A stretch of DNA of 62,495 bases, taken from contig CAMCVW010000017.1 in NCBI GenBank assembly GCA_945881915.1, positions 1-62,495 on the forward strand, read 5' to 3'. Origin of the DNA: Thermoflexus hugenholtzii JAD2 (GTDB taxonomy: Bacteria; Chloroflexota; Chloroflexia; Chloroflexales; Roseiflexaceae). Under the pieces are notes generated by a model that had not been told where the DNA came from, made no database searches, and saw only the letters and a program-made list of their open reading frames with translations. Shown piece by piece: positions 1-62,495 of this stretch (positions are counted from its first letter, which is position 1; every line of letters begins with the position of its first letter). The translations under genes were made by a program, and so were the position numbers.

Positions 1-1725
1 CAGGGCTTCATCGCGGCCTGCAACCAGGGAGCAACCCTCGCACAGGGCGAATACATTTTGTTCCTCAATAATGATGTCTATGTGCTCCCGCAGTGGCTCG
101 ATGCAATGGTCGATACCTTTGGTCGCATGCCCAATGTCGGCTTAGTTGGTTCGCAGTTTCTCTACCCGGACGGCTTGTTGCAAGAGGCAGGTGGGATTGT
201 CTGGCAAAACGGACAAGGCTGGAACTACGGCCGTGGGGAGTATCCGATGCTGCCGGAATACACCTACGCGCGTTCGGTCGATTACTGCTCTGGCGCGTCT
301 CTCATGATCAAAAAAACGCTGTTCGAGAACGTGGGCATGTTCCCCGAAGCATTCAAACCCGCCTATTACGAGGACGCCGATTTGGCGATGACGGTACGGG
401 CAGCGGGGTTTGATGTCATCTATCAGCCTGGGTCGAAGGTGGTCCACTTCGAAGGGGTGTCTTCGGGTCGCGATGTCGGCTCAGGAGTCAAAGCGTACCA
501 GATACGTAATCATGCGTTATTCGCCGAAAAATGGAGCGCCCAGTTTGCCGAGCGGCGCAGCTATGGTGATTCCCCTAGCCTGGTCGCCGAGTATGGCCGC
601 AAAGGGCGGATTCTCTTTGCCGATGCCACCTACCCGACACCTGACCAAGATGCGGGGTCTGCAGTTGCAGACGGGTGGATGCGCATATTTGTCGGGCTCG
701 GGTACCATGTCACGTTTGTGGGGGTGGACAACTTCATTGCTTCACCCAAATACACACAACGGCTCGAGCAAATGGGTGTTTACTGTCCAAGAAGACCGTA
801 CTTTGACACATTGGCAGATTTTCTGGCTACGCGCGTCAATGACTATGACCTGAACGTTGTGATTCGCTACGACCGCGGGCAACGCTTCTATGACGTTCTC
901 GATGCACTCGGTGACACCCGACCGCGCATATTCATGCCATGTGATCTGCATTACTTGCGCGAACATCGTCGGGCGATTCTCGATAATTCTATGCCAGCGT
1001 TGTTACAAAGCTTCAAAACAAAGTATGAAGAATACGCGGTTATGTTGCAAGCCGCATTGATTTGCGTGCACAGTGAACTCGAACGCGATGAAATCATTGC
1101 GACGATACCATCATTGTCCGTGGAGGTCACACCAATTATGTACGACGTTCCTGGGCGCACCAGCGGCTTTGCGGAGCGTCATGATGTGCTGTTTGTGGGC
1201 GGTTTTCGCCATCCGCCGAATGTCGACGGGATGCTGTTTTTTGTGCAGGATGTCTGGCCGTTGGTGCTACGCGAAATCCCTGATTTGGTACTGCATATCG
1301 TCGGTTCAAATATTACACCCGAGATTTCAGCATTGGCATCAACATCCGTACGCATTCATGGTTTTGTCGAAAATCTTGACCCACTCCTTGACCAAGTCCG
1401 TTTGACAGTTGCACCACTCCGCTATGGAGCTGGTGTCAAAGGTAAGGTAACCATGTCCATGTGCAATGGAATTCCTGTTGTCGGGACTACCGTCGCATTC
1501 GAAGGGATGGCATTGACGCACGGCAGTGAAATGTTATGCGGTGACAGCGCTGACGCATTGGCAGCCCATATCGTGGCAGCCTATCGTGACGAAGTGTTGT
1601 GGTATCGACTCTCAGACGGAGCGGTTGCTCGCGCGCAGCGTGAATACTCCATCGAATCAAACATACCGCAGCTCGTCCACTTTATCGAAAAAGTGACCAC
1701 ACCTACCGCAATCCCAGCGTCGTAG
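1..1725 (+). CDS. Two-domain glycosyltransferase (GT2 + GT-B), 5' end missing
   Basis: The reading frame is open from the first base, so the N-terminus lies outside the window; 574 residues are visible. Residues 1-165 are the C-terminal half of a GT2 (GT-A fold) domain: an NND acidic motif at residues 23-25 after a hydrophobic strand, then CSGA and YYEDADLA segments typical of the acceptor/catalytic-base region of rhamnosyl- or galactosyl-type GT2 enzymes. From about residue 205 a second GT-B-type domain begins (RILFADATYP). Its C-terminal Rossmann half holds FVGGFRHPPN and a GAGVKGKV segment near residues 476-484, as in family 4 transferases. The protein probably adds two sugars to a surface polysaccharide in the cytoplasm; donor and acceptor cannot be read from sequence. 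The acyltransferases downstream support a polysaccharide locus. Confidence 0.85.
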   Translation, partial: QGFIAACNQGATLAQGEYILFLNNDVYVLPQWLDAMVDTFGRMPNVGLVGSQFLYPDGLLQEAGGIVWQNGQGWNYGRGEYPMLPEYTYARSVDYCSGASLMIKKTLFENVGMFPEAFKPAYYEDADLAMTVRAAGFDVIYQPGSKVVHFEGVSSGRDVGSGVKAYQIRNHALFAEKWSAQFAERRSYGDSPSLVAEYGRKGRILFADATYPTPDQDAGSAVADGWMRIFVGLGYHVTFVGVDNFIASPKYTQRLEQMGVYCPRRPYFDTLADFLATRVNDYDLNVVIRYDRGQRFYDVLDALGDTRPRIFMPCDLHYLREHRRAILDNSMPALLQSFKTKYEEYAVMLQAALICVHSELERDEIIATIPSLSVEVTPIMYDVPGRTSGFAERHDVLFVGGFRHPPNVDGMLFFVQDVWPLVLREIPDLVLHIVGSNITPEISALASTSVRIHGFVENLDPLLDQVRLTVAPLRYGAGVKGKVTMSMCNGIPVVGTTVAFEGMALTHGSEMLCGDSADALAAHIVAAYRDEVLWYRLSDGAVARAQREYSIESNIPQLVHFIEKVTTPTAIPAS

Positions 1726-1745
1726 CTTGCTGGGGAAGGTTGCAT

Positions 1746-2941
1746 ATGGCAGTACGTTCTGAGGTGAAGCATTCTGTAGGCTATCGTTCCGACATCGACG
1801 GCTTGCGGGGAATTGCAGTCCTATCAGTATTCTTCTATCACCTCGGCATTCAAGGCTTTAGCGGCTGGTATGTCGGGGGAGATGTTTTCTTTGTCATTAG
1901 CGGGTATCTGATTACGAGCATCTTGTTCAACGAATACGATTTGACGGGGCGCATCGATTTTGGGGCATTTTACCTCCGTCGTATTCGGCGCATCGTGCCT
2001 GCGTTGACCGCCGTCCTTGTGCTGACCACCCTGACGAGCATCTTCTTCTTATCGCCAACACAGCTCATTGCATACGGTCTATCATTGATTGCCACCGTCG
2101 CGTCGGTGTCAAATATCTGGTTTAGCGCAAATAGTGGCTACTTCGATGGCGATGCAACCCAAAAACCACTCTCACACACCTGGTCGCTGGGCGTCGAAGA
2201 GCCGTTATCTCATTTAGCCACAGTGCATCGCATTGCTGGCACGTGTCACGCAGGTGCGGAGGAGGCACTTCGATGCGCTTGTGGTTGGTACGACCCTGTT
2301 GCATGAATACTGGTTCGGGTTCGACCCGACACGACGTTTTTTGGCATGACGTCACGCGTGGGAGAATTTGTGATCGGTGCGCTAGTATTCGTGCTGCAGC
2401 CGATTGCTCCGCGCGTCTGTTGGCTGGCACCGCTGTTGTGGAGTACAATGCGCTCAATGAAAAACACTAAGATGTCGCGTATATGCGCCAATTCGACTCC
2501 ATTGCAAGCAAAGAGCTACGTACGTTATGCGGCGGGAGACTCGGCAGACTATCTCTTCGTTTTGCACCAAAATGGGATACAGCGTGTTATCGTATTTGGT
2601 GATTTTGTTCCGTTGACCCGCGATTTGAGCGATATCGTGAGCAGTAATGGGTTTTCTGCGTCGGCAGTCGAACAATCCCAAGTTGCAACCTCCCCGCTCG
2701 GAAGCGGACTGCGGGATGTCACGAAGCGTTATGGGGATTTGTATAGTAGCAAATACACATTTTTTGCCACTATACACGATGGATGTAGATTGACGCGAAC
2801 CAAGTCCCGTATACGTATGACAAGTGGCACCTGTCGATTCCGTACACATCGAGACTTGCCCTGCCATACCAGATGCACGATGGACGTACGATATATGCTA
2901 AGGAGCTATCGCTTTGGTCAATTCATCTGTTTCTCCTGTAA
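1746..2941 (+). pseudogene. Decayed acyltransferase-3/SGNH protein (OafA-like)
   Basis: A good ribosome site (ggggaagg) precedes ATG 1746. The first 150 codons are a normal acyltransferase-3 N-terminus: a YRSDIDGLRGIAVL block, several membrane helices, and HTWSLGVEE ending near 2202. There the frame breaks: relative to the intact neighbour about 2 bases are missing, and an in-frame TAG appears in the shifted frame where Trp is expected. Homology continues in other frames: GEFVIGALVF near 2360, then an SGNH-domain remnant (RVIVFGDF near 2590) and YTYDKWHLS near 2817, ending at TAA 2939-2941. About 700 bp, including the later membrane helices, are missing compared with the 629-residue copy just downstream. 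The remnant overlaps the start of that copy by 28 bp. It cannot make a working enzyme. Confidence 0.85.
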
Positions 2942-4803
2942 CTTCATATCGTCCTGATATTGATGGATTGCGCTCTATCGCTGTGCTTGGCGTAGTGTTT
3001 TTTCATGTGGGTATTGGGCAATTCGCTGGCGGCTTCGTCGGTGTAGACATCTTTTTGGTGATTAGCGGGTATCTCATCAGTGGGATTTTGTTTGCTGAAT
3101 ACGACCGAACAGGCAGCATCGCGCTCAGAGATTTTTACTACCGTAGGCTCAAGCGTATAACGCCCGCTCTGATTGCAACGATTGTGGTATCGACACTATT
3201 CGCTGTTTGGCTCTATTCACCTGCGTTATTGCGTGATTATGGTGAAAGCACCTGGATGGCGGCATTGTCGATTTCGAACATCGGCTTCTACCTTTCCAGT
3301 GGGTATTTTGACACGGACGCACACGTCAAACCACTGCTCCACACGTGGTCATTATCCGTAGAAGAACAGTTCTATGCGGTCTGGCCTCTGCTGATTCTAT
3401 TGGTGTCGCGGGTACCACGGTGGCGTTTTGTGAGTATCGGCATTGTTGCTTTGATAAGTCTTGTTGCGGCTGAGTTATATCTGTCATACGATCGTGACGC
3501 GGTGTTTTATTTGGTCCCCTTTCGGATGTTCGAGTTTGCGCTCGGGGCGCTGGTGCATGCATTTCCCAATAGCATACGTCCAACACTGCGCTGGCTCAAC
3601 GAAGGCATAGCAGCGATAAGTCTGGTTGTGATGGTTGGCTGTATGATTGTGTTTGACGAAAACACGCCGTTCCCAGGGGTTATTGCGATGATTCCGTGTC
3701 TCGCGGCAGCGTTGTTTATCTGGACGACACACACAACCACCGCTCGTGTCCTTGTGGGTAATTCACTCATGGTTGTGATTGGGCGTGCGAGTTATGCACT
3801 GTACCTTGTCCACTGGCCAGTCATTGTTTTCTATGAACGCATACGCACCATACAGTTCTTTCAGTTCAATGAACGAACACCATGGGACCACGTCGCCATA
3901 ATCGCGATTTCTGTCGGCGCAGCCGTTCTCTTGCACCTCCTTGTAGAATTACCATTGCGTGCACCGAGAGTTAATCGGCGCACATTTGTCGTCGGAACGC
4001 TCGCTGGCCTTGCGGTATGTGTATTACTTGGCGGGTTTCTTGTCTACAGCGACGGGTGGGTGCGCCGCCCATGGATTGAGGGAACGCAGTATGAGGCACC
4101 GTCCTACCAAAACTGGCTTCCCAAGCGAATGAAACTGCGGCACACGAGCTGTGGCGTCAGCCCGAAGCAATCGTGTGCACCGCAGGGAGGAGAATTTCCT
4201 CATGGACTGGTATTGGGGAATAGTCACGTGGTGGATGGTCTCAATATCATGCGGACCATGTATCCAACCCATGCACTCAGCTATGTAGATATGAATGGGT
4301 GTGCAGACCTGAACAGTGAAGCCAAGAACACTGCTCGCTGCAAGGATCCGACAAATTTGCGTCATTCTGCAGACTATCTTCGTTCATTTGCGTATGTTGT
4401 GATCAGCATACGTACAACGGACGAGGGAACACCTTCCACCGTCGCACTGATCGACCACATGTATGCCTCGGGAGTCCGCAACGTCATCGTACTGGGCAAC
4501 TACCTCAGTACAGAGATTGATTTTGACGATGCCCTGCAGATGTACGGTCGTGACACGACGACCCTTGCGCGCTTCACAGGGTACCCGAAGCTCGCAGAAC
4601 GTCAGCTGTCGATCGCAGCGAAACGTTCGGGGTACCTCTTTGTAGACAAATTGGAGCTCCTCTGTGACTCCGGAGCGTGTCCTCTGATGACACCTGCCGG
4701 CGTACCATTCACGTACGACAAGCATCATTTGACATTTGAATTTGCCACCTACATCGCGCCGATTTTGGCTCCAAAAATCACGTCGTACCTGCAGCTGTAC
4801 TAG
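2914..4803 (+). CDS. Acyltransferase-3 / SGNH O-acyltransferase (OafA-like)
   Basis: Predicted inner-membrane enzyme that O-acetylates a surface glycan. Residues 13-360 are the acyltransferase-3 domain, with RPDIDGLRSIAVL, the conserved His31 after the first helix, an HTWSLSVEEQFY loop and about ten hydrophobic helices. After a final helix (about 365-385) comes an extracytoplasmic SGNH-hydrolase-like domain. Block I reads GNSH rather than the usual GDSH, and the C-terminal Asp/His pair is in YDKHHLT. The two-part layout matches bacterial OafA/OatA proteins, in which the membrane part imports acetyl groups and the SGNH part transfers them. The start is TTG 2914 with AAGGAG eight bases upstream, inside the tail of the decayed paralogue. 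Specificity is unknown; the upstream glycosyltransferase suggests an O-antigen-like or other exopolysaccharide. Confidence 0.85.
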   Translation: MVNSSVSPVTSYRPDIDGLRSIAVLGVVFFHVGIGQFAGGFVGVDIFLVISGYLISGILFAEYDRTGSIALRDFYYRRLKRITPALIATIVVSTLFAVWLYSPALLRDYGESTWMAALSISNIGFYLSSGYFDTDAHVKPLLHTWSLSVEEQFYAVWPLLILLVSRVPRWRFVSIGIVALISLVAAELYLSYDRDAVFYLVPFRMFEFALGALVHAFPNSIRPTLRWLNEGIAAISLVVMVGCMIVFDENTPFPGVIAMIPCLAAALFIWTTHTTTARVLVGNSLMVVIGRASYALYLVHWPVIVFYERIRTIQFFQFNERTPWDHVAIIAISVGAAVLLHLLVELPLRAPRVNRRTFVVGTLAGLAVCVLLGGFLVYSDGWVRRPWIEGTQYEAPSYQNWLPKRMKLRHTSCGVSPKQSCAPQGGEFPHGLVLGNSHVVDGLNIMRTMYPTHALSYVDMNGCADLNSEAKNTARCKDPTNLRHSADYLRSFAYVVISIRTTDEGTPSTVALIDHMYASGVRNVIVLGNYLSTEIDFDDALQMYGRDTTTLARFTGYPKLAERQLSIAAKRSGYLFVDKLELLCDSGACPLMTPAGVPFTYDKHHLTFEFATYIAPILAPKITSYLQLY

Positions 4804-5434
4804 CGGGCACACGCAATGTCGCGATGATTGTGCGCATCCAGGCAGGGGACAGCGCTACCTGGTCGCAGAGGGTTGCTGCAGAAGCATCGGTGATCCTGTG
4901 CTGAAGGAGCTGCGTATGCGTGTTGTTCCACTGTTTTTGGCCAATGTACCGCATTGCCTGGATGACCATGGCGGTCTGGGGGTGCAACCCGACAATAAAA
5001 CGTGGCGCAATAGGACGTATGTGCATGCTCCACCAGCGGGTTACGATTGTTCGTGACACCCCTACACCCGCGTATTCGTAGCGTTCCCCATCCGCAGGCA
5101 CGAATCCGTACTGCGCCGCTGCGGTCGCTCCATACGCGATCACCGGTCCTCCACGAATCGCCACCAGCATCTCGTGCACATCTGCCATTGTGGCAGGAGC
5201 AATGCCGAGCAATGGATGCGGAATGGGGTACAGATATACACCTTGGGCAATCCGCACCAACGTCTGTCGCTGCGCCATGCGCAGCAAGGCCTGATCGACC
5301 GCATTGCGCGAGAACTCTCCACCGAAGCGCTCGGCACACCACACGCTGCCACGCCCGGCCCGCCGGACACGCGCCATGAGTTGGGCTTCAATGGATTCAA
5401 CTGGCCTGATGGGTTTTTCGTCTATAGAATTCAT
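4778..5434 (-). CDS. AbiEi/DUF6088-type winged-helix antitoxin-like protein
   Basis: 218 residues. The first 70 form a winged helix (RAGRGSVW, then NAVDQALLRMAQRQTLVRIAQGVYLYP), the hallmark of AbiEi-type antitoxins and the related DUF6088 family. The rest (AYGATAAAQYGF, SRTIVTRWWSMHIRPI, AMVIQAMRYIG) matches the DUF6088 body. In type IV abortive-infection systems AbiEi represses its own operon and opposes the nucleotidyltransferase toxin AbiEii. No AbiEii-like gene lies on either side, so this one is orphaned or acts as a stand-alone regulator. The last 26 bp overlap the end of the convergent acyltransferase gene. Family assignment is from motif resemblance only. Confidence 0.7.
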   Translation of the reverse strand: MNSIDEKPIRPVESIEAQLMARVRRAGRGSVWCAERFGGEFSRNAVDQALLRMAQRQTLVRIAQGVYLYPIPHPLLGIAPATMADVHEMLVAIRGGPVIAYGATAAAQYGFVPADGERYEYAGVGVSRTIVTRWWSMHIRPIAPRFIVGLHPQTAMVIQAMRYIGQKQWNNTHTQLLQHRITDASAATLCDQVALSPAWMRTIIATLRVPASTAAGTT

Positions 5435-5574
5435 TTTGATTGCGTCTCAATGCTCGAAGTGTATCTACTTTAGTCAGAAATATAGCATATTTTAATGCAT
5501 TGTGCTTATGCAATCGCAAGCTACTATACCCTCAAAACATGCTAGGATTGAGGCATTCAATCAGGAGGCATCAC

Positions 5575-5895
5575 ATGCAACGAATCTGTTTTCTGCTCCA
5601 CGTCAAACCCGACCGTCTTGCCGAATACAAACAGCGCCACAGTGATGTGTGGCCCGACATGCTGGCAGCGCTGTCACGGCATGGATGGCACAATTATTCA
5701 CTCTTCCTCAAAGACGACGGACTATTGGTCGGGTATGTCGAAACACCCGACTTTGCTGCGGCCGTCGCCGGCATGCAGACCGAACCCATCAACGCCAAAT
5801 GGCAGGCCGAAATGGCCGACTTTTTTGTACAACTCGACAACGGGGCGGCCGACACCTCGTTGCTCACACTGACCGAAGTCTTTCATTTGGCCTAA
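5575..5895 (+). CDS. rhaM: L-rhamnose mutarotase
   Basis: 106-residue dimeric alpha/beta-barrel protein that interconverts alpha and beta anomers of L-rhamnose, feeding rhamnose catabolism or recycling. Evidence is the full-length family match: an RICFLLHVKPDRLAEYKQRH start with the catalytic His, VWPDMLAALSRHGWHNYSLF in the middle, a tyrosine-bearing GYVET, and a C-terminal TLTEVFHL. Length is typical (about 104). ATG 5575 has AGGAGG six bases upstream; an in-frame upstream extension has no ribosome site and was rejected. No other rhamnose catabolic gene is adjacent, so it is isolated here. A strong hairpin follows the gene. Confidence 0.9.
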   Translation: MQRICFLLHVKPDRLAEYKQRHSDVWPDMLAALSRHGWHNYSLFLKDDGLLVGYVETPDFAAAVAGMQTEPINAKWQAEMADFFVQLDNGAADTSLLTLTEVFHLA

Positions 5896-5903
5896 TCACA
5901 AAT

Positions 5904-5932
5904 AACGCGCCGCTGCAGTGCAGCGGCGCGTT
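5904..5932. terminator. Hairpin terminator between convergent genes
   Basis: A near-perfect inverted repeat of about 13-14 bp (aacgcgccgctgc / gcagcggcgcgtt) starts 8 bases after the rhaM stop and lies before the end of the convergent TM2 gene. The T run is only three bases, so termination may be modest; it could serve both strands. Confidence 0.65.
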
Positions 5933-5945
5933 TGTACCGAAAGCA

Positions 5946-6398
5946 CTAGGTGCATTGTTGGCGAAACTCACGATCGGTCATGAACAACATCCGTATGGCA
6001 TCGAACATCCCGATGACCGCAGGGTACCCGGTCCAACAAAACAGCACACTCAAGACCGCCAAAATACGACGCCCCATATAAAAGTACTGTGCCCCAACAA
6101 ATCCCAATACAAACGCCAACACAATAGCCACAATCCGCGATGCAGGTTTTGCGCCGGGTTGTGATCGCGGTTTTTGGTCCATGTAGCGCCCCAAACAGCC
6201 AAGTGCCCCGGCCGCACCGACGGCAACCACAGCGGTCAATGGCACTGTCGGTGCACCAACCGCTGATTGCAATACAGGCTGCGCAGATGGTGTCACCGTG
6301 CGGGCGGTGCGACAATTCGGACAATTGCCATCGAGAACGCTGGCCATCGCGCCACAGTTGGCGCAGGTCCACATCGCAGAACCGGGCTGGTTGCTCAT
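5946..6398 (-). CDS. Zinc-ribbon plus TM2-domain membrane protein
   Basis: 150 residues. An N-terminal zinc ribbon (CANC ... CPNC, residues 11-30) is followed by a Pro/Ala-rich linker, a short hydrophobic segment, and a TM2 domain. The TM2 domain has two helices separated by a turn, with the diagnostic GFVGAQYFYMGR (variant of GxxGxxxFYLG) and a final FDAIRM. TM2 proteins are small membrane proteins of poorly known function, often fused to zinc ribbons. The start at 6398 was chosen because GTGAGG lies upstream at good distance; a longer in-frame extension runs into lysA territory without a ribosome site. It sits directly downstream of lysA on the same strand, 44 bp apart. Confidence 0.75.
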   Translation of the reverse strand: MSNQPGSAMWTCANCGAMASVLDGNCPNCRTARTVTPSAQPVLQSAVGAPTVPLTAVVAVGAAGALGCLGRYMDQKPRSQPGAKPASRIVAIVLAFVLGFVGAQYFYMGRRILAVLSVLFCWTGYPAVIGMFDAIRMLFMTDREFRQQCT

Positions 6399-6442
6399 CC
6401 ACATCCTCACAATCACTGTAGTACGTCTGTATGGTACACCAG

Positions 6443-7759
6443 TTAACCCTGGTACGCACCGTCGTGGCGCCACAAATCGGCATACGTCTCACGTTGGCGC
6501 ATCACCTGGACGGTGCCGGGGCGGACCAAGAGCGCCGTCGGGCGCGGCACCATATTGTAATTGCTGGCCATACTGAGCGTATAGGCGCCCGAGACCGCCA
6601 ACGCGATAATATCGCCCACCTGTGGTTTGGCCAGCGCAGTGTCGTGCAACAGCACGTCGCCCGACTCGCAGTAACGCCCCGCCACATTGACGACTTCTTC
6701 GGCGGCGGCATTGACGCGATTGGCCACCACCGCCGTGTATTTGGCACCGTACAAGGCGGGCCGGATGTTGTCGGCCATGCCGCCGTCGACGTGCACCCAG
6801 CGCGGCATATCGGCGATTGTTTTGCCGCCGACGACACGATACACCGCAATGCCCGCGCGGGCGACAATCGACCGTCCCGGCTCGAGCTCGAGGCGCAGCG
6901 GTGCCAGCCCATTGCGTGTGCAAGCCACGGTCAACGCCCGCCATATGTCACCAACGGCTGAAGTGATGTTCGGGGCTTTTTGAACGTCGGTATACGCCAC
7001 GGCTAGACCGCCGCCGATGTTGAGCGCTTCGATGCTGATGCCGTATTGGTTGCGCAAATAGGCGATTTGATCGACCAGCACTGCTACTGCCGCGGTATGC
7101 GTGGCCGGATCGAAAATCTGCGAGCCCAGGTGGGCATGCACGGCCGTCAAGCGCAAGCCCGGGGCAGTGCGCAATAATTCGCCCACCTGATTGAGGGCTT
7201 CGAGCGGGAAGCCGAACTTCGACGCATAATGCCCTGTCTGGATGTGCTGATGCGTGTCCGCAGCGATATCTGGGGTGACGCGAATCTGAATGGGGAAGGG
7301 AACCTTGCGCAGGTTCGTCCTGTGGATGAGCAGTTTTAATTCGTCGAAGTTGTCGACGACAATCGCACCGATACCCGCAGCCAAGGCCTCGTCCAGTTCG
7401 CGCGAGGTCTTGCCGTTGCCATGCATGTGAATCTGTGCAGCGGGGATGCCGGCATGGAGCGCCAAGGCAAGCTCGCCGCCCGAAACAACGTCCAACGCCA
7501 GCCCTTCGGAATGCACGAGTTGTGCGATGGCGGTATTGAGGAGGGCCTTGCCGGCGTAGTGCACGATGGCATCGGTCGCGCCACAGGCGGTGCAGGCATC
7601 TTTGTATGCTTTGCACATGGTGCGGATGGTGGGTTCGTCGTAGATGTAGAGTGGCGTATCGTATTCGGCCGCTAACGAGACAACATCGAATCCCGACACA
7701 AACAGATGCCCGTTGGTGCCGATCCCGGCAGACATGGGCCAAACGTGACTCAGCGGCAT
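6443..7759 (-). CDS. lysA: Diaminopimelate decarboxylase
   Basis: PLP enzyme converting meso-diaminopimelate to L-lysine, the last step of lysine synthesis. Visible: YAGKALLN with the PLP-binding lysine, SGGELALAL, HGNGKT (usually HGNNK), an HLGSQI loop, GGGLAVAY phosphate-binding glycines, LEPGRSIVA, and the CESGDVL motif that supplies the active-site cysteine. 438 residues is the usual size. ATG 7759 is preceded by GGAG at five bases; ATG 7774 and 7795 are possible alternatives without a clear site. A TATAAT hexamer lies on the minus strand at 7799-7794, but no good -35 is visible. No lysine riboswitch leader is present. Confidence 0.93.
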   Translation of the reverse strand: MPLSHVWPMSAGIGTNGHLFVSGFDVVSLAAEYDTPLYIYDEPTIRTMCKAYKDACTACGATDAIVHYAGKALLNTAIAQLVHSEGLALDVVSGGELALALHAGIPAAQIHMHGNGKTSRELDEALAAGIGAIVVDNFDELKLLIHRTNLRKVPFPIQIRVTPDIAADTHQHIQTGHYASKFGFPLEALNQVGELLRTAPGLRLTAVHAHLGSQIFDPATHTAAVAVLVDQIAYLRNQYGISIEALNIGGGLAVAYTDVQKAPNITSAVGDIWRALTVACTRNGLAPLRLELEPGRSIVARAGIAVYRVVGGKTIADMPRWVHVDGGMADNIRPALYGAKYTAVVANRVNAAAEEVVNVAGRYCESGDVLLHDTALAKPQVGDIIALAVSGAYTLSMASNYNMVPRPTALLVRPGTVQVMRQRETYADLWRHDGAYQG

Positions 7760-7830
7760 GGCGACTCCATTCATGTGATTCTGTAATGTCGTCATTATAC
7801 CCGTTCGGTCTGCATCCCATTCCACTCCAC

Positions 7831-7862
7831 AAAAAACCGCTCGGGGCAACGCCCCGAGCGGT
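7831..7862 (-). terminator. Rho-independent terminator of tpx
   Basis: Perfect 12-bp stem (accgctcggggc / gccccgagcggt) with a 3-base loop, followed on the minus strand by five or six U. It lies 16 bases after the tpx stop and separates tpx from lysA. Confidence 0.9.
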
Positions 7863-7878
7863 GAGACCGACAACGAAC

Positions 7879-8388
7879 CTAGACCAGCTTGGCCAATACG
7901 GCTAATGCTGCGTCATAGTCGGGGTGCTGTCCAGCAGTAGGGACGTATTCAGCATGGCGGATGACGCCGGCGCCGTCGACCACAAAGACCGCTCGTGATT
8001 CGAGGCGGACTTCTTTGATGTAGGTGCCGTAGGCTGCGCCGAATGCCATGGAGCGGTGGTCGCTGGCGACCACGAGGCTCTTGATTTCGTTCGCACCGCA
8101 ATAGCGACGCAGTGCAAAGGGCAGGTCAGCCGACACGGTCAGCAAGGTGATTTTGTCGCCCAATCGGCCGGCTTCTTCGTTGAACCGCTTGGTCTGCAGG
8201 TCACACACGCCGGTGTCGACCGATGGGATAACGCTGATGAGCATGGGTTTGCCGGCCAGAGTTGCGCTGTCGATATCCTTTAAATCCTGCCCGAGGACGA
8301 CAAATGCCGGCGCTTTGTCGCCGACCTTGAGTTCGGGGCCGACCAGGGTTTTGGGCCCAATAAAATCAAATGCGTTGGCTCGTTCCAT
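7879..8388 (-). CDS. tpx: Thiol peroxidase (atypical 2-Cys peroxiredoxin)
   Basis: Cytoplasmic peroxidase that reduces H2O2 and alkyl hydroperoxides using thioredoxin. 169 residues, the family's usual length. The peroxidatic cysteine is in PSVDTGVCDLQT (about residue 62), with the conserved preceding Thr; the resolving cysteine is in RRYCGANEI (about residue 95), the Tpx-specific spacing. The N-terminal VGDKAPAF block and C-terminal DYDAALAVL also fit. ATG 8388 has AAGGAG 6-7 bases upstream. It has its own promoter (8418-8446) and a strong terminator, so it is probably monocistronic. No OxyR-type site was identified. Confidence 0.95.
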   Translation of the reverse strand: MERANAFDFIGPKTLVGPELKVGDKAPAFVVLGQDLKDIDSATLAGKPMLISVIPSVDTGVCDLQTKRFNEEAGRLGDKITLLTVSADLPFALRRYCGANEIKSLVVASDHRSMAFGAAYGTYIKEVRLESRAVFVVDGAGVIRHAEYVPTAGQHPDYDAALAVLAKLV

Positions 8389-8417
8389 GTTGCTTCTCCT
8401 TGTATTATTCCTCCTTC

Positions 8418-8446
8418 AGTGTACCAAAATTTCGCATGCTTCCCAA
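8418..8446 (-). promoter_or_regulatory. Probable tpx promoter
   Basis: On the minus strand: TTGGGA (8446-8441), 17-base spacer, TACACT (8423-8418), with TGG immediately before the -10 forming an extended -10. The predicted transcript start is about 20 bases before the tpx start codon. Confidence 0.5.
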
Positions 8447-8646
8447 GGTGCTTCTTTTTTTGTGCTGTGAAAAGGCGTCGGGCTTCGCACCGCCGCACCC
8501 ATTCCAATAATTTCGCCCATGCCCAACAGCCACTCCTCTCCACCATCCGCGGTGGTTGCAGCGTCGGGGAAAACACGGATGGCTCGGCTCCAAGTACCAC
8601 TCCTCCGTACCCGCCCTCCCGTGCGTCTGGGTGGTGCGGTAATACC
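8447..8646. other. GC-rich intergenic stretch with inverted repeats, unassigned
   Basis: About 200 bases between the double-GNAT stop and the tpx promoter hold no convincing gene. The stretch is GC-rich, unlike the AT-rich tpx leader next to it. It contains paired segments such as ccatccg (near 8551) with cggatgg (near 8576). I checked for T-box, SAM, lysine, TPP, tmRNA, SRP and tRNA signatures by eye and saw none. It could be a degenerate coding remnant or an unknown structured RNA. Confidence 0.35.
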
Positions 8647-9486
8647 CTATATCTGGCGCATCATCTCGTGCTGATCCACAAACGCTGTCCAGCCAATCGA
8701 TGCGAGTTGCTGTGCAACCCACGACCCCGCCTCTACATTGACGAACCGCAGCGTGTCTGCTCCCGTTTGTGCCGCCAACGCATCGACCACCTGTGCGACT
8801 CCAATCCGGTCACGCCAATCCGGCAGAATCCCGATTTGCATCACGCTCCCATTCTGGCGTTGCACGATGCCATACGCGATGAGTAGGTGCGCCTCACGCA
8901 TTCCAACAACTGCATAGTCACTCGCAGCATTGCGATACGACTGCAACGACTGTTGCCAACTCGGGAGGTAGCCGTTATAGGTTGCTTCTGCGCTGTCTGG
9001 CGGTAAGCCATCCAGCTGTTCCCATCCAGCCGGCATCGCCCGTGGCGCGCTATATACATACTGGTAGCATGCAATGCGGCGCTGTACCACAAAACCCTGG
9101 CGTTCATACAACCGTCGTGCCGCCTCATTTTGTTCGAGCACCTCAAGGACAAACGACGCGATTCCCTGCGCACGCAACCCTTCGATGACTGCCTCAACCA
9201 GCCGACTACCAATGTGCTGATTCTGGTGCGATCGCACCACGCCTGTTGCCACATCATATGCACGCCGCGCACCGTCAGCGCCACGTACCCCGACCAACAC
9301 AAATCCCAATAACTGGCCCGCATCGAAACATCCGACCGACACGCCTGGATGGTAGTCACGGATGGTCATCATCTGCAACAACGCATCCTGCGACAATGTC
9401 ATCGGCACATCGTATTCACTGAATGCATCGACAAACGCTGCATGTAATTCGGTCATCCCAACACCATCCATACTGCGGAATTTCAT
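8647..9486 (-). CDS. Tandem GNAT-family N-acetyltransferase
   Basis: 279 residues. The first GNAT domain (about 8-155) shows the full fold: substrate helix, LLGFVLVGV strand, DVATGVVRSHQNQHIGSRLVEAV acetyl-CoA pyrophosphate loop (variant of QxxGxG/A), and NEAARRLYERQGF. The second half (about 165-279) has the length and strand pattern of another, degenerate GNAT (VVGMREAHLLIAYG, IGVAQVVDALAA, WVAQQLASIGW) without a clear pyrophosphate loop. Such double-GNAT proteins acetylate small molecules or protein N-termini; the substrate here is unknown. ATG 9486 is preceded by GGGGTG. It is not obviously co-transcribed with tpx, which has its own promoter. Confidence 0.8.
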   Translation of the reverse strand: MKFRSMDGVGMTELHAAFVDAFSEYDVPMTLSQDALLQMMTIRDYHPGVSVGCFDAGQLLGFVLVGVRGADGARRAYDVATGVVRSHQNQHIGSRLVEAVIEGLRAQGIASFVLEVLEQNEAARRLYERQGFVVQRRIACYQYVYSAPRAMPAGWEQLDGLPPDSAEATYNGYLPSWQQSLQSYRNAASDYAVVGMREAHLLIAYGIVQRQNGSVMQIGILPDWRDRIGVAQVVDALAAQTGADTLRFVNVEAGSWVAQQLASIGWTAFVDQHEMMRQI

Positions 9487-9686
9487 CAATCACCCCATAC
9501 GATGTTCCAACCTTAACAATAATTCTAAAACATCAAACACGAACTGCGCGCTACCAACTACTCGCTGCTCGCTTGGTCATGCCACCCAACAAACGCAAGC
9601 CGGGAAGATTGCCCCCCGCCGACAGAACTACAGTCAACTGCATGATTAACAATCGAGCAGCGTCATACAATCCGCCGTTTATGCAC

Positions 9687-9723
9687 AAAAAACCACACCC
9701 TGCGCCGGAGCGCACGGTGTGGT
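9687..9723 (-). terminator. Rho-independent terminator of the SAM-cycle operon
   Basis: Minus-strand hairpin accacaccgtgcgct / ggcgcagggtgtggt (a few mismatches near the loop) followed by six U, starting 15 bases after the metK stop. Confidence 0.85.
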
Positions 9724-9738
9724 ATTGGGAGTGTGGAA

Positions 9739-10950
9739 CTACAGACCGGCTGCGCGGCGCAGAGCGTCGGCTTTGTCGGTTGCTTCCCATGGCAGATCGA
9801 TGTCAGTTCGACCGAAGTGGCCGTAGGCAGCGGTCTGTCGATAGATTGGCCGGCGGAGCTTGAGGTCACGAATAATCGCACCTGGGCGGAGGTCGAAGTA
9901 TTCTGCGATGAGCTTCGAAATCTTGGCTTCGTCGATTTTGTGGGTGCCATAGGTTTCGATCGAAATCGACACCGGATGAGCAACACCAATTGCGTACGAC
10001 AACTGCACTTCGAAGCGATCCGCAATCCCGGCTGCGACGATGTTCTTGGCGACGTAGCGGGCTGCATAGGCTGCGCTACGGTCGACCTTTGTCGGGTCCT
10101 TGCCCGAGAACGCACCACCGCCGTGACGGGCCACGCCGCCGTAGGTGTCGACGATGATTTTGCGGCCAGTCAGACCTGCATCACCATGCGGACCACCGAC
10201 GATGAACTGGCCGGTTGGGTTGATGTGGACGGTCGGCTGGCGGTCCATCAGATGGGCCGGCAGGACCTTCGCCAAAATGCGCTCCTGCACGTTCTCACGC
10301 AGGTCGCCCTGCGAGATGTCGGCGGTGTGCTGCGTGCTCAACACGACGGTGTTGATGCGCTTTGGTTTGCCGTATTCGTATTCGACGGTGACCTGGCTCT
10401 TGCCGTCTGGTCCGAGGAACGGCATCAAGCCGCTCTTGCGGGCAACGGCCAATTCGCGGGTCAAGCGATGCGACAACGCGATGGTCAATGGCATCAGTTC
10501 CGGCGTTTCGTTACAGGCGAAGCCGATCATCATACCTTGGTCACCAGCGCCAACAGCGTCGACTTCTGCGTCGGACATTTCGCCGCCGCGGACCTCGAGG
10601 GCCTTGTCGACACCCATTGCGATGTCGGGCGACTGTCCGTGGATTGCCACGATGACGCCACAGGACTCTGCATCGAAGTAGAACTTGCCGTCGGTGTAGC
10701 CAATTTCGCGGACGGTCTTGCGGACCAAATCCTGGACGTCGACATAGCCGTTGACGGTCACTTCACCCATGACAACGACCAAACCAGTGGTGGTGGCTGT
10801 TTCACAGGCAACGCGGGCCCGTGGGTCAATAGCAAGGAATGCGTCGAGTACCGCGTCGGATACCTGATCGCACAGTTTGTCCGGGTGGCCTTCGGTCACT
10901 GACTCAGAAGTAAAGAGCAGTGATTTCGAATTCATAAATGATGTTGACAT
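9739..10950 (-). CDS. metK: S-adenosylmethionine synthetase
   Basis: Makes S-adenosylmethionine from methionine and ATP in the cytoplasm. 403 residues. Signatures are intact: [12 protein letters not shown] near the N-terminus, [12 protein letters not shown] (methionine/ATP site), [23 protein letters not shown] (read in parts), and [16 protein letters not shown], the phosphate-binding loop. ATG 10950 has AAGGAT upstream; MNSKS five codons later is an alternative. Last gene of the six-gene minus-strand operon, 75 bp after ahcY, with a hairpin in that gap that may tune its level. Confidence 0.97.
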
Positions 10951-10984
10951 GCTTATCCTTTACTACATAATTCGGTAATACCGA

Positions 10985-11012
10985 TGCAGCGTCATACAGA
11001 AGTGACGCTGCA
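10985..11012 (-). other. Intergenic hairpin between ahcY and metK
   Basis: Perfect 10-bp inverted repeat (tgcagcgtca / tgacgctgca, 8-base loop) in the 75-bp ahcY-metK gap, followed by a smaller cggtaataccg palindrome. There is no U run, so it is more likely an RNA-processing or stability element, or a weak attenuator, than a terminator. Confidence 0.45.
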
Positions 11013-11025
11013 CGATGGCATCGAA

Positions 11026-13306
<2,281 letters not shown>

Positions 13307-13308
13307 GA

Positions 13309-14286
13309 CTACACGGCTCCCAGCGCAGCACGCACGGCGTCATCAGCACCAAATGCACCGATATACCGCGTGTAGAACTCTGTTTGTGTGTAGGCATGTT
13401 CTTGGCAGCCATGATGTTCGATGGCATAGGCACCAGCCAACGAGGCGAGCTTACCGCATGTTTCGGCGGGCAACCCGTGCGCCATGCCGCATACGAAGCC
13501 AGCCAAGTATGCATCGCCTGCTCCCGTAGGATCGCGGACGGCGTCAACCGGAGCGACTTCGATGCTTGTTTCGGTGCGCACTCCACTCCGCGCATCAGAG
13601 ACCAACGAGCCTTTTTCGCCGCGCGTGATGACAGTGAGCGGCACACTCTCGACGAGTTCCTGTTCGCTTTTGCCGGTCAACTGCGACATCATCGCAAATT
13701 CATAGTCATTCCCGATGAGCGCATAGGCACCATTCAATCCATCCAGAATCTGTTCAGCGGTCAGACGCGGCGTCTGTTTGCCCGGATCAAACAAGAACGG
13801 CACACCCATTTGCCGGCACTCAGAGACATAGCGCGCCATAGCTTCTGGGTCGGTGGGCGAGATGACCACCAAATCTGCACTGGTCAAACCGAATCCCAAC
13901 AAGCTGAGGTCGCGCGAACGTGCCATTGCTCCGGTATAAAACGCCACGAGCTGGTTATTTGCTTGATCGGTATTGATAAAACACGATGCGGTGAATTCAC
14001 CCACCACCTCGTGCACACCGCTGGCATCGACGCCGCACTGCGTCATCCATGTGCGGTATTCACCGAAATCTTGGCCTGCCGAGGCCACAACAAGTGGCTT
14101 TTGGCCCAACAGTGCCAGAGAATACGCAATATTCCCTGCCACACCGCCGCGCATACGCTTCATCGAATCAACCAAAAAGCTGACCGACAGCATGTGCACA
14201 CGATCGGGCAAAATGTGATCTTTGAACAACCCAGGGAAGTTCATGATGTAGTCATATGCCAAAGAACCCGTAACGACGACTCGCAT
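13309..14286 (-). CDS. PfkB-family kinase, probably adenosine kinase
   Basis: 325 residues. The C-terminal PfkB signature DPTGAGDAYLAGFVCGM carries the catalytic Asp and the anion-hole GAGD; the N-terminal GGVAGNIAYSLALLG is the substrate-binding glycine block. The GSLAYDYIM start and overall pattern resemble the archaeal/actinobacterial adenosine-kinase branch of the ribokinase superfamily. In that role it would phosphorylate the adenosine released by AhcY two genes downstream, pulling the SAH reaction forward. Ribokinase-like sugar specificity remains possible. ATG 14286 lies 3 bp from the MetE-like stop and its own stop is 2 bp from the next start, implying translational coupling. Confidence 0.8.
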   Translation of the reverse strand: MRVVVTGSLAYDYIMNFPGLFKDHILPDRVHMLSVSFLVDSMKRMRGGVAGNIAYSLALLGQKPLVVASAGQDFGEYRTWMTQCGVDASGVHEVVGEFTASCFINTDQANNQLVAFYTGAMARSRDLSLLGFGLTSADLVVISPTDPEAMARYVSECRQMGVPFLFDPGKQTPRLTAEQILDGLNGAYALIGNDYEFAMMSQLTGKSEQELVESVPLTVITRGEKGSLVSDARSGVRTETSIEVAPVDAVRDPTGAGDAYLAGFVCGMAHGLPAETCGKLASLAGAYAIEHHGCQEHAYTQTEFYTRYIGAFGADDAVRAALGAV

Positions 14287-14289
14287 GCC

Positions 14290-15363
14290 CTACTCCTTCA
14301 GATCGGATATGGTTGTGGATGCAATCAAATCAACAAGCCGCGCATCGAGCGCCGCAGCGCATGCACACGTCAATGCAACGACGGCTTCGGCCTCGGCAAT
14401 TGCTGATTGTCCGAGCGAAAACGCCGGCGCTAGTACCAGATGGCTCCGCAGTTGCTCGGGACTCAGCCCGGCCTGCAAAAACCGTTCTATTATCGCATAG
14501 ACCACGAGGTTGGTGCTCGTTATATCCTCCGCTGTCGTTCCGGATACGGGAACAACGCCCAGACCGATGTCGACACAATTGTTAATGCACGAAACTAACA
14601 CTGCAAAATCGGAGTCACGCATCAACACATTGTCCCAGTGTGTAATCATCAGCAGATCGAGGGGAAGCGACCCAAAGTCGCCCAACGGGTTCCCACAGCG
14701 AATCGTCAGACCACGTGCGCAGGGCACTGCCAGCAACACACGCGCCAACGCGACCAACAATTCATCACGGTCGATGGTCATAAACGGCGACCGCATCACG
14801 TCCGCAAATGGCTCTTCGATGCAGACGAGTGCCGGCCGATTGGTCCGCATCAATGCTTCCGCCTGCAAGCGCGCCCGCAGACAACAATGAATCACCACTC
14901 CCTCGAACAGCACCGGATCAGCTACCAACGGCTGCTGGTGCTCGTCAGTGAGCTGGGCAGCGAGCGAAATCGGACCCAACAATTGTCCTTTGAGACCACA
15001 GTCGCCTGCGACGTCCGCAATCCCGTCCAATAGATGGAGTAACCCCGCTGCCTCACTCCTGGTCCATTCGGCGGTCAGACCGGTTGTTTGCCGCAAGAAC
15101 GCAATCGTATATGCAGGCAACGCCGCGAGCGCTACGTCTCGCATGACATAGACACGGCGTTGCGCTTCGTCGAGAATGACTCCCGGCAATCCCCAACTCG
15201 CCTGGACAATGCTCCGCTCGAAGAAGTGCCGCTGTGGGAGTTGTGGCCATGCCACGTAGGGCATATGGTTACGTTGCAGTACTGCATATGCATCGTGTGC
15301 AGAGACGTGTGGGAGCGCTCCATAGAGCATGGGCAGAATATTGTTGTGGCGACCGATTAGCAC
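14290..15363 (-). CDS. MetE-like (UROD/MetE superfamily) barrel protein without zinc ligands
   Basis: 357 residues resembling the C-terminal catalytic barrel of cobalamin-independent methionine synthase: LKGQLLGPISLAAQLTD corresponds to the family's GPxTLA helix, CIEEPFAD to the conserved substrate-binding acidic block, and LTIRCGNPLGDFGSLPLD to the region of the H-x-C zinc motif. Only that cysteine survives: His is replaced by Ile, and the later DCG block reads PAFSLG. True methionine synthase activity is therefore doubtful, despite its position between mtnA and adenosine kinase in a methionine/SAM operon. Start is GTG 15363, overlapping the mtnA stop by 7 bp (translational coupling). Family call moderate, function unknown. 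Confidence 0.6.
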   Translation of the reverse strand: MLIGRHNNILPMLYGALPHVSAHDAYAVLQRNHMPYVAWPQLPQRHFFERSIVQASWGLPGVILDEAQRRVYVMRDVALAALPAYTIAFLRQTTGLTAEWTRSEAAGLLHLLDGIADVAGDCGLKGQLLGPISLAAQLTDEHQQPLVADPVLFEGVVIHCCLRARLQAEALMRTNRPALVCIEEPFADVMRSPFMTIDRDELLVALARVLLAVPCARGLTIRCGNPLGDFGSLPLDLLMITHWDNVLMRDSDFAVLVSCINNCVDIGLGVVPVSGTTAEDITSTNLVVYAIIERFLQAGLSPEQLRSHLVLAPAFSLGQSAIAEAEAVVALTCACAAALDARLVDLIASTTISDLKE

Positions 15364-16394
15364 ATCGCCGCCAGGCCGGGGCCATATGGGGCACGAATGA
15401 CCCCTTTTTCGCAGATGATGCCACTGATGTACCGAGCAGGGGTCACATCGAACGCCGGATGCGCGGCTATCACCCCTGCAGGTGCAATTCGGATGCCCTG
15501 AATCATGGTGACTTCGTCCGACGAGCGTTCTTCGATTGGAATCATGCTGCCGTCGGCGATGCGCAAATCGATGGTCGACGTCGGTGCAGCCACGTACATC
15601 GGGATACCATGCGCGTGCGCGAGCACTGCCAATCCATAGGTGCCGATTTTGTTGGCGACGTCACCGTTTGCGGCTATGCGATCTGCGCCCACGATGACGC
15701 AATCGACGAGTCCTTTGCCCATGAAGTAGGCTGCCATATTGTCGGTAATCAACGTCAACGGCACCCCGCCTCGCTGGAGCTCAAACGCCGTCAAGCGCGC
15801 ACCCTGCAGATACGGTCGGGTTTCGTCAACGTAGACATGCACTGCCCGCCCCAACTCGTGGGCACGATATATGGGACCCAGCGCCGTACCGTACCCGGCG
15901 GTCGCGAGCCCGCCAGCATTGCAGTGGGTCAACACCCGTCCTCGGGCTGGGATGAGCGGCTCGCCGTGGCGCCCAATCGCCTGACACATGGCCAGGTCTT
16001 CGGCGAAAATCGTCTGTGCTTCGGTGAGCATCGCCGCACGAAACGCAGCGATGGGCAGATGCACGTTGTCCATTGCATGGGCGAGCATCCGGGCAGTCGC
16101 CCAAAAGAGATTGACCGCGGTAGGTCGCGATGCGTCGAGCACCTGTTGCGCCGCACGCAACGCAGGGATGACCGTGCTGGCGGAATCTGCAGCGGTGTGC
16201 ACTGCAACCAACGCCATCCCGTAGGCAGCGGTACAGCCAATTGCTGGCGCGCCGCGGACCTGCATGCTGCGGATGGAGTCTGCGACGCCTGCGACGGTGG
16301 TATAGGCGTTGACGACCTCTTGGTGCGGCAAGAGCCGCTGATCGAGTACATGCACGGCATTGTCGTGCCACGTCACCGAGACGAGCTGGTTCAT
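15357..16394 (-). CDS. mtnA: Methylthioribose-1-phosphate isomerase
   Basis: Methionine salvage enzyme converting 5-methylthioribose-1-phosphate to methylthioribulose-1-phosphate. 345 residues. Visible motifs: VRGAPAIGCTAAYG, THCNAGGLATAGYGTALG with the catalytic cysteine, VDETRPYLQGARLTA, the GADRIAANGDVANKIGT block with the catalytic aspartate, and VAAPTSTID. Paralogous eIF2B subunits lack this Cys/Asp pair, so the call is firm. ATG 16394 has GAGGGA seven bases upstream; a much longer in-frame extension was rejected. First gene of the six-gene operon, with an extended -10 promoter about 43 bases upstream. No other mtn genes are in the window, so salvage must be completed elsewhere. Confidence 0.93.
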   Translation of the reverse strand: MNQLVSVTWHDNAVHVLDQRLLPHQEVVNAYTTVAGVADSIRSMQVRGAPAIGCTAAYGMALVAVHTAADSASTVIPALRAAQQVLDASRPTAVNLFWATARMLAHAMDNVHLPIAAFRAAMLTEAQTIFAEDLAMCQAIGRHGEPLIPARGRVLTHCNAGGLATAGYGTALGPIYRAHELGRAVHVYVDETRPYLQGARLTAFELQRGGVPLTLITDNMAAYFMGKGLVDCVIVGADRIAANGDVANKIGTYGLAVLAHAHGIPMYVAAPTSTIDLRIADGSMIPIEERSSDEVTMIQGIRIAPAGVIAAHPAFDVTPARYISGIICEKGVIRAPYGPGLAAMC

Positions 16395-16436
16395 AGATAT
16401 TCCCTCTTGTGAGGATTGGAAGCGCTTCGAATACAG

Positions 16437-16445
16437 AGTATACCA
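16437..16445 (-). promoter_or_regulatory. Extended -10 promoter of the SAM-cycle operon
   Basis: Minus strand TGG-TATACT, with no recognisable -35 at 17 bases. The predicted start lies about 35 bases before the mtnA start codon. No SAM riboswitch fits in the 133-bp divergent gap. Confidence 0.5.
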
Positions 16446-16486
16446 TACGCGAATTTTGCGCTGATCTGCTCGGCTGCTGACCCACA

Positions 16487-16495
16487 TGGTACAAT
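16487..16495 (+). promoter_or_regulatory. Extended -10 promoter of the deoxyhypusine-synthase-like gene
   Basis: TGG-TACAAT on the plus strand, 33 bases before the start codon at 16528, divergent from the mtnA promoter about 45 bp away. No clear -35. Confidence 0.5.
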
Positions 16496-16527
16496 TTGGA
16501 CACGTTTCGTCAACAGGAGTCACACCC

Positions 16528-17613
16528 ATGGCATATGGCGTCAAACTCGATCCTACCCCGATTACCGCCGGGCTGAGTGTCAAAACGCTCGTCGACCAAC
16601 ACTTCTATTCGTACAACGGTGGTCGCTTGCGCGAGGCCTGTCAGCTGTTCTCGCGCAAAATGAGCGCAGCCGACGTCACCATCGGCGTTACGTTGTCTGG
16701 CGCACTCACGCCGACAGGACTGGGTACTGCCGCGATTGTGCCGCTGATTCGTGCCGGTCTCATCGACTGGATTGTCAGCACCGGCGCAAATGTATACCAC
16801 GACATGCACCGCTCGCTGGGCTTTGAGCTCTTTGGCGGCAGCCCGTACAGCGACGACCTCGAACTGCGTGAGCACAACATCATCCGCATCTATGACATCT
16901 TGTTTGATCAGAATGTTCTGCTCGAATCCGATGCATTCCTACGCCGTTGTATCGCCGAGCCCGAATTCCAAAAACCCATGTCCACTGCCGAATTACACTA
17001 CCGCCTCGGTCGCTACACCCAAGCGCGCGAGAAGGCCATCGGGACGTCGTATGTATCGGTCTTGACTGCAGCCTACGAAGCCGGAGTGCCCATCTATACC
17101 TCCAGCCCGGGCGACTCGACCATCGGGATGAATGTCGCCGCGATGACGCTGACCGGCAATAAACTCCGCTTCGACGTCGAAGCCGATGTCAACGAAACGA
17201 CTGCAATTGTCTATGACGCCAAAAAACACGGCGGGAAAAGCGCGGTGATGATTTTCGGTGGTGGATCCCCCAAAAACTTCATCCTGCAGACCGAACCACA
17301 GCTACAAGAAATCATGGGCATAGCCGAAAAAGGGCACGATTACTTCATCCAGTTCACCGATGCCCGCCCCGATACCGGCGGTTTGTCGGGCGCGACTCCC
17401 AGCGAGGCGATGACCTGGGGCAAAATCGACCCCGAGCAACTGCCCGATTCGATTGTGTGTTATGTCGACAGCACCGTCGTGTTGCCCGTTCTGACTGCCT
17501 ATGCACTCGAATCGACAACGCCTCGACCGCTCAAGCGCCTATACGACAAACGTGCCAAGATGCTCACCCAGTTGTCGGACGATTACCACAAGACCCTCAG
17601 CAACGCTCAATAA
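16528..17613 (+). CDS. Deoxyhypusine-synthase-like protein
   Basis: 361 residues. NAD-binding and active-site segments of the deoxyhypusine synthase family are present: [27 protein letters not shown], a GGGSPKNF block whose lysine matches the active-site Lys of the eukaryotic enzyme, and [24 protein letters not shown]. Eukaryotic and archaeal enzymes transfer the aminobutyl group of spermidine to eIF5A; bacteria lack eIF5A, and bacterial relatives include homospermidine-synthase-like enzymes. A spermidine-dependent aminobutyl transferase is therefore the best inference, acceptor unknown. CAGGAG precedes ATG 16528; an earlier in-frame start has no site. It is divergent from mtnA, which recycles the methylthioadenosine-derived sugar made during polyamine synthesis, so the neighbourhood is coherent. 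Confidence 0.82.
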
Positions 17614-17633
17614 CAGCGACGCCCAATAATCTT

Positions 17634-17669
17634 AACCGTCTTGTTCGAGCAGTCGAACGAGACGGTTTT
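17634..17669 (+). terminator. Rho-independent terminator
   Basis: 15-bp inverted repeat (aaccgtcttgttcga / tcgaacgagacggtt, one G-U) with a 4-base loop and a TTTT(C)GTTTT tail, 20 bases after the deoxyhypusine-synthase-like stop. Confidence 0.85.
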
Positions 17670-17799
17670 CGTTTTGGTGGAGGGCTACCAGGGTTGTTGT
17701 ACTGCGGCGAACCCGTTTTCGATAGCCAAAAAAGCATGCAGAATCCAGCGACCATGGTCGCGCGCATCCGACGCGGCCACGTCGTGCCGCTTCGGCTTT

Positions 17800-20002
17800 C
17801 TACGCACAAAAAACTGTATCTCGCTCTGTGGCCGGAGGGTGCACCGGTGCGGCGCCGATAACCTCTGCACTCCCGGAGACTTCCAGTCGCGTGAATGCGA
17901 TACCGACGGCACGCCCGAACGCATCCGTCGTCGTTGGACTAGAGAGGTCGAGGTAATTCACCCCGGCACGTATGGGTAACGAAACCACGCGCGTCAGCAT
18001 CGCAGGCTGCGCTGGCACACTGATACGGAAGAGCGGTAAGCAATTGAGTGACCAACTCCTCTCGCGCTCGACGGAGCTCCTCATCGTCATGGCGATGCGA
18101 ATGATTTTGGCCCGATCTGACATTAGAATCAGCCGTGAGTCGGCTTGCGACCAGCGCCAACGTTGTGTCCCGTTGTCTTCGCTGTCCCACCAATTATCAT
18201 CCGCCACCAGTGAGGCTTCGTCTGGTGGTGGGACGCGAAAAACGCGCTCGCGCTGTACTTTGGCCAACAACGGCACATTCCATTTGGTCAGATTATCGAG
18301 CACAAAATACGGCGCATCGCTGGGGACCCAAGGTAGCGAACCCCCAGATTGCCCATCTCGCGCAGGGGCAACGTCGGGATGACGTCCGCAGTTGCATCGG
18401 GTGGGACGACAATTCCATGCATCGGCGTGACATAGAAGTCCGGAACACGGGCCAGGTACCCTGCCGCAATCGGCCGACCGTGGCACATCTGGTCGACCAA
18501 ACTCTGTCCTTCGTCCATCCGGGCAGGGACCTCTAGGACCGAACCAGCAGGCTCGTCGTTGGGGATGCGCGAAACCGCCAGGCTCGGTTGCATCGACACC
18601 ATCCCCCACTTCGGCGGGAGGAATTCGACACACAGCAATACCAGCACGATTCCTGCCCATGCGGTGCGGCGCATGGCGATGCGCTGCACCGCCACCGTGA
18701 GCACGAGGATAAGTGGAATCCAATCATAGAATAGAATCATTACCGGCCGCGTGGCGTTTTTGTAGACCGAAACGACATTCAACACCGCATACAGTCCGGG
18801 CAATTGACCGTAGATTTGACCATCCCAGAGGCGCACCGTAGGGCCACAGGCAAGCCATACCAACACCGCAGTTGCCACGAGCATGGGCCGGATGCGACGC
18901 TCGTACCAGCAGATATAGCAGGCCAATAAGACGACGCCGATCCCCAGATAGCCACCATTACCCAGGTCCGGGTAGGTCAGCGGTGCCTCTATGAGCCGCC
19001 AAAAGAAATGGGCGCTAGTTGGCTTGATGAAGTCGAGCACGGACAGCACATGATGGGGATCGGTTTGCCGTTCATACCAGTCCGCGAGAGTAATCGATTG
19101 TGTAAGAATTGACTGACCGGGCAATTCGCGCTGACCGAGATAGCCATTCTGGGGCCAACTCATCAGCGTCGTCATCACGCTTGCCCACCCTGCAAATCCC
19201 GCAACTGGCCACCCCGTCGTCGACAGCCAGCGGAACCGCACGCGTGTGTCGCTGAGTGCCAGGACGATCATTACCGCACAATAGACCAGACCATATAACC
19301 CGTAATAGCCGCTGTTGAGCGATACCAATACCAAAACCACAGCCAACCGAGCGCACTGCGCCACCCCGGCTGCTGGACTGCGCGGGCAACCGCCCAATAC
19401 ACCAGCAATTACCAATCCATCAATGCACGTTCGACCCCAGACGTCTGTACCACCGAGAGATGCGCTGGCGACGCAACAAACAGCCACGCTAAGCCGAACG
19501 CCAACTAGTCGTCTACGCCGTAGGCCAACAGTAGGGCATACATTGCGACAGCGCCGCCCACAAAACCCAGCACCACCAACACATTCAGTGCCGTCAATTC
19601 GCCAAACAGTGCGGCAATGGGCGCTGCAACGAGCAGATTGGGCAAGCCATAGGTCTGGTATGTCAGATTGATACGCTGCGGATAAAATATCCGGTCGGTG
19701 GTCAGCGGCCAGCTCCCATCGGCCCAATGGAGCCGGAATTGCCAGATATTCCATGAGTTTTGCGCGATGTCGACTAGTGTCTTTAGGACCGCAGCCAGCC
19801 CTTGGATCGCGACATCACCAAAATACCGTACCAGTGGCCACGTCCACACATTGCCAGCAACACAAAGCCAATGCGGACCAAAACCTACAGATGCACTTTG
19901 CGCCGTGGTACGTTGATGTCCCACCAATGATGCAATGGAAAGGTGGAGCGCTCCATAGTGGTCTACTCGATTCCGTATAACGAGGGATACCAGTGAATGC
20001 AA
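17800..20002 (-). pseudogene. Decayed paralogue of the GT-C-like membrane protein
   Basis: Homologous to the intact gene immediately upstream (20048-22246) but spread over three frames. The N-terminal part (NSWNIWQF, QTYGLPNLLVAAPIAAL) runs in one frame to an in-frame TAG near 19505. Homology continues past it (LAFGLAWLFVASPAHL), meets a second stop near 19410, and shifts frame near 19345 into LVSLNSGYYGLYGLVYC. That frame holds the middle of the protein down to NLGVRYLG, where a third shift near 18340 leads to the C-terminal domain (DNWWDSEDNGT, FGRAVGIAFTRLEVSG), ending at 17800. At least two stops and two frameshifts rule out a functional product. The exact original start is unclear. Confidence 0.85.
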
Positions 20003-20047
20003 GGATTTTCGGCTGACGGTAGCGTGCCAGCAACACAGGGAAGCAGC

Positions 20048-22246
20048 TTACTGCGATGCAGTTACACAAGACGGTTGCGTCGATATGTGCACCCCTGAAG
20101 CAACCCGAGCGTCTCTCACCGGCTGCGCACTGCGCACATACAGCTGGGTGAATGCGATGGCGACCGCGCGTCCGTGCACATCCGGTTTCGCAGGGGCATG
20201 GATGCGGACAACGCTCCGGCCAGCCGGCACGGTGAACCGGAGGATGCGCGCACTCAGTGACGGCTGTGCCGCGATCGCAACGGTGCCAATGTGTCGCCCA
20301 TCGAGCTCCCAATCTGTCACGGTCGCCGCCGTGCTCGAGGCGTGCAGCACCAATTGGATGTGGCGTGGCTGGGAAGACAACACGACTAACTCGGCAGTAC
20401 TCGTGGTCCAGCGCCACACCCTCCCCGCGGCTGATTCTTCGTCCCACCAACCAGCACCAGCGGTGAGCACCGGTTTGGTCCCATCGGGAACTGCATAGAC
20501 CGTCGCGGTGCCGCGTTCAGCCACCTGCAACACACCACTGCCGCTCATCGCAGCGAGTGCGGCGCGTATGGGTTGATTCTGGGCGATGACATAGCGAATT
20601 CCCATGTTTTGCATGGCAGTCAGACCATCCTGAGGCAACAGGCGGCGCTTTGGGTCAGCACGCACGATGAATGCCGGCCAGGCAACCGGATAGGCTGGCG
20701 TACGCGCCAGATAGCCCGCCACAATCGGGCGTTGGTGGCAGAGTTGATCGTTGAGCGGTTGCTGGGCATTCTTTTTGATGGGTAACGTCAAGACTGCGCC
20801 TGCCGGTCCATCACGAGGGATGAGCGCAGCCGCTGCAGATGTACGCATCGGGACAACCACCCATTGTGGCGGCGCAAAATCGATGACCATGGCAGCACAT
20901 AATGCCAGTTGCAGCCAGCGTCGTTCGATGCGTGCCAGACCATACGTGACAACCAAAAGCAGCGGAATCCAGGCATACAGCAGGAATAGTCCCGGTCGCG
21001 ATGCATTGCGGAACACGCCGACGAGGTCCAGTACCCAAAAAAGCCCCGGAAGAGCGGGGAATGGCTGGTCGTACCAGAGTTTGATGTCGAGACCGCACGC
21101 CAAAAGTACCAACACGCCGGTAACGATACCGATGTGTCGCGACGTTGGCTGGGTCCGGAGCGTCCAGATGAAGAGCGCGAGGCAAAAGATCCCGAGGTAC
21201 CCGCCCATTTCGGACGGATGGCGCACTGCTGCAACCGCCGGGATTGCGCCCCACAGCGGGTGACTCGCCAGTGGCGTCACCAGATCTGCCAGCGACACCA
21301 CATGCAGCCAGATCGTTTGTCGCATCACCCAGTCGCGCAACCCAGCGCCGCCGACAATGACATCCTGCGGCGCATCCCAGGTTATTCCGACCACATGCAG
21401 TGGGTTTGTCAGTTCACTGGTGAGCAGTGCCATCACGCCCGCCCAGAGCACAGCCACTACGGCAGCCCACGCCAGCGCTGCTGTGCGCCACTGTCGATCG
21501 GCGTGAGCCCACAGCGTCACTGCGACCAAGAGCGCCATGTAGATCACCCCAAACAGCCCCGAATAGCCGCTCGACAGTGATACCACGACGAGTATGCAGG
21601 CAAGCGCGCTACTCCGCCATGCAGTTGGGCGCCGCAGCCACCATATAGTTCCGAGGTGCACAAGCACCAGCCAGTGGACTGCTGCGTTTTCGTCTGCCGC
21701 CCATTCGATGTTTTTGAGGTGCGCTGGGGTCAGTACAAACAGACAGCCGATGACGAATGCCAACGGCATCGACCGACAAACTCGATACGCCACCACCGTC
21801 ATTGCCACAATGCCAGCCCAAAAACCGAACAAGATGATAGTATTTGCTCCTACAATCGGACCCGCGAGCAGTGCGCTGGGCAGGCTGAGCCAGAGGTTGG
21901 CAACACCATACGACTGCGCAACCAGATTGACCTGGAGCGGCGCAGTCACCAACCCTGACCAGAGTTGGTCCGTCCGTTGCCAGGTATTCATGAAGTGCCA
22001 GACGTTCCAGACATTTTGGCCCAAATCGGGGTTGATGGTCCGTGCAGGGGTAGTGATGACGCCTTCCGACAGCTGGAATGCAACCGGCCACGTCATCAGC
22101 AGGGTACACAGACTAGCAGCGAGACACACGACGAACCACTGCCAGCGTGGAGTGGCAGGCGTCTCGGCCAACCACCAGGGCCACGGTGCGGCATCGTGTG
22201 TGACGGATTTTGGGTTGTGTACTGTGCGTAGCTGATACAGGTCCAT
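20048..22246 (-). CDS. GT-C-like polytopic membrane protein
   Basis: 732 residues. After a short cytoplasmic N-terminus comes a membrane helix, then an external loop with NPDLGQNVWNVWHF, the acidic residue plus Trp-rich motif found at this place in GT-C glycosyltransferase-like and YfhO-like proteins. Ten or more further helices follow (to about residue 465), then an extracytoplasmic beta-rich C-terminal domain of about 250 residues (GAGWWDEESAAGRVWRW, HGRAVAIAFTQLYV). The layout matches Chloroflexi membrane proteins thought to use polyprenyl-phosphate sugars, but no activity is established. ATG 22246 was chosen for its GGAG site; a longer frame would overlap chrA. It lies 24 bp after chrA, probably co-transcribed, and 45 bp before its decayed duplicate. 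Confidence 0.75.
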   Translation of the reverse strand: MDLYQLRTVHNPKSVTHDAAPWPWWLAETPATPRWQWFVVCLAASLCTLLMTWPVAFQLSEGVITTPARTINPDLGQNVWNVWHFMNTWQRTDQLWSGLVTAPLQVNLVAQSYGVANLWLSLPSALLAGPIVGANTIILFGFWAGIVAMTVVAYRVCRSMPLAFVIGCLFVLTPAHLKNIEWAADENAAVHWLVLVHLGTIWWLRRPTAWRSSALACILVVVSLSSGYSGLFGVIYMALLVAVTLWAHADRQWRTAALAWAAVVAVLWAGVMALLTSELTNPLHVVGITWDAPQDVIVGGAGLRDWVMRQTIWLHVVSLADLVTPLASHPLWGAIPAVAAVRHPSEMGGYLGIFCLALFIWTLRTQPTSRHIGIVTGVLVLLACGLDIKLWYDQPFPALPGLFWVLDLVGVFRNASRPGLFLLYAWIPLLLVVTYGLARIERRWLQLALCAAMVIDFAPPQWVVVPMRTSAAAALIPRDGPAGAVLTLPIKKNAQQPLNDQLCHQRPIVAGYLARTPAYPVAWPAFIVRADPKRRLLPQDGLTAMQNMGIRYVIAQNQPIRAALAAMSGSGVLQVAERGTATVYAVPDGTKPVLTAGAGWWDEESAAGRVWRWTTSTAELVVLSSQPRHIQLVLHASSTAATVTDWELDGRHIGTVAIAAQPSLSARILRFTVPAGRSVVRIHAPAKPDVHGRAVAIAFTQLYVRSAQPVRDARVASGVHISTQPSCVTASQ

Positions 22247-22269
22247 TGGATTCTCCACACTTGGTAGGC

Positions 22270-22842
22270 TCAGCGTCGTGTATAGACCAACCATCCCAGA
22301 ACGGCGGAACCGAGGACGATATAGGCGGGATTGACTTTCGTAAATGTGAGCACTGCAAAGGTCAACAGTGCAATTATCAGCCCATCCCAGCGGGTCCACA
22401 ACTCGCCGATGGACATGCCCTGCTTCCAAAAGACCGACCGGCCGATGTCGTACGTCGTCCACAATAACAATCCGACGACGACGGGCCGTACCGCCTTGAG
22501 CATCCCTGCGACAACGGGGGAGTCTTTGATCTGGAAGAACGCCACGATCATCACCAGCATCAGAATCGTCGTTGGCCCGACGGTGCCGAGCACTGCAGCC
22601 AACGCGCCACTCAAGCCGGCGACTTTGTAGCCGATGTAGGCAGCGACCTGAGGTGCAATGGGGCCTGGCAGAGCGTTCCCCACAGCCAAGGCGTCAGCGA
22701 ATTCCGGCGGTGTGCTCCAGCCTTCGGCGACCGACATGCGCTGCATCAGCGCCATCGAAGCAGGCCCACCACCCCAAGACAACAACGCCACACGGGTGAA
22801 CACCGCAAAGAGGCGCCACAATATGTCAAATCCTGCCAACAT
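22270..22842 (-). CDS. Chromate-transporter family protein, single-domain (ChrA-like)
   Basis: 190 residues, the half-size form of the ChrA family. Family motifs: F-T-R near residue 15, LSWGGGPASMALMQ (variant of the FGGG motif), and NALPGPIAPQVAAYIGY (variant of the xGPxxxxxxxxGY motif), plus about six hydrophobic helices. Long-chain ChrA proteins export chromate by proton-linked transport; short-chain ones usually come as adjacent pairs that work together. No partner gene is adjacent here: the next gene is the unrelated GT-C-like protein. Chromate is only the family name; the natural anion could differ. Confidence 0.85.
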   Translation of the reverse strand: MLAGFDILWRLFAVFTRVALLSWGGGPASMALMQRMSVAEGWSTPPEFADALAVGNALPGPIAPQVAAYIGYKVAGLSGALAAVLGTVGPTTILMLVMIVAFFQIKDSPVVAGMLKAVRPVVVGLLLWTTYDIGRSVFWKQGMSIGELWTRWDGLIIALLTFAVLTFTKVNPAYIVLGSAVLGWLVYTRR

Positions 22843-22890
22843 GGAAGTACCTTATCGTCAAAAAATATCCATACAAGCCATTAGTCTCTA

Positions 22891-22899
22891 TGATATACT
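22891..22899 (+). promoter_or_regulatory. Extended -10 promoter of the secreted protein gene
   Basis: TGA-TATACT, about 60 bases before the ATG at 22960, in the 117-bp divergent gap with chrA. No clear -35. Confidence 0.45.
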
Positions 22900-22959
22900 A
22901 TCTTAAATAGTTTCGTAACCTCATCACGATAGACTGCATCACGTGTAAGGGACATTCAC

Positions 22960-25356
22960 ATGGCTATACGTATCACACCAAGACTCCTCACGACTGTTCT
23001 GACACTCATCGTGCTTTTGGGTTCGTATATGATGAAAGCGCCGCAAGCGGTGTATGCCGGTAGTGCCTCGATTGTGCAGGTGGATGACTCCACAGGAAGT
23101 ACGTACAACAACGATGCCGTTCTGTCTGCTGGTCAAATTCTCACCGTGTATGCCAGAGTCACCAACAACAGCAATACCGTGACGCTGAATAGTGTGGATC
23201 TGACATTGACAGGCACGTGTTCGGGCGTTGCGTCTATCAACAAAGGATTTTCTGCGGTCGACATTTCGCCACTCAGCTCCAAAATCTTCCCGGTGCAAAT
23301 CATCGCCAATGCAAGCGTGACGCAGGGGACGTGTACCGCCATCAAGGCCACGGTCGCAGGTGACACGGCTTCGGTGAATTTTTTCTTCTACATTGGTTCC
23401 GAACCCGCAACGGCGACCCCGACGAATACGGTAGGACCAACAACCACACCGACCCCTACCGCTGCACCCGTCAGTCCCACTAACTGTACCGCTGGGGCGC
23501 AGACATACACAAACTACTACGCCGTACAGCAGGATCTACCCATTCTGCAAAAGCTCTGCCAAGTGGGTTCGATGAACTACTACGCCTTGCCCATGACCCG
23601 TGGGAAGGTCTATGACATTTACATATCTGATTCTGGATCGCTCGCATTCAACACCGATGAAGCCACACTCAGCAGTGGTTCATTAGACCTCGTAATGGAA
23701 CTCTACGATCCCAATCACGCATTGGTCATCACCAGTGATGATTCTTACGAATCACAAAACCCAAACAGTTCGACACTCGATCCGTATATCAAGCAGTTCC
23801 GTGCGCCGATGGACGGTATCTACGTTGCCCGAGTCTACGAAGCAACGAATGCCAATTACGGTATCTATACGTTTACACTCAAAAACCTGTCGTATACCGG
23901 CGGCGACGGTCATCGATTCGAGGGGAATGTGCCCGACACTAGCGGGCTGTGTACTGACCTTTACGAACCAGATGGTTTGCCAGAACAAGCGAGTTTGATT
24001 TTTTCGAATCAGACCCAAAAGGACCACCGACTCTGCCCCAATGGAGACGCCGATTGGGTCCGATTTTTCGCAAAAGCAGGGAACACCTACGTCCTTGCAA
24101 CAGACACCACTGCAAATTTAAACAGCAGCTCATCGACCACCACGCAAGGTACCGATACCATCATGACCTTGTTCGATCGCGATGCCTATACGCTCATCGA
24201 CCAGAACGACAACAAGGACACGACGTCGTTCGACTCGAAAATTGTCTTTAACCCACCCGTCGACGGATTCTACTTTATCCAAATCAAAAACATCGGCGAC
24301 TTGGGCAACCCATTCTTCCAATACAATCTGCAAAACACGGTCTGCCCCGCCGGCACAACCAGCTGTGAGGGCAGTACGGCGACGGTCGATCTGAGCGCCA
24401 CTCCTACCGAAGACTTCTTCCAGCCCACGATTACCCCCAAAGGTGACGAAGAATTCCTCGAACCAACGGCTACCGAAACGCCATTCGGCGATGGGTCCTC
24501 CAGCTACGAACGCGTCGACTTCCAACCCACCGCCGAGCTCATCAATGGTCCGCTCAAAACCTTTGTCAACCGTGCCTTCGAGTACCTTTGGGCCCGAAGC
24601 GATCGCCCCGTCGTGCGCCAGCAGGCGCAGCGCAGTTGGCTGTGGGGTCCAACGGGTTTGATGGCGCGCAGCGAAGCCTACCTGCAAATCGGCGGCGGCA
24701 TGCGCCAAGTACAGTACTTCGACAAAGGCCGCATGGAGATAAACAACCCCGCCGCAGACCCCCGCAGCGCCTGGTACGTCACCAGTGGCTTGCTCGTACG
24801 GGAACTCATCACCGGCCAGATGCAAGTAGGCAACGTCGACTTCATCGATCGTGAGTCTTCGGACGTCGGCATCACTGGCGACAGCGGCGAACGCAATGGT
24901 CCCACGTATGCCAGCTTCGCGACCGTCGTCACCGCCCGAGCACCCAACCGCATCGGCGAATACGTCGACGCCCGGATCGGTCGCAACGGCGCAGTTTCGC
25001 CCTACGACGCTACAGACGTCGCGGCTGCCCGCATCGGCTACTACTCTGCGACCACCGGCCACAACATCCCGCAGGTCTTCTCGGACTACCTCAACAGCAC
25101 CGATGTCGTCTATATCAACGGTCGCAGCCAACGCGGCGCCTTGATGGACAATTGGGTCGCCACCATGGGGTACCCATTGAGCGAGGCATACTGGACCAAG
25201 ACGACCATCGATGGAATCGAGCAGTGGGTCATGGTACAGCCGTTCGAACGCCGTGTGTTGACCTACGTCCCCAATAACCCCGCTGGTTGGCAAATCGAAC
25301 AAGGCAACGTCGGTCGGCACTACTACCGCTGGCGCTACGGCGTCGATCCGTCCTAA
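22960..25356 (+). CDS. Secreted protein: signal peptide, PPC-like domains, Chloroflexi-type C-terminal domain
   Basis: 798 residues. An N-terminal signal peptide (residues 1-31: ITPR, long hydrophobic core, cleavage after VYAG or nearby) is followed by an Ig-like/DUF11-type domain to about residue 145 and a Thr/Pro-rich linker. Next come two domains resembling bacterial prepeptidase C-terminal (PPC) beta-sandwiches (about 185-315 and 325-465: YDIYISDSGS..., LDPYIKQFRAPMDGIYVARV; DADWVRFFAKAG..., FNPPVDGFYFIQI). The last 270 residues are a domain widespread in Chloroflexi surface proteins, with FDKGRMEI, GYPLSEAYW, FERRVLTYVP and HYYRWRYG. No catalytic site was seen; I infer a cell-surface binding or structural protein. 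GTAAGGGA precedes the ATG. Confidence 0.82.
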   Translation: MAIRITPRLLTTVLTLIVLLGSYMMKAPQAVYAGSASIVQVDDSTGSTYNNDAVLSAGQILTVYARVTNNSNTVTLNSVDLTLTGTCSGVASINKGFSAVDISPLSSKIFPVQIIANASVTQGTCTAIKATVAGDTASVNFFFYIGSEPATATPTNTVGPTTTPTPTAAPVSPTNCTAGAQTYTNYYAVQQDLPILQKLCQVGSMNYYALPMTRGKVYDIYISDSGSLAFNTDEATLSSGSLDLVMELYDPNHALVITSDDSYESQNPNSSTLDPYIKQFRAPMDGIYVARVYEATNANYGIYTFTLKNLSYTGGDGHRFEGNVPDTSGLCTDLYEPDGLPEQASLIFSNQTQKDHRLCPNGDADWVRFFAKAGNTYVLATDTTANLNSSSSTTTQGTDTIMTLFDRDAYTLIDQNDNKDTTSFDSKIVFNPPVDGFYFIQIKNIGDLGNPFFQYNLQNTVCPAGTTSCEGSTATVDLSATPTEDFFQPTITPKGDEEFLEPTATETPFGDGSSSYERVDFQPTAELINGPLKTFVNRAFEYLWARSDRPVVRQQAQRSWLWGPTGLMARSEAYLQIGGGMRQVQYFDKGRMEINNPAADPRSAWYVTSGLLVRELITGQMQVGNVDFIDRESSDVGITGDSGERNGPTYASFATVVTARAPNRIGEYVDARIGRNGAVSPYDATDVAAARIGYYSATTGHNIPQVFSDYLNSTDVVYINGRSQRGALMDNWVATMGYPLSEAYWTKTTIDGIEQWVMVQPFERRVLTYVPNNPAGWQIEQGNVGRHYYRWRYGVDPS

Positions 25357-25374
25357 TAGCCGTTCTAGGGCTGC

Positions 25375-26556
25375 ATGACATACGAACCCGACTATACAAC
25401 ACTACCGCTCAACACCGTGGAGTTCCCGCTCCCGGTGTTGCGTCGTCGAGAAGACCCAATCGAGGCAATGCACAAAATCGCCGACGATATCGGTGCACGC
25501 CCAGTCACCTCTATCGCCGAGGCACAAACTGCCGCCTATGTGGCGAGTCGATTACGGCGTTCCGGGTTACAGGTCTGGACGGACCCGTTCCGCACCCACG
25601 CGCTGTCTGGCAGTGGCACCCTGATGCTCGCATTACTGGGGAGCGCTGCCGTTGGTATGTGGGGTTACGATCGCCTCTATGCGCTCGCTATCGCTGCCAC
25701 GACGTGTGTCGTGGCAATTGTATTGACCAACACGCTCAGTCGTTACTTCCGCCGCGCCACGAGCGAGAGCCAAAACGTCATCGCCACCCATGCCCCGATC
25801 GGACCTGCCACGCGACGTGTCGTGCTGCTGGTGCCGCTCGATACCCATCAGCCTCGCGACCCAATCGGGAGTCGTGAAGCACAAGTCGCGGCCACGTTGG
25901 CTCTGCTGATGATGATGTCACTCGAATACATTGCCCCGATGCCCCTTCCGGTCCAGGTACGTACCATGTTGTTGATCGTACCGGCACTCTACCTCCTGCT
26001 GGCGGCGAGTGCAGAACTATGGGTGCGTTCCCAGCCGTATTCGGCCGGTGCAGTGAGCTATGCGAGCTCCATAGCAGCCATGTTGGCCGCCGTGGATGAC
26101 GTCGGTCGGCTCAATCATACCGAGTTGTGGGCAGTGGGGTTAGGTGGTGGGACGACGGGGGCCGGGTTAGCCCATCTGGTCAAAAAATACCCATTTGACG
26201 CGAATGCAACATTTTTTATTGGCCTCGAAGGCATCGGTCGTGGAACGTTGAGCTACCTCATCCACGACGTGAACGAACGCACCCGCAGTGCAGATGATAT
26301 GTTGGTCGATGTGTTCACCGAAGCAACACTCGGCGTGCGGGCCGAACCGCGGATTGCCAATTTTGTGCCGCTGGTACGGCCACTGACGCAGGCCAAGCGC
26401 CGTGCAATCAGCGTCGCCTGTCTGGACCACAACGGCCGCGTGCCCCTCCAAGGATCATCGAAGGACACATCCGATGCGATTACCCCCGCCATCGTCGAAC
26501 AGAGCGCACGATTAATCGCCAATGCAATCCGCGGGCTCGACGCCCATAGCGGCTAG
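25375..26556 (+). CDS. M28-peptidase-like membrane protein with degenerate active site
   Basis: 393 residues. The pattern follows M28 aminopeptidase-like proteins: an N-terminal helical cap (AEAQTAAYVASRLRRSGLQVW), then two hydrophobic helices around 80-120, then a phosphorylase/hydrolase-like core (RRVVLLVPLDTHQ, TELWAVGLGGGTTGAGLAHLV, ATFFIGLEGIGRG). The metal ligands expected for M28 (H-x-D after the first core strand, GAnDnaSG, Glu-Glu, N-x-D) are not present: the first strand reads PLDTHQP and the Asp loop is absent. It is therefore probably a catalytically inactive relative. A second pair of helices lies near 180-225. It starts 18 bp after the secreted-protein gene, so the two are likely co-expressed; function unknown. 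Confidence 0.6.
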   Translation: MTYEPDYTTLPLNTVEFPLPVLRRREDPIEAMHKIADDIGARPVTSIAEAQTAAYVASRLRRSGLQVWTDPFRTHALSGSGTLMLALLGSAAVGMWGYDRLYALAIAATTCVVAIVLTNTLSRYFRRATSESQNVIATHAPIGPATRRVVLLVPLDTHQPRDPIGSREAQVAATLALLMMMSLEYIAPMPLPVQVRTMLLIVPALYLLLAASAELWVRSQPYSAGAVSYASSIAAMLAAVDDVGRLNHTELWAVGLGGGTTGAGLAHLVKKYPFDANATFFIGLEGIGRGTLSYLIHDVNERTRSADDMLVDVFTEATLGVRAEPRIANFVPLVRPLTQAKRRAISVACLDHNGRVPLQGSSKDTSDAITPAIVEQSARLIANAIRGLDAHSG

Positions 26557-26978
26557 CTTTGTTCACGCGCTCGCTCTAAAACCGCCAACAATACGCTTGC
26601 ATAGGCATCCACAGCCTGCTCTGCTGAGGATTCATATAACCAATCCTCGAGTTGCAGACGACAGCGCACACCTTCATGGCGCGATTCGAGTTGCACCACA
26701 ACTCCCGCACCTGCGTGCTCGAGCAACAATTGGCGCACTTGTGATTCACTGGGCAGCCACGTGGCATCCACCGCGTGCACTGCATCCATCGCCCATTCGC
26801 TGGCTCCGTGGAACATCAACACCGTCGCACCATCATGCATGCCCAGTTCAATTGCGCCCGGAGCCACGAGCCACGGATCAACATCGTTGGTGTCAAGGCA
26901 GAACCAATCACCGTTCTGTGGCCGCCAGCGGATACCTGCATCATATAAACCCTGAGCCAAACTACCACGCATCATCAT
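26553..26978 (-). CDS. Conserved-looking hypothetical protein downstream of ppk2
   Basis: 141 residues, not recognised. The sequence is acidic and Trp-rich, with GDWFCLDTNDVDPWLVAPG and WAMDAVHAVDATWLPSESQ blocks and a C-terminal helix ending LAVLERAREQS. No signal peptide, membrane helix or metal motif. Its ATG overlaps the ppk2 stop in an ATGA arrangement (26978-26975), with two further ATGs directly after, so it is translationally coupled to ppk2 and likely functions with it. The 3' end overlaps the convergent M28-like gene by 4 bp. Confidence 0.6.
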   Translation of the reverse strand: MMMRGSLAQGLYDAGIRWRPQNGDWFCLDTNDVDPWLVAPGAIELGMHDGATVLMFHGASEWAMDAVHAVDATWLPSESQVRQLLLEHAGAGVVVQLESRHEGVRCRLQLEDWLYESSAEQAVDAYASVLLAVLERAREQS

Positions 26979-27829
26979 GCTTTGGTTCCTGTCTCTGTAT
27001 GCGCGCGAACAGCCTGAATCGCTGCAATACGATCCGTCTGCATCTGTTGGAGTGTCCGAATCCAGCCATCGCGGAACGGCAGCATATGCAGGCGTAACAA
27101 ACCAGCAATCACCAAGTTGCGATACCACTTCCGGTTCGCAGGCACGACGTACCATGGAGCAGCCGAGGTGCTCGTTTGCGCGAGTATCGTGGAGTAGACG
27201 TCCAGGTATGTGGTGAATAGTTCGCGGTCGTGCCAGTCATCCGGAGCGAGCTTCCATGCGGTAATGAGCTCTTGCTCGCGCGCCAATAACCGTGAAGCCT
27301 GCTCACTCGCATCAATATGCAGGTAACACTTTATGATGATCGTCCCGTCGTCTACCAACAACGATTCGAATGCCCGGATATGCCCGATACGCTGTTCTTG
27401 CAACGCGGCGCTGATGCTGCCGCGGACGTGGGTCGCAACCACGTCTTCGTAGTGCGATCGATTGAATATTCCCACCATGCCCCGTGGCGGCACCGCTTGA
27501 TGAACACGCCACAGAAAATCATGCCCAACTTCGAGTGGTGTCGGCATCTTGAACGACGAGACAACAGTCGTCACCGGGTCGCCTCTGCCAATTACAAAGC
27601 GCACGAGACCGTCTTTCCCACTCGCATCGAGCCCCTGCAAAACCAACAGCACACGATGTGTACCCGCACCGTACATGAGGGCTTCGAGTTCACTGACCTC
27701 GGTCATCAGCGCATCTGCGGCTGCTTTGCCGTCTTCTTTGCTGACAATCGGGTTCCCGGTGGGCGAGCTGGTTCGCAACGTAAGGTCATTCCCAACCACA
27801 GGCTGGGGTATATAGAAGCTCTCGTTCAT
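26975..27829 (-). CDS. Polyphosphate kinase 2 family protein
   Basis: 284 residues. Transfers phosphate between polyphosphate and nucleotides; single-domain members mostly phosphorylate ADP/GDP or AMP using polyphosphate. Walker A is GLDASGKDG (residues 66-74), followed by the family's SFKMPTPLEVGHDFLWRVHQAVP and Walker-B-like FNRSHYEDV segments, the lid Arg/Lys residues and a C-terminal PWYVVPANRKWYRN. These are strong PPK2 hallmarks. Whether it is class I, II or III cannot be settled by eye. It is co-transcribed with the overlapping small gene downstream. Confidence 0.92.
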   Translation of the reverse strand: MNESFYIPQPVVGNDLTLRTSSPTGNPIVSKEDGKAAADALMTEVSELEALMYGAGTHRVLLVLQGLDASGKDGLVRFVIGRGDPVTTVVSSFKMPTPLEVGHDFLWRVHQAVPPRGMVGIFNRSHYEDVVATHVRGSISAALQEQRIGHIRAFESLLVDDGTIIIKCYLHIDASEQASRLLAREQELITAWKLAPDDWHDRELFTTYLDVYSTILAQTSTSAAPWYVVPANRKWYRNLVIAGLLRLHMLPFRDGWIRTLQQMQTDRIAAIQAVRAHTETGTKA

Positions 27830-27902
27830 GCCGACGCCTTATCCATTCGCACTCACTGCAAGCCGCATCATACCATAGCGTCGTCGGCACCACAGAGGGA
27901 TG

Positions 27903-27911
27903 TGGTATAAT
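27903..27911 (+). promoter_or_regulatory. Extended -10 promoter of accDA
   Basis: TGG-TATAAT, perfect -10 with extended TG, 34 bases before the accD ATG; -35 not evident. Confidence 0.6.
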
Positions 27912-27944
27912 TTGGAATCAATAGTCAACTGTGAGGCGACCCCG

Positions 27945-28829
27945 ATGAAAGAGCTCTTTCGTCGCGCTCCGAAAGCGTTCACGCCCGGCGAGCAGACGCG
28001 CGATCAAGACACCCCAGACAACATGTGGGTCAAATGCCCTTCATGTGGGGATTTGACGTACTACAAACAACTCCGTGACAACCTCAAAGTCTGCAAATGT
28101 GGACACCACATGCGTCTCAGCGCAGTCGAGTGGCAAGGGTTGTTCGACAGTGAATCATTCACCGAAGAAGACGGCGACATTGCACCGCTCGATCCCCTCA
28201 ACTTCGTCTCGCCCAAAGACAACTACGCCCAAAAGCTGCGCGACAGCCAACTCCATACCGGCCTCTATGACGCAATGATTAGCGGCAACGCGAGCATCAT
28301 GGGGCAAGGACTCCAAGTCACTATCACGGAATTTGAATTCATCGGTGGTTCCATGGGGAGCGTGTTTGGTGAAAAAATCGCCCGCGCCGCCGAACGTGCC
28401 TACGAACGCCGTGTCCCGCTACTGACCATCAATGCGTCCGGCGGTGCCCGCATGCACGAAGGCGTTTTGGCACTGATGCAGCTTCCCAAAGTCAATTTGA
28501 CCTTGGCCCGGCTCGGCACCATTGGCATGCCGCATATTTCGCTGATGACCGACCCGTGCTACGGTGGGGTATTGGCCTCGTATGCTTCGGTGGCCGACAT
28601 CATCATCGCCGAGCCAGGTGCCCGCATCGGCTTCGCAGGCCGCCGCGTTATCGAACAAACCATCCGCCAAAAGCTGCCAGCCAACTTCCAAAGCGCCGAA
28701 TTCATGATGGAGCACGGCATGATCGACATGGTCGTCCCACGCACCGATCTGCGCAGTACTCTCGGCCGCTTGCTCAAGCTCTATACCATGCGTGATGCCG
28801 ACGCATCACCATTACCTGCTGATGTGTGA
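27945..28829 (+). CDS. accD: Acetyl-CoA carboxylase carboxyltransferase beta subunit
   Basis: 294 residues. Pairs with AccA to transfer CO2 from carboxybiotin to acetyl-CoA, the first step of fatty acid synthesis. N-terminal zinc ribbon followed by the crotonase-like carboxyltransferase fold (FIGGSMGSVFGEKIARAAE, NASGGARMHEGVLALMQ, DPCYGGVLASYA, GARIGFAGRRVIEQT). The ribbon is unusual: the first pair is CPSC, but the second reads VCKCGHH (C-x-C) where most AccD proteins have C-x-x-C. One residue seems to be missing; zinc may still bind. The start at 27945 fits the family N-terminus; GTGAGG lies upstream. accA follows after 9 bp. Confidence 0.94.
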   Translation: MKELFRRAPKAFTPGEQTRDQDTPDNMWVKCPSCGDLTYYKQLRDNLKVCKCGHHMRLSAVEWQGLFDSESFTEEDGDIAPLDPLNFVSPKDNYAQKLRDSQLHTGLYDAMISGNASIMGQGLQVTITEFEFIGGSMGSVFGEKIARAAERAYERRVPLLTINASGGARMHEGVLALMQLPKVNLTLARLGTIGMPHISLMTDPCYGGVLASYASVADIIIAEPGARIGFAGRRVIEQTIRQKLPANFQSAEFMMEHGMIDMVVPRTDLRSTLGRLLKLYTMRDADASPLPADV

Positions 28830-28838
28830 GGTCACTGC

Positions 28839-29690
28839 ATGAAGACGCCACTTTCTGCCTGGGATAAAGTCCAGATATCACGCCATGTGCAACGTCCACG
28901 CACACTCGATTACGTGCGTGTCCTGTGCGAAGAATACTTCGAATTCCACGGCGATCGCCGATTTGCCGATGATGCAGCCATAGTCGCTGGTGTCGGTCGT
29001 ATCGATGGTCAGTCCGTGGTCATCATTGGTCACCAAAAGGGCCGCGACACGCGTGAAAACATGCGGCGGAACTTTGGCATGCCCAAACCTGAAGGCTACC
29101 GCAAAGCCATGCGCTTGTTCCACCACGCCCAAAAATTCGCACTGCCCGTCATCTGTCTCATCGATACCCCAGGCGCAGATCCGAGCATGGAGTCGGAGTC
29201 ACGCGGGCAAGGTAACGCCATCGCCGAAAACATCCTGGTCATGGCGCAACTGCGTACACCCATTGTCAGCCTCGTCATCGGGGAAGGCGGTTCGGGTGGG
29301 GCACTCGCCATCGGTGTCACCGATCGCATCTTGATGCTTGAACACTCCGTCTATTCGGTGGCCGCACCCGAAGCCAGCGCTGCCATTCTATGGCGCGATT
29401 CGTCCAAAGCACCCGATGCCGCCAAAACGATGCGCATCACCGCCCAAGACCTCAAAGACATGGCCATTGTCGATACCCTCATCCCCGAACCCGAAGGTGG
29501 TGCACACAACGACCCCGATGCCACCATCCGCCGTGCAGGCATCGCAATCATGCAGAGCGTCAATCAACTCAATGCCCTGCCGACCAGCATCCTGCTCGAC
29601 CAACGCTACCAAAAATACCGTGTCATTGGTGCAATCAAAACCATGCCCACTAACCAATCGAGCATGGGTGAACCTCTGTCATTCCTCTAA
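28839..29690 (+). CDS. accA: Acetyl-CoA carboxylase carboxyltransferase alpha subunit
   Basis: 283 residues, somewhat shorter than the E. coli protein (319) because the N-terminal helical hairpin is reduced. It forms the carboxyltransferase heterotetramer with AccD. Seen: RPRTLDYV, FHGDRRFADDAAIVAG, IGHQKGRDT, FGMPKPEGYRKAMRL, IDTPGADPSMESESRGQGNAIAEN, IGEGGSGGALAIGV and the AAPEASAAILWRD block. ATG 28839 has GTGAGG upstream. accD and accA are co-transcribed from the extended -10 promoter and end at a strong terminator. Biotin carboxylase and BCCP genes are not in the window. Confidence 0.95.
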   Translation: MKTPLSAWDKVQISRHVQRPRTLDYVRVLCEEYFEFHGDRRFADDAAIVAGVGRIDGQSVVIIGHQKGRDTRENMRRNFGMPKPEGYRKAMRLFHHAQKFALPVICLIDTPGADPSMESESRGQGNAIAENILVMAQLRTPIVSLVIGEGGSGGALAIGVTDRILMLEHSVYSVAAPEASAAILWRDSSKAPDAAKTMRITAQDLKDMAIVDTLIPEPEGGAHNDPDATIRRAGIAIMQSVNQLNALPTSILLDQRYQKYRVIGAIKTMPTNQSSMGEPLSFL

Positions 29691-29698
29691 GTCGCGCC

Positions 29699-29735
29699 AC
29701 ACGCGCCGGCACGTTGTGCCGGCGCGTGTTTTTTC
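29699..29735 (+). terminator. Rho-independent terminator of accDA
   Basis: 13-bp perfect stem (acacgcgccggca / tgccggcgcgtgt), 5-base loop, then six T, starting 9 bases after the accA stop. Confidence 0.93.
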
Positions 29736-29750
29736 GTATGTGAGTCAGCT

Positions 29751-30599
29751 GTGACCCAATCACCCTCTGTGCGCGATGTGCTCTTGCACGCTACCCAAAC
29801 CCTGTCCCAGGCCAGCGCAAGTCCGCGCCTCGATGCCGAACTCTTGCTCGGCCATGTGATGGGCTGGAGTCGCACCCAACTGGTCATCCACCGCTCCGAC
29901 ACGCTCTCGGACCAGGGTGGTGCGCGATTCGCTGACCTCGTGGCACGCCGATCTACTGGTGAATCCGTCGCATACATCATCAACCAGCGCGAATTCTATG
30001 GGCATGCATTCTACGTCGACGCACGCGTGCTCGTGCCCCGCCCCGAGACGGAGTTATTGGTCGACTGCGCCATCGCAGCCGCGCGCATCCTCAAGCCCGC
30101 AGTGATCGTTGATATCGGGAGCGGGTCAGGCTGCATCTCTGTAGCACTGGCGCTTGCCGCTGCAGCAACGACGATCATTGCCGTCGATATTTCGTCTGAC
30201 GCACTGGCCGTCACCGCAATCAACCGCGACAGCCATGCGTTGAACAGCACCGTGCACCTCATCCAGGCAGACAGTTGTACGGCAATCGCCCCGGTACATA
30301 TGATTGTCAGCAATCCACCCTACGTCATGGATGATGACGGCGATGCTGATGTTCGTCTGCATGAGCCGCATCTCGCCCTTTTTGGTGGCGATAGTGACGG
30401 TGCTGCATTTTATCGGCGGTTAGCCGCGTTGCTTCCGCATCATCTCAAGACACCGGGATTCTTTGCGTGTGAACTCGACCCGCGCCAAGTGCAGACGGTC
30501 TGCTCGCTCCTGCAGGGTTCATTCCCAAACGGACGGCTCACGTTGCACGACGACCTCGCTGGGCATACCCGTGTGGTCTGCTTGTGGCTCGATGCCTGA
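29751..30599 (+). CDS. prmC: Peptide chain release factor N5-glutamine methyltransferase
   Basis: 282 residues. Methylates the glutamine of the GGQ motif in release factors RF1/RF2. N-terminal helical release-factor-binding domain with SPRLDAELLLGHVMGWSRTQL, then FYVDARVLVPRPETELLV, the SAM-binding VIVDIGSGSGCISVALA, and the catalytic SNPPYV (NPPY) motif; the C-terminus has the family's DLAGHTRVV. Start is GTG 29751; the nearer ATG runs straight into a stop and no strong ribosome site is visible. The gene overlaps the convergent flippase gene tail-to-tail by 81 bp. Confidence 0.93.
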   Translation: MTQSPSVRDVLLHATQTLSQASASPRLDAELLLGHVMGWSRTQLVIHRSDTLSDQGGARFADLVARRSTGESVAYIINQREFYGHAFYVDARVLVPRPETELLVDCAIAAARILKPAVIVDIGSGSGCISVALALAAAATTIIAVDISSDALAVTAINRDSHALNSTVHLIQADSCTAIAPVHMIVSNPPYVMDDDGDADVRLHEPHLALFGGDSDGAAFYRRLAALLPHHLKTPGFFACELDPRQVQTVCSLLQGSFPNGRLTLHDDLAGHTRVVCLWLDA

Positions 30600-31985
30600 A
30601 CTCAGCTGACGCCACTGGATGAGGGCCGGCCAGGCACGCACAATCGTTCCAATCACCAACAACAGAAGTGCGACGCCGTTCGTCCACGCTGCTCCGTACA
30701 CCACCCACCACTCGAGGCACAATCCCCACAACGCCACCAGCCAGAGCCCTCCACCGATGCGCAATGCCCGTGCGGTGGCTCGCTCACGCATGCCCAGCAC
30801 AATGGTAGCGCTCAGGACCGCTGCTGCAGTTGCCCACGCTGCAGCGTTGACGCCATACTGCGGGATAAAAACGAGATTCAACACAATGTTGACAACTGCT
30901 GCACTCACGGCGCTCCAGCCAAACACCGTTGTGCGCCCATCTCTGATAGCACGGATTCCCAACATCAGCTGGACACCTCCCAGGATCGGCATACTCGCCA
31001 ACGGCAGCACATATGGGGCTGCTGCCAATGCGTCGTCAGCACCGATGACCCACAAGAGTGCGGGCGTGCTCAAAACCAGCCCACCGACGAACAGCAAGGC
31101 AAGTGATTGGTACAATCGATACGACAACGCCAGAAAAGCATCTTCGTCGCACCGGCGCAACTGGAGTGCCACCGGTTGCCATGCATTTTTGAGCGGTTCA
31201 ATGACAAATGCCAGGAGCGACGCCAAGAGTACTGCCAGGGCATACTGACCGAGTGCAATCGGACTCACATGCGGCACCAACAGCCAGCGGTCCGCATACA
31301 GCAGTGCCCAGCCAGCCAGACTCACCGGCAGCAATGGTAAGCCGCTCCGATAAAACGTCTTGATCACGGCCGCATCTATGCGTGTACCGATAATCTGCCA
31401 ACCAATGGTCACCGTGAATAGTGCCATCAGCACATTCGTCAAGGCCGCAGCTTGAATCATCCCCAACACACCCAAGCCAGCCACAACCACCAGTCCAATC
31501 CGCGTTGCTGCGGTGACCAAAACCAAGGCAAGCATACTCACCACGGTGCGGCGGATGTCATTCCGCAACCGAAAAACCTGCAAGAGAGTCGTATAGATTA
31601 CGGCAAATGGCAATGCCGCAACGAAATATGGCAGTGCCGCAGACGCCTCAGCACGGTACGTCAGTTTCGCAATCCATGAGGAAAATCCATACACACCGCC
31701 GCCACACAGGAGCGCCAGCAGCACAACCGCAACCCCGACGCTCAAGACCACACGTTGGCGTTGGTCTTCGCTTTGGCTTCTGCTGTACAAGCCAGCCAAA
31801 ACCGTCGCCATGCCCCACAAAGTGACAGTGAATACCCCTTGCCAGAGCGTGAGCAGAACATCGACCGTGCCATACCCTGCGACGCCGATGGTCCTGGTAT
31901 ACAGTGGGGTCAAGGCAAGTGCAACAATCGGCCCGACGAGACCTGCCAGGGTATACCATAGGGTTGTCTGGGCAAATCGGTTCAC
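30519..31985 (-). CDS. Polysaccharide flippase (Wzx/MATE-like, MOP superfamily)
   Basis: 488 residues with about 12-14 hydrophobic helices. N-terminal TLWYTLAGLVGPIVALALTPLYTRTIGVAGYGTVDVL is the classic start of Wzx-type O-antigen/teichoic-acid flippases, which move lipid-linked oligosaccharides across the inner membrane. Further helices carry family patterns (FRLRNDIRRTVVS, VLNLVFIPQYGVNAAAWATAAA). GTG 31985 has GAGG five bases upstream. The last roughly 27 codons run antisense through the 3' end of prmC and are hydrophilic; this tail is probably dispensable. The glycosyltransferase and acyltransferases at the left edge are candidate functional partners but not an operon. Confidence 0.82.
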   Translation of the reverse strand: MNRFAQTTLWYTLAGLVGPIVALALTPLYTRTIGVAGYGTVDVLLTLWQGVFTVTLWGMATVLAGLYSRSQSEDQRQRVVLSVGVAVVLLALLCGGGVYGFSSWIAKLTYRAEASAALPYFVAALPFAVIYTTLLQVFRLRNDIRRTVVSMLALVLVTAATRIGLVVVAGLGVLGMIQAAALTNVLMALFTVTIGWQIIGTRIDAAVIKTFYRSGLPLLPVSLAGWALLYADRWLLVPHVSPIALGQYALAVLLASLLAFVIEPLKNAWQPVALQLRRCDEDAFLALSYRLYQSLALLFVGGLVLSTPALLWVIGADDALAAAPYVLPLASMPILGGVQLMLGIRAIRDGRTTVFGWSAVSAAVVNIVLNLVFIPQYGVNAAAWATAAAVLSATIVLGMRERATARALRIGGGLWLVALWGLCLEWWVVYGAAWTNGVALLLLVIGTIVRAWPALIQWRQLSSGIEPQADHTGMPSEVVVQREPSVWE

Positions 31986-32020
31986 AGTTGCCTCGGAAGT
32001 CAGTATTTGGGTGCAGTGAC

Positions 32021-32029
32021 TGATACAAT
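32021..32029 (+). promoter_or_regulatory. Extended -10 promoter of the Cof-type hydrolase gene
   Basis: TGA-TACAAT 30 bases before the GTG start at 32059; no clear -35. Confidence 0.45.
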
Positions 32030-32058
32030 ACCACGGTATCGTCCACAAAGGAGCTCAC

Positions 32059-32862
32059 GTGCAGTATCGACTCTTGGCACTCGATCTCGACGGCACCGTC
32101 GTCAATCACGATTTATCGGTCAGTCCACGCGTCCGTAAAGCAATCGAAGCGGCACAGCGGGCCGGTGTCATCGTGACCATCGCTACCGGTCGGATGTATG
32201 GTGCAGCGATGCCGTTTGCGCGACTCCTCGACATACAAGCACCGCTCATCTGCTATCAGGGTGCAGTCATCCAAAATGCAAGCGACGCACATATTCGTTT
32301 TGCGGCGACGATGCCCAGCGACGCAACGGCCGAGGCGATTGCCTATTTGCTCGCTCAGGATGTCTTTGTCGTGGCCTATATCGACGAAGTCCTGCACATC
32401 GCCCACAAACGCCCTGAGCTCGATTTGTACCTGAGTTATCACCCCGAAGGAGCCGAAGTGCGCGTCTGCGACGACTTACAAGCCGTTGTCCATGCCCACG
32501 CTCCGACCAAGCTCTTATTTGTGGCGCAGCCCCACGAAGTAGGTCCGATCCTCGATGCGTTGCATACGCTGGTGGGGACACGCCTCGTGACCACACAATC
32601 CCACGCACTCTTTGGAGAACTGACTGCCTTAGGCGTCAACAAAGGCGTCGCACTCGCGGAGTTGGCCCGTCAACTCGATATTCCACGCGATGCCGTGGTG
32701 GCCATCGGTGACCAAGCAAATGACCTCGAAATGGTCGAATGGGCTGGGCTTGGCCTCGCCATGGGGAATGCCATTGACCCCCTCAAAGCCATCGCCAATC
32801 ACATCCTGCCCACCATCAGCGAAGACGGTGTGGCAGTTGCCATCGAACAATTCATACTCTAG
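32059..32862 (+). CDS. Cof-type HAD-family phosphatase
   Basis: 267 residues. HAD class IIB phosphatase acting on small phosphorylated metabolites (sugar phosphates, flavin or PLP in characterised relatives). Motif I is DLDGTV (nucleophile Asp9, acid Asp11), motif II is the TIATGR threonine, and motif IV is GDQANDLEMVEWAGLGLAMGNA; the C2-type cap lies between about residues 85 and 190. GTG 32059 has AAAGGAG six bases upstream. Substrate unknown. It ends at a bidirectional hairpin shared with convergent rpmB. Confidence 0.88.
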   Translation: MQYRLLALDLDGTVVNHDLSVSPRVRKAIEAAQRAGVIVTIATGRMYGAAMPFARLLDIQAPLICYQGAVIQNASDAHIRFAATMPSDATAEAIAYLLAQDVFVVAYIDEVLHIAHKRPELDLYLSYHPEGAEVRVCDDLQAVVHAHAPTKLLFVAQPHEVGPILDALHTLVGTRLVTTQSHALFGELTALGVNKGVALAELARQLDIPRDAVVAIGDQANDLEMVEWAGLGLAMGNAIDPLKAIANHILPTISEDGVAVAIEQFIL

Positions 32863-32885
32863 ACTTTCGGGATTCACTCCACGCA

Positions 32886-32917
32886 AAAACGCTTTCGACG
32901 AGTGTCGAAAGCGTTTT
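32886..32917. terminator. Bidirectional rho-independent terminator
   Basis: Perfect 14-bp inverted repeat (aaaacgctttcgac / gtcgaaagcgtttt, 4-base loop) between the Cof-type hydrolase gene and rpmB, with A/T-rich outer arms that give a U run on both strands. Confidence 0.88.
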
Positions 32918-32954
32918 CGTTGCATTGACTCCGGCAATCTTCTATAATAAAAGA

Positions 32955-33164
32955 CTAGCGTGAGCGATACATGGTGCGCAAGCACTTGGTGCAGACGCTG
33001 ACTTGTACCTGAAGGCCACCCTCGAGGGTCAATGTGGTGCGCTGGATGTTTGCCTTGAAGGTACGATTGGTGCGAGGGGCGCGACGGAACCAACCACCGG
33101 ATGCTTGGTGGCGGATATTCCGACCGAACGTCAATCCCTTATCGCAGATTTGGCACTTCGCCAT
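32955..33164 (-). CDS. rpmB: Ribosomal protein bL28
   Basis: 69 residues. Large-subunit ribosomal protein with the family start MAKCQICDKGLTFGRNIRH, central RTNRTFKANIQR, and C-terminal VQVSVCTKCLRTM. The two pairs CQIC and CTKC make this the zinc-binding (C+) form of bL28. ATG 33164 has an AGGAGGAGT stretch upstream. It is divergent from the asp23-degV-recG cluster, the usual neighbourhood in Chloroflexi and Firmicutes. Confidence 0.95.
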   Translation of the reverse strand: MAKCQICDKGLTFGRNIRHQASGGWFRRAPRTNRTFKANIQRTTLTLEGGLQVQVSVCTKCLRTMYRSR

Positions 33165-33218
33165 GGGGACTCCTCCTCAGGAGACGGCTCGCCGACTCAA
33201 ATAGCATGTAACACACTA

Positions 33219-33572
33219 ATGAAAGATGATACCATACATACCCAAGACACGCAAACGCGCATCCAGACAAATGCCTATCTGACATTGTCGCATCAGGCAG
33301 TTGCCTCGTTCATTATCCAGATTCTGCGCCGACATCCAGCGGTTTCTGCTGTTGGAAGTCCATCTGTCCAAATCTCGGCAGAACATGCCTGGCAGGGGAT
33401 ACAATTAGTACAGATCACCGACGTCACCCTCTTGGTGGCACTCGCTCCTGGTTGCGATGTCACGAACGAATGCTCCCAGATTCGCACCGACGTATCCCTG
33501 CAGCTTGGTCGCTGGCTCGAACAACCCGTCTCTATTGACGTCTATGTCATCGCCCTCGTGCCGAGCGCTTGA
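33219..33572 (+). CDS. Asp23/Gls24-like envelope stress protein
   Basis: 117 residues. The order NAYLTLSHQAVASFIIQILRRHPAVSAVG, VTLLVALAPGCDV, IRTDVSLQLGRWLEQPVSIDVYVIAL follows the Asp23/Gls24 (DUF322) fold, including the C-terminal V-x-V-x-V strand. Identity to typical members looks low, so context carries weight: this family commonly lies between rpmB and recG. The protein is small and soluble; in Firmicutes relatives associate with the membrane and with fatty-acid kinase, but the exact role is unknown. ATG 33219 has no strong ribosome site. The start region overlaps the predicted rpmB promoter. Confidence 0.6.
   Translation: MKDDTIHTQDTQTRIQTNAYLTLSHQAVASFIIQILRRHPAVSAVGSPSVQISAEHAWQGIQLVQITDVTLLVALAPGCDVTNECSQIRTDVSLQLGRWLEQPVSIDVYVIALVPSA
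33226..33234 (-). promoter_or_regulatory. Extended -10 promoter of rpmB
   Basis: Minus strand TGG-TATCAT about 60 bases before the rpmB ATG, inside the 5' end of the divergent asp23-like gene. Confidence 0.4.
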
Positions 33573-33603
33573 GGCTTGTATATCATCCGTGAGGGAGAAC
33601 ACC

Positions 33604-34452
33604 TTGCCCCGTATCAAAATCGTCACAGACAGTACGGCCGACATCCCCGCTGAGCTCGCAAATGAGCTCGACATCAGCATCATCCCTGCTCAGGTACAAT
33701 TCGGCGATCAGGCGTTCCGCGTGGGCACCGAACTCAGTAACGAACAATATTACCAACTCATTTCGGATGGTCGCTTGCGACCACGCTTCCTGCCACCCAG
33801 CACACCCGATATTGATAACGTTTTTCGCAAATTGACCGTCCAATATGACTTCATCTTTTCGATTCACATGGCGACCCAACTCACGCCCATATACCGTACC
33901 GTGCAACAATTGCCCGGGCGCATACCCGCTACCGCAGCCAAAATTCGTGTCGTCGACAGCAAATCCTTCTCGGCAGGGCTCGGCACCATCGTCACCCGGG
34001 CCGCCCGGGCAGTCCAAGACGGTGCCTCCCCGAGCGAAATCGAACGCCTCATTGCAGACACCGTCGGTCAAACCCACTTCGTGTTCTTTGTCGACACCAT
34101 CGATGCCCTCGAGCAGGCCGGTTGCCTCGAATACGCAAACAGCGCCATCAGCACGCTCCAGCGCATCAAACCGCTGCTCCTCCTCGACGATGGCGAGATC
34201 GTCCTCTACGAACGCACCCGCACCCGCACCAAAGCCATCGAAGGCTTGGCCACGTTCGTCGAAGACTTCCCCAAAGTCCAAGCGGTCACCGTGCTGTATA
34301 GCACTGCCGCAGAAGACGTCGAAAAGTTCCTCGAACGCCTCGATCCCATCTTCCCACGTGCAGATGTGACCGTCATCCAGATGAATCCGAGTAATGCCGC
34401 TATTTTGGGACCGGGGGCCATGGGAGTGTCCGTCTATGAAGGAATCGCCTGA
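33604..34452 (+). CDS. DegV-family fatty-acid-binding protein
   Basis: 282 residues. DegV proteins bind a fatty acid and present it to the kinase FakA for phosphorylation. Hallmarks: IKIVTDSTADIPAELANEL at the N-terminus, the PAQVQFGDQAFRVG strand pair, SIHMATQLTPIYRT with the lipid-contacting Ser/His pattern, VVDSKSFSAGLG, and FFVDTIDALEQAG. TTG 33604 is used as start because GAGGGAG precedes it; the frame upstream belongs to another gene's region. The usual partner, a FakA/DAK2 gene, is missing between asp23 and degV. It overlaps recG by 17 bp. Confidence 0.9.
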   Translation: MPRIKIVTDSTADIPAELANELDISIIPAQVQFGDQAFRVGTELSNEQYYQLISDGRLRPRFLPPSTPDIDNVFRKLTVQYDFIFSIHMATQLTPIYRTVQQLPGRIPATAAKIRVVDSKSFSAGLGTIVTRAARAVQDGASPSEIERLIADTVGQTHFVFFVDTIDALEQAGCLEYANSAISTLQRIKPLLLLDDGEIVLYERTRTRTKAIEGLATFVEDFPKVQAVTVLYSTAAEDVEKFLERLDPIFPRADVTVIQMNPSNAAILGPGAMGVSVYEGIA

Positions 34453-37042
34453 TCCGCTCCTGCTCCGCGATGCCATCAAATCGCTCGGGAACGCCCTGCG
34501 CGCCGAACAAAAAACCGCATTTGCCAATACCAGCCAGCCGACTGGGCTCGACGCATTTATTGACGACTGGCTGTGTGACTACCCCGGTGTGGCCCAGTAC
34601 GGCCCGCTGACCGTCGTCGTCACCGCCCTGCGCGGCTACGACACGTTCTCCGTGCACAAACGTGAGCTCCGTGGCGAGGCTGGCTTGCGCGCGCTCCTGG
34701 CACTCTACAACTCCACCATCAACGCATCCGAAGCGGATTCCCCACCGACACCGCGGTCATCGTCGGTGAAAACCGCTTCCCCACCGGAACCAATCACCCC
34801 CAACCCTGCACCCAAAAGCGCTACCGCCAAAACCAAAAAATCTCCCGCAGCTGCTGCTCCTTCTGGTGCAAAACCCGTCACGCTGGCCTCGGCCCTCGAG
34901 GTCGTGCCCGGGGTGGGGATGAGCAACGCCAAAGCATTCCGCCGTTTGGGAGTACGCACCGTGCGCGACGTGCTGTACCACTTCCCATTCCGCTACGAAG
35001 ACCGCTCCAATCGACAGACCATCGCCGATATGCGCCCCGGCGAGACCTATTCAGTGGTGGGGACCATTGTCGATTCGCGTACATTCACGATGCGCGCCGG
35101 CGGCAGCGGTCTCGAGTTCAAAATCGAGGACGACACGGGCATCCTCAAATTATCGTTCTTCCGCCAACCCTGGCTCGCCAAACAACTCAAAATCGGTGCC
35201 ACCATTATGGTCAGTGGCAAGGTCGAACACTTCAACGGGATGCGTCAAATGACCGGCCCAGATTGGCAGTTTTATCAGGGTGAAAACGCCGAAGATTTGC
35301 TGCATGTCGGACGGCTCGTGCCTATCCATCCCCTGACTGAGGGTCTGGTCGAAAAGGGCGGCCGCGAAATCATCAAAAAACTGGTCGACGGCTACGCTGG
35401 CCAACTCGCCGACCCGCTTCCTGCAGAGGTAAGGGCACGCGCGCATTTGCTCGATTTACCCACGTCCATCCGCCACAAACACTTCCCGCCTACCGAGGAT
35501 GCCATCTTACGCGCCGATCAACGATTGGGGTTCGACGAGTTTTTGTGCATCCAACTGGGCGTCCTGCAACGCAAAATGGTCTCGCAGCACGAGCAGTCGC
35601 TACCCATCCCCTACGACGATGCGGTACACAGTGCATTCCTGCACAAGCTGCCATTCGCGCTGACCAATGCCCAGACCCGTGCCCTGGGCGAGATTTTTGC
35701 CGATATCGCCACCCCCGTCCCGATGGCACGTTTGTTGCAGGGCGACGTGGGCAGTGGCAAAACCGCAGTGGCTGCAGCTGCGGCGCTGCAAGCCGTCGCC
35801 AACGGATTCCAAGCAGCCATCATGGCCCCTACCGAAATCCTGGCCGAGCAACACTACCGCGGACTCACCGCCCTCCTCGGCGATATCGAAATAGCCCGCA
35901 CCCGCGTCGCCAACCAGCCCACCATCGACCCAGAACGCGCCGCCCGCATCAGCGAGATACAGCTCCTGCTGGGCATGGATCCCGCCCGTACCAACGGTGT
36001 GCGCGTTGCCCTGCTGACCGGCAGCTTGGGGGTGCGCGAGCGCCGCCGCGTCCTCGAAGGCGTGTCAAATGGCGAAGTAGACCTCATCATCGGCACCCAT
36101 GCACTCATCACCGAATCGGTGCAGTACCACCGCCTGGGTCTGGCTATCGTCGATGAACAGCATCGCTTCGGTGTAGAGCAACGCCAGGCGCTCAAAGACA
36201 AAGGGACCAGCCCGCACCTACTGGTGATGACCGCTACCCCCATCCCGCGCACGCTGACGATGACCATCTACGGCGACTTGGATACGTCGGTCCTGGATGA
36301 ATTACCGCCGGGACGGCAAGCGATTGCCACCAAGCGCATCCGCGCGCACGAACGTGAGCGCGCCTACAAGCACATCCGCAAGGAAGTCAGCACGGGTCGT
36401 CAGGTATTCGTCATCTGCCCGTTGGTCGAAGAGAGCGAGACCCTCGACCTCCCGTCTGCGGAAGAAATGTACGTCAAACTCCAGTCTGATGTCTTCCCCG
36501 ATCTGCGTGTCACCTTGATTCACGGGAAAATGAGCGCACGCGACAAAGACGCCGTGATGGTCTCGTTCCGCAATCACGAATACGATATTTTGGTCGCCAC
36601 TGCCGTCATCGAAGTGGGGATAGACATTCCCAATGCGACTACCATGTTGATCGAAGGTGCCGATCGGTTCGGCCTTGCACAACTCCACCAGTTCCGCGGG
36701 CGCGTCGGCCGTGGCGCCTACAAGAGCTACTGTATTTTGGTGAGCGACCGCGATGCAGAATCGACCGAACGCCGGCTTTCGGCGATGGAAGAGACCCGCG
36801 ATGGCTTCCGTTTGGCCGAGATTGACCTCGAATTACGGGGCCCCGGTGAGTTTTTTGGCACCCGCCAGAGCGGCATCCCCGACCTCAAAATCGCCAAATT
36901 GACCGACACAGAGCTCTTGCTGAAAGCGCAGGCCGAAGCGAAACTCATCCTGCACGCAGATCCCGAGCTCGCATCGATAGAACACGCACTCCTCCGCGCG
37001 CAGGTCGAAGCATTTTGGGCCAAAGCAGTCGAGGCAAACTAG
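34436..37042 (+). CDS. recG: ATP-dependent DNA helicase RecG
   Basis: 868 residues, longer than E. coli RecG (693). RecG remodels stalled replication forks and branched DNA. The first 165 residues are an extra helical segment followed by a Pro/Ser/Thr/Lys-rich linker; the wedge/OB domain starts near ALEVVPGVGMSNAKAFRRLG. Helicase motifs: Walker A GDVGSGKT (residues 436-443), DEQH (573-576) in VDEQHRFGVEQR, TATPIPRTL, and motif VI QFRGRVGRG. The N-terminal extension is a known feature of RecG in several Gram-positive-type and Chloroflexi lineages. ATG 34436 has GGGAG upstream and overlaps degV. Confidence 0.96.
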   Translation: MKESPDPLLLRDAIKSLGNALRAEQKTAFANTSQPTGLDAFIDDWLCDYPGVAQYGPLTVVVTALRGYDTFSVHKRELRGEAGLRALLALYNSTINASEADSPPTPRSSSVKTASPPEPITPNPAPKSATAKTKKSPAAAAPSGAKPVTLASALEVVPGVGMSNAKAFRRLGVRTVRDVLYHFPFRYEDRSNRQTIADMRPGETYSVVGTIVDSRTFTMRAGGSGLEFKIEDDTGILKLSFFRQPWLAKQLKIGATIMVSGKVEHFNGMRQMTGPDWQFYQGENAEDLLHVGRLVPIHPLTEGLVEKGGREIIKKLVDGYAGQLADPLPAEVRARAHLLDLPTSIRHKHFPPTEDAILRADQRLGFDEFLCIQLGVLQRKMVSQHEQSLPIPYDDAVHSAFLHKLPFALTNAQTRALGEIFADIATPVPMARLLQGDVGSGKTAVAAAAALQAVANGFQAAIMAPTEILAEQHYRGLTALLGDIEIARTRVANQPTIDPERAARISEIQLLLGMDPARTNGVRVALLTGSLGVRERRRVLEGVSNGEVDLIIGTHALITESVQYHRLGLAIVDEQHRFGVEQRQALKDKGTSPHLLVMTATPIPRTLTMTIYGDLDTSVLDELPPGRQAIATKRIRAHERERAYKHIRKEVSTGRQVFVICPLVEESETLDLPSAEEMYVKLQSDVFPDLRVTLIHGKMSARDKDAVMVSFRNHEYDILVATAVIEVGIDIPNATTMLIEGADRFGLAQLHQFRGRVGRGAYKSYCILVSDRDAESTERRLSAMEETRDGFRLAEIDLELRGPGEFFGTRQSGIPDLKIAKLTDTELLLKAQAEAKLILHADPELASIEHALLRAQVEAFWAKAVEAN

Positions 37043-37206
37043 CACCACATACCCGTCGAGACACCACAAAACCCAGCCACCATTTTTGACAGAAAAAACA
37101 CACCCCACACGTTCGAAGCGACAAAAAGCATGACCTGGCGCGACAGAATGCTCTATACTGTGCTGTGTGCAGGCGGCCAGAGACGCCGACATACGAGGAA
37201 TTTTGC

Positions 37207-37743
37207 ATGAATGTGACTATGCAGACGGACACAGGAACCTTCCAACTCAGAGCCGGTGCAATCTGCGTCCGCGACGACTGTGTGCTCGTCCATCACGCAC
37301 TCGGCGATACGCATTGGTCACTCCCAGGTGGGCGCATCGCGCTCGGTGAAGATTCTGCAGCCACCCTGGTGCGCGAGCTCACAGAGGAATTACAAACGAC
37401 CGCCACGATTGAACGACTTGTGGCGACAATCGAGCTCTGTGACCGTGGCGCGGACGGCACCGTTTTTCATGAAGTGGCCTTTTACTACGCGATTCATTTG
37501 CCAGATTTGGTGCGTTCTGATAAGCCATTCATCGGTCCAGAAGTCAGTTTTCCGGCTGAATTTTGGTGGTGTCCACGGAGTTCGTTGGCGACGATTGATA
37601 TCGTCCCAGCCAGTATTCGGTCGCTTATTACTGCGCTTCCGAGTACGTATGTGCATATCCACGCACATCAAGCAGAGTACGCATTGCAACGCGAATCGAT
37701 TGTTCCGACAACTGGCCCGACGCACGTTTCACCGCTGATGTAG
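37207..37743 (+). CDS. Nudix hydrolase
   Basis: 178 residues. A complete Nudix box GGRIALGEDSAATLVRELTEELQTTA (read as GX5EX7REUXEEXXU) carries the metal-binding glutamates. Nudix enzymes hydrolyse nucleoside diphosphates linked to another group, removing damaged nucleotides or controlling signalling nucleotides; substrate unknown. The C-terminal 40 residues (HIHAHQAEYALQRES) lie beyond the fold. ATG 37207 has GAGG ten bases upstream. The 164-bp gap after recG holds a TTGACA at 37086-37091 and a TATACT at 37152-37157, too far apart to be one promoter. Confidence 0.88.
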   Translation: MNVTMQTDTGTFQLRAGAICVRDDCVLVHHALGDTHWSLPGGRIALGEDSAATLVRELTEELQTTATIERLVATIELCDRGADGTVFHEVAFYYAIHLPDLVRSDKPFIGPEVSFPAEFWWCPRSSLATIDIVPASIRSLITALPSTYVHIHAHQAEYALQRESIVPTTGPTHVSPLM

Positions 37744-37752
37744 AGGATACGG

Positions 37753-38814
37753 ATGAGCGATCCACGCGAACACACACCAATCCAACCATGGACCACACAG
37801 CCCGAATGGCAATCGCATGCCATCGAGTCGCTGTTGGCAGCTGAACTCGACTCCAAATACATGGCACGCAGCCAGGCGCGTGGTCTGGCGGTTCACCGCA
37901 CAGACTCATTGCAGCGCATGCTGGTACGCTGGGCCAAGAGCAGTACATTCCACAATGGACAGGCTATTTTGCAACGCGAACCAGTCCACGTCATCAGTCG
38001 GAATGTGTACCAATTCGATGTACGTGTCTCGACGGAAGTGCGTAGCGAGCCCCATGCGAAGCGAATCCCGCTGCCGCAACGTTACCGGCCATCAGACGAA
38101 GAAGCACAAGATGTGTGGGAGGTCAGCGTACCCGAGACACCTCGATATGCACCTGTCAAACAGACGCCGATTCGCATCCCCGGTGCAACCCAGGTCGTCG
38201 TCTGCGAAGACTGCGACGGACAAGGGGAGCTCTTGTGTGCTGATTGTACTGGTCGCGGTGTCGTCGAGCGCCCGGTCAAAACACGCACCGCTGACGGGGG
38301 TATGACCGTACAGAATCAGGATCGCGCCTGCGCACCCTGTCAGGGATCGGGGATGATCGCCTGCCGGCGGTGCAACGCGCGCGGTGAATTGCTCGAGGAG
38401 CAGATGTTTTTGTGGTCACGGACCACCCAGACGCACCACACCGTCGACGACCCGACCGCTCCCAACCCACGCCTGCTGAGCCAGCACGCCCAGGTGGTCT
38501 ACCGCGACACGGTGCATCTGGACGACCCCCGCTGGCAGCAGATTCCCGCATTGGCAGAACTCATCAGCCACGCAACGGCGGCACACACGCACAACGGCAT
38601 TGTGCTGGATGCAGAGTTAACGATTCGCGCGACGCCACTGACGGATGTGGTCTATACGATCGGCGGTCGCAACCGTACCATTGCGGTCATCGGCTACGGG
38701 AACGTCGTGGTTGCCGACCGCGGCTTCTATAACTGGCAACGCATCGGTATCGGATTGCTTTGTGCGCTCATAGTCACTGCAGGAATTGTGTTGGTGTTTT
38801 TCTTCTTGCGGTGA
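37753..38814 (+). CDS. CXXCXG zinc-domain protein with C-terminal membrane anchor
   Basis: 353 residues, unrecognised family. An N-terminal domain (1-150) of unknown fold is followed by four DnaJ-type CXXCXG-like motifs: CEDCDGQG, CADCTGRG, CAPCQGSG and CRRCNARG (about residues 156-215), enough for two zinc centres as in the DnaJ cysteine-rich domain. A further soluble stretch leads to one C-terminal membrane helix (about 330-352), so the protein is tail-anchored with the zinc domain in the cytoplasm. No J domain is present. It may be a membrane-bound chaperone-like or thiol-disulfide protein; this is inference. It starts 9 bp after the Nudix gene. Confidence 0.7.
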   Translation: MSDPREHTPIQPWTTQPEWQSHAIESLLAAELDSKYMARSQARGLAVHRTDSLQRMLVRWAKSSTFHNGQAILQREPVHVISRNVYQFDVRVSTEVRSEPHAKRIPLPQRYRPSDEEAQDVWEVSVPETPRYAPVKQTPIRIPGATQVVVCEDCDGQGELLCADCTGRGVVERPVKTRTADGGMTVQNQDRACAPCQGSGMIACRRCNARGELLEEQMFLWSRTTQTHHTVDDPTAPNPRLLSQHAQVVYRDTVHLDDPRWQQIPALAELISHATAAHTHNGIVLDAELTIRATPLTDVVYTIGGRNRTIAVIGYGNVVVADRGFYNWQRIGIGLLCALIVTAGIVLVFFFLR

Positions 38815-38885
38815 TTGCGCAGACAGCGTACCCCTGCAACGGTATAACTATTAGAGCACTACCGTGAAGTAACTGCGAGGATCGG

Positions 38886-40658
38886 ATGACGACGCGACTC
38901 TCTCTCAAACACATGCACTGGGAATTGGCCCCGATCGCCCCCACGGCGCGTATCGAGGAGCTGGCACTGGTCAGTCACGTTTCGCCGTTCATGGCACGCC
39001 TGCTGTTTGGACGCGGGTTGACGACGGTACCAGCACTCACGACGTTCCTGGCCTGTACTGATCCGCAGCACGATCCATTGCTGATGCACGACATGCGCGC
39101 CGCTGCAGAACGTATTATCTCGGCCATCCACGACCAAGAAGCCATTGCGGTCTACGGCGACTTCGATGCCGACGGCATCACGGCGACCAGCCTCATCTGT
39201 GATGCATTCCGCCAACTCGGTGCCAACATCGCTCCCTATATCCCACACCGCACGGCTGAGGGCTACGGGCTCAACCACGAGGCGATGCATCGCCTGGCCC
39301 AGAGTGGGGTCACACTCCTGGTCACGGTGGACTGCGGCATCAGCAATGTTTCGGAGGTTGCACTGGCCCGTGAGTTGGGCATGGATGTGATCATTACGGA
39401 CCACCATGCTCCACCGACCGAATTGCCTGTCGCAACGGCGCTCGTCAATCCCAAACTGCCAGGCTGCCCATACCCCGACAAAGGGCTGGTGGGCGTCGGT
39501 ATTGCCTACAAACTCATTCAGGCAATCGGTCAACTGGGCATGCCCCTCAGTGCCGCGCAGATGACCAATCTGCTGGATTTAGTGGCGCTCGGTACCGTCG
39601 CCGATTTGGGACCGTTACAGGGCGAAAACCGATCTCTGGTGGCCCGTGGGTTGCAGGTGCTGGCCAACAGTCAGCGACCCGGCATCCGCGCCCTCATCGC
39701 CGTAGCCGGGATTGCACCGGCGAGCCTCAAAGCAGATGACATCGGATTCAAACTGGGACCCCGCATCAATGCTGCTGGCCGCCTCGACGACGCCGTTCCC
39801 GCCTATGAGTTACTGTTGACCGATGACTTCCTCGAAGCGCAGGCCAAAGCACAGCTCCTCAATGAAGTTAACATCGAACGCCAACATCAGACCAAACTGC
39901 TCCAGGAGCGCGTCGTTGCGGCCTTGCGTGACGCCAACAATGCCGCGCAGGCAGGTGACCGCATCATCGTCCATGCCGATCCCGATGCGCACGCAGGACT
40001 GGTGGGCCTGGCCGCCGCCCGCATTGCAGACCAATTCGCGCGGCCCGCCATCATCATTGAACGCGGGGAACCCCATTCACGCGGGTCTGCACGTTCCGGC
40101 GGCATGATCAACATGGTCGAAGCATTGCGCAACTGTGGCGCCACCTTCATCAAAATGGGAGGTCACGCCGCCGCGGCTGGATTCACCATCGAATCTGCAC
40201 TCATCGACAACCTCCGTCAGTCGCTGAACGAATACGCAGTGGCACAGGACATCCGCGTCGGCACCCGTAGCCTGCACATTGACTGCGAAGTCCCGCACGA
40301 GGCGGTCAGCATTGACCTCATTACAGAGCTCAGCCAACTCGAACCGTGTGGGCACGGTAATCACAGCGCCGTCCTGCTCACCCGCAACTGCCGCGTCATC
40401 AACGCACAATCAATGGGCAGCGACAACAAACATCTCCGCCTCAAACTCGATCTCGCCGGGCGGGTACTCACCGCGATTGCCTGGGGTGAAGGTGCCCATG
40501 CGCATCAGTTCACACGCATCACTGCGGTCGATATCGTCTTCCATCCGCAACGCAACGAATGGAACGGCCGTGTCGAAGTGCAACTCATCGTGCACGATTT
40601 ACGCTCTGCACGTCCTCGGGACGCTGCTCCACAAGCCCCAATGAGCACAATCGAATAA
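38886..40658 (+). CDS. recJ: Single-stranded-DNA-specific exonuclease RecJ
   Basis: 590 residues. 5'-3' ssDNA exonuclease in recombination and mismatch repair. DHH-superfamily motifs: YGDFDADGITAT (Asp92, Asp94, Asp96), VDCGISN, TDHH (171-174), then the DHHA1 domain with HADPDAHAGLVGLAAARIADQF and GGHAAAAGFTIE, and a C-terminal OB-type domain (LTAIAWGEG). Length is normal. A weak GCGAGG precedes the ATG. Confidence 0.95.
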   Translation: MTTRLSLKHMHWELAPIAPTARIEELALVSHVSPFMARLLFGRGLTTVPALTTFLACTDPQHDPLLMHDMRAAAERIISAIHDQEAIAVYGDFDADGITATSLICDAFRQLGANIAPYIPHRTAEGYGLNHEAMHRLAQSGVTLLVTVDCGISNVSEVALARELGMDVIITDHHAPPTELPVATALVNPKLPGCPYPDKGLVGVGIAYKLIQAIGQLGMPLSAAQMTNLLDLVALGTVADLGPLQGENRSLVARGLQVLANSQRPGIRALIAVAGIAPASLKADDIGFKLGPRINAAGRLDDAVPAYELLLTDDFLEAQAKAQLLNEVNIERQHQTKLLQERVVAALRDANNAAQAGDRIIVHADPDAHAGLVGLAAARIADQFARPAIIIERGEPHSRGSARSGGMINMVEALRNCGATFIKMGGHAAAAGFTIESALIDNLRQSLNEYAVAQDIRVGTRSLHIDCEVPHEAVSIDLITELSQLEPCGHGNHSAVLLTRNCRVINAQSMGSDNKHLRLKLDLAGRVLTAIAWGEGAHAHQFTRITAVDIVFHPQRNEWNGRVEVQLIVHDLRSARPRDAAPQAPMSTIE

Positions 40659-40745
40659 TTTTATGTCGACTTGTTGCAAAACCCTTCATTATCGTGTACT
40701 CTCGTAGTACTAATATTTGTCGTATGTAGTATTGTCGGAGTGGCC

Positions 40746-43286
40746 ATGAGCAAGGCAAAACCCCCCAGCACCGAGCGGACACCACAGCGTCGCCGCGCAC
40801 CTGTTGCGTCGACGCTGCGCCCAGAGCACCGTATCGAGCTGACGGCATTGTCGCTGTTGGCTGTTGCAGGCGTGACCAGCATCTTTTACCTGACCGGCAG
40901 TGCCGGCACCGTGGGCAGCTCGTGGAAGCTCTGGATGGAATACTTCTTCGGCTGGGGAGCCCTGGTCCTGCCGTTATTCATGGGTGTGGTAGGCGTACTG
41001 ATGTTCATCCGCGGGCAAAACAATCCCAACCACAGTCGTGGCTGGCAATTGACCGGCATGTCCATTTTTATTTTGTGTATCTTGCTGTTTCTCGAGTTTT
41101 TTGTGGTACCCGGCGACACCCGCCAAGGAATCGGCGGAGGGATAGTGGGCCACTTCATAATGGTACTCCTCAGCACCGGAATCGGCCGGCCAGCCAGCGC
41201 CGCTGTGACGGCTTTGGGATTACTCATCGGAGGGATGTTGGCCTTCGACTTCACCGTTGTCCAACTCTTTGCCGCCGTCAGTCAAGCCGCCGGAGTAATC
41301 TACACACGCATCCGCGGCGTGCAGACCAGCGGACTTCCAGCGACGACCGGACGGCGTACCGAAGTACCGATTCGGCGCACGACGGTCGAGCCCAAAGCCG
41401 TTCCGCCCGTCAATTATGACGACGAACTCGCAGCCATACTCGAACGGCCCATCGACACCGCAGTTCCTGCCCGAAATACTGCCTCCCAAAAAAAAGCCGT
41501 GCTGCCAGCACCAGGGGCAAGTGATGGTACTGCATTAGAACTGCCCAAGAACGACCTGACGGCACCGACACCCACGGTCGCAGTGCTCCGCCCACCGGTG
41601 CCCATCAACACACGCACCTCGATACCCGGTACTCCCGTGCAGGCCAGCTTCGATATCCCCGAAAAAGGTAGTTCCTATCGTGCCTGGGCTTTGCCCTCAC
41701 CCGATTTGCTGCGCTATTCGGTCGAAGCCGAGGTACACGACGACGAGCACCGCAACAAGTCACGTCTCATCGAAGACACGCTCGCCAGCTTCAAGGTCGA
41801 AGCACGGGTGGTCAACATCAACGTCGGTCCCGCAGTGACCCAATACGAGTTGCAACCCGCCATCGGCGTCAAGGTGAACAAAATCACCACGCTCGACAAA
41901 GATCTGGCGCTCGCCCTGGCTGCACCATCGATTCGTATCGAAGCACCGATTCCCGGCAAGTCTGTCGTCGGTATCGAAATCCCGAATACATCCATCAGCA
42001 CCGTCGCCCTGCGTGACATCGTCGAAAGCGATGAATTCGTCCGTTCCAAAGCCAAATTACGCCTACCGCTGGGCAAGGACGTATCGGGCATGCCGGTCGT
42101 CGCTGGCATGGAACGCATGCCCCATCTGCTCGTTGCCGGGAGTACGGGCAGCGGTAAGTCGGTGGCCATCAACTGCTTCATCTGTGCCTTGCTGATGCGT
42201 CATACCCCCGATGATTTGAAGTTCATCATGGTCGATCCCAAGCGCGTCGAACTCGTCGGCTACAACGGCATTCCGCATCTGCTCGCACCGGTGGTCACCG
42301 AAGTCGAGCGTGTGGTACCGACCCTCAAATGGGCCGTGCGCGAGATGGAGCGGCGCTATAAACTCTTTGCCAAAAACGGCGTACGCAACCTCGACAGCTA
42401 CCGCGCATTGGCCCGCGAACGGACCGACCTCGAGACCATGCCGTACATCGTCATCATCATCGACGAGCTTGCCGACCTGATGATGATGGCACCGGACGAT
42501 GTCGAGACCCTCATCTGTCGCTTGGCCCAGATGGCCCGGGCAACTGGCATCCACCTCATCATCGCTACCCAACGGCCATCGGTCGATGTGGTGACTGGAC
42601 TCATCAAGGCCAACTTCCCATCACGTATGGCATTCGCCGTCACCTCACAAATCGACTCCCGCGTCATCCTCGACCAACCCGGCGCCGAACAGCTGCTTGG
42701 CCGTGGTGACATGCTGTTCACTCCCGCTGATTCACCGCGGACGTTGCGCGTCCAGGGTACCTACCTCACCGATGACGAGGTCGAGCAGATTGTGCGATTC
42801 TGGCGTGCTGCCAAGCCGCCCATCGATGACCAGGACGACCAGACCAGCACCGCAAACACAGCAGAAGGGTCCGCAACAACTCCTGCCTTCATGCCCACGC
42901 CCGTTGCAGACGATTTGCAACCCGAATTGGCGCGCGTCGAACGCCTTGCAATCAGCCCACGCGAGCCGGTGCCCCATGCCCAAGATGAAGACATCGAGCC
43001 GTTCGATAGCGACGACGTCGTGACGCCAATGCAACCCATCGCAGAGTTTTTATCAGAGAACGAGCAAGATGGGCTCCTCCCTGAGGCAATTCGCCTCGTC
43101 CAGCAACATAAACGGGCTTCGGCATCGCTGCTCCAGCGCAGACTACGCATTGGCTATAGCAAGGCATCACAACTTATTGACTTACTCGAAGAACAAGGCA
43201 TCGTGGGGCCAGCCGAAGAAGGCCGCTCACGCGAGGTCCTTGCGGTTCCTGCGAGCGGCCCTCGGAATACCTTGGGTGATGCATAA
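40746..43286 (+). CDS. ftsK: DNA translocase FtsK/SpoIIIE
   Basis: 846 residues. Septum-located DNA pump that clears the chromosome from the closing division site. The N-terminus has four or five membrane helices (about 40-195), then a Pro/Thr-rich linker, alpha/beta motor domain (EVHDDEHRNKSRLIEDTL, Walker A GSTGSGKS near 465, IIIDELADLMM Walker B near 573, ATQRPSVDVVTG), and a C-terminal gamma winged helix (ASASLLQRRLRIGYSKASQLIDLLEE) that reads orienting DNA sequences. ATG 40746 with GGAG five bases upstream was preferred over a TTG 25 codons earlier. The stop abuts the convergent ppx/gppA stop (43286/43287). Confidence 0.95.
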   Translation: MSKAKPPSTERTPQRRRAPVASTLRPEHRIELTALSLLAVAGVTSIFYLTGSAGTVGSSWKLWMEYFFGWGALVLPLFMGVVGVLMFIRGQNNPNHSRGWQLTGMSIFILCILLFLEFFVVPGDTRQGIGGGIVGHFIMVLLSTGIGRPASAAVTALGLLIGGMLAFDFTVVQLFAAVSQAAGVIYTRIRGVQTSGLPATTGRRTEVPIRRTTVEPKAVPPVNYDDELAAILERPIDTAVPARNTASQKKAVLPAPGASDGTALELPKNDLTAPTPTVAVLRPPVPINTRTSIPGTPVQASFDIPEKGSSYRAWALPSPDLLRYSVEAEVHDDEHRNKSRLIEDTLASFKVEARVVNINVGPAVTQYELQPAIGVKVNKITTLDKDLALALAAPSIRIEAPIPGKSVVGIEIPNTSISTVALRDIVESDEFVRSKAKLRLPLGKDVSGMPVVAGMERMPHLLVAGSTGSGKSVAINCFICALLMRHTPDDLKFIMVDPKRVELVGYNGIPHLLAPVVTEVERVVPTLKWAVREMERRYKLFAKNGVRNLDSYRALARERTDLETMPYIVIIIDELADLMMMAPDDVETLICRLAQMARATGIHLIIATQRPSVDVVTGLIKANFPSRMAFAVTSQIDSRVILDQPGAEQLLGRGDMLFTPADSPRTLRVQGTYLTDDEVEQIVRFWRAAKPPIDDQDDQTSTANTAEGSATTPAFMPTPVADDLQPELARVERLAISPREPVPHAQDEDIEPFDSDDVVTPMQPIAEFLSENEQDGLLPEAIRLVQQHKRASASLLQRRLRIGYSKASQLIDLLEEQGIVGPAEEGRSREVLAVPASGPRNTLGDA

Positions 43287-44783
43287 CTAGACGATTTCGA
43301 TTTCGCATCCAAAGGCTTTACGGAACAGTCCAGCGGCGCGGTTTGCGTCCCAGACTTCGACCGCGGTATCCCCGGCGGCTTGGGTGACCATCCGCACATT
43401 TTTGCCGATTTCGACATGGATGTGCTGCACTACTTGATTTTTCCGGCGTTCCAAAAATTCCGCTAAGCGCAGCATTGCCGCCATTTTGGCAACGAGTACA
43501 TCATCCCCCGGATTAAGCACATCCGCATACGTGTCGACGGACACTTCACCTTTGCGATGATAGCGCACCAACAGCGCTAATAACGCTACCTCGCGATGAT
43601 CAAATCCCTGCATCGGGCTGTTCACCAACAAATACGCGCCATGTTTATGGTGATCATAGTAGTTCACCGCATTCCCGATGTCGTGCAGAATTGCCGCATG
43701 CCCGAGCAACTCACGAGCAGTGGCGTCGAAGCCATGTAACGGTTGCAGTTGATCGAACATCGACACTGCAAGCTCGCGGACTTTTGCGGAGTGTGTCGCC
43801 TCGTAATTATAGATACGGGCCAAATTCTGGACACTGAATGCCCGTATGTCGGGAATCAAAGGCGAATGCTGTTGCATGAAGTGCTCAAAAAAGATCCCCT
43901 CACGCAACCCTTGCCCACTAATCAAAATCCGCTTGTACTTGCCGCGCCGCATCACGTCTGTCAGAATCGCACTCCCGGCCAAAATCAAATCGGCGCGATC
44001 CTTACTCAAGCCGGGGATCCCTTCGCGCTGCTTTACCGTCAATCCCTTGAATAATTCATATAACTCATAGACACGTTCGGCCGCCATTGCATGGCCGTGC
44101 ACACGATCGATGGGATGATGGCGCAGTTTTTGGTCTATTTCGGCGAGGGCCCGGATGGTGCCACCGATACCGGCGAGCTCACCCCCTTGACCTGTCAGCC
44201 ATGGGACGTCGTCGAACTGGGCGGCGATGGCTTTCTCGAGCGCTTTGCAGTCTTTGTTGGCGATTGGGTCGCTTTTGACGTAGCGGTCTGTCAGGCGCAC
44301 TGCACCAATCGGTCGACTGACGCTGGCTTCGACTGCACGCTGTCGGACCACGGTCACCTGCGTGCTCCCGCCGCCAATGTCGATGACACTGCCGTTGCGT
44401 ACGTTGAGGGTATTGATTGCCCCGAGGTACCCGTAGTATGCTTCTTCGGCAGCAGTCAGCACGCGGAAGCGTAATCCCGCTTCGGCTTCGACCCTGTCGA
44501 GGAAGGCGGCGCGATTGGTCGCCTCACGGACGGCACTGGTTGCGACCGGGACAATGGTATCGACGCCACTCCCGCGACACATCTGGTGAAACAAGCGCAT
44601 CGTTTTGATGGCTCGATTCATCGGAATCTCTTGGAGCTTCCCATCTCTGCCGATGCCGTGCGCCAACCGAACTGCTTCACGCACTTCGTCGATGAGTTTG
44701 TAGGTTTGTTGTGGTATGTAGCCCACCACAATCATGCGGGTGGTGTTTGATCCCAAGTCAATGATTGCAATGCGTTGTTGCAT
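43287..44783 (-). CDS. Exopolyphosphatase / pppGpp phosphohydrolase (Ppx/GppA)
   Basis: 498 residues. ASKHA-fold phosphatase that shortens polyphosphate from the end and/or converts pppGpp to ppGpp. Seen: IIDLGSNTTRM, VATSAVREATNR, EEAYYGYLG, VIDIGGGSTQ and GIGGTIRALAE. The C-terminal region (from about residue 320) contains an HD-type domain (GHAAILHDIGNAVNYYDHHKHG). Ppx and GppA cannot be separated by eye. Together with the PPK2 gene this gives the window both synthesis/use and breakdown of polyphosphate. Confidence 0.93.
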   Translation of the reverse strand: MQQRIAIIDLGSNTTRMIVVGYIPQQTYKLIDEVREAVRLAHGIGRDGKLQEIPMNRAIKTMRLFHQMCRGSGVDTIVPVATSAVREATNRAAFLDRVEAEAGLRFRVLTAAEEAYYGYLGAINTLNVRNGSVIDIGGGSTQVTVVRQRAVEASVSRPIGAVRLTDRYVKSDPIANKDCKALEKAIAAQFDDVPWLTGQGGELAGIGGTIRALAEIDQKLRHHPIDRVHGHAMAAERVYELYELFKGLTVKQREGIPGLSKDRADLILAGSAILTDVMRRGKYKRILISGQGLREGIFFEHFMQQHSPLIPDIRAFSVQNLARIYNYEATHSAKVRELAVSMFDQLQPLHGFDATARELLGHAAILHDIGNAVNYYDHHKHGAYLLVNSPMQGFDHREVALLALLVRYHRKGEVSVDTYADVLNPGDDVLVAKMAAMLRLAEFLERRKNQVVQHIHVEIGKNVRMVTQAAGDTAVEVWDANRAAGLFRKAFGCEIEIV

Positions 44784-44958
44784 GTCTGCCCCGTTAAGTG
44801 GTCCTCTTCACATTGTACGCTACCCCCTCTTGTTTGGCCGGCCACACTGCGGATTGTTACGAAAGTGCAACCTCTGCAACATCAATATTGGTGCGTTGAC
44901 GACACACGTCAGTGCGTGCTATTCTACGTTTTGTAGTAGAGTTGCGAGGGAGTTGCTG

Positions 44959-46362
44959 ATGATTGCCGATTTTGGACCAACGGGTTCTCCGCCGATGATC
45001 GGCCGCAAGCTCACCATCCCTGAGTGGTTGGGCTATATTGCATCATACCAATTTGGCCCCGTCATGCCCTCAAAAGTCATCGTCCACCACACCTGGCGCC
45101 CGACCGTAGCCCAGTGGCAAGGACTCAAGAGCATGCAGGGCATGCAACATTACTTTGCAACCATGGGCTGGACTGCTGCTCCGCACTTCTTTGCGGCACC
45201 AGACGGAATATGGCTGTTTACTCCCATGCGTGAATTGGGCGTCCATGCCGGCAAAGGTAACGGCAACTTCGCCAAAGGTTGGTATACCCTAGGGCTCGAA
45301 ATGGTCGGAGACTACGATGTCAATCGCCCGAGCGGCGCTGTCTGGGAAAACACCACGGCGATTATTGGCGGTCTCGCTCTGCGCCTCGGTATGAAGCCGT
45401 CCCAACTCATCGGCTTCCATCGTGACTACAGCACCAAAACATGCCCTGGCAAAGCCGTCACACTCGACTGGGTCATCCCCGAAATCGAACGGTGGCTGCG
45501 TACCAATCACACCTTGCCTCCCATCAAACAGTACGCCGTCGGCTCCCCTGCGCCCGAAGTTCAGCAGCTCCAGCGCCAAATCATGCAGCAGGCATGGTTG
45601 ATGCGTGGGAACGATTTCAATGCATATGAACCGTTCTACCAGGCCGCCCTCGAACAACGCATTGGCCTCCCCGTGGCGAAAGCATCTTCGGCGAGCTATA
45701 ACGGCAAAAAGTACACCATCCTCCCCTTTGCCCAAGACACGTTGTACATGGAGATCCCCGGCTGGAGCCGTCCTGCCAGCATGTGGCAGACCATTGGCGA
45801 TACAGTCCCCGCCGAAAAAACGTTTGAACGGTTTCTCCTCGACGAAACACTGCGCGCTGGAGGGACGACTTTTCGACCCGACAATCCATTCCATCTCTTT
45901 ATGTTCGCCAATCGATTTGTCGGCCCACCCCTCGCACCGGCTGCAATGCGCGAGATTGGCGGGATTATGTATGTCTATCAAGTGTTTGCTGGCAATACGG
46001 TCTATGTCCGTGGCGATGACCCCAGCAAAGTAGATTGGAAGAAAATGGCTATTGTCAGTGACCTCGGTGGCATGATCGACAGCTGGGCAGTCACGCTGCG
46101 TGACACCCTCCTGAGTGAGACATACCGCACTATGAAGGTCACCTACGTCCCCGAACAACAAATCCATCTGCTGTCGCGCGGATGGGCATTGGGTACCCCA
46201 CTAGGACCCTCTAGTCCCATCAAAATCGGCGAAAGTCAGTATGTCTATCAGGTCTATGCAGATGACGTTCTTTTTTCGAAGGCGCCTGAATGGAACATCG
46301 TACATCGGCTTGGTACATTGATGGCCAGCGCAAACCGGCGTAACGCCGTAGGAGCCCTCTAA
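44959..46362 (+). CDS. N-acetylmuramoyl-L-alanine amidase (PGRP/Amidase_2 type)
   Basis: 467 residues. Residues 35-180 match the type 2 amidase fold that cuts the MurNAc-L-Ala bond of peptidoglycan: VHHTW gives the first zinc His (43/44), HFFAAPDGIWLF and HAGKGNGNF the groove, and GFHRDYSTKTCPG the second His, the catalytic Lys/Thr area and the Cys ligand. The C-terminal 270 residues, with two YVYQV(F/Y)A repeats, are unassigned. No signal peptide is visible, which recalls phage endolysins or a protein exported by another route. ATG 44959 has GAGGGAG seven bases upstream; the longer frame lacks a site. Two bases separate it from the globin gene. Confidence 0.78.
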   Translation: MIADFGPTGSPPMIGRKLTIPEWLGYIASYQFGPVMPSKVIVHHTWRPTVAQWQGLKSMQGMQHYFATMGWTAAPHFFAAPDGIWLFTPMRELGVHAGKGNGNFAKGWYTLGLEMVGDYDVNRPSGAVWENTTAIIGGLALRLGMKPSQLIGFHRDYSTKTCPGKAVTLDWVIPEIERWLRTNHTLPPIKQYAVGSPAPEVQQLQRQIMQQAWLMRGNDFNAYEPFYQAALEQRIGLPVAKASSASYNGKKYTILPFAQDTLYMEIPGWSRPASMWQTIGDTVPAEKTFERFLLDETLRAGGTTFRPDNPFHLFMFANRFVGPPLAPAAMREIGGIMYVYQVFAGNTVYVRGDDPSKVDWKKMAIVSDLGGMIDSWAVTLRDTLLSETYRTMKVTYVPEQQIHLLSRGWALGTPLGPSSPIKIGESQYVYQVYADDVLFSKAPEWNIVHRLGTLMASANRRNAVGAL

Positions 46363-46364
46363 TC

Positions 46365-46781
46365 ATGGAAGCACGCAGCATCTATGAACAAGCCGGCGGA
46401 GACCCCCCATTCCGCGCGCTCGTCGATGCGTTTTATCGCCATGTGGAAGCAACTCCCATACTGCGCCCTATGTTCCCTGCAGACCTCTCTGAAGGCAAAG
46501 AGTGGCAGTTTTTGTTCATCACCCAATACTTCGGTGGACCATCACGGTACATCGAACAACGCGGACACCCGCGCCTGCGCATGCGCCATGGTCCATTTGT
46601 CATCGGTCCTGCAGAAGCCGACGCGTGGCTCGATTGCATGTTGACCGCAATGGACGAAGTCGGCTTTGCACCGGATGTTGACGCAGCGATGCGAACCTAC
46701 TTCACTTCGACTGCGCGCTTTATGATCAATAGCGATCCCGGCGATCAGCGCATTGCATTAGCAGCTACCCCAAAACCGTAA
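46365..46781 (+). CDS. Truncated haemoglobin, group II
   Basis: 138 residues. Two-over-two globin binding haem, used for O2/NO chemistry. Family markers: SIYEQAGGDPPFRALVDAFYRHV (helices A/B), PMFPADLSEGKEWQFLFITQYFGGP, and RHPRL/RMRHGPFVIG with the proximal His; the Trp in DAWLDCM fits position G8 of group II. It starts 2 bp after the amidase stop, so the two are co-translated, though no biochemical link is obvious. Gene symbol glbO would be the usual label. Confidence 0.88.
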   Translation: MEARSIYEQAGGDPPFRALVDAFYRHVEATPILRPMFPADLSEGKEWQFLFITQYFGGPSRYIEQRGHPRLRMRHGPFVIGPAEADAWLDCMLTAMDEVGFAPDVDAAMRTYFTSTARFMINSDPGDQRIALAATPKP

Positions 46782-46806
46782 TCGAAACGTCATTCTCGCT
46801 GGCATG

Positions 46807-46834
46807 AAAAAGGACAGTGCACCGTGCACTGTCC
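46807..46834 (-). terminator. Rho-independent terminator of icd
   Basis: 11-bp perfect stem (ggacagtgcac / gtgcactgtcc, 1-base centre so the loop opens by melting) with five U on the minus strand. It lies between convergent glbO-like and icd and may serve both. Confidence 0.85.
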
Positions 46835-46862
46835 CGTTCTGATATACAAATGCCTTGGAGTG

Positions 46863-48218
46863 TTACTTCATGTTGGCAATGACTGCATCGGCAAAGGCTG
46901 ATGTTTTGACTTCCTTGGCGCCATCCATCAAGCGTGCGAAGTCATAGGTGACGACCTTGTCGTCGATGGTGGCTTCGATTGCGCTGATGATCATGTCAGC
47001 AGCCTCGTGCCAGCCGAGGTGACGCAGCATCATGTCGCCACTGAGGACGACACTACAGGGGTTGACTTTATCCTGGTTGGCGTACTTGGGAGCCGTGCCG
47101 TGCGTCGCTTCGAATATCGCATGCCCGGTCACATAGTTGATGTTGCCGCCCGGGGCAATGCCGATCCCACCGACTTGTGCAGCCAGTGCGTCGGACAGGT
47201 AATCGCCGTTGAGGTTCAACGTGGCGATGACATCGAAGTCTTCGGGGCGGGTCAAAATCTGCTGCAACGTGATGTCTGCAATGGCGTCTCGGACCAACAG
47301 CTTACCGTTGGCCAGGGCGGCCTTTTGTTCTGCATTGGCTTCGGACTCTCCCTTGGCGGCTTTGGTGCGTTCCCACTGTGCCCACGTGTAGACCTTGTCG
47401 CCGAATTCGCGCTCGGCCAATGCGTAGCCCCAATCCAAGAAGCCACCCTCGGTGAACTTCATGATGTTGCCCTTGTGGACAAGGGTCAGATTGCGACGCT
47501 TGTGGAGCAATGCGTACTCGATGGCCGAACGAATCAAGCGCTCGGAACCCGTACGGCTGACCGGTTTGATGCCGATGCCCACTTCGACCAAATCATTGCT
47601 CAGACCGATTTGCTGATTGAATTCACCGGTTTTAGCACTTGTCCCGAAGCGAATCTTGGCGAAGTCCTTGGGGAAGTTGTCGCGGATGAAGTCCAACAGT
47701 TTGGCTGCTTCCGGTGAGCCACCGACGTACTCGATACCGGCATAGATGTCTTCGGTGTTTTCGCGGAAGATGACCATGTCGACCTTCTCGGGGCTTTTGA
47801 CGGGGGATGGTACCCCGGTGAACCAGCGTACCGGACGCAAACAGACGTACAAATCAAGCATCTGGCGCAATGCCACATTCAAGCTCCGCATGCCCTTGCC
47901 GATGGGTGTCGTCAACGGGCCCTTGATGCCCACAAGGTAGTGATTGAATGCTTCTACGGTGGCGTCTGGCAACCAATTCCCAGTGGTGGTGAATGCCTTT
48001 TCGCCAGCCAGAACTTCGAGCCATTCTATTTTGCGTTGCCCTTTATATGCCTTGGCGATGGCTGCATCGAAGATGCGCACACTCGCATGCCAAATATCTG
48101 GTCCTGTGCCGTCGCCGATGACGAATGGGATGACAGGATTATTTGGGACGTGGAGTTGCCCGTTTTTGATGGTGATTTGCTCGCCAGTGGTGGCGCGGTA
48201 CTGGGTAGGGTTGGTCAT
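46863..48218 (-). CDS. icd: Isocitrate dehydrogenase (NADP-dependent)
   Basis: 451 residues. TCA cycle enzyme converting isocitrate to 2-oxoglutarate. Seen: [10 protein letters not shown], the phosphorylatable-serine region [62 protein letters not shown] and [16 protein letters not shown]. The KYA...DK pattern (Lys344/Tyr345 in E. coli numbering) indicates NADP preference. ATG 48218 has AGAGG upstream. Monocistronic, with its own terminator. Confidence 0.96.
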
Positions 48219-48334
48219 TAGGGTGCCTCTTTTGGAGTTACAGGGGGTGTGGCATGTACCACACGGTCGCGGGATGACGGCTATTATAGCACAGCCTTTT
48301 CACCCCCATGCACCTCACGAACATGCACAGGATG

Positions 48335-48343
48335 TGATACAAT
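48335..48343 (+). promoter_or_regulatory. Extended -10 promoter of the riboflavin operon
   Basis: TGA-TACAAT. The predicted start is near 48350, about 14 bases before the FMN riboswitch, so the leader begins with the aptamer. Confidence 0.5.
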
Positions 48344-48363
48344 GTGCACAGTTTTTGCACACC

Positions 48364-48486
48364 TTCAGGGCAGGGCGTAATTCCCTACCGGCGGTAAGTC
48401 ACTCACTGACAAGCCCGCGAGCAACATACGTTGCACGACACTGGTGCGATTCCAGGGCCGACGGTATAGTCCGGATGAAAGAAGGT
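48364..48486 (+). promoter_or_regulatory. FMN riboswitch (RFN element)
   Basis: All conserved RFN blocks appear in order: AGGGCAGGGYG near 48367, TTCCCTACCGGCGGTAA (48381-48397), AGCCCGCGAGC (48413-48422), GGTGCGATTCCAGGGCCGACGGTATAGT (48443-48470, read in parts) and CCGGATGAAAGAAGG ending near 48485. FMN binding is expected to shut down the downstream rib operon. The variable hairpin between GAGC and the GGTGCGAT block is short (caacatacgttg). Confidence 0.97.
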
Positions 48487-48549
48487 GTGTGCTGATAAAA
48501 GCACCATTGGTGCCACGTTTTCGTGGCATCGGTACGCATTTGTCTGCAC

Positions 48550-48583
48550 CACTGCCCTGTAACTGTGAGGGTAGTGTTTTTTT
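48550..48583 (+). terminator. Riboswitch-controlled terminator that also holds the ribD ribosome site
   Basis: Hairpin cactgccct / agggtagtg (one G-U) followed by seven T that directly abut the ribD ATG at 48584. The ribD Shine-Dalgarno (GAGG, 48567-48570) lies at the edge of the 3' arm. When FMN is bound, the same stem could stop transcription and mask the ribosome site. A small hairpin (tgccacgttttcgtggca, 48512-48529) lies upstream and may take part in the switch. Confidence 0.8.
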
Positions 48584-49750
48584 ATGCGCGAACAGGTCTA
48601 CAACGAGCAAGCCTATCAGCGTTCGGTCGAATGCGCAGAATCCGTGCGTGGCCGTACCAGCCCGAATCCGGCAGTAGGAGCAGTCGTTGTGCGTGATGGC
48701 ACAGTGATTGGCTGGGGAGCCACGCAACCGCCCGGCGGTCCTCACGCGGAACGTCAGGCGCTCCTGCACGCAGGACCGGCAGCGCGTGGTGCCGACCTCT
48801 ATGTGACGCTCGAACCGTGTACATTCCATGGACGCACCCCGCCGTGTACCGATGCAATCAGCGCAGCGGGTATTGCACGCGTGTTTTTTGTGATGCGTGA
48901 CCCTGATCCACGCATGGGCGGCGGTGCCGAGGATGCGTTGCGTGCCTCCGGGATCGCGTGCAGGCAAATTTCTCCCGCGGATGAGCGCGTTCGCCTCCAG
49001 CTCGCGCCGTTTTTTCTGCGGATACAACAGCACCGACCACTGGTCACCTGGAAGTATGCGATGAGCCTCGACGGCAAAATTGCCACCCATACCGGAATGA
49101 GTCAATGGATCAGCACGCGTGACAGTCGGTCGGTCGTCCATGCCATCCGCAACACGGTAGATGCCGTGATGACGGGGAGCGGGACCGTGCTTGCAGATGA
49201 CCCCCTCCTCACGGTACGCATCGCTGACCACGTCACGCTGCGACAGCCACTCCGCGTGGTCATTGATAGTCGCGGTCAATGCCCGCCTTCCGCAAAAGTG
49301 TTTTGTCAACAGCACGCAGCGACATTGGTGTTTTGTACCAATGATGCCCCCGCAATCTGGCAGCAAGCACTCACACGGCACGGGGTCCAGGTCATCTGCC
49401 AGCCAATGAGCGGACGTGTCGACCTCCGCGCAGCGACTGCGCAGTTGAGTGACATGGGTATCAACCACGTGCTTCTCGAAGCAGGGGCAGGGTTGGCCGG
49501 TGCGTGTGCGGATGCACAACTCATCGACGAAATTCATTGTTTTATAGCTCCAGGAGTGATTGGCAATCAGCATGCGCCGAGTCCTCTGGCAGGGCATGGC
49601 ATAGAGCAACTTCACGAGTGGCGTGCTTTTCGTTTTGTTGAACAGTTCGTGCATGGTGGCGACATGCATATCCACGCGGTTCATCACCGCATAGACGCTC
49701 TTTTTCAGCACAACCAACAAGGAGTCAGCACATGTTTACCGGCATCGTAG
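48584..49750 (+). CDS. ribD: Riboflavin biosynthesis deaminase/reductase RibD
   Basis: 388 residues, bifunctional. The N-terminal cytidine-deaminase-like domain (about 1-145) has the zinc motifs HAERQAL and EPCTFHGRTPPC; the C-terminal DHFR-like reductase domain (about 150-365) has KYAMSLDGKIA, WISTRDSRS, GSGTVLADDPLLTVR and LLEAGAGLAGA. It deaminates and then reduces the pyrimidine intermediate after GTP opening. ATG 48584 follows the terminator hairpin. Its 3' end overlaps ribE by 19 bp. First gene of ribD-ribE-ribB-ribH. Confidence 0.95.
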   Translation: MREQVYNEQAYQRSVECAESVRGRTSPNPAVGAVVVRDGTVIGWGATQPPGGPHAERQALLHAGPAARGADLYVTLEPCTFHGRTPPCTDAISAAGIARVFFVMRDPDPRMGGGAEDALRASGIACRQISPADERVRLQLAPFFLRIQQHRPLVTWKYAMSLDGKIATHTGMSQWISTRDSRSVVHAIRNTVDAVMTGSGTVLADDPLLTVRIADHVTLRQPLRVVIDSRGQCPPSAKVFCQQHAATLVFCTNDAPAIWQQALTRHGVQVICQPMSGRVDLRAATAQLSDMGINHVLLEAGAGLAGACADAQLIDEIHCFIAPGVIGNQHAPSPLAGHGIEQLHEWRAFRFVEQFVHGGDMHIHAVHHRIDALFQHNQQGVSTCLPAS

Positions 49751-50349
49751 AGGAACAAGGTCAGATACTCGTGGCCGAAACACTCAGTACTCGCGACAAC
49801 ACTCTGACCATCAGTGCCCAGGCAGCTCTCAATGGGACTGTCATCGGCGACAGCATCTCGGTCTCGGGCGTCTGTTTGACCGTCACGAGCATGACAGACA
49901 CGGCATTCTGTGTGGGTCTTTCACCCGAAACGCTGCGGTGTACCAATTTCGGCGAGCGCCGCGTCGGAGATTGTGTGAATCTCGAACGAGCGCTGACCTA
50001 CGGTGGCCGGATGGGCGGTCATTATGTGCAAGGGCATGTCGACGGCGTCGCTCATATCAGTGCGATTCGCGCCGAAGGCGAATCGATTTTCATCACCATC
50101 ACACCCCCTGCAGAATTACTCAAATACATCGTCATGAAGGGGTATATTGCCGTCGATGGCGTAAGCCTGACCGTCGCCGCCCTCGACAACACGAGTTTTG
50201 GGATTGCCATGATTGCACACACACAATCCGTTGTCACCATGGGACGCCAGGCTGTAGGCACACTCGTCAACATCGAGGTCGATATCATGGCCAAATACAT
50301 CGAACGCATGACAGCCCCATGGAGAGAACAACATGCTCACACCGATTGA
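49732..50349 (+). CDS. ribE: Riboflavin synthase alpha subunit
   Basis: 205 residues made of two lumazine-binding repeats: MFTGIVEEQG...SVSGVCLTV and the second GGHYVQGHVDG...VDGVSLTVAAL. It dismutates two lumazine molecules to riboflavin. Length is typical. AAGGAGT lies upstream inside ribD; it overlaps ribB by 17 bp. Confidence 0.95.
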   Translation: MFTGIVEEQGQILVAETLSTRDNTLTISAQAALNGTVIGDSISVSGVCLTVTSMTDTAFCVGLSPETLRCTNFGERRVGDCVNLERALTYGGRMGGHYVQGHVDGVAHISAIRAEGESIFITITPPAELLKYIVMKGYIAVDGVSLTVAALDNTSFGIAMIAHTQSVVTMGRQAVGTLVNIEVDIMAKYIERMTAPWREQHAHTD

Positions 50350-50983
50350 CCAAATCCTTGCCGACCTCGCCCAGGGCAAGATAATCGTCGTCGTTGATGA
50401 CGAAGACCGCGAAAACGAGGGCGACCTGATGTGCCTCGCAGATGCGGTGACCCCTGCGCATATTGCGTTCATGGCAGTGTACGGACGTGGTCTGATTTGT
50501 TTGGCACTAGACAGCGCTATTTGCGATGTATTGGCGCTTGCGCCAATGGTCGCACACAATCGATCTGGCACAGGGACTGCATTTACCGTTTCAATCGAGG
50601 CAGCGAGCGGAATAACGACGGGTATTTCTGCAGCAGACCGGGCACGTACAATCACTGCCGCAATAGATCCACAGAGTACGGTCGCTGATATTGTCAGTCC
50701 CGGCCACGTCTTCCCGCTACGCGCGCGTGCGGGAGGGGTGCTCGAACGACCAGGGCACACCGAAGCAGCAGTGGATTTTGCACACCTGCTCAACCGGCGA
50801 CCAGCGGGGGTGATCTGCGAAATCATGAACGACGACGGCACAATGGCACGCAGGCCGCAGCTCGAAGCATTCTGTCGGGTCCATAGCCTCTCGATGACCA
50901 GCGTGGCCCAACTCGTCGAATACCGCCGCAACACCCACCAGAAGTCCGATATCGGCGCTCCATCATTGATGTACGGCAACTAA
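50333..50983 (+). CDS. ribB: 3,4-dihydroxy-2-butanone-4-phosphate synthase (stand-alone)
   Basis: 216 residues. Converts ribulose 5-phosphate to the four-carbon unit of riboflavin. Metal- and substrate-binding motif [11 protein letters not shown] near the N-terminus, then [47 protein letters not shown] and [12 protein letters not shown]. The protein stops where RibBA fusions continue into GTP cyclohydrolase II, so ribA must be elsewhere. It overlaps ribE and lies 16 bp before ribH. Confidence 0.95.
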
Positions 50984-50999
50984 TCTACAGGAGGATGCG

Positions 51000-51467
51000 A
51001 TGACAACGTTTCAAGGGCAATTTATTGGGCACGATTTACACATCGCAATTGTGGTGAGTCGCTGGAACGACATCATCACGCAACGTCTTCTCGATGGCGC
51101 CCTCGATACCCTGGCGCGTCACGGAGTGCAGACCACCGACGTCGATACCGCATGGGTACCGGGGTCATTCGAATTGCCCCTCGTTGCCAAAAAATTCGCG
51201 CAGAGTGGCCGCTATCAAGCAGTTATTGCCTTGGGGTGTGTCATCCGTGGTTCGACGAGCCATTATGATCACGTCACATCGGGAGTCACTTCCGGAATTG
51301 CCCAGGTCGGCATCCAAACGGGAATCCCGTGTATTTTTGGCGTCGTCACCACCGAAAGCATTGAACAAGCAATTGAACGTGCCGGCAGCAAAATGGGGAA
51401 CAAAGGCTCTGAAGCTGCACTGGCAGCGATAGAGATGGCAACCCTGCTCCGTCAAATTCCGAGCTGA
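51000..51467 (+). CDS. ribH: 6,7-dimethyl-8-ribityllumazine synthase
   Basis: 155 residues. Joins the products of RibD/phosphatase and RibB to make lumazine; forms 60-mer or smaller shells. [45 protein letters not shown] with the catalytic His, [31 protein letters not shown] lies six to eight bases before ATG 51000. Last gene of the rib operon. Confidence 0.96.
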
Positions 51468-51614
51468 AGCAATCCAACGTGATGTTGTGTTGAACACTCC
51501 CGTCACTCATACGCGCCGGATCCGTGTGGCGTTTCTACGATCTTGATGTCTGTCACTACACGCGTTGGCAGGATTACCGATGATGACCCAACCTCAGTTC
51601 GGCAGGATGCACGT

Positions 51615-51642
51615 TTGACACCCACGGCAAACAGCATATAAT
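51615..51642 (+). promoter_or_regulatory. Near-consensus sigma-70-type promoter of nuo
   Basis: TTGACA (51615-51620), 16-base spacer, TATAAT (51637-51642): both hexamers perfect. Located 41 bases before the nuoA ATG in the 215-bp gap after ribH. The strongest promoter in the window by sequence, fitting a major respiratory operon. Confidence 0.85.
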
Positions 51643-51682
51643 AACGCGAGGTAAAACTCTCTTTCTAGACTGTTTCGAGGAT

Positions 51683-52045
51683 ATGACCATGCTCGACGCA
51701 TACGTTCCATTACTGGCAATGGTAGGCATTGCAGTATTTATTGCCGTGTTTGTGCTGTCCGTATCACGTATCCTTGGACCCCAGAAGGCTACCGTCCGAA
51801 AATTGGCGCCCTACGAATCGGGTATGGAGCCCATTGGCGATGCCATGGCACGCTTCCCCATCAAGTTCAACTTGGTTGCGATGCTCTTTATCCTGTTTGA
51901 TGTGGAAGTTATTTTCTTCTTCCCCTATGCACTGGTCTACCGCCAATTGGGTATCCCCGGCTTGATCGAAATGGGGAGCTTTGTGTTGGTGCTGCTGGTC
52001 GGTCTGACGTATGTCTGGAAAAAGGGAGCGCTGACATGGGACTAG
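51683..52045 (+). CDS. nuoA: NADH-quinone oxidoreductase subunit A
   Basis: 120 residues with three membrane helices. Small membrane subunit of complex I. Conserved [40 protein letters not shown] (read in parts) places the loop carrying the key Glu/Asp residues at the junction with NuoB/D. ATG 51683. Overlaps nuoB by 10 bp. Confidence 0.95.
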
Positions 52046-52542
52046 AGACCAAAGCCGGTGATATGGGTGTGGTCACCACCTCGCTCGAAACAGTCGTGAA
52101 CTGGGGTCGTACCAATGCTATGTGGCCACTGCTGTTCGGTTTGGCCTGTTGTGCCATCGAAATGATGGGTGCCCAGGGCGCAAACTACGATTTGTCCCGT
52201 TTCGGGATGGAAATCAACCGTGCCTCACCCCGCCAGGCAGACCTCATCATCGTCGCCGGCCGTGTATCGCGCAAGATGGCTCCTGTCATCCGGCGTTTAT
52301 ACGACCAAATGTCTGAACCGAAGTGGGTCATCGCGATGGGTGATTGTGCATCGTGTGGTGGTGTGTTCAATAACTATGCCATCGTCCAAGGTGTGGACGA
52401 AGTCATCCCGGTTGATGTCTATGTCGCAGGTTGCCCACCGCGCCCCGAAGCACTCATCGATGGGATTATCCAGCTCCATCATAAGGTCGAGCGGATGAAG
52501 CTGGACGGCACGCTCCGCGATCGCGCCCCGATTCACGTCTAA
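52036..52542 (+). CDS. nuoB: NADH-quinone oxidoreductase subunit B
   Basis: 168 residues. Carries cluster N2, the last 4Fe-4S centre before quinone: the tandem cysteines in [22 protein letters not shown], and the last in [35 protein letters not shown] is also typical. Peripheral arm, cytoplasmic face. Confidence 0.96.
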
Positions 52543-52560
52543 GACGAAGGACCTCCCAGC

Positions 52561-53082
52561 ATGGAAAACACGACAATCAGCACACGCCTGCAAGAACAAT
52601 TTGGCGCGCGCATCCAGCGCTTCGACAGCCACCGTGGTGGCGACGTCGTTGCATATATCGCGGCGAATGACCTCATCGACGTCGCCACGTTTTTACGCGA
52701 CGACGAAGAAATGGCGTTCACCTTCCTCGAAAACTTGTGTGGTGTCGATTACCTCGGCCGAACACCACGCTTCGAGGTGGTGTACCATCTGCTCTCGATG
52801 AAGAATCGCAACCGCGTCTGCCTCAAAGTCGGGCTCGATGCGGTCACCCCGGTTGTGCCAACCCTGACCGGTATGTGGCAAACTGCCAACTACCAAGAAC
52901 GTGAAGCCTACGACATGTTTGGCATTATCTTCACCGGTCATCCTAGCCTCGACCGCATCTTGATGCCTGATGACTGGGTCGGCTTCCCGCAGCGCAAAGA
53001 CACCCCATTGGGGTACGAAGAGGTCGCCTTCACCTTCAACGAAGACCAAATCAACGCCCACAAGCCTTTTGCAAAAGAATAA
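52561..53082 (+). CDS. nuoC: NADH-quinone oxidoreductase subunit C
   Basis: 173 residues. 30-kDa subunit of the peripheral arm. Family blocks: CGVDYLGRTPRFEVVYHLLS, WQTANYQEREAYDMFGIIFTGHPSLDRILMPDDW (read in parts) and FPQRKDTPLGYEEVAF. AAGGA upstream of ATG 52561. It is separate from nuoD, not fused. Confidence 0.95.
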   Translation: MENTTISTRLQEQFGARIQRFDSHRGGDVVAYIAANDLIDVATFLRDDEEMAFTFLENLCGVDYLGRTPRFEVVYHLLSMKNRNRVCLKVGLDAVTPVVPTLTGMWQTANYQEREAYDMFGIIFTGHPSLDRILMPDDWVGFPQRKDTPLGYEEVAFTFNEDQINAHKPFAKE

Positions 53083-53097
53083 GGCGAAAGAGGGAAC

Positions 53098-54342
53098 ATG
53101 ACCACTATCGATCATTCACTCTCGGTACCCTCCCCACGGAGCATCACCGAGCCCGCATTAGCCGGCAAAACGCAGAACATGGTCCTCAACATGGGACCAC
53201 ATCACCCGAGTACCCACGGCGTGCTCCGGTTGGTCGTCGAACTCGACGGCGAGACGGTCGTCAACGTTGCGCCTGATATGGGTTTTCTGCACACCGGTAT
53301 CGAAAAAAACATGGAATACAAGACCTACCAACAGGCCTTGGTGATGACCGATCGCACAGACTACCTCGCTCCGTTGTCCAACAACTTGAGCTATGTGTTG
53401 GCGGTCGAAAGTCTGCTCCAATGTGACATTCCTGAGCGTGCACAGACCGCTCGCGTGCTGTTGGTCGAATTGCAGCGTATTTCGAGCCATCTGGTATGGC
53501 TCGGCACGCATGCCCTCGACTTGGCTGCCATGAGTGTCTTTTTGTACGGGTTCCGTGAGCGCGAGCAGATTCTTGACATCTTCGAGATGGTCTCGGGTGC
53601 ACGGATGATGACGAGCTACTTCCGCGTGGGCGGGTTGGCGTATGACCTGCCTGAGGGATTCTTCCCCGCGGTCAAAGCCTTTGTTGATGTCATGCCTGCG
53701 CGCATCGACGAGTACGAAGCATTGCTGACGAACAATCTCATCTGGCAAGAGCGCACCATGGGTGTCGGAGCAATCGACAGTGCAGCCGCACTCCAATACG
53801 GAATGACCGGTCCTGGTTTGCGTGCCACAGGGGTTGCATGGGACATCCGCAAAGCGATGCCCTACAGCGGCTACGAGAACTACACATTCGCTATTCCGAC
53901 TGCCACCAACGGTGACATCTACGACCGCTATCTCGTCCGTATGGCCGAAATGCGCGAATCAGTCAAAATTGTCGCTCAAGCCGCTACCCGCCTCAAAGAC
54001 ATGGGCGACGGCCCCTGGCAGACTGCCGATCGCAAGATTGCTCCGCCACCCAAAATCGAAATCACGCAGAGCATGGAATCCCTCATCCACCACTTCAAGT
54101 TGTGGACCGAAGGCTTCAAGCCACCCCGCGGTGATGCCATGGTCGCCATCGAATCGCCCCGCGGTGAATTGGCTACCTACATCGTCAGCGATGGTAGCCC
54201 AAAGCCGTATCGGGTGCACATGCGGGCTCCATCGTTCATCAATTTGCAGGCATTGCCACACATGGCAAAAGGCCAACTGATGGCCGATTTGGTCGCCCTG
54301 ATTGCCTCGCTCGACCCCGTGCTCGGAGAAGTGGATCGTTAA
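53098..54342 (+). CDS. nuoD: NADH-quinone oxidoreductase subunit D
   Basis: 414 residues. 49-kDa subunit forming the quinone pocket with NuoB. NMGPHHPSTHGVLRLVVELDGE with the quinone-site His, GFLHTGIEKNMEYKTYQQAL, the DYLAPLSNN region with the conserved Tyr/Asp pocket residues, and the C-terminal PHMAKGQLMADLVALIASLDPVLGEVDR. The N-terminus has about 27 extra residues before the family start. Confidence 0.96.
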   Translation: MTTIDHSLSVPSPRSITEPALAGKTQNMVLNMGPHHPSTHGVLRLVVELDGETVVNVAPDMGFLHTGIEKNMEYKTYQQALVMTDRTDYLAPLSNNLSYVLAVESLLQCDIPERAQTARVLLVELQRISSHLVWLGTHALDLAAMSVFLYGFREREQILDIFEMVSGARMMTSYFRVGGLAYDLPEGFFPAVKAFVDVMPARIDEYEALLTNNLIWQERTMGVGAIDSAAALQYGMTGPGLRATGVAWDIRKAMPYSGYENYTFAIPTATNGDIYDRYLVRMAEMRESVKIVAQAATRLKDMGDGPWQTADRKIAPPPKIEITQSMESLIHHFKLWTEGFKPPRGDAMVAIESPRGELATYIVSDGSPKPYRVHMRAPSFINLQALPHMAKGQLMADLVALIASLDPVLGEVDR

Positions 54343-54375
54343 GCGGTGCAGACCGCCCACCAGGTAGGATGCTCT

Positions 54376-54900
54376 ATGTCACTTCGTCAGACCCACGGCG
54401 CCGAGATTGATGCGATCTTGGCCCTCTATCCCCACAAGCGCAGCGCGATTTTGGCGGTGCTCTACATTGCCCAGGATGCATACGGACAACTCAGCGATGC
54501 CGCCATCCGCGAAGTCGCTGAGATTCTCGACGCAACCGTGACCGATGTCTTTGAGGTCGTTGGCTTCTACACATTGTTGTACGACGACAAAGTGGGCAAG
54601 GTCGTCCTCCAGGTCTGCGACGATGTACCCTGTGCGTTTTGTGGTGCAGAGGAACTGGTGGGTACGCTCGAGTCCAAGTTAGGCATCAAAAGCGAAGAAA
54701 CGACTGCTGATGGATTGTTCACGCTCCAGCGTGTCAAGTGTTTGGCAGCGTGTAATCGGGCACCGGTACTACAGGCAAACCTCGACTACCACGGCGAGCT
54801 CAGCACGCCCGAGAAAGTCGATGAGTTACTCAGCCAATTGCGCACACGTATTGCCAACAACGACAACATTAGCATTTCGGGTCGCAAAGCAACCCTGTAA
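54376..54900 (+). CDS. nuoE: NADH-quinone oxidoreductase subunit E
   Basis: 174 residues. Thioredoxin-like 2Fe-2S protein (cluster N1a) of the NADH module. N-terminal helical bundle (RSAILAVLYIAQDAYGQLSDAAIREVAEIL, read in parts), then the ligand cysteines in VCDDVPCAFCGAEEL and RVKCLAACNRAPVL. ATG 54376 with AGGATG upstream was preferred to GTG 54346. nuoF, its direct partner, is not downstream, so the rest of complex I is encoded elsewhere. Confidence 0.93.
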   Translation: MSLRQTHGAEIDAILALYPHKRSAILAVLYIAQDAYGQLSDAAIREVAEILDATVTDVFEVVGFYTLLYDDKVGKVVLQVCDDVPCAFCGAEELVGTLESKLGIKSEETTADGLFTLQRVKCLAACNRAPVLQANLDYHGELSTPEKVDELLSQLRTRIANNDNISISGRKATL

Positions 54901-54913
54901 ATTCGTATCGCTC

Positions 54914-54942
54914 CCCCGGATTCGCACGGCGCGGATCCGGGG
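54914..54942 (+). terminator. Hairpin after nuoE
   Basis: 12-bp stem (ccccggattcgc / gcggatccgggg, one G-U) with a 5-base loop, 14 bases after the nuoE stop. It is followed by only a weak T-rich tail (aattgtgttta), so termination may be partial. Confidence 0.55.
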
Positions 54943-55076
54943 AATTGTGTTTATCGGGCGCTAGTCAGGAACGCCGGAGGAGCCGACGGTTGCGGTGTTG
55001 GCTTTTGAAAAAACCGGCGGCCTGTGATTTCCGTGACTCATTGACGCATTGCTGATTGCCACGGATGTACTGCGCG

Positions 55077-55115
55077 CGCACGCGCAGGTGGGTGGGTCGT
55101 CGGCGTGCGTTTTTT
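55077..55115 (+). terminator. Hairpin with six-T tail
   Basis: 7-bp stem (cgcacgc / gcgtgcg) with a 19-base loop, followed by six T. It may be the true end of the nuo transcript or the end of a small RNA starting in the gap. Confidence 0.5.
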
Positions 55116-55213
55116 CATCATGCGAAAACCACACAGGCACCTCCTCATTTGCCACGGTATACGGCATATGGTAGTATTTTAGTATCAAGGTCACGATGAT
55201 TTAAGGGATAGCA

Positions 55214-55888
55214 ATGACACAAAATGAGTTCCGGCTACCCGAGTTACATTTCGATACATCTAATCCGGACCCACGCTGCGCGTGTGTGTTGGTACTCGAT
55301 ACATCGACATCGATGGCCGGCGAAAAAATCAACCAACTCAACGAAGGTTTGCAGGCCTTCCAGACGGAACTGCGCACTGACGAAATAGCCCAATCTCGGG
55401 TCGAAGTGGCAGTGGTGACGTTCGGACCAGTCCAAATTGCGGTACCGTTCACATCAGCCAGTGAATTCCGCGCACCGGAGCTGGTCACCACCGGCGACAC
55501 GCCATTGGGCGCGGCTTTGCATCAAGCGCTGGACATGGTGCACGAGCGCAAAGCACTCTACCGCAGCGTGGGCATCCCCTATTATCGGCCGTGGATTATG
55601 TTGGTGACCGACGGCACACCGAGTGACGGTACGCAGCAGTGGAAGAGCGCCGCCCAGCGCATCCGCGCTGAGGAAGTGAAAAAGGGCGTCGCGTTCTTTG
55701 GCGTGGGCGTCGCTGGGGCAGATATGCACGTGCTGAGCCTATTGTCACATCGCCAGCCGATTGGGTTGAAGGGGTACTCCTTCCGCGAAATGTTCGTCTG
55801 GTTGTCTGGCAGCCTGCAACACGTCTCGCAGTCACAGCCAAACGACACCGTGACCCTCAAACCGACCTCCGACTGGGGAACGCTGTAG
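55214..55888 (+). CDS. TerY-like vWA-domain protein
   Basis: 224 residues, a single von Willebrand A domain with an intact metal-ion site: DTSTS (residues 29-33), a conserved Thr in TTGDTPLGAAL, and the Asp in VTDGTPSDG. The insert-free, compact form with LPELHFDTSNPDPRC at the start and GVGVAGADMHVLSLLS near the end resembles TerY of tellurite-resistance-type systems rather than integrin-like or chelatase vWA. In published TerY-P triads this protein is encoded with a PP2C phosphatase and a kinase, as here: the PP2C gene follows after 16 bp. It probably acts as a metal-dependent binding platform for its partners. TAAGGG lies upstream of ATG 55214. Confidence 0.85.
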   Translation: MTQNEFRLPELHFDTSNPDPRCACVLVLDTSTSMAGEKINQLNEGLQAFQTELRTDEIAQSRVEVAVVTFGPVQIAVPFTSASEFRAPELVTTGDTPLGAALHQALDMVHERKALYRSVGIPYYRPWIMLVTDGTPSDGTQQWKSAAQRIRAEEVKKGVAFFGVGVAGADMHVLSLLSHRQPIGLKGYSFREMFVWLSGSLQHVSQSQPNDTVTLKPTSDWGTL

Positions 55889-55904
55889 CGGAAAGGGACC
55901 CAGA

Positions 55905-56702
55905 ATGTCGTGGACATCCGGGGGCGCTTCGATTGTGGGCAGCTCTCACCTCAAGACCGAGACTCCCTGCCAAGATGCGCATATGATTATGTTAGCCAAC
56001 GGTACCTTAATCATCGCAGTGTCGGACGGTCTTGGATCCGCAGCGTTGGCACACTTAGGTGCAAAGCATGCCTGCAAAAGCGCGGTTGCTTCGATAGAAC
56101 GTACATTCGATCTGCAACGCACGCGCAAATTGTCGCTAGCCGGCGTCCGTGAGCTCATCTGGCGTTTCACACGGGCGCCCAAAAATCCAGAACAGATGCT
56201 CAAAGAAGCTTTTTCTGAAGTGCGAGCGAGTTTAGTCAAACTCGCAGCCGCCGAAGGGCAAAGCCTAAGTGCATATGCGTGTACCTTGATGGTCGCGGTG
56301 GTGATGGCGGATTCGTGGCATGCGTTACACATCGGCGACGGCGCAATTGTCGGCATCCTGGCAGACGGAAGCGTGTCTACCCTGAGTGCACCGGAGCGTG
56401 GCGAGTTCGTCAATTCCGTGACACCTATTACCAGTACCCGCTACCAGCTCGCCCAACGCTACAGCGAGGGCAGCCAGCGCCTCGAAGGAATTGCCGTTTT
56501 CAGCGACGGCATTCAACATTTGTGCATCAACTACAAATCAGGGGCTGCCTTCGATGGCTTCTTCCAGCCGATTTTGTCGTGGTTTCGTGGCTTGCCGCGC
56601 GACTTCGATCGGACGACGGCGCTGGCAAAACTGCTCGATTCGGCGCAAATTCGCCAGAAGAGTGACGACGATTTGACGCTCGTTTTGGCGTTACGGAGCT
56701 AA
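55905..56702 (+). CDS. PP2C-family protein phosphatase of the triad
   Basis: 265 residues. Metal-dependent Ser/Thr phosphatase of the PP2C_2 type: the first metal Asp is in CQDAH (Asp24), the second in SDGLGSA (Asp41, GlyX-Gly), and further acidic residues in HIGDGAIVGI and FSDGIQHL, with KSDDDLTLVL at the end. The short form without a regulatory domain fits the phosphatase of TerY-P triads. It would oppose the kinase encoded 55 bp downstream, perhaps on the vWA protein, on the kinase itself or on an RCC1-bound target. ATG 55905 has AAAGGGA upstream. Confidence 0.88.
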   Translation: MSWTSGGASIVGSSHLKTETPCQDAHMIMLANGTLIIAVSDGLGSAALAHLGAKHACKSAVASIERTFDLQRTRKLSLAGVRELIWRFTRAPKNPEQMLKEAFSEVRASLVKLAAAEGQSLSAYACTLMVAVVMADSWHALHIGDGAIVGILADGSVSTLSAPERGEFVNSVTPITSTRYQLAQRYSEGSQRLEGIAVFSDGIQHLCINYKSGAAFDGFFQPILSWFRGLPRDFDRTTALAKLLDSAQIRQKSDDDLTLVLALRS

Positions 56703-56757
56703 TGTATCCTCGATTCACGCCCGAATGCGGCGTGACTGACACACGAGGGTTGCTGGT

Positions 56758-59700
56758 ATGAGCCCACATCATCAACTCGTTTTTTATACGGGTCCGCGTG
56801 AAGCGGTGCACCTCGCAAACCTCATCGCTTCGGGCGGTGAAGGTGGGGTATACAATGTCTTCGAGTACCCAGAACAGGTCGCCAAGATATTCCACCCACG
56901 GCAACGGACCAGCGCGATCGCCGAAAAACTGCAAGTGATGTTGCAGTTCCGGCCCACAGAGGATGTCAATGCACATCGCCAGCATGTGTTGATTGCGTGG
57001 CCGACACAAATTATCTACAAAACCCCAAGTGCCCAATCGTCGTATACCAGCGCCAACGGCACCGAAAATCTGGTGGTGGGCTACTTGATGCCCAAGCTGA
57101 ACCACACCTATGCAATCGCACAACTCCTGAATCCGAACTTCCGCGTCAAACACCATCCTGAATTGAACCATCGGCACATCTATCGCGTTGCCATAAACTT
57201 GGTGCGGATTGTCAGTCAGCTGCACAACAGCGGGATTGTAATCGGCGACATCAATGAAAAGAATTTTCACTTCACCAAAGAACTCGACCGCGTCGCTTTG
57301 GTCACCGTCATTGACTGTGACTCGATGCAGATTACCTCACCCCAGGGCGAAATATTCCCCTGCAATGTCGTCGTCCCCGAATATACCGCGCCGGAGCTGC
57401 ACGGCAAAGATATCCGCAAGGGTGTCGTACGGACCGAACAACACGATCTGTTCGGATTAGCGGTGCTGTTGTACAAGTTGTTGATGCAGGGTTTTCACCC
57501 GTTTCAGGGCATTCCTTCGGCAGGGATGCCGCAGGTCGAATCGGCGCAGGTGTGGTGTATCAAAAACAACGTCTTCCCGCACATCGCCAATTCGTTCTAC
57601 GGCCCGCCACGCTATGCACCCCGCATCACGTCTTTGCCAGCGAGCCTGATTACATTGTTTCTCCGGGCATTTCTCAAAGGATTTAGCCGTCCGACTGCTG
57701 CAGAATGGGAAGTGGCATTGACGCAGCTCGAGCAGACGCTCGTGCCCTGTGGTAATGACGAGAGTCACATCCATCCCAAGGATTGTCCGTGTGTCGTCTG
57801 CGAATGGGATTTTGCCAATGGAAAACGCGCCTCTGGTGGGATTGTGGTGCCTGCAGAATTAGCCGATATGCCCCTCCCGCCTTTGCTTCGGGCCAACGAA
57901 ATACAGCCAGTCAGTCACATCACCGCAGCGCCGCGCCAGCACGCAGATACCGCAATTGAGCCAATTCGCCTGACTGAGCCGGAGGTCGTTCATTCCGAAG
58001 AACGCGTCATCCCCAAGTCGCTGTGGAGTACCCCCGTCGAGCAGCGGTCCGCATCATCACAGTCAGCACCCATCCCGACGCTAGCGGCCCCTGCTGCATC
58101 GCAAGCGGCCCCTGCTTCCTCACAATCAGCACCGATACCGATCCAGATGGATGCGTCATCGGGGCAACCATCTACCGCTCCTGCCCCATCAGAGGAAGCA
58201 CCCGATGCCACACCGATAGCGAGCATAAAACCGTCGCTGTGGAGTTCGCCGTTGCCTGCCATATCGAACCCTATCCCCGTGATTCGCAATCCGTTGGCGA
58301 ACCCCGTCGATCCAGTGCCTGCGCTGCCGCCGATGGACTCGCTGCAAACCACCATACCCACCACCACACCCACCAGCACACCCCTGGCAGTACCATTGGC
58401 ACGAGTGCCGGAGTATAATTTACTGGTCGGCCAGCGTCCTCCCGACGCATCGCCACCGCAGCAGTTCCAGCCAGAGCCAATACCGGTCCAACCACAGCCC
58501 ACGCCGGTCCAAGGAGCGCCCGCCGACAGGGGGTTGCAGACCGAGGCACTCGACACCCGGGCGATTGCTGCCGCATTCCAGAGCATCGCTACGTTTGTCA
58601 ACGATACTCTGGATGTTGTCGACGATACACTCCCCGCCACGAGTAGCGTCCCCAAGTCATTATGGAGCACTCCGTTGCGGCCAAATGAGGCAATACGGGT
58701 ACCAACCGAGGCAGGTAATCCCTCACCCGCAGAACCAGATGTGAATGCAATTCCCCTGCCATATGACCCCTACCGCCAAAGTCAACCCGCGGCCAATGCT
58801 GCGTCGAGTGAAGTACCCCGTAGCACGCGACAACCCGACGCTGCAGCGGCATACTCCGATGAAGCAGCAACAAATCTGCCGCCAATAGCCGCATCACGAT
58901 CGCTGTGGAGCACTCCGCTCCAAGCAGGTGAAGCGACGCGTGTCCCACGCGAAGCAGGTGCTGAGCAATCGAGCGCCGGATCGCGGACACAATTCCTTGC
59001 CCCACTGGGTGACGAGAACGGTGCACTGCCTGTACCATCATCCGAACAACGGGCATTCGAAGCCCCACCGACCACAATCTCGCAAGGGAATTCGCTCTGG
59101 AGTACACCACTCCAGGCAGGGGAAGCGACGCGTGTACCCGTAGAATCGGGGAATGCGACCACCACCCGACCGTTTGGGCGTGGTGCAGATGCAATTCCCA
59201 TCATGACGGGACGTTCAGATGCCCCGCCTTACGCACCACGACCACCAGAACCAAACGACGTCAGCACGCTGGTCACACCGCGGGCAAACATACCCGCAGT
59301 GCCCATAGAGATTCGCCGCGGTACCACCCTGGCGGCAGGCGCACAGCACATCGTTGCAGTCCGTGGTGATGGTACGGTCTGGACGCTGAGCGAGCCGCCC
59401 ATCACGGCACTGCAAGTCCCTACCGGACTGAGCGGCGTGGTCGCGGTCGCAGCTGGCCAGCAGCACAGTCTGGCATTGTGCTATGACGGAAGTGTTGTAG
59501 CGTGGGGGATGAACGGACTCGGTCAGACCAATATCCCCATCGGGCTGAGTGACGTCGTCGCCATCGCAGCCGGTGGAGCATTCTCGTTGGCACTCCAGCG
59601 CGACGGACGCGTCGTCGCCTGGGGGGATGACCAATCGCTGCAGTGCCAAGTTCCACCCAATATAGGCACCGTGGTCCAGATTGCCGCAGGCAGCACGCAC

Positions 59701-61014
59701 GGGATGGCGCTGCGCGCAGATGGGACGGTCGTCGAGTGGGGGTTGCTCGATCGCGATGCATTACTCGATGCCCGCGGCGTCAGCGGGATCGCAGCCATCG
59801 CCGCACACGATGGTTTGAGCGTCGTGTTGACCAATCAAGGCGAAGTCGTGTGCTGGGGCAAGAACGTCGGTTCTGCACGGGCAGCAGTCAGACAACTCCC
59901 TCCTATTTGCCACATCGGGCTGGGCAAACAGACGATTGTGGCGGTAGATGTGCGCGGCACCATCCATGTCATTTCGCCCCAGGCAAGCACACCGACACAC
60001 GTGGCCGAAAGCCACGCACTGGTGACTGCCACGGATACTCAGGTCGTCGTTTGTGAAGGTGCGAACGTCTCGTTGACGGGCACAAACGGGACACGCACTG
60101 TCGAGTTCCAAAGTCACCACGTCCAGCGCATTGGGGCGTCACTGTCTGCAATCGACCGTTCACTGGCATTGCAACAACTATCGCAGCGGACATTCGCGAC
60201 CATTGCCGCTGGCTACGAACACACCGTCGGAATCACTGCCGAAGGGCAACTTTTGAGCTGGGGCGACAATACCTATGGTCAACGAACCGCCCCCAATCAG
60301 CATTTGATCGCAGTTGCTGCCGGCGGCTGGCATGCGTTGGGGTACGACAGTGAAGGTCGCATTCACGCCTGGGGACGCAGTAATCACGGCCAGACGGTGT
60401 TTGCCACGGTGAACAAATTCCGGGCTGCGGGCGTCGCGGCCGGGATGGTCCACTCGTTGGCGGTCGGCGACGACGGCAGGATTTTGGCATGGGGCAACAA
60501 CGACGACGGCCAATGTAGCGTACCCGACATGTCTTTGCCGGGTATCGCGGTGGCAGCCGGTATGCGTCATTCGGTCGTGCTTCTCGCAGATGGCACGGTA
60601 CGTGCCTGGGGGAACGGCAGTGCCAATCAGACGGCAGTACCCCCGACGCTGAGTGGCGTCATCGCTGTGGCTGCCGGGGGGCAGTCTTCGGCAGCGCTCA
60701 AGGACGATGGCTCCGTAGTGGTGTGGGGAGAATTGGCAGTGCGCGCCCAGAGCATTGCACACATCCGCGACGCAGTCGCCGTCAGCCTCGGTGGGGAACA
60801 CGGCGTGGTCCTACGTGCCAACGGCCTACTCGAATTCTTTGGAAATGATGACTACGGCCAATGCTCGCTGCCACGCTCGCTGCCACGCATCGTGGCGGTC
60901 GCCTGCGGCACCTTGCACACCATCGTCTTGGCAGAATCCGGTCAGATGTATGCCTGGGGTCGGGACTCGTACCAGCAGACGCATGTGCCCGATGGGGTGA
61001 TATTCCGGCGGTGA
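56758..61014 (+). CDS. Protein kinase with SLWSTP-repeat linker and fourteen RCC1-like repeats
   Basis: 1418 residues. Residues 15-330 are a divergent Ser/Thr kinase: glycine loop GGEGGV (26-31), VAK (Lys43), catalytic loop GDINEKN (163-169) replacing HRDxxxxN, DCD (186-188) replacing DFG, APE (211-213), and DLFGLAVLLYKLL. A Cys/His cluster follows (CGNDESHIHPKDCPCVVC, 331-348), a likely zinc knuckle as in TerY-P triad kinases. Residues 360-850 are a disordered Pro/Ala/Ser-rich linker with five SLWS(T/S)P motifs. Residues 858-1418 hold fourteen repeats of the RCC1 type (xAAGxxHxxAL...DGxVxxWG), seven before and seven after a spacer near 1090-1148, read as two seven-bladed propellers. No signal peptide or membrane helix. 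Start ATG 56758 follows GAGGG. Function inferred: phospho-signalling with the vWA and PP2C neighbours. Confidence 0.9.
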   Translation: MSPHHQLVFYTGPREAVHLANLIASGGEGGVYNVFEYPEQVAKIFHPRQRTSAIAEKLQVMLQFRPTEDVNAHRQHVLIAWPTQIIYKTPSAQSSYTSANGTENLVVGYLMPKLNHTYAIAQLLNPNFRVKHHPELNHRHIYRVAINLVRIVSQLHNSGIVIGDINEKNFHFTKELDRVALVTVIDCDSMQITSPQGEIFPCNVVVPEYTAPELHGKDIRKGVVRTEQHDLFGLAVLLYKLLMQGFHPFQGIPSAGMPQVESAQVWCIKNNVFPHIANSFYGPPRYAPRITSLPASLITLFLRAFLKGFSRPTAAEWEVALTQLEQTLVPCGNDESHIHPKDCPCVVCEWDFANGKRASGGIVVPAELADMPLPPLLRANEIQPVSHITAAPRQHADTAIEPIRLTEPEVVHSEERVIPKSLWSTPVEQRSASSQSAPIPTLAAPAASQAAPASSQSAPIPIQMDASSGQPSTAPAPSEEAPDATPIASIKPSLWSSPLPAISNPIPVIRNPLANPVDPVPALPPMDSLQTTIPTTTPTSTPLAVPLARVPEYNLLVGQRPPDASPPQQFQPEPIPVQPQPTPVQGAPADRGLQTEALDTRAIAAAFQSIATFVNDTLDVVDDTLPATSSVPKSLWSTPLRPNEAIRVPTEAGNPSPAEPDVNAIPLPYDPYRQSQPAANAASSEVPRSTRQPDAAAAYSDEAATNLPPIAASRSLWSTPLQAGEATRVPREAGAEQSSAGSRTQFLAPLGDENGALPVPSSEQRAFEAPPTTISQGNSLWSTPLQAGEATRVPVESGNATTTRPFGRGADAIPIMTGRSDAPPYAPRPPEPNDVSTLVTPRANIPAVPIEIRRGTTLAAGAQHIVAVRGDGTVWTLSEPPITALQVPTGLSGVVAVAAGQQHSLALCYDGSVVAWGMNGLGQTNIPIGLSDVVAIAAGGAFSLALQRDGRVVAWGDDQSLQCQVPPNIGTVVQIAAGSTHGMALRADGTVVEWGLLDRDALLDARGVSGIAAIAAHDGLSVVLTNQGEVVCWGKNVGSARAAVRQLPPICHIGLGKQTIVAVDVRGTIHVISPQASTPTHVAESHALVTATDTQVVVCEGANVSLTGTNGTRTVEFQSHHVQRIGASLSAIDRSLALQQLSQRTFATIAAGYEHTVGITAEGQLLSWGDNTYGQRTAPNQHLIAVAAGGWHALGYDSEGRIHAWGRSNHGQTVFATVNKFRAAGVAAGMVHSLAVGDDGRILAWGNNDDGQCSVPDMSLPGIAVAAGMRHSVVLLADGTVRAWGNGSANQTAVPPTLSGVIAVAAGGQSSAALKDDGSVVVWGELAVRAQSIAHIRDAVAVSLGGEHGVVLRANGLLEFFGNDDYGQCSLPRSLPRIVAVACGTLHTIVLAESGQMYAWGRDSYQQTHVPDGVIFRR
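58012..59112 (+). repeat. Five copies of a short SLWS(T/S)P motif in the kinase linker
   Basis: Copies at kinase residues 419-426 (PKSLWSTP), 492-498 (PSLWSSP), 632-639 (PKSLWSTP), 715-720 (SLWSTP) and 779-784 (SLWSTP). The last three are longer, continuing as PLxxxEAxRVPxE(A/S)G, and look like recent tandem duplications of about 25-30 codons within low-complexity sequence. DNA identity between copies 4 and 5 is high in the shared part. Confidence 0.85.
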
Positions 61015-61021
61015 CATGCAC

Positions 61022-61047
61022 AAAAATCCCGGCGCCGCGGCGCCGGG
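61022..61047 (-). terminator. GC-rich hairpin terminator of the lipoprotein gene
   Basis: Perfect 9-bp stem (cccggcgcc / ggcgccggg, 2-base centre) with five U on the minus strand. It lies between the kinase stop and the convergent lipoprotein gene and could also end the triad transcript, although the plus-strand tail is C-rich. Confidence 0.7.
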
Positions 61048-61057
61048 ACTCTCCCCC

Positions 61058-61104
61058 CCAATTACTCACTATTCACTACTAATTACTAATTCGTACTTCG
61101 CACT
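61058..61104. repeat. AT-rich degenerate short tandem repeat
   Basis: Three to four imperfect 8-12-base units of the form attactcactattcac / tactaattactaattcg. The reverse complement resembles the repeat at 62270-62355, so the two bracket the 61.1-62.3 kb genes in inverted orientation. Confidence 0.5.
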
Positions 61105-61636
61105 ACTCCGTCGCATTCACCGTGACCACCGCCTGGGTGGCGTCGTCTTTGTCGGCCATGCTCACCACGATATAGGCGGTCTGCGCAATGGTGAAGCTCA
61201 GCGCGATCTGTTGAATCCGTTCTGGCTTGACCGAATCAGTGTACAGAATGGTACAGCCGTCTCCCGTACCCGTCGCCACATACCCGTCGCCTGCCTCGTT
61301 CGGTCCCCAGAAGATGTTCGTCGTACAAGACTCTGGCCCGGCGACATACGCCACGGCATAATTGACGGTTGTCGAATTATTGCGCAAGTTGATGTTGACG
61401 GTCGAACCATCTGTCGTATTGGCCAACGACATATTGACCGCATCCGTAGACACCGTCAATTCTCCATTGTCGGATCCAAAGCCAATCGTGCAATTTTCTT
61501 CTTGCAGGCCGATGTTGATACAATTAGCGCCGACGATTGGCTGCACGCTCGAGCCGTTTACCGATGCGGTACACGAACTCAGTACAATTGCCAAGCCACA
61601 CACCACGAAAAACCCACGAAGTGTCACGAGATTCAT
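61103..61636 (-). CDS. Predicted lipoprotein, unknown function
   Basis: 177 residues. N-terminal signal with a lipobox (AIVLSSC, Cys at about residue 22) predicts lipid attachment and an extracytoplasmic location. The mature part is acidic, rich in Asn/Thr/Gly and beta-strand-like, with several cysteines (NCIN, ENCTIG, ESCTTN, DGCTIL) that could form disulfides. No domain recognised. ATG 61636 is preceded by AAAAGGAGAAT, a good ribosome site. It ends at the GC-rich hairpin terminator. Confidence 0.72.
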   Translation of the reverse strand: MNLVTLRGFFVVCGLAIVLSSCTASVNGSSVQPIVGANCINIGLQEENCTIGFGSDNGELTVSTDAVNMSLANTTDGSTVNINLRNNSTTVNYAVAYVAGPESCTTNIFWGPNEAGDGYVATGTGDGCTILYTDSVKPERIQQIALSFTIAQTAYIVVSMADKDDATQAVVTVNATE

Positions 61637-61891
61637 TTATTCTCCTTTTCTGTCGATACTGTATATCACGTATTTTGTCAAACATTTATACTATCTGTTG
61701 CCCTTCGGTTCAATTCTATTCTATTTTTCAAGAACAAGAAAAAAGGGGTAACGGTGCGGACATCGCGACCTGCATGCTCGTTGCGCTACCGCCAGACACG
61801 CCAACCGCCCGACGACAACGTCGACGGGCGGAGGTTTGCTGCCGCGCGTGTCCCCCGATTGCGCTCGTGCTCCGGGTTATCCCCAAAGCGC
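61637..61891. other. 255-bp intergenic region
   Basis: No gene seen. It includes an AT-rich leader before the lipoprotein ATG and an 11-bp imperfect hairpin (ccgcccgacga / tcgacgggcgg, 61805-61831) that may end the VOC transcript, though the following U run is poor. Confidence 0.45.
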
Positions 61892-62257
61892 TCAACGTGC
61901 TTGGAACAGCTCCAGCGGATTGCCGCTCGGGTCGTCACACAGTATCTGCTGCCCGCCGGGGCCTTGGACGATGTCGGATCGGAACGTCGCACCCGTCGTC
62001 CGCAGGCGTTCGACTGTGGCAGCCATATCAGACACCGGCAGGACGACACGATTCCACCCACCCGGTGCGGGTTGCCGCCCATCGGCTAGTGTCTTGGCAG
62101 CAGATGTCTGTGGTCCACTCAACCAGAGCTGTAGGTCGTCGCGGCCGATGATGGCGAAGGCGCCGCCCCAGTTTTCTGTCTCGACAAATCCAAACATCTC
62201 GCAGTAGAACGCCGAACTCACTGCGACGTCATGCACCAAGAGTCGTACAATCGCCAT
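61892..62257 (-). CDS. VOC-superfamily (glyoxalase/bleomycin-resistance-like) protein
   Basis: 121 residues, two beta-alpha-beta-beta-beta modules: VRLLVHDVAVSSAFYCEMFGFVE in the first and NRVVLPVSDMAATVERLRTTGATF in the second, ending DDPSGNPLELFQ with the usual C-terminal Glu metal ligand. The first module's start lacks the common His ligand in strand 1 (VRLLV), so metal binding is uncertain. Substrate unknown. ATG 62257 has GGAGGGTTT upstream. Confidence 0.82.
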   Translation of the reverse strand: MAIVRLLVHDVAVSSAFYCEMFGFVETENWGGAFAIIGRDDLQLWLSGPQTSAAKTLADGRQPAPGGWNRVVLPVSDMAATVERLRTTGATFRSDIVQGPGGQQILCDDPSGNPLELFQAR

Positions 62258-62269
62258 AAACCCTCCGAG

Positions 62270-62355
62270 ACGAATTAGGAATTAGGAATCATGAGTTAGG
62301 AATTACGAGTTAGGAATTTGCAGAGCACCACCCATTCATAATTCATAATTCGCAG
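62270..62355. repeat. AT-rich short tandem repeats
   Basis: Six or more imperfect units of about 7-10 bases built on gaattagga / gagttagga, then the inverse-looking attcataattcataattcgc. It sits between the VOC gene and the IS30-type element. Such arrays are often slippage products or insertion scars; no function is evident. Confidence 0.6.
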
Positions 62356-62357
62356 AT

Positions 62358-62495
62358 TGTCATACCAAGTGCGACATGACTGGAAAGAATTAAACACTCC
62401 ACCGAAGCCTCTGTACAATGAGATTACGACAAAACAACGTACAGGAGAACCTCAGTGGAGTACCAACATTTTACCATGGGTGAACGTGAGCAGCT
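62358..62495 (+). mobile_element. Left end of a probable IS30-family insertion sequence
   Basis: Inferred from the transposase start at 62455 and its short leader; the exact terminal inverted repeat cannot be fixed because the right end is outside the window. A possible promoter (TTAAAC at 62390, TACAAT at 62414) lies in the leader. Confidence 0.4.
62455..62495 (+). CDS. IS30-family transposase, N-terminal fragment (runs off the window)
   Basis: Only 13 full codons are visible: GTG start then EYQHFTMGEREQ. The pattern (M-x-Y-x-H-(L/F)-T-x-x-E-R) is the beginning of the N-terminal helix-turn-helix of IS30 transposases. AGGAG lies 7 bases before the GTG. Family call rests on a very short piece. 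Confidence 0.55.
   Translation, partial: MEYQHFTMGEREQ

Follow-up and report, generated by a model that had tools for sequence, protein, structure and literature searches.

A TerY-P/YegI-type vWA, PP2C and kinase triad whose kinase is fused to a predicted RCC1 double propeller in a freshwater Roseiflexaceae genus

A lake bacterium belonging to a freshwater Roseiflexaceae genus of the Chloroflexota encodes, in three adjacent genes, a vWA protein, a stand-alone PP2C and a kinase which is continued on the same chain by a long linker and by a predicted double propeller of the RCC1 type. The genes lie in the window, by which we mean the whole stretch of 62,495 nucleotides that was analysed (genome G000, a MAG placed by means of its named relatives). 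Sequence comparison places the set firmly among the TerY-P/YegI-type triads and indicates that the fusion is real and maintained by selection. The triad is already known, as is the combination of a kinase and an RCC1 domain on one chain in eukaryotes; the window adds a bacterial example in which the coupling of a propeller to a protein kinase can be put to the test. We read the whole, with a probability of roughly 0.55, as a phosphorylation switch of the YegL-PphC-YegI (TerY-P) type, in which the kinase would have turned cytosolic and propeller-guided. The features on which the description relies are the following:

54914-54942, plus strand: hairpin resembling a terminator, between nuoE and the triad (stem of 12 pairs, 9 of them G-C)
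55149-55177, plus strand: promoter-like site 36 bp upstream of the vWA start (consensus match only)
55214-55888, plus strand: vWA gene (open reading frame, 224 aa)
55905-56702, plus strand: PP2C gene (open reading frame, 265 aa), after a 16-bp gap
56758-61014, plus strand: kinase-linker-double RCC1 gene (open reading frame, 1418 aa), after a 55-bp gap
56758-57744, plus strand: atypical Ser/Thr kinase domain, residues 1-329 (from alignments, AlphaFold2 model, fold match and identity to YegI)
57748-57801, plus strand: C331-x5-H337-x7-C345-x2-C348, candidate zinc element (kept in relatives and in YegI, and seen in the model)
57868-59331, plus strand: Pro/Ala-rich linker of about 490 residues, residues 371-858
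58018-59112, plus strand: span of five motifs of the form S[LVM]W[SI][TS]P[LVI], at residues 421, 493, 634, 715 and 779
59314-60036, plus strand: first RCC1/BLIP-II-like propeller, about residues 853-1093 (structural match of model positions 1-241)
60181-61011, plus strand: second RCC1/BLIP-II-like propeller, about residues 1142-1418 (structural match of model positions 290-566)

The coordinates, the common strand and the two short gaps given by the sequence-only reading of this DNA were all correct, and so were its compact vWA protein with a DTSTS motif and its stand-alone PP2C. The vWA protein matches Pfam VWA (7e-12), is YegL/TerY-like and shows, when aligned with YegL, the complete set of MIDAS residues (DTSTS...GDTP...TDG); a cobaltochelatase-type identity was considered and dropped, the NCBIfam match being weak. 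The PP2C matches Pfam PP2C_2 (6e-41) and keeps the catalytic and metal-site Asp motifs DGLGS, GDG, SDGIQ and DDDLT, which were read directly. Upstream of the genes, the number of terminator-like hairpins is not above chance, the position of this one alone being suggestive, and the number of promoter-like consensus matches is likewise not above chance.

The E. coli genes yegL, pphC and yegI encode counterparts of all three proteins and are ordered alike, with identities to the window proteins of 53%, 29% (E 8e-22) and 30% (E 5e-40; profile E 1e-80, spanning the C-H-C-C element), and these ordered matches identify the window set as a TerY-P/YegI-type triad. Other Chloroflexota show this order of vWA protein, PP2C and kinase as well, and so does a Treponema, with a transglutaminase-like gene between its PP2C and kinase genes. 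YegI-type triads occur in several phyla. TerY-P systems were defined as a TerY-like vWA protein and a PP2C together with a kinase onto which a zinc ribbon is fused (Anantharaman 2012, as described in PMC11090510, which also presents them as a proposed metal-sensing phosphorylation switch often tied to defence systems). The window holds a YegL-like vWA protein with MIDAS, a co-encoded PP2C and a kinase with a zinc-like element, so that the TerY-P family named in the sequence-only reading stands, C-terminal zinc-like element included, while the closest characterised relatives proved to be the E. coli YegL, PphC and YegI. According to PMC13232886, YegI is membrane bound and phosphorylates itself on serine, a modification that PphC removes; the C-terminal region of YegI differs from that of the window kinase, which has the linker and the two propellers in that place. 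A TerY-P version active against T7-like phages has also been described (PMC7699616); it has an OB fold where the zinc element would otherwise be, whereas the window kinase has the C-H-C-C element and no OB fold was found in it.

The kinase domain had been called divergent, rightly so since its match to Pfam Pkinase (6e-6) is below the Pfam cut-off. An AlphaFold2 model of residues 1-361 (17 sequences; pLDDT 84.5, pTM 0.87) has a protein-kinase fold, its top structural matches being BRAF (Z 19.9) and PknB (Z 19.7) (VIA). The domain presents a GGEGG loop, K43, D164 and N169 in IGDINEKN, D186 in DCD and an APE motif, and an alignment of 13 relatives retains G26-G27-E28-G29, K43, D164, N166, N169, D186, D188 and E208. 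Having the lysine, the catalytic Asp, the Asn and the metal-binding Asp, the domain looks active as far as its residues allow a prediction, but the alignment also shows IGD in place of HRD and DCD in place of DFG, so that activity is not guaranteed. These two replacements set it apart from NIMA-family kinases with canonical HRD and DFG, and no NEK appeared among the 60 best PDB sequence matches listed. The Cys/His cluster reported after the kinase was recovered as the C-H-C-C element, modelled by AlphaFold2 as a hairpin plus a helix, and three of its four residues are invariant in 13 sequences, C348 being absent only where one row is N-masked. This candidate zinc site, also found in E. coli YegI, agrees with the zinc element described for TerY-P kinases.

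The linker is as long and as rich in Pro and Ala as had been announced, and its identity between G000 and G007, another carrier of the fusion, is about 49%. In this variable background, five SLWSTPL-type motifs, missed by the sequence-only reading, occupy corresponding places in all four orthologues. The linker has five Trp, all of them in these motifs; in shuffled linkers, such matches average 0.00005. When the strict motif was searched for as a DNA pattern, the window linker was its sole location in the genome. The last three copies are followed by xxxEATRVPxExG or close variants, the fifth copy reads SMWSTPL in two of the carriers (G006 and G008), and further conserved islands are NAIPLPYDPYRQ and TTRPFGRG-DAIPIMT. 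The motifs have the look of repeated sites for docking or for modification (phosphorylation), and the repeated motif gives a concrete candidate for either role; the linker sequence SLWSTPLQAGEATRVP is a candidate peptide for testing docking to the vWA protein and the PP2C.

For the C-terminal part, which matches Pfam RCC1_2 (2e-78) and WD40_RLD (1e-81), the AlphaFold2 model (residues 853-1418) was built from two sequences and is of low confidence, with a mean pLDDT of 59. Model positions 1-241 match BLIP-II 3qi0 (Z 22.6) and the HERC2 RLD 7q40 (Z 20.7), and positions 290-566 match UVR8 and BLIP-II 1jtd (Z ~20). Because each half separately matches a solved seven-bladed RCC1/BLIP-II propeller (Z ~20-22), the model supports the two propellers that had been expected. 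Thirteen of the fourteen repeats counted in the sequence-only reading are clear three-strand blades; the fourteenth (model positions 222-304, that is residues 1074-1156) is degenerate or modelled with low confidence. A hydropathy scan of the 1418-residue protein found no transmembrane helix and no signal-like segment, and flagged one Ala/Gly-rich RCC1 blade. A role like that of a Ran exchange factor was considered for the propeller and dropped, no Ran-type partner being known.

BLIP-II is a secreted, single seven-bladed propeller which inhibits beta-lactamases. It is the best solved sequence relative of residues 859-1418 (1jtd, E 2e-32), and BLIP-II (1jtd, 3qi0) and RCC1/UVR8 share the fold and the repeat type of the window protein, in which each half corresponds to a whole propeller. 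Since it joins two propellers to a kinase and showed no export signal, the window protein differs from BLIP-II and falls outside the class of secreted single propellers. A protein kinase and an RCC1-type propeller share a chain, as they do in the window, in NEK8 and NEK9 and in plant CR4/ACR4; these proteins are eukaryotic, belong to other kinase families and have another domain order. In CR4, the propeller lies outside the cell. The RCC1 domain of NEK9 is autoinhibitory (PMC5716973), which makes this protein, by analogy, the closest working example of kinase restraint by an RCC1 domain, although the two proteins are not related as wholes.

The three genes are conserved neighbours: the fused form is found behind nuoE in 4 of the 11 genomes of the genus (G000, G006, G007 and G008). 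Four sister genomes have other genes in the stretch after nuoE, and the contig of G004 ends there. Contig ends split the gene in G006 and G008, with the kinase and RCC1 parts on two contigs each, and we infer the fusion in both from the matching linker stretches in which the two contigs end. The vWA protein is 98-100% identical across the four genomes (dN ~0.01), its partners being far less invariant. Values of dN/dS, taken from G006/G008 as the one usable pair, most of them being saturated at synonymous sites, are about 0.009 for the vWA protein, 0.039 for the PP2C, 0.033 for the kinase and 0.070 for the RCC1 part. Orthologues in three more genomes together with this strong purifying selection argue that the fusion is not due to chance. 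At the DNA level, the vWA gene of G000 is about 83% identical to those of the other carriers.

The four fused kinases form one clade of the kinase tree with a support of 100/100, and this tree fits both a branching of the fused kinases from the paralogue of the genus and their separate arrival; it was used alone, the vWA tree being mostly unresolved and including one mistranslated row (G003_par). A survey for the same fusion, which had been proposed from the sequence alone, covered 400 Chloroflexota genomes at E 1e-15 or better: a YegI-type kinase was found in 16 of them, with an open frame of more than 1000 codons only in the window's own genome, and none of the YegI-type kinases found in them outside the genus bears an RCC1 fusion. 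No other kinase of any type in the genus has an open frame above 1000 codons, and none of the plasmid records matched most of the kinase-RCC1 protein. Within the Chloroflexota surveyed, the fusion appears to be confined to one small clade, a restriction that the sequence-only reading had missed; cases in other phyla are possible. In the partly covered literature, reports of a YegI/TerY-P kinase ending in an RCC1 domain were not found, nor was any article about RCC1 repeats of Chloroflexi; WD and PQQ propellers, but not RCC1, are mentioned in a 2005 survey of the architectures of bacterial kinases. RCC1 proteins are very abundant in the genus, each genome giving between 18 and 129 matches, and this abundance makes an origin of the propeller module within the genus plausible.

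A second triad, with a membrane-tailed kinase that the sequence-only reading had missed, is present in three of the four carriers. The vWA proteins of this paralogous triad (G000:C2, L035, L036, L033) are 62-66% and its kinases 41-44% identical to those of the window. The zinc-like element is common to both kinases, and so is a Pro-rich linker; the paralogous chain then continues as a strong transmembrane helix with an outer domain of about 370 residues, where the window chain has its double propeller, and the C-terminal module therefore varies within the kinase family. A Clostridiales YegI-type kinase (L067:5720-9883) combines a transmembrane helix with 22 Sel1 repeats in one chain of 1387 aa. 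The pattern of the family is that of a constant catalytic trio and a variable tail, made of membrane helices, an outer domain, Sel1 repeats or a double propeller. Judged from these sequences, the tail would be exchangeable and the window carries a predicted cytosolic propeller in the position of the membrane module of its relatives. Among the relatives seen, a membrane tail is the usual state, and the kinase tree gives no order for the tail states. The input module of the window protein is soluble and should be purifiable and, since the same genome encodes a membrane-tailed paralogue, the role of the tail can be tested by direct comparison.

In the switch that we favour, the kinase and the PP2C would determine how far the kinase chain and a client are phosphorylated, by analogy with E. 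coli, with the vWA protein acting as a metal-dependent adaptor. The double propeller, carried by a long disordered arm, would bind a cytosolic partner and either present it to the kinase or restrain the kinase until the partner is bound, and the five SLWSTPL motifs of the arm may be repeated docking or autophosphorylation sites. The ligands of a propeller cannot be read from its sequence, and we take this one as a putative binding or inhibitory module. The propeller platform suggested by the sequence-only reading, a single scaffold for target binding, phosphorylation and dephosphorylation, is likewise hypothetical. A more specific proposal, in which the double propeller and a multivalent SLWSTPL tether recruiting the vWA protein and the PP2C would represent a lineage-specific rewiring of YegI from the membrane to the cytosol, convergent with NEK9, is tentative.

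Following the NEK9 precedent, the propeller could also serve only to inhibit, as a lid released by a ligand, with the SLWSTPL arm as an autophosphorylated tail. The window chain does unite a kinase, RCC1 repeats and S/T-P motifs, but its domain order is not that of NEK9, the linker preceding the RCC1 part, and its kinase is of the YegI type and not a NIMA kinase, so that we find a mainly autoinhibitory propeller rather unlikely. A pseudokinase scaffold, whose kinase domain would only bind nucleotide or partners while the PP2C acts on another target, is suggested by the IGD and DCD sequences, by the Pkinase score and by the presence of pseudokinases among the structural neighbours of the model. 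The relatives nevertheless retain the Lys, the catalytic Asp, the Asn and the metal Asp, and E. coli YegI, with motifs even less canonical, autophosphorylates (PMC13232886), which leaves the scaffold quite improbable.

The genomic surroundings bear on two other explanations. The triad might be a ter-type switch of the response to metal or oxidative stress, in which metal would be sensed through the MIDAS of the vWA protein and through the zinc element, in line with the metal-sensing role proposed for TerY-P (PMC11090510). Such a link is seen around the paralogous triad, which is flanked or preceded by a divergent TerB-like gene (1e-4 to 3e-4 in the relatives, below the Pfam cut-off), has TerC nearby in one genome (G007) and has genes for a MOSC protein and a beta-carbonic anhydrase, both metal-related, inserted between PP2C and kinase, for example in G007. 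The window triad, unlike TerY-P triads, has no CoCoNuT, restriction or ter genes beside it, and a search of all 11 genomes of the genus gave no TerD, which makes a stress switch doubtful for the window. Linkage to ter genes, a survey of which the sequence-only reading had proposed, is a frequent but not a defining trait of such triads; the window copy lies behind nuoE, and the paralogous one has TerB-like and TerC genes around it. An anti-phage function is very unlikely in our estimation, even though the defence TerY-P has the same three components (PMC7699616) and the kinase weakly matches PD-T4-6 models: the vWA protein and the PP2C match no PADLOC model (PADLOC may lack models of TerY-P), no restriction or nuclease genes were seen at the position behind nuoE that all carriers share, and the near-invariant vWA protein and the strong purifying selection argue for housekeeping signalling.

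Some minor observations concern the paralogous loci (L036:3976-12332, L035:1883-9703 and L033:5698-13536) and the wider family. The paralogous kinase gene is followed by a gene for an SBP-type lipoprotein (e.g., in G007), and a comparison of this lipoprotein with the outer domain of the kinase found no kinship between them. Lone YegI-type kinases (L042:6452-8620, L043:14945-17299 and L044:13778-15976) have neither vWA nor PP2C neighbours; they present membrane helices and a different C-terminal domain, and adjoin genes for proteins with signal-like N-termini. RCC1-repeat proteins are very strongly expanded in the genus (e.g., L048, L049, G005:C167 and G002:C8), with open frames of up to about 7400 codons; two other RCC1 proteins examined in the window genome begin with a hydrophobic signal-like segment, and several plasmid RCC1 proteins are annotated as Ig-repeat or sorting-domain proteins. 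Finally, a small lipoprotein-like gene without a Pfam match (window positions 61103-61636, minus strand) is convergent with the kinase gene and is kept in G007 (L032:709-1245, plus strand).
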